37,536 bases of DNA. Source: a virus. Below, in pieces: positions 1 to 37,536 of this stretch. The stretch covers positions 1-37,536 of IMG/VR virus record IMGVR_UViG_3300023178_002183. One strand, 5' to 3'. Below the pieces are notes generated by a model. It made no database searches. It had not been told where the DNA came from and saw nothing but the letters and a program-made list of their open reading frames with translations. A program made the position numbers and the translations under genes. The first letter of the stretch is position 1; the number at the start of each line of letters is the position of its first letter.

Positions 1-596
1 CTTGTAGTAGGAGCAGAGTCAGAGGAACCAGTGTCGCCACTGTCTGCAGACCCTCCGTCTCCGCTTGAACCTGTTGAACCGCCATCACCACCAGCACTTG
101 CACCAGCACCAGAGCCACCTGCTCCACCACCGCCAGCGCCACCTCCGCCACCGGCTTCAGCGTCTAATCTTTGTTTAATTTTCTTTGCTAATGATTTTTT
201 CAAAGAATCTTTCATTACTTCTGTGTCACTGGCAGTATGAGAAAAATGTTTCATTACATCTTCTATATCAGCATTTATTTTTATTGCCTTGACTTTTGTT
301 ATTCCTAATTCGTGTGCCGCATCATATCTGTGATGTCCGTTAATCAAATAATTATTTTTGTCTATAATAAAAGGTCTATCTTCTTTGTTTTTAAATACAT
401 CTTGAGCCTTTTTACTCAATCCTTGTACACGTTGGCTTTGCACTGGTTTGATTTTATCTAAACTAATAGTGCCTTCTTTAAAATCGAACGGTGAATCCTT
501 TATATCTGGTCTGCGTATTTGAGGCAATTGATTGCGATCAAAATGTTTATCTGATTCAGGTCTTTTGTATTCTTCAAATAATTCTTTAAATCGCAC
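1..596 (-). CDS. ParB/Srx-like domain protein with Gly-rich tail, probable capsid-targeted (3' end off window)
   Basis: The frame is open from a GTG at 596 to the left edge, so the C-terminus is missing. The GTG lies 2 nt after the stop of the 1546-aa gene, and the resulting N-terminus MRFKELFEEYK matches the M(R/K)xxE(L/I/F) peptides of the neighbouring proteins; L-F-E at residues 6-8 could be a prohead-protease site. Residues about 75-105 (FIIDKNNYLINGHHRYDAAH, NGHHR at 86-90, then an HELGITKVKAIKI-type strand) resemble the ParB/sulfiredoxin-like nuclease fold, where the D/N-G-H-H/N-R motif binds nucleotide or acts in catalysis. From about residue 150 the chain becomes almost pure Gly/Ala/Ser/Asp, a probable disordered linker or tail. 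The real activity is unknown. The GTG start is inferred from spacing and the N-terminal motif; an upstream in-frame alternative is not obvious. Confidence 0.7.
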   Translation of the reverse strand, partial: MRFKELFEEYKRPESDKHFDRNQLPQIRRPDIKDSPFDFKEGTISLDKIKPVQSQRVQGLSKKAQDVFKNKEDRPFIIDKNNYLINGHHRYDAAHELGITKVKAIKINADIEDVMKHFSHTASDTEVMKDSLKKSLAKKIKQRLDAEAGGGGGAGGGGAGGSGAGASAGGDGGSTGSSGDGGSADSGDTGSSDSAPTT

Positions 597-598
597 TT

Positions 599-3500
599 TT
601 ATTTCTCATTTAAATTTATTTTTTTTAATTCATTAGCACTTAGATGTCGTTCTGCAAATGCTCTTAGAATCGGGCGTAAACATGTGTTGTCTCCCCCTTG
701 TGCTCTAGCATCTCTAAATGCATCTAACATTGCTGGAACCGGAATAGCCCAATATGCATGAAATTGTTTTTGTAAATCGCTTGCTGGTAAATGATCTGCT
801 AATAAAGTATTTAAAAGGCTTACTCTGTCATTGTTTGGTACACCGTTTTCTGTAATACTTTCTTTAGCCATTTTAGTTGCAGTAGCATACATAACTGCTT
901 TAGCATCTTTACCGTAACGCTTCTTAAAGTCTTTGGTATTTTTCTTCATGCCTTTGACATATTTTTCTTTGTCTTTTTCTTCGCCTTTAGTTAGAGGACG
1001 TTCTAAAACTTTAGACTGCTCTAAAATAATTAACTGTTCTTCTAATGGTAATTGGTCAAACTTGTCAAAAGCATTTTCTCTACCCATCATTCTAATCCTG
1101 TCTTGTTGAGCCCGGGCCTGTTCAATGGCGTTGTTAGCTCTTGCTATATGCCCTTGGAAGTCATTTGGTGGAGAACCTATTGATTTTTCTTTCATCATAT
1201 TTTGTAAAAGAGCCTTTTTGTATGATTCTGTATTATTTCCTAAAAGGAAATCTACCAACTTGTTTACGTCAGGTCTTACAATATAATTTTGCATACCCGA
1301 ATTCATCATCTTATCAAAATCATCATATTTCGCCCTGGCTTTTTCGTAATCTGCTTCTGTTGTTGTGTCATTGTTTATACGCCATGCCGCGGCGGAACCT
1401 GGCTCAAATGGCTCGCCATCTGGTCCGGTGAGATCTGCTCTGGGTATTAGCGGTCCAAATTTTCCTACGCCTTCTCTGCCGTCACCCAATTTGTCTGTAA
1501 ACACAACGTTTTGTTGTTTGAGTTTGGTTCTTACTCTCTGATTGTCATCATTGATGTCGATGTATTTGTCAGTGAGATCTTGAAAATCTATTTTGTATGT
1601 GCTTTCAAATTTTCTCAGCACTTCTCTGGCTTTTTCCCAACGCCAAGTATCTTTATACTGCTCTGGGTTTGCTAACATTTTTGATGCTTCTAATGCAGTG
1701 AAGTAGTGTATGGTGGGCATTATCAACAGTTCACCAAAATCAGTGCGGTGTATGTTGCTGGTTTGCCGAAGAGCTCTTGCAACGCCTTCTGGTGCCATGT
1801 GCTCTACAGAATTGGCAAAATCTTTTTCTGCAAACACATATCCACCAAATTCAAATGCATCTACTTTGAATGTTTGTGGGCCATGTTTTTTCTGGAACTT
1901 TGCCTGCTGTTTGTCTAACTGTTTCTTATTGGCAATTTCACCGCTTTGGCTATCAAATCCGTGACTTTGTGCTATTTTGTCAAAGCCACTTAAAAATTCT
2001 TTGATAGCATCTGATCTCTTTTTAATCAGATCTGGCACTGAACCTATTTTATAAAATCCAGAGTTTTCTCTGCTTTTCATTAAGTAGTATCTGTCATAGG
2101 ATCTGCGGATATAATTCTGAATGCGATCACGTAACTGATGTGCCACAGGATCTTCAAATGGTGTCGGTCTGTCGATCTGTTTCACAGCATCCATCAAACT
2201 GTTTGCGTCTCTTTCCAGCATACCAAAATACATTTCACCATCTCTGTGACTGTTGTGATCGGTACCTTCGAGATCACTATATATACGGTCCATATATTCA
2301 TCTTCAGTTCTAACAACCGACACAAGATCTGTTACCAACTTGGCAATTTCTCTCATGCTGTCAATGTATTTGCCTGGATTCTCTTCTCTGATATCTTCCA
2401 AGTGATCCCAACGAGCTCGCATTTTGATCAGCATTTTACTGAGGGCATTATCTACATAACTGTCGTCAGATGAGGTAATTGGATTGTGATTTTTGCTCAC
2501 AGGATGTTCCCAGTCTGGGTACTGTTTGAGATGGTCAATGAATGCTTTTAGTTTTTTAGTGTCTACTGCGTTACCAGCCGTAAACATTGCCTTCTCGCCG
2601 TAACTACCTTGAGTAACTGATTTGTGGAATTCTTTGTACTCTCTGCCTCTACTACCGCTGTTTGCTTGATCCAGCCAATATGCAACATTGTCTGTGGTTA
2701 AGTTTGCGGTACCTGCTAACAGTTCTACAAATTGTCTTGCTCGTTGGCCGTCTTGTAATTCGCCACTGTGTACAGCATTCCACATGCCGTTGATCAGTTT
2801 TTCTACTTGGTTGGCACTTAGGTATTCTGGCTCTTGAACAACTGATTTCTTGAACAGTTTGTCTACACCATTCTTAACTCTGCCTAATACCTGTTTAGGT
2901 GTTAAGTCACTGTAACGGTCACCGGTGTCTATGCTATTAGCATCTATTAAATTACTTAATTTGTCATAATCCAATTCAAAATCTTTAAGAGCACTTCTCA
3001 ATATGCCAATGCTTTTAGCATTAGGTGTTAAACGGTTATGTCCTTGACTGAAGTCGTAGCCTGCTTGTGCAACTGCACCTGCAAAATATTTTTGTGCTTT
3101 GTTTAATAAATCTTGTAATCTATCTGCATCAGGACCATCAGTTTCAACATCTTCATTTTGTTTATTTTTTAGTTGTTTATATTCTGCAAGTAGATTATAC
3201 GCCGCGGCAAGATATCTCAGATGCTCAACATAATTGTCTTTGCTGAAGTAATCTTTAAGTACATCAACCGCTGGTGCTTCAACATCAGGATTAATTCTGT
3301 CTTTAACTCGTTCTTCGTCATCTGCACTGATTTTACCAATGTTGTTAATCAATCTGTATAATGCCGATGCATAGTCACGATTGTAGAGTTTATCACTATA
3401 AGCGGCTTGCATTGTTGCCGCATAACGAATCACTGCTTTTGCAACTTTAGGGTAATCTCTGTGGTAGTCTGAACCACCACCGATTCTAAATTCAATAAGT

Positions 3501-5239
3501 TGATTACCTGTATTACTGTCTCGTTGGTCTTTGAAATTTATACTGCTGAACTTGTCTCTGTTGATACCTGAACTTAGAACATCTTCAATTTGTTGAATAG
3601 TTTTAGCATCTGGGTTTGCTTTTAATTTGTGGCCTAACTTTTCTAAATTTTTATATTGGCTTTTGGCATAACTGTTGTTTTCCCTGCCAAATGTGCTGAG
3701 TAAATATTTGTCACCCAACAATACTGCAAGTTTAACTGAATTTATTTTTTCAGCATCTTCGCTGTCTAAACTCATAGTCACATGCAAGCCAGTTGAACTG
3801 TTGGTATCTACATCCTGCTCTTCTAACCAAGCAAATAGGCTTTTCATTTCTTCCAGCATTTTTCTAGGTGTAGAGTAAACTGGTGAAATGATTTCAGACC
3901 CTGTGCCATCTGTCTGAATACTGCTGTCATCTTCCACACGCCAGTAATCTTGAGTAGTGTCACCGGCTCTGCTGTGATATTCCCCTGCCATAACATCTTG
4001 ATATTGGCTGTTTTCGTCTGTCCAACTAGTCAGATATTCTGCAACTTCTTCTTGGCCACCACCTTCGCCTCCACGGTTTGGATCGTACAAATATATTTCA
4101 TGCTCACTTAAACAACTGGCCCAACTACCGTATTCTTCATTTGCCCAGTAGTCCATGTCATACTCTGATCGAGCTCTATCAATAGCATCGTCAAATGCTT
4201 CGCCATTTTCGCGGATATCTTCTCTTAACCAATCTTTGTATTCGCCTAATAATTCTTCTTCCACATACTGACGCCCCCAATTCATAAAGTCCCAATCAGC
4301 ATATTCGTCATGGTCTTCTTCGGGTAAGTCATCTAATATGCGTTCTTTGTATTCTTCTATGTCATCTTCGCTAAGTTCATCTTCTATGTACTTGTTGAGA
4401 TAATATTCATCTTCTTCACGGTCAGCAACCATTTCATCGATGATGTCACTTTCAAGTTCCAATGCTGGACCTTCCACTATCCATTCATTATAACTCTCTT
4501 CAACTCTATTGACAGATCTGCTACCTTCCTGATCGTATATAAAATCTTCAATATCATACCAGTTGTATTCATATAGCCAATCACCGTCGTCATCGCTACT
4601 ACCATACACACTGTCCCATGAAGTTTCTGCTTCAAAGCCACATTTGATAGGCAAGTCTAGTGCCTGCTGTGCAATTTCTTTTTTGTTGAAATTGATTTCA
4701 AAAATCAGTTCTTCGCCTTGCTCTCTTAATTTATGTTTGCGAGTAAGTTTTTTAATTTTTCTACCAAGTTTGTAAAGTTTCCTGTCTTTGCTTAACTTTT
4801 TACCTAGTTTGCCCTCTTCTACTTCTAAATATTCTGGATTTTGTACGAACATTTCTTCATCGGGGTCAACAATTCTAAATTGATTCTTAGGATCTTTTAT
4901 TACTACTGCTTCAGGGTTAGGTTTGTCTCCAACTTTGCTTACAACTGTTCCTATATCTTTTCCATCTTTGTCTTTTAAGACAGAATCCACATCTTGCTCG
5001 CCTGCCTTTGTAGAAATTATAGGGTCTTGTTCTAATTGATCTTGCCTTGCTATTTTTGCAGTAGTAGGACTTACATTTTTTGCCGTTGTGGGACTAGGTG
5101 ATTTTTCTTGACTTGGAGATTTTTGATTTGATTTAGCGACACTGCCCATAGACTGTTGGCCCACGGGTGTACTAACACCAGGTTTCATTCCATATTCTTT
5201 CAAAAGAGATTGCAGTGTTTTGAAATCTTTTGCTTTCAT
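599..5239 (-). CDS. Giant 1546-aa protein with amidoligase-type domain, probable capsid-targeted
   Basis: This is the largest gene of the window. Residues 1-15 (MKAKDFKTLQSLLKE) end in L-K-E, a possible T4 gp21-type cleavage site. A Ser/Pro/Lys-rich linker (about 30-110) follows. Amidoligase (glutamate-cysteine ligase/glutamine-synthetase fold) signatures are then split: GFEAET at 201-206, WRVEDDSSI at 433-441, GSEIISPV at 447-454, STGLHVTMS at 482-490 and IEFRIGGGSDYH near 620. Family members form amide bonds with ATP. A very acidic insert (about 215-430, many D/E/Y/W) separates the first and second signatures, which is unusual. The remaining ~900 residues are helical, charged and unassigned. 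The start codon overlaps the preceding stop as TAATG at 5239, so translation is probably coupled to the basic protein. I infer a virion (internal) protein that may modify host or capsid proteins; substrate unknown. Confidence 0.75.
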   Translation of the reverse strand: MKAKDFKTLQSLLKEYGMKPGVSTPVGQQSMGSVAKSNQKSPSQEKSPSPTTAKNVSPTTAKIARQDQLEQDPIISTKAGEQDVDSVLKDKDGKDIGTVVSKVGDKPNPEAVVIKDPKNQFRIVDPDEEMFVQNPEYLEVEEGKLGKKLSKDRKLYKLGRKIKKLTRKHKLREQGEELIFEINFNKKEIAQQALDLPIKCGFEAETSWDSVYGSSDDDGDWLYEYNWYDIEDFIYDQEGSRSVNRVEESYNEWIVEGPALELESDIIDEMVADREEDEYYLNKYIEDELSEDDIEEYKERILDDLPEEDHDEYADWDFMNWGRQYVEEELLGEYKDWLREDIRENGEAFDDAIDRARSEYDMDYWANEEYGSWASCLSEHEIYLYDPNRGGEGGGQEEVAEYLTSWTDENSQYQDVMAGEYHSRAGDTTQDYWRVEDDSSIQTDGTGSEIISPVYSTPRKMLEEMKSLFAWLEEQDVDTNSSTGLHVTMSLDSEDAEKINSVKLAVLLGDKYLLSTFGRENNSYAKSQYKNLEKLGHKLKANPDAKTIQQIEDVLSSGINRDKFSSINFKDQRDSNTGNQLIEFRIGGGSDYHRDYPKVAKAVIRYAATMQAAYSDKLYNRDYASALYRLINNIGKISADDEERVKDRINPDVEAPAVDVLKDYFSKDNYVEHLRYLAAAYNLLAEYKQLKNKQNEDVETDGPDADRLQDLLNKAQKYFAGAVAQAGYDFSQGHNRLTPNAKSIGILRSALKDFELDYDKLSNLIDANSIDTGDRYSDLTPKQVLGRVKNGVDKLFKKSVVQEPEYLSANQVEKLINGMWNAVHSGELQDGQRARQFVELLAGTANLTTDNVAYWLDQANSGSRGREYKEFHKSVTQGSYGEKAMFTAGNAVDTKKLKAFIDHLKQYPDWEHPVSKNHNPITSSDDSYVDNALSKMLIKMRARWDHLEDIREENPGKYIDSMREIAKLVTDLVSVVRTEDEYMDRIYSDLEGTDHNSHRDGEMYFGMLERDANSLMDAVKQIDRPTPFEDPVAHQLRDRIQNYIRRSYDRYYLMKSRENSGFYKIGSVPDLIKKRSDAIKEFLSGFDKIAQSHGFDSQSGEIANKKQLDKQQAKFQKKHGPQTFKVDAFEFGGYVFAEKDFANSVEHMAPEGVARALRQTSNIHRTDFGELLIMPTIHYFTALEASKMLANPEQYKDTWRWEKAREVLRKFESTYKIDFQDLTDKYIDINDDNQRVRTKLKQQNVVFTDKLGDGREGVGKFGPLIPRADLTGPDGEPFEPGSAAAWRINNDTTTEADYEKARAKYDDFDKMMNSGMQNYIVRPDVNKLVDFLLGNNTESYKKALLQNMMKEKSIGSPPNDFQGHIARANNAIEQARAQQDRIRMMGRENAFDKFDQLPLEEQLIILEQSKVLERPLTKGEEKDKEKYVKGMKKNTKDFKKRYGKDAKAVMYATATKMAKESITENGVPNNDRVSLLNTLLADHLPASDLQKQFHAYWAIPVPAMLDAFRDARAQGGDNTCLRPILRAFAERHLSANELKKINLNEK

Positions 5240-5523
5240 TACCTACGCCTATTCAGAGTTCTTAATCTTCTAGAAGCAGGATTCATTCTTCTTGTTCTTT
5301 GAGATTTTCTAGCAAGTCTTGTCCCCATTCTGGCTTTTGTTCTTTTAAGGGTAAGCCTTTTTTTCATATCAATAGGCTTTGAACATTGGCCAATATTAGA
5401 TACTACTCTACCTGCACGTCTTCCTGACGTACATCTAACAGCACGTTTAATAGTATTGCCCATTCTACGCCAAACCATTCTGGCTTCGACAATAGGCTCT
5501 TCTGTAAACTCGTCTATCCTCAT
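5239..5523 (-). CDS. Protamine-like Arg/Lys-rich internal head protein candidate
   Basis: A 94-aa, extremely basic protein, especially the C-terminal two thirds (RTKARMGTRLARKSQRTRR and later SRRLRTLNRRR). Its N-terminus MRIDEFTEEPIVE is acidic and ends in I-V-E followed by Ala, matching the (L/I)-X-E|A rule of the T4 prohead protease. Removing 13 residues would leave an almost purely cationic peptide. T4 internal proteins IPI-IPIII have the same plan: an N-terminal capsid-targeting peptide on a basic body packed with the DNA. I infer a DNA-condensing or injected internal protein. It overlaps the upstream gene by ATGA (5520-5523) and the downstream gene by TAATG, so it sits inside a translationally coupled run. 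A ribosomal-protein-like function is an alternative, but no ribosomal family is recognised. Confidence 0.75.
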   Translation of the reverse strand: MRIDEFTEEPIVEARMVWRRMGNTIKRAVRCTSGRRAGRVVSNIGQCSKPIDMKKRLTLKRTKARMGTRLARKSQRTRRMNPASRRLRTLNRRR

Positions 5524-5768
5524 GATCCGCCTAACACTCTAAACACTAAACCGCCTACTGTTGCAATTAATGTAGTTACAGTAACGCCAACAATAGCAAC
5601 AATCCAGTTTTCTAATTTATTTAATCTGTCTCTGGTAACTTCTTTGAATTCTCTTAATTCGCTAGTGATGCTTTCGATACGCAACATATCAGCAATTATG
5701 TGTGCTTCTAGATTACCATTTTGTGCGTAAATCTCTGGTTTGTTTTCTGGTTCTGTTTTCTTTGGCAT
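5520..5768 (-). CDS. Small coiled-coil/single-TM protein, XhlA-like
   Basis: 82 aa. Residues 1-25 are polar, 26-53 form a charged amphipathic helix (heptad-like, DMLRIESITSELREFKEV) and 55-78 form one hydrophobic membrane segment (IVAIVGVTVTTLIATVGGLV), followed by a short tail. This order resembles haemolysin XhlA / holin-accessory proteins, where the coiled coil is cytoplasmic and the helix anchors in the inner membrane. A role in lysis or membrane attachment is possible but unproven; T4-type phages normally use a different holin (gpt). A near-consensus late octamer TATAAATT (5780-5787) lies 12 nt upstream. The stop overlaps the start of the basic internal protein. Confidence 0.7.
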   Translation of the reverse strand: MPKKTEPENKPEIYAQNGNLEAHIIADMLRIESITSELREFKEVTRDRLNKLENWIVAIVGVTVTTLIATVGGLVFRVLGGS

Positions 5769-5782
5769 GTCTTTTCTCTAAT

Positions 5783-6187
5783 TTATAATAAATCTTGTTT
5801 ACTAAATTCCATGTTAATAGAATTTTTAGTATCTACGGTACCGCCATTTAAAACAATACCATCTAATTCGTCTTTTAATAAATCTACACTGTGAGCTCCT
5901 TCACGCTCAAATGCAAATTTAAATACCCATCCTGCACCTGTTAATGTTTGGGCACCATAATTTTCTAATAAATTTGCCCCAACACCACTAAGTCGTACAG
6001 GATTATTCATTACTACTGGTTGTGCTCTCAAACCAATAACTTGTACAACACTTTCAAAATCTTTTTGTGTACTGTCGCTAAAGTTACCTGTTCGAGTAAT
6101 ATCAATAGTAGTAAACAATGTGTAGAATTCTATATTACTTGATAGAACTTCTGAGCTACCCATTGCTCCGCTTCTAATTAAACTCAT
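5783..6187 (-). CDS. Conserved phage protein, probable small structural component
   Basis: 134 aa, mainly beta-strand-like, no membrane segment and no motif I can assign. It begins MSLIRSGAMGSSEVLSSN and ends in a polar stretch. It has its own late promoter (GATAAATA at 6209-6216, 22 nt from the start) and lies directly behind a strong terminator, so it is expressed as the head of a new late transcript with the downstream XhlA-like and internal-protein genes. Its setting among late genes suggests a virion protein; the exact part is unknown. Confidence 0.7.
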   Translation of the reverse strand: MSLIRSGAMGSSEVLSSNIEFYTLFTTIDITRTGNFSDSTQKDFESVVQVIGLRAQPVVMNNPVRLSGVGANLLENYGAQTLTGAGWVFKFAFEREGAHSVDLLKDELDGIVLNGGTVDTKNSINMEFSKQDLL

Positions 6188-6208
6188 GTGTGTCTCCGTA
6201 TATTACAC

Positions 6209-6216
6209 TATTTATC
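6209..6216 (-). promoter_or_regulatory. T4-type late promoter (GATAAATA)
   Basis: The minus-strand octamer GATAAATA matches the T4 late -10 element TATAAATA at 7 of 8 positions. It lies 22 nt upstream of the start at 6187 and just after the terminator at 6238-6268. Confidence 0.75.
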
Positions 6217-6237
6217 AAGTTTTAAAAATGCGGAGCC

Positions 6238-6268
6238 AAAAAAAATCCCCACCGTAGTGAGGATTTTT
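6238..6268 (-). terminator. Intrinsic terminator with UNCG tetraloop
   Basis: On the minus strand AAAAATCCTCAC pairs with GTGGGGATTTTT (12 bp, one G-U) around a UACG loop closed by C-G, then a run of 8 T. The loop belongs to the extra-stable UNCG class. It ends the transcript of the 80-aa gene at 6316-6558. Confidence 0.9.
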
Positions 6269-6315
6269 AATTTGTGACTGTTGTCACGGTCCCTAAGGTA
6301 GTTAGGAATTAGTTA

Positions 6316-6558
6316 TTAACTAAATGTTGCGATTACTGTAGTACCTGAGATGCTTGGTGTTGCACCTGCACCTTGTACTGCAATGTGTGAACCTGAAGTT
6401 AAACCTTCAACTGCTACAACCACAAAACCTTCGTTTTGTGCTTCTAAACATGCTTCTTCAACTGTTACTGCTGTAACGTCATCAACTTCTAAAATATGAG
6501 TTGTACCTACGAAACCGTTTGCCGCTCTAACTGCCGCGTTTGGATTTGCTTGTGCCAT
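6316..6558 (-). CDS. Small late virion protein candidate (MAQA family member 1)
   Basis: 80 aa, low in charge, rich in Ala/Val/Thr/Gly and predicted beta-rich, with no membrane segment. It is a monocistronic unit: late promoter at 6602-6609, a leader with a small hairpin, a strong AGGAG ribosome site, the gene, then a terminator. The next upstream gene has the same layout, the same ribosome site and the same first residues (MAQA). Such isolated, heavily signalled units are typical of abundant capsid proteins, so a head-decoration role (Soc/Hoc-like) is a reasonable guess. No sequence family was recognised. Confidence 0.75.
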   Translation of the reverse strand: MAQANPNAAVRAANGFVGTTHILEVDDVTAVTVEEACLEAQNEGFVVVAVEGLTSGSHIAVQGAGATPSISGTTVIATFS

Positions 6559-6579
6559 TTTATTCTCCTAAATGTATTC

Positions 6580-6593
6580 GGACTTTTTGGTCC
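6580..6593 (-). promoter_or_regulatory. 5'-leader hairpin of the 80-aa gene
   Basis: Minus-strand GGAC-CAAAAA-GTCC, a 4-bp stem near the predicted 5' end. The leader ends in the same AGGAGAATAAAATGGCACAA start region as the neighbouring 86-aa gene. It could stabilise the mRNA or shape ribosome access; the stem is short. Confidence 0.4.
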
Positions 6594-6601
6594 TATGCAA
6601 T

Positions 6602-6609
6602 TATTTATC
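6602..6609 (-). promoter_or_regulatory. T4-type late promoter (GATAAATA)
   Basis: GATAAATA on the minus strand, 44 nt from the start at 6558 and immediately after the terminator of the preceding unit. Confidence 0.75.
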
Positions 6610-6619
6610 TTTTTCAGTC

Positions 6620-6648
6620 AAAAAAATACCCGCTTATGCGGGTATTTT
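6620..6648 (-). terminator. Intrinsic terminator
   Basis: Minus-strand AAAATACCCGC / GCGGGTATTTT forms a perfect 11-bp stem with an ATAA loop, followed by a 7-T run ending at 6620. It closes the transcript of the 86-aa gene. Confidence 0.92.
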
Positions 6649-6664
6649 ATAAAGTTTTTTAAAC

Positions 6665-6925
6665 TTAGAAACTTACGTCACCGATTACATAACCTGAAAC
6701 GTCACCGTTTGCTAAGTTGTCTGCGCCTTCAACGATCATGTTAACTGTATCGCCGCTAACTTCACCGATCTTCAATGTTGAAAGGTTTAAATTTTGTACT
6801 GAGCTAACTAATGCTGTTAAGTCTGTTGCACTGATGTTTCCTGATTGCTGTTGAAAGCTCTTAAGGAATACGTCCTTACCAATAAACTCGCCTGCTGCCG
6901 CCGCTCTTCTATCTGCTTGTGCCAT
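6665..6925 (-). CDS. Small late virion protein candidate (MAQA family member 2)
   Basis: 86 aa, starting MAQADRRAAAAGEF, with a central amphipathic stretch and a beta-like, acidic C-terminal half (EGADNLANGDVSGYVIGDV). No known motif. Like the 80-aa gene it has its own late promoter (6970-6977), leader hairpin, AGGAG ribosome site and terminator. Outside the first four residues the two proteins are not obviously alike, so shared expression signals rather than proven paralogy link them. A capsid-decoration or other abundant structural role is inferred from this architecture only. Confidence 0.75.
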   Translation of the reverse strand: MAQADRRAAAAGEFIGKDVFLKSFQQQSGNISATDLTALVSSVQNLNLSTLKIGEVSGDTVNMIVEGADNLANGDVSGYVIGDVSF

Positions 6926-6945
6926 TTTATTCTCCTAATATGTAC

Positions 6946-6961
6946 GAACGTTTATACGTTC
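6946..6961 (-). promoter_or_regulatory. 5'-leader hairpin of the 86-aa gene
   Basis: Minus-strand GAACGT-ATAA-ACGTTC, a perfect 6-bp stem just after the predicted late transcription start. It occupies the same place as the different-sequence hairpin of the 80-aa gene. Confidence 0.55.
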
Positions 6962-6969
6962 TATACATT

Positions 6970-6977
6970 TATTTATC
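6970..6977 (-). promoter_or_regulatory. T4-type late promoter overlapping a stop codon
   Basis: Minus-strand GATAAATA, 45 nt from the start at 6925. Its first bases are part of the TGA stop (6978-6976) of the upstream 181-aa gene, so the promoter is built into the end of that gene. Confidence 0.75.
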
Positions 6978-7521
6978 ATCTAGTGCGATTAGATTTACCT
7001 TTTAAACTCGGTATACTAGAACTTTGTCCTTTTTTGAAACCTCTTTTTAATTTATCAGCAAAACTACTAAGTTCGCTTGCTCCAGGAATACTGCTTTTAG
7101 CAACATCACCTGCTTTTTTAAGAGCAGTTTTAATACCTGTAGGGTCATCAGCAGGATCAGCAGTTCTCAAATGGCCGTGCGATGTATCATCCCAGCCTGC
7201 AGAACGTTTGATCATTCCTGTATCTGCACCTTTATTAAATTTTGTAACGTCTGCTTGCCCCGTGTCGCGTTTAGTTTTATTTCTATCGTTGTCTTTTGGT
7301 CCGTTTTCTAATTCAGGATAAAGTTCTTGCATAGCAAGATGGACCGCCCTTCCTTTTGTAACTTTGGTTTTATTGTAATAAGGTTTTGCTCGCTGTACCA
7401 CAAGATTTACATCAACTGATCTATAGTAAGGGTCACGATTAGGATAGCCAATAGTATCTAGAACTTCTTGGCGAAGATCTTCGTCTGCACTTTCTACTAA
7501 AATTATTTCGTTAATTCTCAT
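6976..7521 (-). CDS. Probable capsid-targeted internal protein, 181 aa
   Basis: The first ten residues MRINEIILVE, followed by Ser, give a textbook (L/I)-X-E|S prohead-protease site (L-V-E at 8-10). Residues 11-70 look folded and include IGYPNRDPYYRSVDVNL and a helix ending in LAMQELYPELE; 70-181 are polar, Lys/Arg/Ser/Gly-rich and probably disordered, ending GKSNRTR. No enzyme motif was seen. The start overlaps the preceding stop as ATGA (7518-7521). I infer a protein packed into the head; what it does after delivery is unknown. Confidence 0.75.
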   Translation of the reverse strand: MRINEIILVESADEDLRQEVLDTIGYPNRDPYYRSVDVNLVVQRAKPYYNKTKVTKGRAVHLAMQELYPELENGPKDNDRNKTKRDTGQADVTKFNKGADTGMIKRSAGWDDTSHGHLRTADPADDPTGIKTALKKAGDVAKSSIPGASELSSFADKLKRGFKKGQSSSIPSLKGKSNRTR

Positions 7522-8321
7522 GCTTGTTTTTTCCTACCGCTTGCCCAATATCCTGCTATTGCACCAATACCAGTTCCTGCTTTTTTATATTTATCGACAT
7601 TTCCGCCGGTTTTTTGTGCAACCTTTTTACCAATATATCTACCTGCAACTGCACCTGCCGCAGTTCCTACTGCTCTTTTTGTAAAACTTGTTCTAGGTTC
7701 TTTGTAATCGGATTTTGTAATATGCCCTCGGTATTTGACCATGGTGTTTAAAGGACTCATTAATTCGCTACCCTTTGCAATTCTTCTAATTTCCTGAACC
7801 ATTTTTGTTATTACTGTTTGTTTAGTAGCAAATCGCAAATTACCCCAATCAGTAATATATCTCCTCCAACGTAAATATCTACCATCTTTGATTTTTAGTT
7901 GTCTTTCTAGACGCATGTAGTAAGTTAATGCTTCATTTTTTGCGTCGTTCGCACTTGCTAATTTTCTCATCCATAGTATATGCTGTTGAGTATTAAAATT
8001 TAACGATTCCAAAAATCTTTTGCTTGCGCCATGGCTTTGATATCTTAAATGTTTGTTAGCAGGATTGTTTATAGCATAACAAAGTACATAAAGATCAGTT
8101 GCATGGGTTCTAAACAGTGTATACGAACCATATCCCATGGTTCTCTTTGCGTATGCACTTGCATAATCGTGCTGTTTGTCATCTTGCAACATTAAATAGA
8201 GCACTAGAGTATTAAGATATGCTAAATCTGCAATGTCTCTGCCATTTATATTTCTAAATTGTGCTGACGTTCTATATAATCTTGATTCGCAAAGGTCTTG
8301 ATTAATAAGTTGCAGTTCCAT
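7518..8321 (-). CDS. Probable capsid-targeted protein with C-terminal glycine zipper
   Basis: I place the start at 8321, not at the longer in-frame ATG at 8348: the 8321 ATG follows the upstream stop by 1 nt, has GGAGC 5-9 nt upstream and yields MELQLINQDLCE|S, a peptide like those of its neighbours (L-C-E at 10-12). The 267-aa protein has a helical, aromatic and basic middle (TMGYGSYTLFRTHATDLYVL, RYLRWRRYITDWGNL). Near the end come two Gly-rich hydrophobic segments, RAVGTAAGAVAGRYIGKK and KAGTGIGAIAGYWASGRKK, typical of glycine-zipper membrane hairpins. If injected, the C-terminus could insert in the host envelope. No known family was recognised. Confidence 0.75.
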   Translation of the reverse strand: MELQLINQDLCESRLYRTSAQFRNINGRDIADLAYLNTLVLYLMLQDDKQHDYASAYAKRTMGYGSYTLFRTHATDLYVLCYAINNPANKHLRYQSHGASKRFLESLNFNTQQHILWMRKLASANDAKNEALTYYMRLERQLKIKDGRYLRWRRYITDWGNLRFATKQTVITKMVQEIRRIAKGSELMSPLNTMVKYRGHITKSDYKEPRTSFTKRAVGTAAGAVAGRYIGKKVAQKTGGNVDKYKKAGTGIGAIAGYWASGRKKQA

Positions 8322-8322
8322 A

Positions 8323-9627
8323 TTATGCTCCAGGCTTTCCTGTGCCAAAGTTATGCTTGCTGAAATCTAATCTATCAACTAATTTAATAGCATTGCCCAT
8401 TCTGTCTACTGCAACAAAACCTTCTTCGCCGGTTACTTCGTAATCTCCGTTGTCGCCTACAACAAATGTAGGTATTTTTTGCAGTGCCCCTAACTTTCTT
8501 AGCAAAACAAGTTTAGATTCTATAATTTTTAAATACAAATCATACACAGCAACAATGCCTGGAATGTGTTCTTTGATAAATTTTACACCTTGCACCATTG
8601 CTTCTGTTTTACGATCTTTTGTTGCTTGTGTTTTTACTTTGTCAATTTCTTTTTGCATGTAATTGATATATTTTTGGACAAATCCTTGTGCAAATTTAGT
8701 AGGATTTTGTTCAAACTCGCCTACTGTTTTAATATTTGCATTTACATGTGCTTTGAGTTGTTGCAAAAATTCTTTACCAATTAATTCGTTGCCTTTTTCT
8801 AACCAACTAAAAGTTTCAGAGTCAATACTTTTCAAATATGTATCTGCTTGCTTAATTGATTGTAGCACATCATTACTTTCTTGTTTTGTGAGAGTTACTG
8901 TTCCACTAAGATCTCTAATAGTAGCATCGGTATGCCAAACACCCTTTGCTTGGCCCAATACACTGCTGTCGAATCCAAATTTTGCTGTGGTATCTGCTAA
9001 TGTTTGGCCCCCGGTATATTCTGTATGGAACACTATTCCTAAATCAGCACTTAATATTTGTTTTGCTAAGTCACTTTGTGTGGGGACAGCATAAACAATA
9101 GTGTTAGGATTAAATGTTATATATTCTTCACCTGAAATATTAGCGGTTTTAAAATCTTCTTTGCTGGCCCAAAGCAAATCTCCTTGAGCAACTGTGTTCC
9201 AATTTAATTTACTGAGAGATCTGAGAGCTAATTTTAATTTATTTCTTAATCCAGAACCATCTTTTTCGCCCACATCGGCATGGTTTATGTCAATATCTTT
9301 TTCAGTAAAATTAAGTTTAGGTTTTTTAGCAAATACACCTTTGGTGCCCACAAAAAATTTGCCTGTTTCTGGATCACGTCCTGCAATAATAGCAGGTGCA
9401 CCGTCCCATTTTGTAGTAATATTAATTGGTGCTTTGGTATTACCTTCTAGCATTTGATGTAAACTATACAAATAATTTACTGCTTCTTTTGCGCCTGCAA
9501 AACCTTTATTAAAGATATTATCTTCTAAATGTTCTAAGTGAACATTTTTACCATCTTTAGATTCTAGTATGTAACTCTCTGAAAGAATTTGTGTTACTAG
9601 AGGTTTCGATATTTCTGCAAATCTCAT
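8323..9627 (-). CDS. Ligase-fold nucleotidyltransferase, probable capsid-targeted
   Basis: 434 aa. The covalent nucleotidyltransferase (DNA/RNA ligase, capping enzyme) motifs appear in order: motif I KWDG at 73-76 (Lys73 the predicted AMP-accepting residue), GTKG at 94-97, a motif III-like QGDLLW at 148-153, motif IV EEGFVAVDR at 401-409 and motif V AIKLVDR at 413-419. The long gap between III and IV contains a helical, Lys-rich insert. The N-terminus MRFAEISKPLVTQILSE|S (L-S-E at 15-17) matches the capsid-targeting pattern of the neighbouring genes. Predicted role: ATP-dependent adenylylation and end joining or repair of DNA or RNA, perhaps acting on the injected genome. Nick-sealing activity is not proven by motifs alone; a non-ligase adenylyltransferase is possible. 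It lies 2 nt after the upstream gene. Confidence 0.8.
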   Translation of the reverse strand: MRFAEISKPLVTQILSESYILESKDGKNVHLEHLEDNIFNKGFAGAKEAVNYLYSLHQMLEGNTKAPINITTKWDGAPAIIAGRDPETGKFFVGTKGVFAKKPKLNFTEKDIDINHADVGEKDGSGLRNKLKLALRSLSKLNWNTVAQGDLLWASKEDFKTANISGEEYITFNPNTIVYAVPTQSDLAKQILSADLGIVFHTEYTGGQTLADTTAKFGFDSSVLGQAKGVWHTDATIRDLSGTVTLTKQESNDVLQSIKQADTYLKSIDSETFSWLEKGNELIGKEFLQQLKAHVNANIKTVGEFEQNPTKFAQGFVQKYINYMQKEIDKVKTQATKDRKTEAMVQGVKFIKEHIPGIVAVYDLYLKIIESKLVLLRKLGALQKIPTFVVGDNGDYEVTGEEGFVAVDRMGNAIKLVDRLDFSKHNFGTGKPGA

Positions 9628-9629
9628 GT

Positions 9630-10148
9630 CTAATACTGATCTCTGGTAGCATTTTGGAATGGCTCGTCGCCTGTTCTAGCCGCTAACTTAGCATCTCCTG
9701 CAGGGTTAATAGCCGCATTTGGTTTAGTAGTATCTAATGCTGTCTTACCTTGCTGATTATCATATCTGGTTCCTCTAGCAGAACTTCTCATGTCTGAAGT
9801 ATCTAGTTCTCGCTCTCTGCCTAAAACATAATCTGCAACCAAATGTGCAACATTTGCATTTTTAATATCTATTAAAAGTTCGTCAACATGTGGTAGACCC
9901 AGTTGTGCTGTAGCACCTCGGTCTGCAATCTGGCCATTATTAGGTGCTCCTGGATTGTCAACTACCCATTGTGCTCCCATCCATAAGTAGTTCACATTAC
10001 CAAGTTTTTTAGATAATCCTGCATTAGTGCCTTTTTTTCTACCCGGGACAATTGGGCCATCTTTGGCAGGATTTGCTCCTACTGTAACTGATGAGGGAAC
10101 TGCAACTTGTTTGGGTTCTGCTTCGTTAAAAAGTTCATTAAGTTTCAT
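9630..10148 (-). CDS. Probable capsid-targeted internal protein, 172 aa
   Basis: The N-terminus MKLNELFNEAEPK resembles the targeting peptides of adjacent genes, but the candidate cut (F-N-E|A) has Phe instead of Leu/Ile. The body is low-complexity in parts (Gly/Pro/Ala/Asn), with one folded-looking section YLWMGAQWVVDNPGAPNNGQ to LPHVDELLIDIKNANVAHLV (about 54-110). The C-terminal 50 residues are polar and Thr/Ala/Asp-rich. No family recognised. It is 1 nt from the upstream gene and 2 nt from the ligase-like gene, so one transcript and coupled translation are likely. Confidence 0.7.
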   Translation of the reverse strand: MKLNELFNEAEPKQVAVPSSVTVGANPAKDGPIVPGRKKGTNAGLSKKLGNVNYLWMGAQWVVDNPGAPNNGQIADRGATAQLGLPHVDELLIDIKNANVAHLVADYVLGRERELDTSDMRSSARGTRYDNQQGKTALDTTKPNAAINPAGDAKLAARTGDEPFQNATRDQY

Positions 10149-10149
10149 A

Positions 10150-10659
10150 TTAATTCCCTCCTCTTACTACTTGTACATTGTCTGCACCTCTTTTAGAAGT
10201 ATCAATTTGCCCTAACTTATCCATAAGATAATTTTTTTCTTGTTTAGTTAAAGTATCTACTTGTGCTTTAATTTCAATTGGGAGTTCAGTATGTTGAGGG
10301 CCTTGTACTTGTGGCTTGCCGCCTGCTAATGCACCGCCTATTGCGGCACCGGCGATACCAGCAATCTTTTTACCAATACTGGCATTTTTATCACCTCTAG
10401 TAGCCTGAGCCATACCCTGTGTTTTACCACTAAAATAGTCTTTAGCACGTTGTACCATGCCAGGTTTTTTAGGAGTAGACCCGTCGATATCGTAACCGTG
10501 TTGTTGTGCTAATTGCTGTGCTAGTAGCCCAGTGGCAACCTGGCCATCTTTATTAGTCCAACTGTTAGTTGCGGCAGTATATGTATACACATTACCGTTT
10601 TTATCTTTTGCAGTTGCCTTGTCTGCTATTTGCTCTACAATAACATCATTAATCTTCAT
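10150..10659 (-). CDS. Probable capsid-targeted protein with glycine zipper, 169 aa
   Basis: MKINDVIVE|Q gives I-V-E at residues 7-9, a gp21-type site. A short domain (about 18-60, KDKNGNVYTYTAATNSWTNK) follows, then basic linkers and a hydrophobic glycine-zipper segment GKKIAGIAGAAIGGALAGGK near residues 105-125, then a helix with VDTLTKQEKNYLMDKLGQ. It resembles the 267-aa neighbour in pairing a targeting peptide with a glycine-zipper segment. Membrane insertion after injection is an inference. Its start overlaps the upstream 88-aa gene by 11 nt. Confidence 0.72.
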   Translation of the reverse strand: MKINDVIVEQIADKATAKDKNGNVYTYTAATNSWTNKDGQVATGLLAQQLAQQHGYDIDGSTPKKPGMVQRAKDYFSGKTQGMAQATRGDKNASIGKKIAGIAGAAIGGALAGGKPQVQGPQHTELPIEIKAQVDTLTKQEKNYLMDKLGQIDTSKRGADNVQVVRGGN

Positions 10660-10915
10660 CTTGTTCTCTCTGGGCTTCTTTGATAACTTTCTTAATGCCT
10701 CTGGAGAACTTTGATGGATCTTTTGCTTTGATGCTGTTCACTAATCTATTTGTTAGATCTTTAGCCGTTGCTTCGTCGTAAGCAGACTCAATACGTTCGA
10801 TCAAATGAATAGCACTATTGATAACATGGTCGCCCCTGTTCTCAACTATGTGGTCTCTATCTCTATCTATCGATATTTGATTGAGTTCTTCTAATATACT
10901 TCGTGTTTTACGCAC
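10649..10915 (-). CDS. Conserved 88-aa helical protein, first gene of the late internal-protein operon
   Basis: The start is GTG at 10915 with CGGAG six nt upstream. The N-terminus MRKTRSILEELNQISIDRDRD has I-L-E at 7-9 and is conserved-looking for marine T4-type phages (recalled, not searched). The rest is helical and charged, with NRGDHVINSAIHLIERIE and a basic segment near the end (SRGIKKVIKEAQREQ). It heads the late transcript that runs into the internal-protein genes (promoter 10937-10944). Function unknown; it may be a scaffold or core component rather than a targeted cargo. Confidence 0.7.
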   Translation of the reverse strand: MRKTRSILEELNQISIDRDRDHIVENRGDHVINSAIHLIERIESAYDEATAKDLTNRLVNSIKAKDPSKFSRGIKKVIKEAQREQDED

Positions 10916-10936
10916 AAGCTCTCCGTTGTTTACTAC

Positions 10937-10944
10937 TATTTATC
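10937..10944 (-). promoter_or_regulatory. T4-type late promoter (GATAAATA) for the left cassette
   Basis: Minus-strand GATAAATA 22 nt from the GTG at 10915. It separates the replication genes (helicase ends at 10946) from the late internal-protein genes to the left. Confidence 0.78.
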
Positions 10945-10945
10945 A

Positions 10946-12328
10946 TTACAAGTCATTCTTTTTTAAGAACTCACGCATGTTCATTGCTTGGGAGATAGTA
11001 TCCTGTGCTTCTGGTTGTTCTGCTTTTATACTTCCTGTGCGTTTTAATTGGTCGACAAGACTGCCGGTTGTAATAGTCATTGCGTCTTCGTCGCCTTCTT
11101 CTAAATCTTCAATTCGCAAAGTGTCTGGATTAAATTTTAAGTCTACTTTTGTGCCTACACCGCTACTAGAACGTGTTTTCATAAACTGTATTTGATATCT
11201 ACCTTTTTCTCGCATAGCATTACTAGTAAAAATACCTACAACATTATCTGCTGTCTGTATCTTACTTAAACCACCTGCAATATGATGGTGATCAAATTCA
11301 ATCTCTTCTACTGCCGCTCTGTTTAATTGCGAGGCAGTTACACAAAGTAGATCTCTTTCTACTGCTAAATTACGAATTTCTTCAGAAACATATTTGTCTT
11401 TGATAAACAAATCACTGCCGCTTACTTTTGCACTAATAGGCATCATCAAATCCAAATAGTCTACTAACAGTGCATCAACTTTTTCACCACTTTGTATTTC
11501 ATATTCTCTTAAAAATACACGCAAGTCGTTTGCATTAATACCATTAGGCATCTGCTTAACACGCAATTTACCTGCACCTTTTGCTTTCATTCGAACCTTG
11601 AGGTCAACATCTTCCATGTTTTTCATAATTTCTTTAGTGCCAAAACCGCTCACCATTGCATCAAGACGCATACTGATAAGTTGCTCACTAAGTTCTAAAC
11701 TAACATAAACAACATTAAGTCCTGCTAACACCCAATTAACAGCAAAATTTTGCAAGAACAAACTTTTACCTGCGCCTGATCCCCCTGCGAAGATTGTGAT
11801 TTCGCCTCTGTTCAGCCCACCGTAAAGTTTGTGATCGATCGCTTTCCAACCTGTGCTTATTGCTCCTGCTTGGTCTTTTATCCATTGTAGTCTTTCCTTG
11901 GGATTTTCAAAATAGTCTAAGCCTAAATCTTTAACAAGACCTACCTGACTTGCATCTTTAATTTTATTTTCTACTGTGCCATAATCTTGTTTTTCTAACA
12001 AGTCTGTGCTTTCAATAATTGCTTGTTCTAGTGCTTTGTGTCTACAAAATGTTTCAAATTCTGCCAAGAACCAATTGTGATGATCAACTGTTACGTTAGG
12101 TATCGGTTCTAAGTCTATTCCGGCCGCGGCACTTACTTGCTCTGGTGTAGGTATACTGTTATATTTTTCGCTGTGGCTTTGAAAAAGTTCTACAGCATTT
12201 CTATATTTTGAATTAAAAAATGATGGTTTAACAATACTTTGACATCTAGCAAATAAGTCTTTATCACTTAATAAAAACCTTAAAAATAATTCTTGTACTT
12301 CTTCTGTGTATTGTTTTATATCGCTCAT
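10946..12328 (-). CDS. 41: Replicative DNA helicase, DnaB/gp41 type
   Basis: 460 aa, the usual length for T4 gp41. An N-terminal helical domain is followed by a RecA-like motor: Walker A GGSGAGKS at 182-189, Walker B in VDALLVDYLDLMM, and the DnaB motif LCVTASQLNRAA. It unwinds the lagging-strand template 5'->3' as a hexamer and works with the primase encoded 0.8 kb upstream. Its start overlaps the SGNH gene stop as ATGA, so primase, SGNH protein and helicase form one coupled unit transcribed from the sigma70 promoter at 14136-14164. Confidence 0.95.
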   Translation of the reverse strand: MSDIKQYTEEVQELFLRFLLSDKDLFARCQSIVKPSFFNSKYRNAVELFQSHSEKYNSIPTPEQVSAAAGIDLEPIPNVTVDHHNWFLAEFETFCRHKALEQAIIESTDLLEKQDYGTVENKIKDASQVGLVKDLGLDYFENPKERLQWIKDQAGAISTGWKAIDHKLYGGLNRGEITIFAGGSGAGKSLFLQNFAVNWVLAGLNVVYVSLELSEQLISMRLDAMVSGFGTKEIMKNMEDVDLKVRMKAKGAGKLRVKQMPNGINANDLRVFLREYEIQSGEKVDALLVDYLDLMMPISAKVSGSDLFIKDKYVSEEIRNLAVERDLLCVTASQLNRAAVEEIEFDHHHIAGGLSKIQTADNVVGIFTSNAMREKGRYQIQFMKTRSSSGVGTKVDLKFNPDTLRIEDLEEGDEDAMTITTGSLVDQLKRTGSIKAEQPEAQDTISQAMNMREFLKKNDL

Positions 12329-13152
12329 AAAATTTCTCTTGATCTTAGCTCATTAATTATATATCTTGCAAATATACTATGGCCTGTTTTATTTGGATGG
12401 GTATCTTCCTTGCTTACAGTATGTCCCTTTATGATAGTAGACATTGAGTCAAAACACCTATAATCTAAATCAGGAATAGTTTCTAATAGCAATAAATGAT
12501 TTTTTGCTACTTGCATATTTAAACCGGGTCCAGGAAATATTTTTTGTAGGTTGGGATTTTGCAAATAATGTATTGGCTCTTTGATGTATTGTTGTAAAAG
12601 ATTTTTAATTATATGTGGCGTATTAACTAACGATAAACCTGTATAAAACACCTTGCACCCTAATTTATTCATTACAGTGTCGAAACTTACTAAGTTATTT
12701 AAAAACTTTGTATAAGTTGTTTCATTGGCGAGTTGAATTTCCTCAAACTGTCTATTTCCTTTCGATAATTTTTGTACAAGTTTTTTATCTATATCAGCAT
12801 TACATGAAATATCATCATATACAACCTGTTTGTTTAAATTTCCTATCCAAACACCAGTATCCGAATCATAAAATTCAGATCTTGTTACGTTTGTACATTG
12901 TATTATAAACAAGTGCTCACTAACATCATTTAGTGATTGTACATATTCTAAAGTTCGTCTAAAAATGCGGTCGTTACTACCCCCGCACCAGGCTTCGTTA
13001 ACAACATTGCTAAAATAATCTTTTAATAATTGCGGCCATGCCCACTCACTATCTAAAATTTTGTCATCTTTTTTAAGTCCGGAGTTTCCTCGTAGAATTC
13101 GATGATCTTGGTGTCCTTGCGTAAAACTGCAACCATTAGTATATAATATCAT
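12325..13152 (-). CDS. SGNH/GDSL-hydrolase-like protein between primase and helicase
   Basis: 275 aa. The N-terminal YTNGCSFTQG puts a candidate nucleophile Ser at residue 9 after a beta-strand (block I); AWCGGSNDRIFRRTLEYV resembles the conserved Gly/Asn blocks; and EDTHPNKTGHSIFARYI near the C-terminus supplies the D-x-x-H block V pair. Members of this fold hydrolyse esters of lipids or sugars. A similar protein is at 33922-34830, and the fragment at the right edge may be a third. ATGA overlaps tie it to primase on one side and helicase on the other, an odd place for a hydrolase. Substrate unknown. Confidence 0.75.
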   Translation of the reverse strand: MILYTNGCSFTQGHQDHRILRGNSGLKKDDKILDSEWAWPQLLKDYFSNVVNEAWCGGSNDRIFRRTLEYVQSLNDVSEHLFIIQCTNVTRSEFYDSDTGVWIGNLNKQVVYDDISCNADIDKKLVQKLSKGNRQFEEIQLANETTYTKFLNNLVSFDTVMNKLGCKVFYTGLSLVNTPHIIKNLLQQYIKEPIHYLQNPNLQKIFPGPGLNMQVAKNHLLLLETIPDLDYRCFDSMSTIIKGHTVSKEDTHPNKTGHSIFARYIINELRSREIL

Positions 13153-14129
13153 AACATTCTCATTTTAACTTCAGTTTTAATTTTGTTATTGGTAGCACTC
13201 TGAATAATACTATCTACAGTTGCTAATCTGCCATATCGCTTCACAGCATCTGCGGCATCTTTAATTTCAGGCGACCAGTTAGGAAAACTGACTTCCCATC
13301 CTAACTCTATTGCTTGTAGTATTAGTTCTTTACCTGCTTTGTCTCTGTCGGGACAAAGGATAACACGTTTGCCTAATTTTTCTATAAGATGTGCTTGTTC
13401 AGCACTTACACTATTTCCTTGTACAGCAATACCATCAATCAATATTGCATCAAATACGCCTTCAGTAACTATCACAATATCTCTTTCGGTGTCTGTAAAT
13501 CTATCAACATTAAAAACAAAACCTTTTTGCATATTGTGTAAATATTTTGGTGTTGCTTTATCTGGTGGGTTTATGTGTCGACCTGTCCAGCCAACTAATT
13601 CACCGTTGAAAGTAAAAGGGACTACTAGTCTTTGTTTGTATAATTTATCGTCAAAGTAAAGCAATGGATATAGACCTAATAATCCCCTTTCTACTGCATA
13701 ATTTTTTACAGGATGATTTTCTGGTAGTTCTTCTACATTAAAAACATTTGCAGGTAAATCTACTGTTTTAAATTTTGCTAAATTATAAACATAATCTATG
13801 TCAGTATTATTAGACTCTAATATTTCTGCATTTTTAAGTAGTTCCATCTGTACTGTGTGTATATCAGATGTGCTTGCACCAAGTTTTTCAACTAAGTCTT
13901 TATATTTTTTTCCTAATCCTGGACCTAATGACCAACCGGTTGTAAAGTTACAATTAAAACAATGATAACTGATTTTTGCTCCGTCTGTAATTACACCACC
14001 TCTTTTTCTTTTATCGCTACACATAGGGCAATCCATTGTTGTCCAGCCGCTAGGAGTTTTGCTTGTTTTTACAGGCAAATTTCCGAGAAGGAGATGATGT
14101 ACACTTTCAACAAGGTTATCTATATCCAT
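13149..14129 (-). CDS. 61: DNA primase, gp61 type
   Basis: 326 aa. An N-terminal zinc ribbon (C34, C37, C57, C60: CPMC ... CFNC) is followed by a TOPRIM domain: IVIVTEGVFDAILID carries the catalytic Glu and LCPDRDKAGKE the D-x-D pair. It makes RNA primers for lagging-strand synthesis and pairs with the helicase downstream. No ribosome site precedes the ATG: the TATAAT box ends 6 nt upstream, implying a leaderless mRNA. Confidence 0.93.
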   Translation of the reverse strand: MDIDNLVESVHHLLLGNLPVKTSKTPSGWTTMDCPMCSDKRKRGGVITDGAKISYHCFNCNFTTGWSLGPGLGKKYKDLVEKLGASTSDIHTVQMELLKNAEILESNNTDIDYVYNLAKFKTVDLPANVFNVEELPENHPVKNYAVERGLLGLYPLLYFDDKLYKQRLVVPFTFNGELVGWTGRHINPPDKATPKYLHNMQKGFVFNVDRFTDTERDIVIVTEGVFDAILIDGIAVQGNSVSAEQAHLIEKLGKRVILCPDRDKAGKELILQAIELGWEVSFPNWSPEIKDAADAVKRYGRLATVDSIIQSATNNKIKTEVKMRML

Positions 14130-14135
14130 GTTGTT

Positions 14136-14164
14136 ATTATACGACGAAAATAGGGGATTGTCAA
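14136..14164 (-). promoter_or_regulatory. Consensus sigma70 promoter for the primase-helicase unit
   Basis: Minus-strand TTGACA (14164-14159), 17-nt spacer, TATAAT (14141-14136): a perfect match at optimal spacing. The -35 box directly follows the TAG stop of the structural gene, and the -10 box is only 6 nt from the primase ATG. Confidence 0.93.
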
Positions 14165-14971
14165 CTAGTTTCTTAAGACTACTTTATCTAAAGTGCTGTC
14201 TGTATCTGTTGGATAACTTAGTACTCTTACCCAATTTGCATTTACAATAAATGTGCTATGAATAATGTTACTTGCACTAGTGGTCGAAATATTTGATATG
14301 TCAAACCAGTCGTGACTACTAGGATCTGTATCTGGTACTCCAGAAAGACAACTTGCTTGTATTTTTAAATTTCCTGTGAATGTAGAAACATACATACCTA
14401 TGCTGTGTTGTGCGTTATGAAAATTTCTATCTAAATTACCGTACATTGCATCGCTAACAAAAATATTTGCACTTGCACCTAAGGCAGTGTTAGCCATCTG
14501 TGTTATCACAGTTGTTTCTTGTGTTGGAACCGGCTCTACAAATGCTTCGTCCGTAATTTCTATATCAAAGTTTACATCATTATTTTGACTAGAAAATAAA
14601 GGTAAATCTTCATTTTCTTGGGTTGTTCTAGTAATATAAACTTTGTGTAACCCTGAACTAATATTTTGTAAATCGCCCTTTGCTAAAGTTAATTTAACTA
14701 TGCCTACTTCAGACGTATTTTCTAATCGTTTTGTAAGCAAACGTTTTCTTGTATAAGGATTTACAAGATATGCTACCAGAGAATCACTAAAAACATTTTG
14801 CAATTTTCTATCTCTATTTCTAATATTAAATATTATTTCGTTGTTAAGTCCTTTATGGGCTACTAATTTTTTATTGTTCATAGGTCTGTTATCCACATAG
14901 ATTGCGTCAGTGGTAACCACAAGTTCCACTTGATTTTCGTATAAGTATAATCTGTGATCGCCATTACTCAT
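14165..14971 (-). CDS. Probable virion (baseplate/fibre-type) protein, 268 aa
   Basis: Predominantly beta, with a tandem-domain look. The N-terminal half (VELVVTTDAIYVDNRPM, then IIFNIRNRDRKLQNVF) resembles the N-terminal domain of baseplate upper/BppU-type proteins that describe a strand-rich ridge; the C-terminal half contains GLN-rich polar strands ending VRVLSYPTDTDSTLDKVVLRN. Late promoter 14995-15002 supports a structural role. It lies between two replication-associated units, so it was probably placed independently. The exact virion position is unknown. Confidence 0.65.
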   Translation of the reverse strand: MSNGDHRLYLYENQVELVVTTDAIYVDNRPMNNKKLVAHKGLNNEIIFNIRNRDRKLQNVFSDSLVAYLVNPYTRKRLLTKRLENTSEVGIVKLTLAKGDLQNISSGLHKVYITRTTQENEDLPLFSSQNNDVNFDIEITDEAFVEPVPTQETTVITQMANTALGASANIFVSDAMYGNLDRNFHNAQHSIGMYVSTFTGNLKIQASCLSGVPDTDPSSHDWFDISNISTTSASNIIHSTFIVNANWVRVLSYPTDTDSTLDKVVLRN

Positions 14972-14994
14972 ATATTTAACTCTTTCTGTACATG

Positions 14995-15002
14995 TATTTA
15001 TC
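14995..15002 (-). promoter_or_regulatory. T4-type late promoter (GATAAATA)
   Basis: Minus-strand GATAAATA 24 nt upstream of the start at 14971; faces away from the plus-strand gene. Confidence 0.72.
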
Positions 15003-15011
15003 TGTCTATGT

Positions 15012-15019
15012 GGTAAATA
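15012..15019 (+). promoter_or_regulatory. Weak late-promoter-like octamer for the plus-strand gene
   Basis: Plus-strand GGTAAATA shares 6 of 8 bases with TATAAATA and sits 5 nt before the ATG at 15025, the same spacing as at several minus-strand late genes. It is a weak candidate on sequence alone. Confidence 0.4.
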
Positions 15020-15024
15020 ACTTT

Positions 15025-15390
15025 ATGCTCGAGGACTATAAAGATAAATTTCCATTTTTAACAGGGCTCACCTATTCAGAAAATGAGTATATTGGTATAG
15101 TTGTAAACTACGATAACCAAATCATAACTTTTTATGATTTAGAAAAAATACCAACAACCGAACTTAGAAAAGAATTTGTTAAATTAGGTGAAACTTGGTG
15201 GTGGGAATCAAACAGACAAATACCAATAGATGTGTTTTTACATCATGAAATGAAAATGTATGCACCGTTTTTAAGAACATTTATTTTTAAAGATGTTGAA
15301 CATTTATTCGGCCCAATGACTACTTTACAAAATTTACTCAAAAAAAGAATCAAACGTAAAGGCATACAGTTAGTTAAAAAAATTGACTAA
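15025..15390 (+). CDS. Conserved phage protein; only plus-strand gene
   Basis: I choose ATG 15025 (121 aa, MLEDYKDKFPFL) over the longer frame from 14992, whose ATG lies inside the divergent late promoter. The protein is mixed alpha/beta with a striking GETWWWESNRQIPIDVFL segment, then FKDVEHLFGP and a basic C-terminus (KKRIKRKGIQLVKK). I recall similar small proteins in marine T4-type phages but know no function. Its stop shares bases with the stop of the convergent DnaE-like gene (CTAA at 15387-15390). Confidence 0.75.
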   Translation: MLEDYKDKFPFLTGLTYSENEYIGIVVNYDNQIITFYDLEKIPTTELRKEFVKLGETWWWESNRQIPIDVFLHHEMKMYAPFLRTFIFKDVEHLFGPMTTLQNLLKKRIKRKGIQLVKKID

Positions 15391-15956
15391 CCAGTTTTTT
15401 CTACAATTAGATTAAGTTGTACCACAATAGTTAATGCATAAGCAATAGCATGACTCTTCTTAAAAAAGTACTCATCGGTTTTTACCCAAACATCTTTTTC
15501 AATATCCTTCCAATCCTTTCCAACCAAATGTCTTTTACCTGGTCTTATCATTGCAAGTATCATTGCTAATTGTTCAACTGTTTTAGGTTTATGTTTATGT
15601 ACAATATCAAAATGATTGTTTATATGAAATAATTGCTCTACTACTTCTTTGTGTTCAAGCAATTCCCACATTGGTTCTGTTTCTAGCAATTTATTTAAAT
15701 GAGTTTCATCTTTGATATCAGCATACACACTGTTATTCAGTACATCTACTTTGAACCAGCCTTCATTTTCTGCTTGTTTGTGATCTATTGTGCTGTAGCC
15801 TTCAAGTGGAAACTTTGGAATGTTTTGAAAATAAACACCAGTATTGTGTTTGGTAAATTTACCATCTTTTTCAATACTTGCAGGTGTGACATTAACTAAC
15901 TTGAGAAAGTCATCTCGGTTAGCCATATCAATGTCTACATCAAAGTCAATCTTCAT
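15387..15956 (-). CDS. Condensed DnaE (Pol III alpha) palm-like protein
   Basis: 189 aa. It follows the order of the bacterial DNA polymerase III alpha palm in miniature: DFDVDIDMANRD at 4-15 matches the catalytic E. coli DFDVDFCMEKRD (the D-x-D metal ligands would be Asp6 and Asp8); GWFKVDVL at 66-73 resembles the GL(V/L)K(F/M)DFLGL motif (third Asp would be Asp71); KPKTVEQLAMILAMIRPGK at 123-141 resembles the FEDMIALVALFRPGP motif; and YFFKKSHAIAYAL at 163-175 resembles GFNKSHSAAYAL. DnaE itself is ~1160 aa with large fingers, thumb and PHP domains, which are absent. T4-type phages replicate with a gp43 polymerase instead, so a regulatory, decoy or accessory polymerase role is possible. The similarity is from memory, not a search. 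Confidence 0.75.
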   Translation of the reverse strand: MKIDFDVDIDMANRDDFLKLVNVTPASIEKDGKFTKHNTGVYFQNIPKFPLEGYSTIDHKQAENEGWFKVDVLNNSVYADIKDETHLNKLLETEPMWELLEHKEVVEQLFHINNHFDIVHKHKPKTVEQLAMILAMIRPGKRHLVGKDWKDIEKDVWVKTDEYFFKKSHAIAYALTIVVQLNLIVEKTG

Positions 15957-16203
15957 CGCTAAACAACATGCTCCATTTCATTAATTTTTCTTTTTTCTCT
16001 TTCATTCTATCTGTGATTTGTTCATTGGTGACGAGACCACTCATTTTCATTATCTCAATCATGGTCATAACGTCACCAATTTCATCTTGTAAATTACGCA
16101 AATACTTTGTTTTGCCTTTACTACGAATCATTTTACTGCATGCTTGAATTAGCTCGCCACATTCTTCCATAGTAATAACTAACATTTCTTCACGTTTTTT
16201 CAT
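15946..16203 (-). CDS. mazG: MazG-type nucleotide pyrophosphohydrolase
   Basis: 85 aa, a single MazG domain: EECGELIQACSK supplies the E-E-x-x-E metal site and LQDEIGDVMTMIEIM the E-x-x-D pair. MazG enzymes hydrolyse dNTPs/NTPs (or ppGpp in some proposals) to monophosphates. Overlapping thyX and the DnaE-like gene in one run, it probably shapes the nucleotide pool during infection. The short, all-alpha form is typical of phages. Confidence 0.88.
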   Translation of the reverse strand: MKKREEMLVITMEECGELIQACSKMIRSKGKTKYLRNLQDEIGDVMTMIEIMKMSGLVTNEQITDRMKEKKEKLMKWSMLFSDED

Positions 16204-16886
16204 ATTTCTTTACCTTTAAATTCCTCTGCAAGTGGAAATATGTTTGCTATAACATTTGCTACTGCATGAGCAATATCAATATGCTCTTTTTGTGTACCAT
16301 TAGCACCACGTAATTCGATATAGTGTATCCAACTACGCAACGTACCATTCACATACAAGCGGCTTATAGTGTTTCCTTCAGGTAATACTGCTCTGGCCTG
16401 CTCTTTAGCAATGCCATTATCGATAGCCCACTTGTAAGCAATCTTGGCTTCGTCTATAACACGTTGTTGCATTTGGAACCAACGATCTTGTAAGCCACCT
16501 TCGTATTCATCAGTCATATCAAGTGCGATACTGTTTTGACGATTCTTAGGATCTTGTAATCTAGCATCACGCAATTCAAAATCCAAATCTTTTGTAGGAT
16601 CTGCATAACGTTGACTGAACTCTTGGAAACTAAAACTTCTGTGTCTTAGAATCTGTCTAGCAATGTCTCTGGTTGTTTCAATCTCCAAACATGCACTCAC
16701 CATTTCAAGTGGGCTCCAATGTTTGTGCTTCATCAAATACTTTACTAGTTTCTCACTTGTTTCCGTGTTGTTTTGATTGTCCGGGTTGCTTACTCTAGCA
16801 CAATATGCTACTAAGTCTAATGCTGATGCTTTATGCATACTGTCGTTAAACGGTGCTTGACTGTGACTAATTATTTTTACGTTCAT
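16200..16886 (-). CDS. thyX: Flavin-dependent thymidylate synthase ThyX
   Basis: 228 aa from ATG 16886, chosen because it overlaps the upstream stop as ATGA; an in-frame ATG at 16904 would add six residues. The ThyX signature RHRxxSxxxxSxR is intact at 81-93 (RHRSFSFQEFSQR). It makes dTMP from dUMP using FAD, NADPH and methylene-tetrahydrofolate. T4 itself uses ThyA-type synthase; ThyX is common in marine T4-type phages. It sits between MazG and the zinc-finger gene and serves DNA precursor supply. Confidence 0.96.
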   Translation of the reverse strand: MNVKIISHSQAPFNDSMHKASALDLVAYCARVSNPDNQNNTETSEKLVKYLMKHKHWSPLEMVSACLEIETTRDIARQILRHRSFSFQEFSQRYADPTKDLDFELRDARLQDPKNRQNSIALDMTDEYEGGLQDRWFQMQQRVIDEAKIAYKWAIDNGIAKEQARAVLPEGNTISRLYVNGTLRSWIHYIELRGANGTQKEHIDIAHAVANVIANIFPLAEEFKGKEI

Positions 16887-17587
16887 AAATTTGCTACCTT
16901 GCATGTGTTTTTTATTTCTTTTACTTCTTCTTTATTTTGTGCAAACACCTTCATCCAAAATGTTGCATCAATAATTTGTTGAATCATTTTTACTTGTTCA
17001 TCACTAAATTTTTCTAATAATTGATCCCCCGTTTCGCTTAGATATAATAACCAAGGACTTATTTTGGCACTTCTTAAATCATGGACTGCTCTTGGTGCTG
17101 TTACTTTAGTAAAGTATTCATTCCAATTATTATCAGTTTCTTCTGACCACGTATTCAAATAAATTATGCTACGCTCTAATGCTTTCATACCAGGTTCTTT
17201 TTTTACATATTCTAAAAGATACTCGTCGTATAGTTTATCTTTGCTCCAGTCTGCTAATTTTTTACCGTTCTTTATTAACCATTCTGCAAATTGCTCTGGT
17301 TTTAAATATTCATTTACTAAACAACTTCTACCAAATTTAGTAAATCCTTCATAATACTGACTTCTGATAAAATCCTCAATGGTCTTTGTCTTGCTTGCAG
17401 TTGTGTTCAACTCGTAAAACATCTGGAATACTCTAAAACCTAATCTTATATGAGTTAGATCTTTATCAGCCCATCTACGTTTTTTAACACACATATGAGC
17501 CGCAAGGGTACGCTCACTTGCAAAAGTTTTTTCGCACCATTTGCAAGTATTATTTTCCAAAGATATCTTTGATTGATTTGTCGTCAT
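16883..17587 (-). CDS. Zinc-finger-type conserved phage protein
   Basis: 234 aa. Residues 15-33 read CKWCEKTFASERTLAAHMC, a C2H2-like finger with a final Cys (C-x2-C ... H-x-C), then KKRRW, followed by a long helical body with no enzyme motif. Such fingers often bind nucleic acid. It overlaps both the gp62-like gene and thyX, which puts it in the nucleotide/replication run. I recall related proteins in marine T4-type phages; function unknown. Confidence 0.72.
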   Translation of the reverse strand: MTTNQSKISLENNTCKWCEKTFASERTLAAHMCVKKRRWADKDLTHIRLGFRVFQMFYELNTTASKTKTIEDFIRSQYYEGFTKFGRSCLVNEYLKPEQFAEWLIKNGKKLADWSKDKLYDEYLLEYVKKEPGMKALERSIIYLNTWSEETDNNWNEYFTKVTAPRAVHDLRSAKISPWLLYLSETGDQLLEKFSDEQVKMIQQIIDATFWMKVFAQNKEEVKEIKNTCKVANL

Positions 17588-18017
17588 ATCCGTGTGCTTC
17601 TGCTAATTCTTTTAATTCTTCGGTAGTGTTTATGTTAATAAGTTCGTTTATATCTTCGTTTTTCATATGCGGGAAAATACTATATATGAATTCGAAAACT
17701 TTATTCTTTTTCTTTTTTGAATTTGGCGGTTTTAAATAAGGATGAAATTGTACTTTTCCTACACCACATGCACTGAGTAAAAGCCATTGTAATTCTGGGT
17801 GCTTGCTAACTTCCATAAATTGATGATTAACGAGCTCATTAGTCATGTAGATATAATTTGCGGCATCTCTACCTTGTACACTGCTACAATAACGCATCAT
17901 CATCCATGCACTAAATGCTTTTTTCTGTTCATCATTAAGGCGACTGTAAAACGATCTATCTTTTTTGTCAATAGCCGCCATTACATCTTTTAGTGGTATC
18001 TGTGGCTGTTTAGCCAT
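17550..18017 (-). CDS. 62: Clamp-loader small subunit, gp62-like
   Basis: 155 aa, helical. The opening KDVMAAIDKKDRSFYSRLND, the FSAWMMMRYCSS segment and LQWLLLSACGVGK then HPYLKPP match what I recall of gp62-type proteins in marine T4-like phages (T4 gp62 is ~187 aa and diverged). gp62 joins gp44 to load the sliding clamp. gp44 is not in this window. Start 18017 overlaps the apt stop as TAATG with a GAGGGTG ribosome site. Confidence 0.62.
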   Translation of the reverse strand: MAKQPQIPLKDVMAAIDKKDRSFYSRLNDEQKKAFSAWMMMRYCSSVQGRDAANYIYMTNELVNHQFMEVSKHPELQWLLLSACGVGKVQFHPYLKPPNSKKKKNKVFEFIYSIFPHMKNEDINELININTTEELKELAEAHGYDDKSIKDIFGK

Positions 18018-18550
18018 TATTCACCCTCAAATTCAATTAAAGTTTTAACGTTATATCCGTTATCCTTTATTATAGCACTTCCTCCTAAATCGGGCAAGTC
18101 TATTACTGCCAGAATTTGAATATTTTCTTTGGAGATGTTCCAGTGTTCGTGAATTAGATCTGCACATGCTAGTGCTGTGCCACCGGTAGCAATAAGATCA
18201 TCTACAATGGTAATATTGCCTTGTATGGGCGATATTTTTTGTATGTGTAATTCTGTTGACCCATATTCTAAATCAAAACTTTTGCTGACTGTTTCATTGG
18301 GTAACTTTCCTGGTTTTCTTGCAGGCACAAATGGCAAATAAAATTTTTCTGCTAATGGTGTACCAAAAATAAAACCTCTACTTTCAATACCAACAATTAC
18401 ATCAGGATTAAATTTGTGTGCTTCAAAACACAGAGACAGCATTACGCTTTTAAAAGAAGAAGGATCTTCTAGCAGACTGGTTATATCTCTATATTGTATT
18501 CCAGGTATAGGAAAATTTGGTATTGTTCTGATATTATTTTTAAAATTCAT
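18017..18550 (-). CDS. apt: Adenine phosphoribosyltransferase
   Basis: 177 aa, the normal Apt length. FPIPGIQYRDITSLLEDP near the N-terminus, VGIESRGFIFGTPLA (adenine-binding region), PARKPGKLP, and the PRPP-binding loop VDDLIATGGT at 116-125 identify it. It converts adenine + PRPP to AMP. The start overlaps the metK stop by 11 nt, giving an SAM-synthesis/adenine-salvage pair. Phage apt genes are uncommon in T4-type genomes as far as I know. Confidence 0.95.
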   Translation of the reverse strand: MNFKNNIRTIPNFPIPGIQYRDITSLLEDPSSFKSVMLSLCFEAHKFNPDVIVGIESRGFIFGTPLAEKFYLPFVPARKPGKLPNETVSKSFDLEYGSTELHIQKISPIQGNITIVDDLIATGGTALACADLIHEHWNISKENIQILAVIDLPDLGGSAIIKDNGYNVKTLIEFEGE

Positions 18551-19631
18551 TCCAGCTCTCTATTTTTTCCCATGGTAATTCGCTTTTGCCAAAATGGCCG
18601 TAATTTGTAGTTTGTGTTAAATCTAAATCAAACAAATTAAATTTTTGAATTATACCTTTTGGGGTAAGGTCTATGTTTTCTTTAAACCAATCGGAAATGT
18701 CTTTTCTTACTTTGCCATCTGCATATACATATACACTTGTCGGTTGTTTAACACCAATAGCATAACTTAATTGAACTGTAGCATTATTTGCTTTGCCATT
18801 TCCTACAATGTTCTTTGCCAAATAGCGAGCCATATATGCGGCTGATCTGTCCACTTTAGTACAGTCTTTACCGCTAAATGCACCCCCACCATGTGGAGCA
18901 TACCCGCCATAAGTATCAACAATAATTTTACGTCCAGTAAGTCCAGTATCTCCATCTGGTCCTCCAATTACAAATCTGCCTGTAGGGTTAATTAAAAACT
19001 CTGTGTTGTTAAAATTTCCAGGCACAGTATCATTAATAACTTGTCTAACTGTTTCTCTGATTTTTTCAATTGATACATCTTCACTGTGCTGTGTACTGCA
19101 AACAACTTTTGGTATAGATAATGGAACCCCTACATTTTCGTAAGTCATAGTGACCTGCGATTTACTGTCTGGGCCTAACCAGTTAATTTCGTTTCTTGCT
19201 TCGTCTAAGGATCTTAAAATTTCATGACTATAATAAATTGCACTTGGCATAAAAGAAGGGGTTTCGTTACAAGCATATCCAAACATAATACCTTGATCAC
19301 CTGCACCTAAGTTATCAGTGCCAAGTGCAATGTCAGGTGATTGCCCGTGCAACTCGTTATAAATATTTAAAGCCTCCCAATGAAATCCTTCTTGCTCATA
19401 GCCAATGTCTTTTACAACTTTTCTAACAATTCTATTAATAGCAACTCGATCAAACTTGTCACTCTTATATTCACCTGCAAGCATGACCATATTAGTTGTT
19501 ACTAGAGTTTCGACAGCCGCTCTGTGGTTAATATTTTTATCTATAAGATATGTTGCTACAGCATCAGAAATTAAGTCTGCTACTTTGTCTGGATGACCTT
19601 TGCTAACACTTTCACTTGTAAATTGATACAT
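18540..19631 (-). CDS. metK: S-adenosylmethionine synthetase
   Basis: 363 aa, near the ~384-aa bacterial length. GHPDK at 12-16, GAGDQGIMFGYACNETP and GGGAFSGKDCTKVDRSAAY mark the ATP/methionine site. It makes SAM from ATP and methionine. All main motifs look intact, so it is probably active. The gene is 1 nt from the upstream 126-aa gene, with a GAGGAAT ribosome site. It could support methyltransferases or raise SAM for host-DNA or phage-DNA methylation; no methyltransferase lies in this window. Confidence 0.96.
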   Translation of the reverse strand: MYQFTSESVSKGHPDKVADLISDAVATYLIDKNINHRAAVETLVTTNMVMLAGEYKSDKFDRVAINRIVRKVVKDIGYEQEGFHWEALNIYNELHGQSPDIALGTDNLGAGDQGIMFGYACNETPSFMPSAIYYSHEILRSLDEARNEINWLGPDSKSQVTMTYENVGVPLSIPKVVCSTQHSEDVSIEKIRETVRQVINDTVPGNFNNTEFLINPTGRFVIGGPDGDTGLTGRKIIVDTYGGYAPHGGGAFSGKDCTKVDRSAAYMARYLAKNIVGNGKANNATVQLSYAIGVKQPTSVYVYADGKVRKDISDWFKENIDLTPKGIIQKFNLFDLDLTQTTNYGHFGKSELPWEKIESWNEF

Positions 19632-19632
19632 T

Positions 19633-20013
19633 TTAATTCCTCATTTTTAAATTTAATATTGTTTCCCATTCCGCATATTGTATTTGATTTAAAGCATCTA
19701 CTGGAAAATTAGGTGGACTCCAGGGTACGGTTCTACGTCTTCTATAGATAGTTTTAAACCAAACCTTTTCACCGGTCATAGTTTTTACAGGTTTCCAAGC
19801 AAACCATTCTTTCCATTCTGTATATTGTGCATCTGTTGGTTGCGGTTTCAAATGTGGGTACCTTATATATGCTGGATGTCCATGTGTTCCGTACACTGTA
19901 ATATTTTTTGTTGGGTTTATTAAATATTTTTTTCCGTCTATTTTTGTATATGGATTACCATGCTTGTCTGTCTTTCCTAACAAATGTGTGAGAAAGTTTT
20001 TAAAGTTTTCCAT
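19633..20013 (-). CDS. Hypothetical protein upstream of metK, 126 aa
   Basis: Starts MENFKNFLTHLLGKTDKHGN; rich in Trp, Pro, Lys and Tyr with a motif-like stretch THGHPAYIRYPHLKPQPT and WKEWFAWKPVKT. It overlaps the kinase-nucleotidylyltransferase gene by 14 nt and is 1 nt from metK. No family recognised. Its fixed place suggests a function in the same run, but nothing else can be said. Confidence 0.7.
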   Translation of the reverse strand: MENFKNFLTHLLGKTDKHGNPYTKIDGKKYLINPTKNITVYGTHGHPAYIRYPHLKPQPTDAQYTEWKEWFAWKPVKTMTGEKVWFKTIYRRRRTVPWSPPNFPVDALNQIQYAEWETILNLKMRN

Positions 20014-20800
20014 CCTTTCTCATTTGCTCTCTAATTTTCGTTGCACTTATATTGTGCGTAGCATCATCAAATGTCTCCTGCTCAATTTTGTAACCAACAT
20101 CTCTACCGTATGTAATATTCATAATATTTGGCATAGGATAGCATCTAAATTTGCCTGCATATTCTGCTAATTCTATTTCTAAATTTTCACAAATTTCTTC
20201 TACTGTCCATGGATTACTTTCGCTTCTTGGCATGTCTCTGACAAGTAATGCTACTTGTCCATGCTTTGCTAATGCTCTTTCGAATAGTGCTTTGTGGCCT
20301 GGATGAAAGGGCTGAAATCTTCCCAGCATTTGTGTGGTTGGTTGTTTTGGTTGGAACTCACTGTCTTTGATATCGACGGCAATTAATCTTGCCCATTTCT
20401 CAATTGATTCTTCAGTCCACCAATCGTCTGCTGTTATTTCAATATCAACATTTACACTATCATCTGGTTTTTCAAACACTTTGTTTGTGTCTTCAAACCG
20501 TCCTTCTTTAATAGTGTTCATCCAGATAACGTATTCCGGCATAAAATCATTTCTCAACTGATTTGTAGGGCATACAAAATCAGCCAATCCATATCTACCC
20601 TTAGCAACACTTTTGCGTACATAATCTTGCATACGCTTCATTTGTCTTGCTCTGCCTACTGGCGAAAAGTCCCAATCTTTAAACTTTTCTCTTATTTCAT
20701 CTGCATTGTACCAATCGGCATTTCCTAATACTTCTACTAGGCGTTTTGCTAACGTTGTTTTGCCTGCGCCTGGCAAGCCACATAACAATATTCTTTTCAT
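20000..20800 (-). CDS. Kinase-nucleotidylyltransferase fusion
   Basis: 266 aa with two domains. Residues 1-~145 form a P-loop kinase (GLPGAGKTT at 8-16, then NADEIREKF and a DWDFSPVGR-type lid), most like APS/polynucleotide-kinase-type small kinases. Residues ~155-266 form a cytidylyltransferase-like domain with GRFQPFHPGHKALF (HxGH at 166-169) and ISATKIRE near 252, the ISSTxIR-type motif. This order (kinase first) is the reverse of NadR. Possible roles: NAD precursor or nucleotide-sugar/ sulfate activation. ATG follows a weak AGGAA site; no clear promoter upstream. Confidence 0.85.
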   Translation of the reverse strand: MKRILLCGLPGAGKTTLAKRLVEVLGNADWYNADEIREKFKDWDFSPVGRARQMKRMQDYVRKSVAKGRYGLADFVCPTNQLRNDFMPEYVIWMNTIKEGRFEDTNKVFEKPDDSVNVDIEITADDWWTEESIEKWARLIAVDIKDSEFQPKQPTTQMLGRFQPFHPGHKALFERALAKHGQVALLVRDMPRSESNPWTVEEICENLEIELAEYAGKFRCYPMPNIMNITYGRDVGYKIEQETFDDATHNISATKIREQMRKDGKL

Positions 20801-20833
20801 GTCATTCCTGTGTAGTTTGTGTTGTGCTACTAT

Positions 20834-21532
20834 TTAATCGAAATAACCGTCCTCTTCCAGTTGTTCTGGAGTGTAATAACTTAATGGGTCGTGCCATTTT
20901 CTATTGACATAACCAACATGAGCATAGTATGCCTTACCAGTTGTGTCATTGTAATCATAGTTTGCTTCAAGTTCTTCTTTGCCATAGTAAACAGTTTCAA
21001 CAAGATCAGCAAGGTCACTTTCGCAACTGCCAAATCTCAATTTCTCTGCGTCGAACTCTTCGTCAGTGTCTAAGAACCAACATGCAAATGTACCTTTCTC
21101 TGAACTGTGAAATGCTAACACAGGCACGGTTTGATCTGCGTATTCTTCATCAATCTCATCTGAACTGTAACATTCTCTGCTGTACATGTGAGTAGGTTCA
21201 ACTTCAAATGAATCTTCATATGCCCAATCATCTGAACCGTCTGCTGGTACAGGTGTAATAGTCCATGTGCCATCCGAATAACAACCGTTTTGGTGTTCGA
21301 GATCATTAATGTCGTGCCAGTAATTGTCTAACATTGGTGGTGCATCAGGATCTTCTAATGCATCATCTGGACTATCAGATTCATCCCATTCATCAAATGA
21401 TGTTACTGCATCAATGAGGTCTTCTTGTTCCTCATGTTTCCAATACTCTACAAATTCTGCAGGTACTTCACCGATAGTTAATTCACCACCGTAATTGCCT
21501 GCTTCAATTCTATATCTATATTTTTTTGCCAT
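20834..21532 (-). CDS. Highly acidic conserved phage protein, 232 aa
   Basis: Asp/Glu dominate throughout (DEWDESDSPDDALEDPD, SSDEIDEEYADQ, TPEQLEEDGYFD). There is a strong AAGGAG ribosome site. No membrane segment or enzyme motif. Such proteins can act as DNA mimics or bind basic partners, but this is only a compositional hint. The 54-base gap to its left before the kinase gene shows no clear promoter. Confidence 0.7.
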   Translation of the reverse strand: MAKKYRYRIEAGNYGGELTIGEVPAEFVEYWKHEEQEDLIDAVTSFDEWDESDSPDDALEDPDAPPMLDNYWHDINDLEHQNGCYSDGTWTITPVPADGSDDWAYEDSFEVEPTHMYSRECYSSDEIDEEYADQTVPVLAFHSSEKGTFACWFLDTDEEFDAEKLRFGSCESDLADLVETVYYGKEELEANYDYNDTTGKAYYAHVGYVNRKWHDPLSYYTPEQLEEDGYFD

Positions 21533-21552
21533 TTTTTTCTCCTTATAAAATG

Positions 21553-22050
21553 TTATAGCATATCTGCTATATCCATGTCCTTAACTTTGTTTGCTTCCTT
21601 TACAAATAATGCACATTTAGGTTCTGGCTTGTCTTCCAAAGGAACAACTAAAAGGTGCCCGTTTTTTAATTTAGGAAAGAACCATTTTACATCTTGGTAC
21701 ACATTTGTAATTTGTATTTCTTCTGCTTTTGGCATCCAACTTTTCATTGGATTAAAAATTGGTGTTACAAAGCCTCTATTGTTTAAACTTGCTAAAGGTA
21801 TTACTTCAATGCCTCCAAAATCATCGTCACTGGTAACAATGCTCCAGTCCATTGGCATTTGTAAATTATACTCGCCGATACTTAAACAGATTGCTGGAGC
21901 ATGAAAACTTTCTAAAAAGATTAAAGGTAACCAATAATAGTCTTGAAACTCTGCATCTCCTGCGTCAAAAACGCAATATCTTAATTCTTCTACTTCGTCT
22001 GGCACACGATCTAAATCATATGCTGTATTCTCTAAGGTTAAAATTTTCAT
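21553..22050 (-). CDS. Conserved T4-type marine phage protein next to uvsW, 165 aa
   Basis: Folded-looking alpha/beta protein with LPLIFLESFHAPAICLSIGE, then MPMDWSIVTSDDDFGGIEVI and NPMKSWMPKAEEIQITNV, and a WFFPKLKNGHLLVVPL strand pair. I recall the same protein next to uvsW in other marine T4-type phages; function unknown. The start overlaps the uvsW stop as ATGA (22047-22050), so it is translated from the uvsW transcript. Confidence 0.78.
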   Translation of the reverse strand: MKILTLENTAYDLDRVPDEVEELRYCVFDAGDAEFQDYYWLPLIFLESFHAPAICLSIGEYNLQMPMDWSIVTSDDDFGGIEVIPLASLNNRGFVTPIFNPMKSWMPKAEEIQITNVYQDVKWFFPKLKNGHLLVVPLEDKPEPKCALFVKEANKVKDMDIADML

Positions 22051-23504
22051 TTATACTCCACTTTGGTTACTTGAAATCTAAAATTCTGCTCCTTGTAAAA
22101 AGCCTTTCTTTTAGTCAAGTGTCGTTTGCTGTACTTCAAATTGCTTGTTATATCAACAACATTAACATAATCTTTGTCCTGTGCTTTACGAATACCTCTA
22201 CCGATACTCTGTATTACACGAACAAAACTTTTACCGGGTTCCAATAGCACCAAATTAAATATTCTTGGTATATTGATACCGACTGCCGCAACACCGTATG
22301 TTGCAACAATGACTTTATTATCCATTTCACTAACTTCTTCGTATTCTTTTTGCCTGTCTTTTGTTTTCATAGAACCGCTTACAAAAACCCAGTCGTCGTT
22401 CCTTTCTGCCAACATTTCACCGGTAGCAATCCTATCGATTAATACTAGTGTGTTTCCTGTTGTGGAAAGACCATTTATAATTTCGCTAATATGATCTATT
22501 CTTTTAGAATCTGTAACTAGCCATTTTAATTCTTGTGCGTAACTGCTAAATCCTAAAGCACCATCTTGTAACTGCAATACACTTATATCTAAGTCAGCCA
22601 GTACTCCCATATCTTGTAATTCTTTACTGCTGAGATTGCCCACTACTGGTCCTAAACAGCAAGTACATGCAACGGCTTCGTGTTCGTCTTTAGGTACTGT
22701 TCCAGTTAGCCCCCAACGAATAGGAACATTAGCAAATGGTCCACTTAACAGGTTTCGTAGCACATCTGCTTTTGCTTTGTGTACTTCATCGACCATTATA
22801 CAAACTACATTGTCTAAAAATACATCCAAATCTATTGATGCTTCGTTAGCCTTTGTTTTCTTTTCTAACACTGCTAAACTTTGCCATGTACAAATAGTAT
22901 GTGTCTTATCGTACTCTTTTCTATCTCCATATAAAACACCTACATCGAGACCTAAATTTTTATAATCTTTTTCTGTTTGTACTACTAAATCTTTATTAGG
23001 TACAATAACAATAGTTCTACCATATTGTTGTGCTTTATGACTCAGTACAGCAGTAACAAGAGTCTTTCCTGCTCCTGTTGCAACTTCTTGTAGGCATTGT
23101 GTGTTTTCTAAAAATTTATTAATTACATCAACTTGATAATCTCTTAGTAGTACGGGTTCTCCTTCTGCAGGGTGCCCCTTAGGCCAAGCAATGTCTTCGT
23201 AATCAGTTTGCTCAACTTTAGAAAATTCAAATTGCCAACTCTGCCTCATATCTTTAATATCAATGCTGTAGCCGGCTTCTTGAACTATGGGCAGTAATTT
23301 ATCTAATAAATTAAGATACGTTCTACCACCTATATCGCAAAATCTTACACAACCATCCCATCTACCCAATTTGTAAGCAGGCATATGATATGCGTATGGT
23401 AGAAAATATTTTGCTTCATCTGAGATTCTTCTTCTAGTTTTTACATCTAAATCTAAAAACTTTACATTTACTTCGTCTCTGATTTCTAACGTTGTTTTAG
23501 GCAT
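22047..23504 (-). CDS. uvsW: UvsW-type SF2 DNA helicase
   Basis: 485 aa (T4 UvsW ~500). Helicase motif I EVATGAGKT (GAGKT at 144-148), motif II DEVH in VCIMVDEVHKA, motif III LTGT, and motif VI SIGRGIRK near the C-terminus. It branch-migrates recombination intermediates and helps switch from origin to recombination-dependent replication. Its start lies 5 nt behind a TATAAT box, implying a leaderless message. Confidence 0.95.
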   Translation of the reverse strand: MPKTTLEIRDEVNVKFLDLDVKTRRRISDEAKYFLPYAYHMPAYKLGRWDGCVRFCDIGGRTYLNLLDKLLPIVQEAGYSIDIKDMRQSWQFEFSKVEQTDYEDIAWPKGHPAEGEPVLLRDYQVDVINKFLENTQCLQEVATGAGKTLVTAVLSHKAQQYGRTIVIVPNKDLVVQTEKDYKNLGLDVGVLYGDRKEYDKTHTICTWQSLAVLEKKTKANEASIDLDVFLDNVVCIMVDEVHKAKADVLRNLLSGPFANVPIRWGLTGTVPKDEHEAVACTCCLGPVVGNLSSKELQDMGVLADLDISVLQLQDGALGFSSYAQELKWLVTDSKRIDHISEIINGLSTTGNTLVLIDRIATGEMLAERNDDWVFVSGSMKTKDRQKEYEEVSEMDNKVIVATYGVAAVGINIPRIFNLVLLEPGKSFVRVIQSIGRGIRKAQDKDYVNVVDITSNLKYSKRHLTKRKAFYKEQNFRFQVTKVEYK

Positions 23505-23509
23505 AAGTT

Positions 23510-23539
23510 ATTATACTACCATACATACTGAAAAGTCAA
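23510..23539 (-). promoter_or_regulatory. sigma70 promoter for uvsW inside the TonB-receptor gene end
   Basis: Minus-strand TTGACT (23539-23534), 18-nt spacer, TATAAT (23515-23510). The -35 box lies in the last codons of the receptor gene. The -10 box is 5 nt from the uvsW ATG. Confidence 0.85.
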
Positions 23540-25156
23540 GTAAAACTCTCTACCTTCATTATTATAAAAAGGTAATATTTCTACTTCTTGGTTTAACACA
23601 TTCTCTACTTTGAAACTAAGTGTGTAGTTAGGCCATCTTTTAGTAAAGTAAAAATTTAGTTTCTCTAAATCTTCTAACTCAGCCCCGTCAAATGGACCTG
23701 GAATTCTGTCTTGATTTATTGTGTACTTTGCTCTGAATTCTGTGTTAGCAAATTCAGTGGTGTATTGTATCATACCCATATACTTGGCTACTCTAGGTTG
23801 CTCTGTGTCGTTGTATCTTAATTGTATATCAATAGGACCAAAACTTTGAGCATACTTTGTACCTTGTGTGGTATATCCGCCGGCGTTGTAGTACACATTG
23901 TCTGTGTAATTATAATCAATTGACTCATCGAAAACATATTTAAAGAAACCAAGTACACCATACCCAAATTCATAACCTTTGCCTTTCTCAGGAGTTAGAT
24001 CAGGATTTGCTGTTACCCAACCGTCACCATATCTCTCATACAAGTTAGGCTTTCTAAAACTGGTGCCAACACTGGCATAAAACAATCCACTTTCAAAACC
24101 AAAACGGTAAGCATTTTGATTGTCGTTGCCTTGTCTAACACCTATGTTGTATTTGTTGCCTAACACTTCAGCGTTAACACTCACAAAGCCAGCAAAGTTT
24201 TCTTCTGTTACTGTGTTGTATTGTTCTTTGTTGTAGTCTAATCCGTATGTTAAATCAAATAGGTTAGATAGGCGTGATTGATTTATAAAGCGAAAGTAAT
24301 CTCTGCTACTTTCGTTCACATAAGTTGAAGCAGTATTAGTAAAATACTCTGCGTTGTTTTCACTTCTACCTAATGTAAAATTTTCGTTTTGTATGGTTAC
24401 AACATACCTGTCGCCTATTTGCTCACAGTTATTACTTACTGAAAAGTCCTCAGCATAGCAGTTGTCGTAGTCGTACTCATAGTCTGTGTATTTGCCTGTT
24501 ACAGTAAACTCGCCTACATCAAAGTTAAATTTACTGCTGGCATTCTTGTAAGCATCTTCTTCTGTGTTGTCGTTTCTAGCACTCTGCTGTTGTGCGTCAA
24601 ACAGTGTAAACTGTAAATTATCGTTTGGAGCAACACTCACATAAGTGTTGTCACTGCCGTATCTACCCATAGCATGATGTTTAATAGTGTCGTCTATTAA
24701 CACTGTGCCAGCAATACTGCCTGAGCCATACAGCACACCGTTAGGACCTGTGATAACTTTTACTGTTTGTCCTGTGGCTATATCATGCCCAAAATCATAC
24801 CAACCGCTACCAGGCTCATTAGCAGGAACATCGTTAACAAAAACTGCGGTGTGAACCAATTGAGCACCCGACGGATTATATCCAACAAAGCCACCATAAC
24901 CTCCTGCGTTATATGTGAAAGCAGGTATAATACTGCTTATGATTCGTGAACTTGTGACTGGATCCACTTTGATTGTTTTTTCTTGTTGTGCCACTACAAC
25001 AATTTCTTCCACAAATTCATCAACTGTGTGACCATGCCATGTTACATTATGATCGTCTGCTTTTGCTTCACTGGCCCATAGCATGAATAACATGAACGCA
25101 AATACAAAATACAATGGTGACATATTGAGGTGGAAATTTTTATCGAATTTATTCAT
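23516..25156 (-). CDS. TonB-dependent outer-membrane receptor (BtuB-like size)
   Basis: 546 aa. Signal peptide: residues ~12-33 hydrophobic, ending A-K-A before DD. A TonB-box-like EEIVVVAQ sits at 50-57, like the BtuB box. The plug contains ITGPNGVLYGSGSIAGTVLI, the RGPxxxLYGSxAxGG-type signature. Long barrel strands follow, including TSFRKPNLYERYGDGW and NPDLTPEKGKGYEFGYG, typical of TonB receptors, and the chain ends YLTFQYVW with an aromatic final residue as needed for outer-membrane assembly. It should sit in the host outer membrane and import a siderophore, cobalamin or other substrate, or alter the surface to block other phages. Own consensus promoter (25186-25213), GGAG ribosome site, terminator upstream. 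Intact, so under selection. Confidence 0.93.
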   Translation of the reverse strand: MNKFDKNFHLNMSPLYFVFAFMLFMLWASEAKADDHNVTWHGHTVDEFVEEIVVVAQQEKTIKVDPVTSSRIISSIIPAFTYNAGGYGGFVGYNPSGAQLVHTAVFVNDVPANEPGSGWYDFGHDIATGQTVKVITGPNGVLYGSGSIAGTVLIDDTIKHHAMGRYGSDNTYVSVAPNDNLQFTLFDAQQQSARNDNTEEDAYKNASSKFNFDVGEFTVTGKYTDYEYDYDNCYAEDFSVSNNCEQIGDRYVVTIQNENFTLGRSENNAEYFTNTASTYVNESSRDYFRFINQSRLSNLFDLTYGLDYNKEQYNTVTEENFAGFVSVNAEVLGNKYNIGVRQGNDNQNAYRFGFESGLFYASVGTSFRKPNLYERYGDGWVTANPDLTPEKGKGYEFGYGVLGFFKYVFDESIDYNYTDNVYYNAGGYTTQGTKYAQSFGPIDIQLRYNDTEQPRVAKYMGMIQYTTEFANTEFRAKYTINQDRIPGPFDGAELEDLEKLNFYFTKRWPNYTLSFKVENVLNQEVEILPFYNNEGREFYLTFQYVW

Positions 25157-25185
25157 TATTCTCCAGATTAAAATTATAAAACTTA

Positions 25186-25213
25186 ATTATACACGATGTT
25201 TGTGAAATGTCAA
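25186..25213 (-). promoter_or_regulatory. Consensus sigma70 promoter for the TonB receptor
   Basis: Minus-strand TTGACA (25213-25208), 16-nt spacer, TATAAT (25191-25186); about 30 nt of leader before the ATG at 25156. Confidence 0.93.
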
Positions 25214-25242
25214 GTATTTTCTTAAGAATAATGTATTAAAGA

Positions 25243-25267
25243 GAAGCCCCCGAGAACCGGGGGCTTC
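25243..25267 (-). terminator. Strong hairpin, probable intrinsic terminator
   Basis: Perfect 10-bp GC-rich stem GAAGCCCCCG / CGGGGGCTTC with a 5-nt loop. In the minus-strand RNA it is followed by TCTCTTT, a moderate U-tract. It would stop transcripts coming from the AAA+ ATPase gene or the candidate small RNA before the receptor promoter. Confidence 0.8.
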
Positions 25268-25269
25268 AA

Positions 25270-25305
25270 AGTGTTCGATTGTGGGAGGACTAGTTATCGA
25301 ACACT
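25270..25305 (-). repeat. 10-bp perfect inverted repeat with 16-nt loop
   Basis: AGTGTTCGAT / ATCGAACACT, 16-nt loop containing GGGAGGACTAG (plus) or CTAGTCCTCCC (minus). It lies right before the terminator and gives two stacked hairpins on the minus-strand RNA. Confidence 0.85.
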
Positions 25306-25349
25306 AGGGGGGAACCCATAATAATATTTATTATAGGTCCTGACAAAGA

Positions 25350-26384
25350 TCACTGAAAAGCGACCCTTGTCATACAAGTTGACTCTGCAAGTTCTTTCCA
25401 AGTCTTAGGACTCATCTGACGCAAGTCAGCAATCTTAAGAACCATACGCAATGATATCTCACGAAGCCTATTAGCCTTCAATACCATAAAGTCAACAATT
25501 TCTTTGTTACCTTCTTCACCAAAGTCGTATTCGTTTAACATACCGTCACGTACGATTTGGTTAATTCGAAGGAACCTGTCACTAACACTGTCCATCTCAA
25601 GGTCAATGTAGTGACACCTTGACATAAGTGCTTCTAAGTGATCTTTGATCTTTTTACTCTTGACACCTTCAAAGTTCACATTGGTAATAAAGATACAACC
25701 ACCTTTGAACTCGAACCTATCAGGAATACCTTCCCTACGCAATGCGTTGGATTCTGACTTCCAAGAAATGTATCGCTTTTTACCTGAGTCAAGTACAGCC
25801 TTGAGCATGTTCAAACATACTTCGTCAAACAAGATGCTGTCGCAGTCGTCGAACACTAGGATGTCACCTGGGTTTGAGTTATTAAAAAGAGTTTGATACA
25901 AACCAATCGGTGTCATAGAGCCTTTTACAACTTCGGTTCTAGGTGGCTTACCAGCCAGTTTAGTCATTGCATCATATTCGTCAAGAATAGTTTCAACACC
26001 AAACGACTTACCAACACCCGGAGGGCCTGACACAATCAAACCACGGACTACACCGTTAGCAACTGCATCAGTCATTTGATCTAGAATTTCGAAGCGGCCT
26101 TTGATTCTATCCATTGCTTGCTCTGGAGTTTCTGCTTTTTTCTCTTCTTGCTGAGCAACTGGATTAGACACTTTATATTCCTCTTTATTAGATGGTTCAA
26201 TGTCTGCTGGTGTTTTTAGCAACACACGAATTTTGGTAGCCTGAGGACCCATAATGGCACTACCATCAACAGTAATGAATGGACCTTTCTTACCAAATGA
26301 AATTGGCTTTACTACCGGAAAAACCGTATCTTTGATAGGGGCGTTACGGTAAGTACCCTTTTTGATTTTAACAAAGTTTGTCAT
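25350..26384 (-). CDS. AAA+ ATPase
   Basis: I start at 26384 because GGGAGG lies 5-6 nt upstream; an in-frame ATG at 26402 would include that ribosome site. The 344-aa protein has an N-terminal ~95 residues, then Walker A GPPGVGKS at 120-127, Walker B ILVFDDCD, sensor-1-like FITN and a Arg-rich C-terminal lid (MSRCHYIDLEM, RLREISLRMVLKI). It is not gp44-like by its flanking motifs. A role in protein or DNA remodelling is likely; I recall such ATPases in marine T4-type phages, without known function. Own consensus promoter. Confidence 0.85.
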   Translation of the reverse strand: MTNFVKIKKGTYRNAPIKDTVFPVVKPISFGKKGPFITVDGSAIMGPQATKIRVLLKTPADIEPSNKEEYKVSNPVAQQEEKKAETPEQAMDRIKGRFEILDQMTDAVANGVVRGLIVSGPPGVGKSFGVETILDEYDAMTKLAGKPPRTEVVKGSMTPIGLYQTLFNNSNPGDILVFDDCDSILFDEVCLNMLKAVLDSGKKRYISWKSESNALRREGIPDRFEFKGGCIFITNVNFEGVKSKKIKDHLEALMSRCHYIDLEMDSVSDRFLRINQIVRDGMLNEYDFGEEGNKEIVDFMVLKANRLREISLRMVLKIADLRQMSPKTWKELAESTCMTRVAFQ

Positions 26385-26419
26385 TTTTGCCTCCCACAGC
26401 ATTAATTAACAATATAACT

Positions 26420-26447
26420 ATTATAGCAAATTTTGAGGATTTGTCAA
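26420..26447 (-). promoter_or_regulatory. Consensus sigma70 promoter for the AAA+ ATPase
   Basis: TTGACA (26447-26442), 16-nt spacer, TATAAT (26425-26420). The TGA stop of the 51-aa gene lies inside the -35 box. Confidence 0.93.
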
Positions 26448-26460
26448 CCAAAAATTGTGG
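26421..26460 (-). repeat. Promoter-containing direct repeat, copy A
   Basis: 40-nt block matching 26626-26665 at 34 positions; the 25 nt 26436-26460 differ at one base. It contains the end of the 51-aa gene and the promoter of the ATPase. Confidence 0.85.
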
Positions 26461-26599
26461 CAAAAACCGCAAAAATTACAAAATATCCTAATAATTTACC
26501 TAAGAAAGTATCAAGATCACCACTAAAAATATCAATAATTTGCCCAGCAAACCACCAAAACATGATGCCTATTGCTGTTAAAATTAGTAATGTAAACAT
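26444..26599 (-). CDS. 51-aa membrane protein (too short for standard calls)
   Basis: ATG at 26599 with AAGGAG six nt upstream and a consensus promoter 25 nt before it. Two hydrophobic segments: residues 2-25 (TLLILTAIGIMFWWFAGQII) and 34-50 (LLGYFVIFAVFATIF), joined by FSGDLDTFLGK. It is a small inner-membrane protein of unknown function. Its stop overlaps the -35 of the next promoter. It is framed by two near-identical promoter repeats, so it looks like an inserted cassette. Confidence 0.8.
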   Translation of the reverse strand: MFTLLILTAIGIMFWWFAGQIIDIFSGDLDTFLGKLLGYFVIFAVFATIFG

Positions 26600-26624
26600 G
26601 GTTTTCTCCTTACCTTATGCATAT

Positions 26625-26652
26625 ATTATAGCAAAAAAGTAGGATTTGTCAA
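26625..26652 (-). promoter_or_regulatory. Consensus sigma70 promoter for the 51-aa membrane gene
   Basis: TTGACA (26652-26647), 16-nt spacer, TATAAT (26630-26625). The TGA stop of the 46-aa gene lies inside the -35 box, as in copy A. Confidence 0.93.
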
Positions 26653-26665
26653 CCAGAAATTGTGG
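26626..26665 (-). repeat. Promoter-containing direct repeat, copy B
   Basis: Partner of 26421-26460; both contain a gene end in the form ACAATTTxTGG TTGACAAATCCT. Confidence 0.85.
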
Positions 26666-26789
26666 ATTTTTGTTGGGCTTTTTGTCGTTTTTTGTGGACT
26701 TTTGCAATAAGTCTATCTGCTCGCCACAGTATGTATTTGATTCGTAAGGATCTAAACCAAGCAGTAATTTTGTTCCATAATTTTTTCAT
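26649..26789 (-). CDS. 46-aa basic amphipathic protein
   Basis: Start at 26789 (overlap TAATG with the Smr gene, GGGAG seven nt upstream), not the longer frame from 26843. MKKLWNKITAWFRSLRIKYI is a Trp/Arg/Lys amphipathic helix, followed by a Lys/Arg/Gln-rich tail. It may lie on the inner membrane or bind nucleic acid. No family recognised. Confidence 0.65.
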   Translation of the reverse strand: MKKLWNKITAWFRSLRIKYILWRADRLIAKVHKKRQKAQQKSTISG

Positions 26790-27001
26790 TATATCTCCCG
26801 AATAACAATAATACCGTATTGATCCATTGCAACTGTTTTGCAACTTATTCTATTTATTACTTCATAAGTCAAATCGATCATTTTTTGACTGTTTCCACAG
26901 ATAATGGTCAGCGGTATGCTGTCTTGATTCATCAATATGAAGTTTTCTACTAAGTGATCAACTTCATGATGTCTTATACCATGGAGATCTAATGAAGTCA
27001 T
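26789..27001 (-). CDS. Stand-alone Smr-like mini-protein
   Basis: 70 aa. SLDLHGIRHHEVDHLVENF at 3-21 fits the LDLHG motif of the Smr domain (MutS2 C-terminal, DNA/RNA nicking). The second motif HGxG is altered to CGNSQ in LTIICGNSQKM, so nuclease activity is uncertain. It overlaps the glycosyltransferase-like gene by 38 nt without its own clear ribosome site. Confidence 0.7.
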   Translation of the reverse strand: MTSLDLHGIRHHEVDHLVENFILMNQDSIPLTIICGNSQKMIDLTYEVINRISCKTVAMDQYGIIVIREI

Positions 27002-28100
27002 GATTTAATAATAAGTCTCTATTATGTTCTAGTATTGGCATCATGTCCCAATACATTTCGTGTAGTTCCTCTAATGATTTTTTGTTAAGTTTTTTAACTT
27101 CGCTAACAATCATTTGTGTTCTAATTTCTCCGTTAGGCTCATTATCGTAATCCTCATTCCAATAATTGCTAAACGTTTTAAATCCTAATTGTTTTAAATA
27201 GTCTAATGTACCGGTTGTACATTGAACTAATTGCGGATGCCAATATAATATAGGTCTAAATATTTTTTCAGTTAAAAACATTTCTTCATGAAACTCTTTC
27301 ATATATGCATTTATATTGTCGTCTCTATGATAGTTGGCTAGAGTAAAGCATTCACTGCTTTCAGTTGTCACAGTAAAATATGTATCGTCATATATGTAAG
27401 AAAAATTTCCTGTTTTGTTCCAATCAGTATTGAATGTATCTTTCTTAAAAATTTGACTGTATATTTCTTCCCAGTCTCCTTGTAAATCAAACTGAATAGG
27501 ACACATATCTTTTAATTCTTGCGGAGCATCAACCAGGCCGCTAAGATTTTTAAACCAATGAAAACTGATTAAATTATTTTCTAAATCTAGCACATTTTGG
27601 TTGTACATTTCCTTTAGAAACATTATTCTGTGTTCCAGCATATTTGCATTTAAGCAATTAAATTTTTTAGAACGTAAATTTTTGTTAATGTTGTAGGGAA
27701 TATATAACTTATCATCTTCTCTATAATATTGACTTTGATATAACTTTAAACCAAAAGAAAAACACTGTAGATTTATTTTATCTTGTTCTGGTACATACAT
27801 AGAATGCCATTTATTATACACACTGTCTAATTTTGAGTTAGTACCAGTATAAGTAATATTTTTTAACGGTATGTTAAGAGAATTTGCAAAATCGTGTATG
27901 GCATGCATAAACCATTTATCATTTATTAGCCACATGGTTCCCTCAGCGGTATACTTAAATTCAACGTATACATCTTTAGGTTTTACACCGTTGGTTTTTA
28001 TATCTGTTACAATATCTTTTGTGTGAGTTTTAGTGAAATCTTGGAACTGGTCCCAATCTCGAGTCTCTATTGCATTGATGTTTATAACATAATTGTTCAT
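26964..28100 (-). CDS. Glycosyltransferase-like conserved phage protein
   Basis: 378 aa. The C-terminal block FLTEKIFRPILYWHPQLVQC, then YLKQLGFKTFSNYWNEDYD, resembles the TEK(I/T)xxP...Q...GxxxxLxxxGFxTF pattern of fucosyltransferase (GT10-like) and related phage proteins. Such enzymes transfer sugars; here the acceptor is unknown and could be phage DNA, virion or host surface. The N-terminal half is unassigned. It overlaps uvsY by one base and the Smr gene by 38. Confidence 0.55.
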   Translation of the reverse strand: MNNYVININAIETRDWDQFQDFTKTHTKDIVTDIKTNGVKPKDVYVEFKYTAEGTMWLINDKWFMHAIHDFANSLNIPLKNITYTGTNSKLDSVYNKWHSMYVPEQDKINLQCFSFGLKLYQSQYYREDDKLYIPYNINKNLRSKKFNCLNANMLEHRIMFLKEMYNQNVLDLENNLISFHWFKNLSGLVDAPQELKDMCPIQFDLQGDWEEIYSQIFKKDTFNTDWNKTGNFSYIYDDTYFTVTTESSECFTLANYHRDDNINAYMKEFHEEMFLTEKIFRPILYWHPQLVQCTTGTLDYLKQLGFKTFSNYWNEDYDNEPNGEIRTQMIVSEVKKLNKKSLEELHEMYWDMMPILEHNRDLLLNHDFIRSPWYKTS

Positions 28101-28561
28101 CAGTCTATCACAATATCTTCCATGCCAGCAGTTCTTAATCTAGTAATGTGTCCTATCTGCCATTGTTTAGTATCTAAGCCTTTCATTATACCTAAGAATT
28201 GATTTCGTAATAGTGCAAATTGATTTGCTAAATGTGTTAATGTAATAACACTATCTTCGCTGTCGACAAACTTTTCAGCATCTCTACTGCTGAGTTGTCT
28301 GTTGTAAGATTCTAAATATTTTCTAAATGTCTTACTGCGTTCTTTACGCAATTCGATATTTATATGTTCTAGAATTGCTTCAATTTCTTGAAGTTGATTA
28401 AAGCGGTGTTCAGTGATGCCGGGTAAGGCAGAACTGGATTTCTCCAGACTGCCTTTTATTTTAACTTCATACTTAGCACTTTGTATTTCAGACTCAAAGT
28501 AATCTATAGCACCTATAATATTACCCAAATCCTCTACTACTTTATTATACCAAGTACTCAT
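28100..28561 (-). CDS. uvsY: UvsY-like recombination mediator
   Basis: 153 aa, helical. The ERSKTFRKYLESYNRQLSSR run, then DAEKFVDSED, and NQFLGIMKGLDTKQWQIGHI match what I recall of UvsY in marine T4-type phages. UvsY loads UvsX onto gp32-coated ssDNA. It lies 3 nt after the 78-aa gene downstream of uvsX. The T4 protein itself is diverged, so the call rests on context as well. Confidence 0.75.
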   Translation of the reverse strand: MSTWYNKVVEDLGNIIGAIDYFESEIQSAKYEVKIKGSLEKSSSALPGITEHRFNQLQEIEAILEHINIELRKERSKTFRKYLESYNRQLSSRDAEKFVDSEDSVITLTHLANQFALLRNQFLGIMKGLDTKQWQIGHITRLRTAGMEDIVID

Positions 28562-28564
28562 TTA

Positions 28565-28801
28565 TTAATCCCAGTATTCATCTTCTTCGTCATCTTCTTC
28601 GTAACCAAGATCTAAATGACTCATTAATGCCGCTTTTACAACACTATCAAAAGAGTTAAGTTCCGATTCAATTTCATCGAGACCGACAGTGTTGTCAAAT
28701 ACTCTTACTAATTCCTCAGCAATATGTATTTTATCTTTTTTTGGAACATAGGCTTTCACCTTATCCCAAACTTCATAAAGAAGTTCAATTTCAGGACTCA
28801 T
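28565..28801 (-). CDS. Conserved 78-aa protein between uvsX and uvsY
   Basis: I take ATG 28801 (MSPEIELLYEVWDKVKAYVP), which overlaps the uvsX stop by 11 nt; the longer frame from 28894 lies inside uvsX. Helical and acidic, ending in a run of Asp/Glu (EEDDEEDEYWD). Similar short proteins stand at this place in other marine T4-type phages as I recall. Function unknown. Confidence 0.75.
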   Translation of the reverse strand: MSPEIELLYEVWDKVKAYVPKKDKIHIAEELVRVFDNTVGLDEIESELNSFDSVVKAALMSHLDLGYEEDDEEDEYWD

Positions 28802-29897
28802 CAATGTACTCCTCTGGTTCTGGATTAAAGTCTTCAGGTTCTGGGTCGTCAATAATGTCGTTTTGTGCGACAGGATTTTGTCCCCATTCGTCAATAATTA
28901 TCTGAAGTTTCTCTCCAGTCCAGCCTTTTCTGAACTCTTTAATTTCTTCACCAGTTACAGGAGATGTATAAGAAAGTTTGTTACCAACTTTTTCTACAAT
29001 ACCTTTTGATTCAAGCATTTCCAATAGGCCACTATATGGATCCATACCTGTCTCATAAGGAATTTTAATTTGTACACCTTCAAACGGTTTTGCATAACGC
29101 GATTTCATCACTTTACAAGCCGCTCTAATACCCTGTACTGTAGATGTTTTGTTGCCATCTTCATCTTCTTTTAGTTTTAACTTCTTCATTGCAACTACAA
29201 TAGATGATGCATAGATAAAGCCTTGACCACCTGAAATCTTGTCATCAGGGTCAAACATGTCTTGTGATGCATAAGTATGGTTAGTTGCAATCAGTGCAAT
29301 CGGAAAAGGAGCGATCTGATTCACTGTGTTTCTAACTAATGCGGTTAAAGCCTTAGGCTTTCTACCCATATCACCTTTCATGTCACCTTTTTGGAACTGA
29401 TCTACATCAGTAGGTGTTAGCAACATGCCTAAACTATCAACAACAAATACTAACTTGGGCATTTCTTCATAAGGAAGATCGCTGTAGTTTGCTTTGTAGT
29501 CTTTCATAAATTCTGAGATTGCTTTTGCAACATCGTCAATCATTGAAACACTGATTTTCAATAGTTTTTCTGGACTTGTGTCAACATTAAGTGCTTGGAG
29601 CCATTCTTCGTCAAGTGCGTTTTCTGAGTCGAACAATACTACTTGACAGCCCATTTCTTGTGCTGACTTTACAAGATTGCCTGAACATATAAACGATTTA
29701 CCAGAACCGGATTCACCTGCAAAAACACTAACTTTACCTAAAGGAATTCCTTTGTTAAAATCGCTACTAATTAAGTAGTTTAGTGTGTAGTTGCCTGTGC
29801 TAATCCAATCTTGTGGATCGTGGAATCCTGCACTGATACCACTAATAGATTTAGTGATGCCAGTACGGAACTTAGTTAAGTCAAATGGTTTCTGCAT
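28791..29897 (-). CDS. uvsX: UvsX recombinase (RecA/Rad51 family)
   Basis: 368 aa. Walker A GESGSGKS at 61-68, Walker B in LVFVVDSLGMLL, an L1/L2-bearing core with GGQGFIYASSIVV and an acidic C-terminus (DDPEPEDFNPEPEEYIDES). It catalyses strand exchange for recombination-dependent replication. It is 11 nt behind gp32 with a AAGGAGAAG ribosome site, so both come from the strong promoter at 30977-31005. Confidence 0.95.
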   Translation of the reverse strand: MQKPFDLTKFRTGITKSISGISAGFHDPQDWISTGNYTLNYLISSDFNKGIPLGKVSVFAGESGSGKSFICSGNLVKSAQEMGCQVVLFDSENALDEEWLQALNVDTSPEKLLKISVSMIDDVAKAISEFMKDYKANYSDLPYEEMPKLVFVVDSLGMLLTPTDVDQFQKGDMKGDMGRKPKALTALVRNTVNQIAPFPIALIATNHTYASQDMFDPDDKISGGQGFIYASSIVVAMKKLKLKEDEDGNKTSTVQGIRAACKVMKSRYAKPFEGVQIKIPYETGMDPYSGLLEMLESKGIVEKVGNKLSYTSPVTGEEIKEFRKGWTGEKLQIIIDEWGQNPVAQNDIIDDPEPEDFNPEPEEYIDES

Positions 29898-29908
29898 GAT
29901 TCTTCTCC

Positions 29909-30907
29909 TTAAGACTGACGGTTACGAATCATTGCAAGAATGTCATCTGCTGATTTCTTTCCCTGGTCTGCTGACTCAGCCGCTGGCGCTGGAGCAGGTG
30001 CTTCTTCAGCAACTGGTGCTGGAGTAGGAGTAGGTGTTTCCACCACTGTTTCTGCTACAGGAGCCACACTTGGTTCCGCAGTTGTCTGTACAGGAGCAAC
30101 TGTTGCTTGAGTTTGCGTCCCTGTATCAAGTCCGTAGGGCTTATAATAGTTAGCCCACCTTGCTGGATCATATTGATCACCGTTTACACTGGCTTCGAAC
30201 ATTTCTGAAATTGCTTGTACACCTTCTGCTGTAGGTTTAGCGGGAAGAAAATCATTCAAGTCAAACAAGCCATGCGTGTCAATTGATGCTAACTGTTCTT
30301 CAGTAAGAGCACTTTCTTTTCTTGCCCACTTACTAGTTGAATAGTCTGCATACTGACCTTTTGAAGTTTTAGTTAAACGGAAGTCGGTGCCATTAACGTA
30401 ATCAGTTGGAATGTTTTCCATATCAGGATCCATCAATGCTGATTTAATAATGTTAAAGATTTGAGGTCCAATTACAAAACGTCTGATTGGATTCTCAGGT
30501 GCAGTTTCATTTAAAGGATTTTCGTTTACAAATCCTTGGAAAATGTAACTTCTCTTTTTCCAATACTTTCTGCCCATGTCTTCAAGACTTGGGTCTTTGA
30601 ACCAAGGTCTTACTTCGGTTAGTACTGGACATGTTTCGTTATACATTTCCATACATGGTACTTGTACGGTTACAGGCTTGCTGTCTCCGCCAACTACTCC
30701 AGGGAATGTCAAACGAATCATTTGTCGTTCTACCCAAAAGAAATCTGCATTTGGATTACCGTCAGGAAGGAAACGAAGTGTACAACTAGTACCTTCATCA
30801 ATGTTCCAAAATGGGTAAATTGCGTTATCGCTTTGGGTGGGTGAATTCGAAGAACCTTTGTTCTCCATTGCCGCGAGCTTTGCTCGTATTTCTGCTAAAG
30901 ATGCCAT
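29909..30907 (-). CDS. 32: Single-stranded DNA-binding protein gp32
   Basis: 332 aa. The N-terminal LAEIRAKLAAMENK (cooperativity element), YPFWNIDEGTSCTLRFLPDG, and FFWVERQMIRLTFPGVVG are gp32-like. Only two Cys (VPCMEMYNETCP, spaced C-x7-C) stand where T4 has a His-Cys3 zinc site, so zinc binding is probably reduced. A Pro/Ala/Glu linker (~250-310) leads to a short tail ADDILAMIRNRQS. It coats ssDNA and recruits UvsX/UvsY. Strong AAGGAG ribosome site. Confidence 0.92.
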   Translation of the reverse strand: MASLAEIRAKLAAMENKGSSNSPTQSDNAIYPFWNIDEGTSCTLRFLPDGNPNADFFWVERQMIRLTFPGVVGGDSKPVTVQVPCMEMYNETCPVLTEVRPWFKDPSLEDMGRKYWKKRSYIFQGFVNENPLNETAPENPIRRFVIGPQIFNIIKSALMDPDMENIPTDYVNGTDFRLTKTSKGQYADYSTSKWARKESALTEEQLASIDTHGLFDLNDFLPAKPTAEGVQAISEMFEASVNGDQYDPARWANYYKPYGLDTGTQTQATVAPVQTTAEPSVAPVAETVVETPTPTPAPVAEEAPAPAPAAESADQGKKSADDILAMIRNRQS

Positions 30908-30976
30908 AATGTTTTCTCCTTATATGTGCCATGTAGCCATGTTTGCAATACACACCATGCGTATTGCTATTTTATT

Positions 30977-31005
30977 ATATTAATGCCAAGATAGAAAAAA
31001 GTCAA
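30977..31005 (-). promoter_or_regulatory. Strong sigma70 promoter for gp32-uvsX
   Basis: TTGACT (31005-31000), 17-nt spacer, TAATAT (30982-30977) in an AT-rich context; leader of ~65 nt. The 30908-31048 gap otherwise holds no gene. Confidence 0.8.
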
Positions 31006-31048
31006 CCTTTTTTTCTAACAATGTTATTTAGTCTTTTGATTGCAGTTT

Positions 31049-32311
31049 TTATTCTACAAATTGGTTCAAGAAACTTTCGTATTGTGCTTCTGCTGTGTAA
31101 CCACTAGCACCAGCCTCTACTGCGTTATTCTTTGCACCTAATAAACAACTCTTAATAGTACCGTACTCAAATTGGCTCAAACCGCCGCCTGAATTAAGTT
31201 TTCTACTAAGACCTTGTAAATAATTTCCTAACTTTTGATCTTTTGCCGCAAACCCTAACTGACTAACTTGATATCCAAGTTTAGCATTAGGTGATGCAAA
31301 ATCCATTATATCGCTTTCGCTTAATAAATTTTTAAGATCTGCAAATGATTCTTTTGCTATTGCTTTTGTTAAATAACCTTCAAATGCTTTTCTTTTTACT
31401 GATAAAGTCTTTAAGTTGTCTATGACGTTAGCAACTTTATCATCAAAATGTGTTTCAGTGAACAATGATTCGATGTCTGTTGTATCTTCATCTAATTCAA
31501 TAACATCTTCTGCTTCGTTAAAACTTTGGATGGCAGTGTCATAAGTTTTAGCACCAGCAAGTCTTTTAAATGTGTTTTTAATATTTTGTACATTTTCTAT
31601 CGCAAGATCGACATACATTTGATTGTCTTCGTTTACAAGTTTTGACTTCCTAACATAGTTTACAAATTGTCCTAGCGACTTATAGTCTGCGGCCATTTCA
31701 ACTATCTTAGTGCCAATTTCATCAAATGTTTCACCACCTTTTTGTAAATGGCGAGCCATTGCTCTAGCCATTGCTAAATTATTTTCAGGTAGTTTAAATC
31801 TTTCTTCGCCACGTTGTACAAAAATACTATGGATGTTTCTACTTCTAGAACCACGTACATCTTCGTCGACTGCTTTTTTATGCCTTACAACTATTTTGAT
31901 ATCATCTAATGGTTGGTAACTAGTTTTAGAGCTACCAGTCATTGTACCAAAACCTTCCATTACATCTGCCATGCTATTCTCCGATTTTTTGGCAATATCT
32001 GCTTGTTCACCTTTTGCTTTAAGTTTTTTATCAAATATTTGATAATCAAATCGCATCAAATAATCGTGAGTTAAATCTTTTAACTGTTTTCTAAGACCAT
32101 GATCTGCTAAATCTTCACTGGTTTTTAAAATAATTGTATCTTCAGTAAAGTCTAATCTAACTAGTATGTTAGGTTCTTCTACAACAAATCTAGTTGCTGT
32201 AGACGGATCAATACTTAGTTTACCCTCTGTTGTAAAGGACTGAATTTTAAATCCAAAACCTTTTAGAAGGTTGAATATTTTTTCTGCTATTTGCTCTTTA
32301 TTAATTGCCAT
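31049..32311 (-). CDS. Conserved phage protein, 420 aa, late
   Basis: Charged, helical protein. N-terminal domain ~1-100 (LLKGFGFKIQSFTTEGKLS), then IKIVVRHKKAVDEDVRG with NIHSIFVQRGEERFKL and NNLAMARAMARHLQKGGETF, then a long helical C-terminus. I recall this family in marine myoviruses beside the terminase but know no role. It has a late octamer 5 nt from the ATG, so a late (assembly or virion) function is likely. Confidence 0.75.
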   Translation of the reverse strand: MAINKEQIAEKIFNLLKGFGFKIQSFTTEGKLSIDPSTATRFVVEEPNILVRLDFTEDTIILKTSEDLADHGLRKQLKDLTHDYLMRFDYQIFDKKLKAKGEQADIAKKSENSMADVMEGFGTMTGSSKTSYQPLDDIKIVVRHKKAVDEDVRGSRSRNIHSIFVQRGEERFKLPENNLAMARAMARHLQKGGETFDEIGTKIVEMAADYKSLGQFVNYVRKSKLVNEDNQMYVDLAIENVQNIKNTFKRLAGAKTYDTAIQSFNEAEDVIELDEDTTDIESLFTETHFDDKVANVIDNLKTLSVKRKAFEGYLTKAIAKESFADLKNLLSESDIMDFASPNAKLGYQVSQLGFAAKDQKLGNYLQGLSRKLNSGGGLSQFEYGTIKSCLLGAKNNAVEAGASGYTAEAQYESFLNQFVE

Positions 32312-32316
32312 ACAAC

Positions 32317-32324
32317 TATTTATC
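32317..32324 (-). promoter_or_regulatory. Late promoter abutting the start codon
   Basis: Minus-strand GATAAATAGTTGTATG: octamer, 5 nt, ATG at 32311. The transcript would begin at or next to the A of ATG. The same 16-mer occurs at 37115-37130. Confidence 0.78.
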
Positions 32325-32326
32325 TT

Positions 32327-33913
32327 CTAGAGGATACCAATCGGTAATGGTGCGTCATCGTCGTCGTAGTCATCAAAGTTTCCATAATCACCGATATTGC
32401 TATTAATTGCTTCGAACACGTCATCTTCGAACGTGCCGATAAATTCTATCATCCTAATTGCTAATACTAAACTCATAACTAAATCGTCGCTTTCACCGGG
32501 TTTAGCGGCAAAACTATTTGCTCTAGCAACAAAATTTTTAAATTCACTAATTAACGGTTTACTTAAACATTTAAGTTTGCCGTTTTCAACTAATCTTTTT
32601 AATTGTAAGCATGCCTCGACTTTTGTTTTATGTCCTGTGTGGAACCCTTTACGTCCTTTCTTACCTTGTATTTTTTTAGGTTCGTGTAGCATTTCCCCGG
32701 GAAATGTTTCCTCTCCTGAATCTCTAATAACAACAAGAGCCGCTTCACCGATGGTGTTGTTTTCGACACTCCAGTAAATTTGAAATGCGCCATTGTTTTG
32801 CAAGTAATTTAAAATCTCTTTCATTACCTTTATTTGACCTTCAATGGGAGTTTTATTATGGCACCATTCTGCCACTTGTATCATACTCGGTGTTTCTATA
32901 ACTTGTATTGCGGCATTATCGCCGCCAGTACCACTGCTAGGATCTAAACTCACAACATAAGTTTTTTCAGGATCAATATTTTTATACCATCTAGTTTGCC
33001 CCATTTTAATCATTGGCTCTACGCCTTTCATTTCTAATAAATGTAATGAGTCAATAAGAGTCTCGTCATAGATAACAAATTCGCATTCATGCTCTCGTCT
33101 AAAACGTTCTTCACCTACTCTGTATCTTTCTTCTTGTGCCCAAGCATCATCTCTGTCTGGGTGTTGTTCCCATGTTGCTAACAATGCTTTGAAACCATTT
33201 ACACCAACATCATTTTCGTTACCATGTTCATCAAACAACTTGTTTGCTTGTTGCCAAATCATAGCAAATGTATCATCGTCACTATTTGGTGTTGATGTAA
33301 TAATACATTTACCACCTGTTGCTAGTGTGGGAGATAGTGCTGTCCAAAACTCTTTAGCAATAGTATTACGCACAAACGCAAACTCGTCTAAGTAAATAAG
33401 TGTTAATGACATACCACGACCGGTGTTTTCTGTTGTTGTACTACTTACAATTCTACTGCCGTTATCAAAATCAATAGAGAATCTGTTATAGTTTACAACA
33501 CCTGCTCTAATATGATCAGGGCACATTTCGTATGCATATCTTACACGTTGCATGATTTCACTCGCACCTTGTTGCTTGTGAGCCGCAACAAGTATTGTAC
33601 TGTCTGGTCTAAACATAGCATACCACAACAAATAACCTGCCGCTACAGTGGTTTTACCCATCTGCCTGCCCAGCATGTTTATACTGAATCTAAAATTATT
33701 ATAATTGTCTACAAGATTTTGTTGGTAATCGTAAGGTTCAAATTTCATTGAGCCTTTAACAGGATGTTGTATCATCATGTGTTTTTTCATAAAGTACATA
33801 GGACCTGTTGTTGAATCACAACATTCTTGAAAGTCTCTGAGTTGCTCAGGACTGTACTCTACTTTGCTGTAAGCAGTTTTTGTTAAACTGGTATCTGCTG
33901 TTCCTTTGGCCAT
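32327..33913 (-). CDS. 17: Terminase large subunit gp17
   Basis: 528 aa. ATPase motor: LGRQMGKTT at 81-89 (Walker A), TLIYLDEFAF at 171-180 with D176-E177 (Walker B/catalytic Glu). Nuclease domain: VVSLDPSSGTGGDNAA with D324 as the first metal ligand. It pumps DNA into the prohead and cuts the concatemer. A late octamer lies 5 nt before the ATG. Confidence 0.96.
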   Translation of the reverse strand: MAKGTADTSLTKTAYSKVEYSPEQLRDFQECCDSTTGPMYFMKKHMMIQHPVKGSMKFEPYDYQQNLVDNYNNFRFSINMLGRQMGKTTVAAGYLLWYAMFRPDSTILVAAHKQQGASEIMQRVRYAYEMCPDHIRAGVVNYNRFSIDFDNGSRIVSSTTTENTGRGMSLTLIYLDEFAFVRNTIAKEFWTALSPTLATGGKCIITSTPNSDDDTFAMIWQQANKLFDEHGNENDVGVNGFKALLATWEQHPDRDDAWAQEERYRVGEERFRREHECEFVIYDETLIDSLHLLEMKGVEPMIKMGQTRWYKNIDPEKTYVVSLDPSSGTGGDNAAIQVIETPSMIQVAEWCHNKTPIEGQIKVMKEILNYLQNNGAFQIYWSVENNTIGEAALVVIRDSGEETFPGEMLHEPKKIQGKKGRKGFHTGHKTKVEACLQLKRLVENGKLKCLSKPLISEFKNFVARANSFAAKPGESDDLVMSLVLAIRMIEFIGTFEDDVFEAINSNIGDYGNFDDYDDDDAPLPIGIL

Positions 33914-33918
33914 ACTGT

Positions 33919-33926
33919 TATTTATA
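33919..33926 (-). promoter_or_regulatory. Late promoter abutting the gp17 start (TATAAATA)
   Basis: A perfect T4 late octamer TATAAATA, then ACAGT, then ATG at 33913. Implies a leaderless gp17 mRNA. Confidence 0.85.
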
Positions 33927-34830
33927 AAGAAGTTTCGTCGCGGCGCGGCAAATCTAGTTGTGGTGATTTAGTTAAATCATATGTTTGAATATATTCTGTT
34001 AGAAATTCAGCAATAGCCATATGACCTGCTTGATCAGGGTGCATGCCAACAGGTTCGATTGAGTGCTTTAAACTAAAATCTACTCCTGCATAAACTTCTG
34101 CTGATACTAACCTTTTTGTTGCAACAAATTTTTTATATACTTTGTCTAATAATTTTTTATATTTAGGATCTCGGCCACCTGTCCATGTCATAATATACCT
34201 TATATCATTTTTATGAAAATAATCTGTCATTTTTGTAAGTTGCATTGAGGTAAGTTCTAAATTTGTAAGTGTTGAGGATTTTAGCTCTAATGCAATTTTC
34301 TTTTCATGATTGTGTCTTGCTATTTCGCCTTTTGCTATCTCCTGCATAGGTATTTGTTCTGCAAATTGGTTTCCTGACAAATAATCTATATCTTTTTTCA
34401 TTTTTACATATATAGATTTATATGCACTTGCTTCAATTTCTATATACTGTCTATCTCCTCTGAATGCAATAGGTCTTATAACATAATCTTTATTAAAACT
34501 TTTATCTGTTACTATGCCTTTTAATGTCACAGGATCAAACTGCCTATAACTAGGATCAGTTAATTCACAAATTACAAATAAATTTTTAAAGGTTCCGTAT
34601 TTTTCATAATATTGGTCACAGAAACCTATGCTATCAATTACTGTCATATCTATAGGCTTTGCTACTATAGAATGATTCCAGCAATTTTGTATGTTATTTA
34701 GGTTAGCAAAGTGTTGTACCCAACTTATTGTATCAGTTACAACATCTTTAGAAGTAATACTAGGTATTGTATATTCACCGCCATGCCAGCCAGTGGCAAA
34801 GGAACAGCCGTTTACAAAAAGATCTTTCAT
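33922..34830 (-). CDS. SGNH/GDSL-hydrolase-like protein near terminase
   Basis: 302 aa. The N-terminal LFVNGCSFATGW puts a candidate nucleophile Ser at residue 10, and the C-terminal PVGMHPDQAGHMAIAEFL gives a block V His (the Asp two or three residues before is not obvious). Same overall plan as 12325-13152. Many Tyr/Asp, Lys. Late octamer AATAAATA (34844-34837) lies 6 nt from the ATG. Substrate unknown. Confidence 0.7.
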   Translation of the reverse strand: MKDLFVNGCSFATGWHGGEYTIPSITSKDVVTDTISWVQHFANLNNIQNCWNHSIVAKPIDMTVIDSIGFCDQYYEKYGTFKNLFVICELTDPSYRQFDPVTLKGIVTDKSFNKDYVIRPIAFRGDRQYIEIEASAYKSIYVKMKKDIDYLSGNQFAEQIPMQEIAKGEIARHNHEKKIALELKSSTLTNLELTSMQLTKMTDYFHKNDIRYIMTWTGGRDPKYKKLLDKVYKKFVATKRLVSAEVYAGVDFSLKHSIEPVGMHPDQAGHMAIAEFLTEYIQTYDLTKSPQLDLPRRDETSL

Positions 34831-34836
34831 AAACAG

Positions 34837-34844
34837 TATTTATT
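34837..34844 (-). promoter_or_regulatory. Late-promoter-like octamer (AATAAATA)
   Basis: Six nt before the ATG at 34830; overlaps the last codon of the 127-aa gene. Confidence 0.62.
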
Positions 34845-35226
34845 AGGATAATTTCTTTGCTAGTTTATCTTTGAGTGCGTTAATGATAACACTTTTATCA
34901 GTGGTGTAACCAGGCATTGTTAAAATAGTTGGCTTTTTAGGTTCTTCGTCTGAGCATGTATCACAAGGTTCATCTTGTGGCTCTGGCTCATCCATTTTAA
35001 TTTCTTTATCTGCAGGAAGTGTAATGCCTGCAAGTTTAAGAACAGCATGTAATTCTTGCATGCTTTTAGCATTAGCACTAATTGTTACACTTGCATCGCC
35101 TTGTCTTTTGGTCTTGCTGTAAGTAACGTTTTCAGTGTCCTCTTGCTCTGGCATTCCGCCGCCAGCAATCATCGGAAATGATTCCATTAAACCTAATAAT
35201 TTTTTGTTTAAGTCTTTTTCGTTCAT
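34843..35226 (-). CDS. Small conserved phage protein, 127 aa, possible targeting peptide
   Basis: Starts MNEKDLNKKLLGLMESFPMI with L-M-E|S at 13-16, like the internal-protein pattern. The middle has beta strands and VLKLAGITLPADKE, then an acidic Cys-containing linker (CDTCSDEEPKK). TAATG overlap with the 230-aa gene. Function unknown. Confidence 0.65.
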   Translation of the reverse strand: MNEKDLNKKLLGLMESFPMIAGGGMPEQEDTENVTYSKTKRQGDASVTISANAKSMQELHAVLKLAGITLPADKEIKMDEPEPQDEPCDTCSDEEPKKPTILTMPGYTTDKSVIINALKDKLAKKLS

Positions 35227-35918
35227 TATACTCTACCAGAACCTGACTGACTAATTGTAGTTACTTGTTTGGACGATTCTGCGCCTCTGCCCATGTTAGG
35301 TCTACCCATCATGTCGTCGTGCATTGATCTTAAATTATCGCCCATCAACTCGCCTTTGCTTGGATAAGCACGGAAATAGTCTGCGCCTTTTTCTGCTTTG
35401 ATTCTTGCCAACTCATCTAGGAACTTTTTATTGTACTCTTCGCCAAACACTGCAAAATCAAGATCTTGATTCTCGTTTTCGTAATGTGCTTGTTCTTCGT
35501 TATTTAATTCAGCATCTTCTTCTGTAACGTAACGATCTTCATCACGCTCTAAACGCTCTTCAGCCATATCTGCTTCTAAACGTCTTGGTTCTTTGACCCC
35601 ATATGCAATAACTCTTTCATGGTCTAAGCCCATGTTAACTGCTAACCATACTTCTAATATTCTTTCATTAACAGGATATTTTAAAACAATATCTGTACTA
35701 CATACTTCTGTAGTAAAAGATGCACCTTTAGCTCTCACAAACTCTTGTGGATTCTCTTGAATTGGTTGTCTTTTAAAAGGTGTTGCACTAACAAGATTAT
35801 ATTTTGCTAAACACTTTTCTAAAATATCCATTTGATCAGAACCACAGTCAGCGGCAAACTTCAATCTGTAGCCGTATTCTTTTTTGAATGATTCTGCAAT
35901 ATATTGTTTAAGTTCCAT
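35226..35918 (-). CDS. Conserved late protein, 230 aa, with T4-IP-like N-terminus
   Basis: MELKQYIAE|S has I-A-E at 7-9, very close to T4 internal proteins (EFIAE|A). Beyond it lie a small mixed domain with VCSTDIVLKYPVNERILEVW, an acidic central part, and a Gly/Ser-rich tail. Late promoter 35940-35947, CGGAG ribosome site. It could be a core, neck or internal protein. Confidence 0.65.
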   Translation of the reverse strand: MELKQYIAESFKKEYGYRLKFAADCGSDQMDILEKCLAKYNLVSATPFKRQPIQENPQEFVRAKGASFTTEVCSTDIVLKYPVNERILEVWLAVNMGLDHERVIAYGVKEPRRLEADMAEERLERDEDRYVTEEDAELNNEEQAHYENENQDLDFAVFGEEYNKKFLDELARIKAEKGADYFRAYPSKGELMGDNLRSMHDDMMGRPNMGRGAESSKQVTTISQSGSGRV

Positions 35919-35939
35919 AATTAACTCCGTCGTTACACT

Positions 35940-35947
35940 TATTTATC
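35940..35947 (-). promoter_or_regulatory. T4-type late promoter (GATAAATA)
   Basis: 22 nt from the ATG at 35918; it lies within the direct repeat that flanks the nitroreductase gene. Confidence 0.77.
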
Positions 35948-35966
35948 ACTTTTGGTTAATTATTTT
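35940..35966 (-). repeat. Direct repeat flanking nitroreductase, copy A
   Basis: 27 nt, 25 identical to 36635-36661; minus-strand core AAAATAATTAACCAAAAGT then (G/A)ATAA. Carries an intact late octamer. Confidence 0.87.
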
Positions 35967-35969
35967 TCC

Positions 35970-36626
35970 TTATATAAATTTTACCGGAATTTCTTGTTTA
36001 ATAAATGTTGGGTATGAATAACTATTATCTTGATTATATGTGCGGTGATATCCTTTTTTAGGAACGCCGATTCCTAGCATTAATAGTGGCGTAGCCGATG
36101 TTTGATTATCTGGGTAAAGTTTTTTAACAATTTCTGCTTTCTTAAAACATGCACAATACCCAGTTCGATAACCTAACATAGTAGCGGTTAATGCCAGCAT
36201 ACCAGAAGCAATGCCAACTGACATCCATTGATCTCTTTCTACTATAGTTTTTTGAGTGTCATGTGTTTCAGAATTTGAATAAAATGCTATGTATTCTGGT
36301 GTTCTATTATTTTTTACATGGTAATCTTCGAATACCACTAACAGATTTGCAAGGACCTGCGAATTACACTCTGCTTCAGATAGATCTTGGTTGGTATAAA
36401 ATCCTTTAGTAGACTTAAAAATGTCTTGTATAAGGCCTCTGTCAGATATAAATGACACTTTATAATGTGCAATATTTTGTTTGCTTGGACATTGTGTTAC
36501 AGCATTTTTTAAAGTTTCAATATCTTCTTCTGGTATAGAAATATCTGTATCCCAATTTCTTTGGCATCTTTGACTCACTAAAACAGCATGTCGTAAAAAT
36601 TTATGAAAGCCTAAAGTCTTTTCCAT
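35970..36626 (-). CDS. Nitroreductase-family FMN protein, probable inserted cassette
   Basis: 218 aa. SQRCQRNWD and the CPSKQNIAHYKVSFISD block near the N-terminus, SVGIASGMLALTATMLGYRT with GYCACFKK, and LGIGVPKKGYHR match the nitroreductase family (FMN-dependent, NAD(P)H-oxidising). Substrate unknown. It is bounded by a 27-nt direct repeat; the upstream copy includes the stop of the gp16-like gene and a decayed late octamer AATAAGTA. Strong sign of recent acquisition. Confidence 0.85.
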   Translation of the reverse strand: MEKTLGFHKFLRHAVLVSQRCQRNWDTDISIPEEDIETLKNAVTQCPSKQNIAHYKVSFISDRGLIQDIFKSTKGFYTNQDLSEAECNSQVLANLLVVFEDYHVKNNRTPEYIAFYSNSETHDTQKTIVERDQWMSVGIASGMLALTATMLGYRTGYCACFKKAEIVKKLYPDNQTSATPLLMLGIGVPKKGYHRTYNQDNSYSYPTFIKQEIPVKFI

Positions 36627-36634
36627 TGCACTAG

Positions 36635-36661
36635 TACTTATTACTTTTGGTTAATTATTTT
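36635..36661 (-). repeat. Direct repeat flanking nitroreductase, copy B
   Basis: Partner of 35940-35966; holds the last codons and TAA of the gp16-like gene and an octamer changed to AATAAGTA. Confidence 0.87.
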
Positions 36662-37117
36662 GAGTAACTCGTTCCTATCTAATACAGTTGCTTTACTTTC
36701 TTCAGCATCATTACCGGTTTGTTTGTCTAATCTTGCTTTTTTAATCATCAAATCAATTTGCTGTAATTTAGCCTTGGTTTTTGCATCACTTGCTTCTAAT
36801 GCTATTTTTAACATGTTGCTTGCTTCTGCAAACACTTTACCAGCCGCCATATCACTGACGTTCATGCCCAAGTTCATTAGTTGTTCGTAACTGTCTATAG
36901 CCTTTTTGGCTATGTCGTTCATCTCACCTTCGTGATCTTCGAGTCCTTTGATTTCTTTAAATGCTAGATTTATTTTTTCGCTTACGCCCATTGCTTCTTG
37001 CACTTCTACAATGGCGTTTTTAGATTCCTCAATCGTAGGAACATCTTCTACTTTTTCTTGTGCTAGTACTTCCTCAATGGGCGGCAAATTAAATTCTTCT
37101 TCGAGTTTTTTAGTCAT
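36641..37117 (-). CDS. 16: Terminase small subunit, gp16-like
   Basis: 158 aa (T4 gp16 164 aa). An acidic N-terminus (VEDVPTIEESKNAIVE) leads into a coiled-coil-like helix pair (AKKAIDSYEQLMNLGM, then EASNMLKIALEASDAKTK AKL), matching the helical core of small terminases. Its place before gp17 with late signals agrees. Late octamer 5 nt before the ATG. Helix similarity and synteny only. Confidence 0.62.
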   Translation of the reverse strand: MTKKLEEEFNLPPIEEVLAQEKVEDVPTIEESKNAIVEVQEAMGVSEKINLAFKEIKGLEDHEGEMNDIAKKAIDSYEQLMNLGMNVSDMAAGKVFAEASNMLKIALEASDAKTKAKLQQIDLMIKKARLDKQTGNDAEESKATVLDRNELLKIINQK

Positions 37118-37121
37118 ACAA

Positions 37122-37536
37122 CTATTTATCTAGCCAATTTGGGAATAAAGAATTGAAGTGATTTGCAACTTTAACATGTTGCTCTTTTGATAAGTGCGAT
37201 GTTAAAAATTTGTACTGATTTGTTTCTACCCATTCATCATAATTGTCTATAGCAGGATGAAAATCAAAACATGTTATATTAAGTAATCGTTCTAATTGCT
37301 TGTACAAAGTCTCACCATCCATAGGCGTAATAAATAAAATTTTTACATCGTTATTATCACATATTGTTTTAAGATGAGATAAACATGCAAGTTTTGTGTG
37401 TATCTGCTTAAAAGCAGGAGTGTAAGAAAGATAATTTAATATTTCGTCTGCGTTCGGGCCTCGCATTTCTTCAGGCTGGCAAAACCAATAATGGCCAATT
37501 AATCTTAGATTAGATTCTACGTCAGCACTTCTGCCC
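37122..37536 (-). CDS. SGNH-like protein, C-terminal fragment (5' end off window)
   Basis: The frame is open from the right edge (37536) to the stop at 37122; an internal ATG at 37466 is not the start. The C-terminus HLSKEQHVKVANHFNSLF resembles the block V region (HPxxxGH) of the two SGNH-like proteins to the left. The nucleophile region is not in view. Tentative third member. Confidence 0.55.
   Translation of the reverse strand, partial: GRSADVESNLRLIGHYWFCQPEEMRGPNADEILNYLSYTPAFKQIHTKLACLSHLKTICDNNDVKILFITPMDGETLYKQLERLLNITCFDFHPAIDNYDEWVETNQYKFLTSHLSKEQHVKVANHFNSLFPNWLDK
37123..37130 (-). promoter_or_regulatory. Late promoter abutting the gp16-like start
   Basis: GATAAATAGTTGTATG: octamer, 5 nt, ATG at 37117. 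Identical to 32309-32324 over 16 nt. It overlaps the end of the SGNH-like gene. Confidence 0.78.

Follow-up and report, generated by a model that had tools for sequence, protein, structure and literature searches.

A BtuB-like TonB-dependent transporter gene kept in a clade of jumbo-myovirus-type phages

Background

Known auxiliary metabolic genes of phages mostly encode cytoplasmic enzymes. The closest described exception is a SusC-like TonB-dependent receptor, reported in two marine megaphages and proposed to act on carbohydrates (PMC9723777; A0A8D9FQQ5). Phages also invest in cobalamin-linked metabolism, through the B12-dependent ribonucleotide reductase (RNR) of cobaviruses (PMC6775973) and through cobalamin genes of the biosynthesis type (PMC13079714). 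These latter examples are cytoplasmic enzymes.

Here we describe a phage gene that can be compared with both. The window, meaning the whole stretch of DNA analysed, is the IMG/VR virus record IMGVR_UViG_3300023178_002183, a genome fragment of 37.5 kb (37,536 nucleotides). Like the cobavirus reductase and the biosynthesis genes, its transporter would be an investment in cobalamin-linked metabolism, but the protein is predicted to be an outer-membrane importer, and the RNR of these phages is class Ia.

The Mar_Mega_1 receptor (A0A8D9FQQ5) is the sole credible viral fold match in BFVD. It resembles the window protein in being a TonB-dependent receptor of a large marine phage. It is however of the SusC type, is 805 amino acids long and is 12% identical in the fold alignment. 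This type of receptor was found in two megaphages, whereas the family described here is fixed in its clade. Related records and literature suggest that this clade is marine.

A tblastn search of INPHARED (50,697 phage records) found no homologue of the transporter, bar BtuB in two records named Salmonella, and no phage-encoded BtuB turned up in the open-access literature searched. Papers on TonB-dependent receptors in other contexts offered nothing pertinent. The two records, AGRM01000004.1 and AFYI01000005.1, look like bacterial contigs because they carry 16S rRNA along with BtuB. The unannotated PHROG 5687 weakly matches 30 of 34 family members, so databases may already contain unnamed phage receptors of broadly this sort. 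The novelty lies in the genetic setting, as the transporter superfamily itself is known. Its only described analogue is the SusC-like megaphage receptor.

The phage

The window covers part of a jumbo-myovirus-type genome. Its terminase, UvsX, UvsW, SSB and DnaB-type helicase are of the T4-like type. In UvsW and terminase, identity to cultured phages reaches 55-58% at best, and the nearest of them are jumbo phages: Phosso (469 kb), Atu_ph07 (490 kb) and the PA5oct-like phages (284-288 kb). Among the related contigs that bear the transporter are some of 340, 251 and 217 kb.

The cultured relatives differ from the window phage in the gene of interest. The family profile, run on the complete genomes of Phosso and PAC2, found no transporter gene in either, and tblastn of the phage collection gave no match in other cultured phages.

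An intact transporter gene

The gene is an open reading frame of 546 codons with zero internal stops (23516..25156, minus strand). From ORF, Pfam, profile and fold analyses together, its product is a BtuB-like TonB-dependent transporter of 546 amino acids. The preliminary description had listed a signal peptide, a TonB-box-like EEIVVVAQ, a plug and a barrel with a terminal aromatic residue. All of these were found again, using Pfam, a structural model and, for the signal peptide, reading by eye.

The putative signal peptide covers residues 1-33 (25058..25156, minus strand), ends in an AKA/D cleavage-like site and is a hydrophobic helix in the AlphaFold2 model. After it comes the Ton box VEEIVVVA at residues 49-56. 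The surrounding region, VEEIVVVAQ at residues 49-57 (24986..25012, minus strand), has the lowest column entropy in the protein. The plug domain, residues 60-151 (24704..24979, minus strand), matches Pfam PF07715 at 1.8e-6, above the gathering score, and the same domain is present in 34 of 34 family members tested.

AlphaFold2 was given 34 homologues as input. The resulting model (pLDDT 83.7, pTM 0.79) consists of a plug and a beta-barrel, the latter at residues 161-546 (23519..24676, minus strand), in which 22 strands were counted. The C-terminal residue is Trp. By sequence and model, then, the product is an intact TonB-dependent outer-membrane transporter. Frame breaks, which had been named as a possible objection, are excluded as far as the contigs allow, the relatives being uninterrupted frames as well.

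One distant branch of the family (L044, L047, L050, L056, L058, L059, L062, L072, L081) has C-termini reading ...YK, ...YR or ...SSN. Outer-membrane barrels usually end in an aromatic residue, which this branch lacks. In a scan of 75 loci it also has no recognisable promoter upstream of the transporter.

Relationship to BtuB

A PDB search with the single window protein returned nothing; the family profile was needed. With this profile, BtuB is the sole match in the PDB (E 1e-18). In an E. coli genome, which has 8 Plug-bearing receptors, BtuB alone falls below 1e-3. Of the 34 members, 28 match TonB-B12, more than match any other NCBIfam family. A Foldseek search of the PDB with the predicted structure gives BtuB for all of the first 11 matches (E 3e-21, TM 0.76). 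Further down come Bacteroides BtuB, ZnuD and siderophore receptors, and also PfeA and ChuA.

A tree of 48 receptors places the phage family on the BtuB side, as a single clade (support 100) with a long stem. The branch uniting it with non-enterobacterial relatives of BtuB has support 91, and the branch that parts the BtuB side from other receptors is weak (73). The bacterial rows in the receptor alignments were picked by their likeness to the phage profile. This means that their BtuB-likeness is not independent of the profile results, though their riboswitches are. Profile, predicted fold and phylogeny all set the transporter nearer to BtuB than to the remaining TonB-dependent receptors.

Shared with BtuB (TIGR01779; PDB 1nqh, 2gsk) are the plug and predicted 22-strand barrel, the Ton box, a C-terminal GRE-type strand and, in part, the acidic site of loops 2 and 3. 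The phage protein differs in being phage-encoded, in its length (546 versus 614 amino acids, with a shortened plug start), in an additional invariant Cys pair and in its missing cobalamin riboswitch. Identity to E. coli BtuB is 24%, and the TIGR01779 equivalog cut-off is missed by a wide margin (24.9 bits versus 599.7). Four riboswitch-controlled bacterial relatives likewise score below that cut-off, at 163-537 bits. Given this identity and scores so far below the cut-off, the substrate could have shifted from cobalamin.

The preliminary description proposed phylogeny as a way to find the donor. This was done, and no near donor emerged from 398 Pseudomonadota genomes, where the best matches reach 48-77 bits, compared with 660-865 within the phage family. 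Scanning bacterial genomes for the phage motif pattern did not find a relative either.

Riboswitches and ligand-site residues

Each of the five bacterial genes that match best is directly preceded by a cobalamin-type riboswitch. Among 20 other receptor loci of these genomes, scanned as a control, only one has such a riboswitch, and that locus (L182) was already on the BtuB side of the tree before the riboswitch scan. None was found on the phage gene when the window was scanned; this riboswitch is typical of the BtuB group, not strictly defining.

Site residues were read from two fast alignments of receptors, at the calcium and ligand positions of BtuB, which we take to be 179, 193, 195, 230 and 241 (with Y229). 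In BtuB, a calcium cage of five aspartates near the ligand sets affinity (PMC7360065). Two phage motifs are the aligned counterparts. The acidic loop 2 motif RNDNTEEDAY, residues 194-203 (24548..24577, minus strand), corresponds to D193/D195, and the loop 3 motif DYEYDYDNCY, residues 225-234 (24455..24484, minus strand), to Y229/D230.

BtuB D195, Y229 and D230 align with phage D201, Y230 and D231, which are invariant in the aligned rows. These three are common to seven or eight of the 8 BtuB-type rows (with F for Y in two) and mostly absent in other receptors. The partner of D193 varies with the alignment, being D196 in one case and E199 in the other. For two more cage residues, D179 and D241, the phage protein has no reliable counterpart.

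Loop 3 includes C233, which belongs to the invariant pair C233-C244 in the phage family. NTEDDGYEN and YDNC...NDC occur in L164, the bacterial relative with the highest score, so the phage's pair may have been inherited from a protein of this kind.

The preliminary description guessed at iron or cobalamin as the substrate. Profile, fold, tree, riboswitches and site residues favour cobalamin over iron. An importer of BtuB-like ancestry could have changed its specificity to another scarce ligand, such as siderophore-iron, haem, zinc or another cofactor. This seems unlikely to us, with BtuB ranking first in every comparison, its site residues kept in the phage protein, and the nearest bacterial relatives under B12-riboswitch control. 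Some data do point that way: the identity to any bacterial BtuB is low, the fold matches extend to ZnuD, PfeA, ChuA and others, and 17 of 34 members weakly match a haemoglobin/transferrin receptor model. The class Ia RNR of these phages, moreover, requires metal and not B12.

Distribution and evolution

Another 91 viral contigs encode a relative of the transporter. The 80 that were kept are 38-100% identical, and all are open frames except at contig ends. The usual gene order is AAA ATPase, transporter, uvsW.

Presence was surveyed in the 80 closest uvsW loci, of which 75 are informative and 5 were cut too short. The transporter is present in 71 of the 75, nearly always directly before uvsW. 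Looking in related phages had been suggested earlier, and the outcome qualifies the description of the gene as rare cargo. It is indeed rare among phages at large, going by the INPHARED search with its two Salmonella exceptions, but within this clade it is the norm.

In the 4 empty loci AAA and uvsW adjoin, with around 100 bp between them that hold a terminator-like repeat and a promoter. These four contigs are fragments, and no transporter was found elsewhere on them. More distant phages with the AAA-uvsW neighbourhood (uvsW 54-63% identical) are also without the gene. On the uvsW tree the distribution takes three changes, such as a single gain with two losses. On these sequence comparisons, the transporter was probably gained once near the base of the clade and occasionally lost.

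There are exceptions in position. L016, L022 and L025 and the L033-L038 group carry the transporter elsewhere, and in L077 it has unrelated neighbours. A profile search for a second copy per genome found none but a 12.7-bit fragment.

For pairs with enough change, dN/dS is about 0.07-0.2: the gene is under strong purifying selection. Its G+C is 0.376, compared with 0.357 and 0.408 for its neighbours. These figures bear on whether the gene is a recently captured host gene or an assembly chimera, without a function for the phage. The protein is of a bacterial type and absent from cultured relatives, as such an origin would have it. But the locus is shared by dozens of independent contigs, the phage family is monophyletic on its long stem, no near bacterial relative exists in the sample, and selection and neighbour-like G+C tell the same story. 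We regard capture or chimerism as extremely improbable. A chimera or stray host gene is refuted by the shared locus, the monophyly, the purifying selection and the presence in 71 of 75 loci. The concern about a chimeric contig, raised in the preliminary description, is removed as far as contigs allow, as the arrangement recurs in dozens of separate assemblies.

The transporter alleles have diverged further from one another than core genes have (median identity 46% versus 77-83%). They also follow them weakly, with rank correlations of 0.16-0.38 between transporter and core genes, compared with 0.66-0.68 among core genes. It may therefore be that alleles are exchanged between phages of the clade, or that the gene evolves fast.

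BtuB-type and other TonB-dependent receptors are known receptors for phages and colicins. A receptor-like barrel could serve as a surface decoy or for superinfection exclusion, where it blocks, competes with or replaces the host protein used by other phages or colicins. Divergent alleles that look as if they were exchanged would suit such a role, as would the highly variable length of loops 5 and 8 and the presence of a colicin complex (1ujw) among the fold matches.

Conservation within the protein argues otherwise. Mean column entropy is 0.76 bits for the Ton box, 1.16 for the plug, 1.26 for the extracellular loops and 1.64 for the barrel strands. Conservation is highest in the Ton box and plug, which transport requires and masking does not, and it is higher on average in the extracellular loops than in the barrel strands. 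Loops 5 and 8 do vary greatly in length. This pattern suits an unchanging ligand more than a surface caught in an arms race. Together with the strong purifying selection, it leads us to rate a decoy as quite improbable. The earlier idea of a changed cell surface is therefore less favoured, the plug and the ligand-side loops being the conserved parts. Import of a corrinoid is the preferred reading.

Promoter, terminator and neighbouring genes

A consensus promoter of its own and an upstream terminator had been claimed for the gene, and both have a match in the sequence. The putative sigma-70-type promoter, TTGACA-16-TATAAT (25186..25213, minus strand), agrees at 12 of 12 positions and lies 29 nt before the transporter ATG. 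An intrinsic-terminator-like hairpin with an 11-bp stem follows the AAA gene (25243..25267, minus strand).

Promoter-like sites are overall not commoner than in shuffles (72 versus 78), but only three reach 12/12 along the 20 kb scanned, the transporter promoter among them. An 11-12/12 site stands upstream of the transporter in 47 of 75 loci, while 17% of random windows have any site of at least 10/12. This recurrence lends the promoter credibility for the family's main branch.

The other two perfect sites of sigma-70 type (26652-26625 and 26447-26420, minus strand) are close together upstream of the AAA gene, and each has TG before the -10.

The neighbours marking the fixed locus are an AAA ATPase of phrog_1250 upstream (25350..26402, minus strand) and the uvsW helicase downstream (22047..23504, minus strand). 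Reading the AAA gene as CobS would have made this a cobalamin island. That assignment was rejected, as phrog_1250 is an ATPase common to many T4-type phages.

A promoter-like site for uvsW, TTGACT-18-TATAAT (23504-23539, minus strand), has its -35 within the last codons of the transporter (Leu-Thr). Its -10 lies just 6 nt before the uvsW ATG, and the uvsW mRNA may be nearly leaderless. In the empty sites of L242, L265 and L285 a promoter likewise stands immediately before uvsW.

Downstream of uvsW there is a block of cofactor and nucleotide genes. It comprises S-adenosylmethionine synthetase (MetK, 18540..19631, minus strand) and genes at 16200-16904, 20000-20800 and 18017-18550 (all minus strand). 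Besides MetK, its members are ThyX, a NadR-like-looking protein with kinase and adenylyltransferase parts, and a phosphoribosyltransferase. Elsewhere in the window, an ORF of 1546 amino acids (599-5239, minus strand) has a putative amidoligase domain (PF12224).

Proposed function

The reading we prefer is that the gene encodes a phage-owned, early-expressed importer of the BtuB type, which would use host TonB to raise corrinoid uptake. We put its probability at roughly 0.6, with both substrate and benefit inferred from the comparisons above.

Host RNA polymerase would transcribe the gene early, from its own sigma-70-type promoter. Sec and BAM would then export the protein and insert it in the host outer membrane. 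There it would draw on host TonB-ExbB-ExbD for the uptake of cobalamin, or of a related corrinoid, to the periplasm, from where inner-membrane transporters of the host could take over. The extra vitamin would support B12-dependent enzymes of the host, most plausibly methionine synthase, whose product could pass to S-adenosylmethionine via the phage MetK.

Host methionine synthase feeding phage MetK is, as a hypothesis, the most economical link, and makes MetK a possible metabolic partner of the transporter. The gene for MetK is about 4 kb downstream and is present in 9 of 11 contigs; the phage also encodes ThyX. A B12-dependent RNR as the consumer was rejected, the RNR of relatives being class Ia. 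With that, and with no phage-encoded MetH in the 11 contigs, a phage consumer of B12 is not established.

The gene can be called a phage auxiliary metabolic gene in that it is in a phage genome and under selection and has a putative function in host metabolism. If the reading is true, phages alter an infected cell's uptake of outside compounds, in this case of a vitamin made by some microbes only. It also predicts a rise of B12 uptake during infection.

A broader proposal is that outer-membrane vitamin capture is an inherited, standard part of infection in this jumbo-phage clade. The gene would have been gained once and kept beside recombination genes, with links to the phage's own SAM synthetase and, in some members, to radical-SAM enzymes, and infected cells would thereby compete for the cobalamin around them. 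We offer this tentatively and hold it to be rather less than an even bet.

The contigs of L008 and L009 encode a radical-SAM enzyme with a B12-binding domain, and that of L057 a radical-SAM protein in which this domain is below threshold. Such proteins are possible phage users of cobalamin. Radical-SAM proteins were also seen in the transporter-bearing contigs L093 (61-1683, minus strand) and L094 (1-1899, minus strand), one kind of them with a B12-binding domain.
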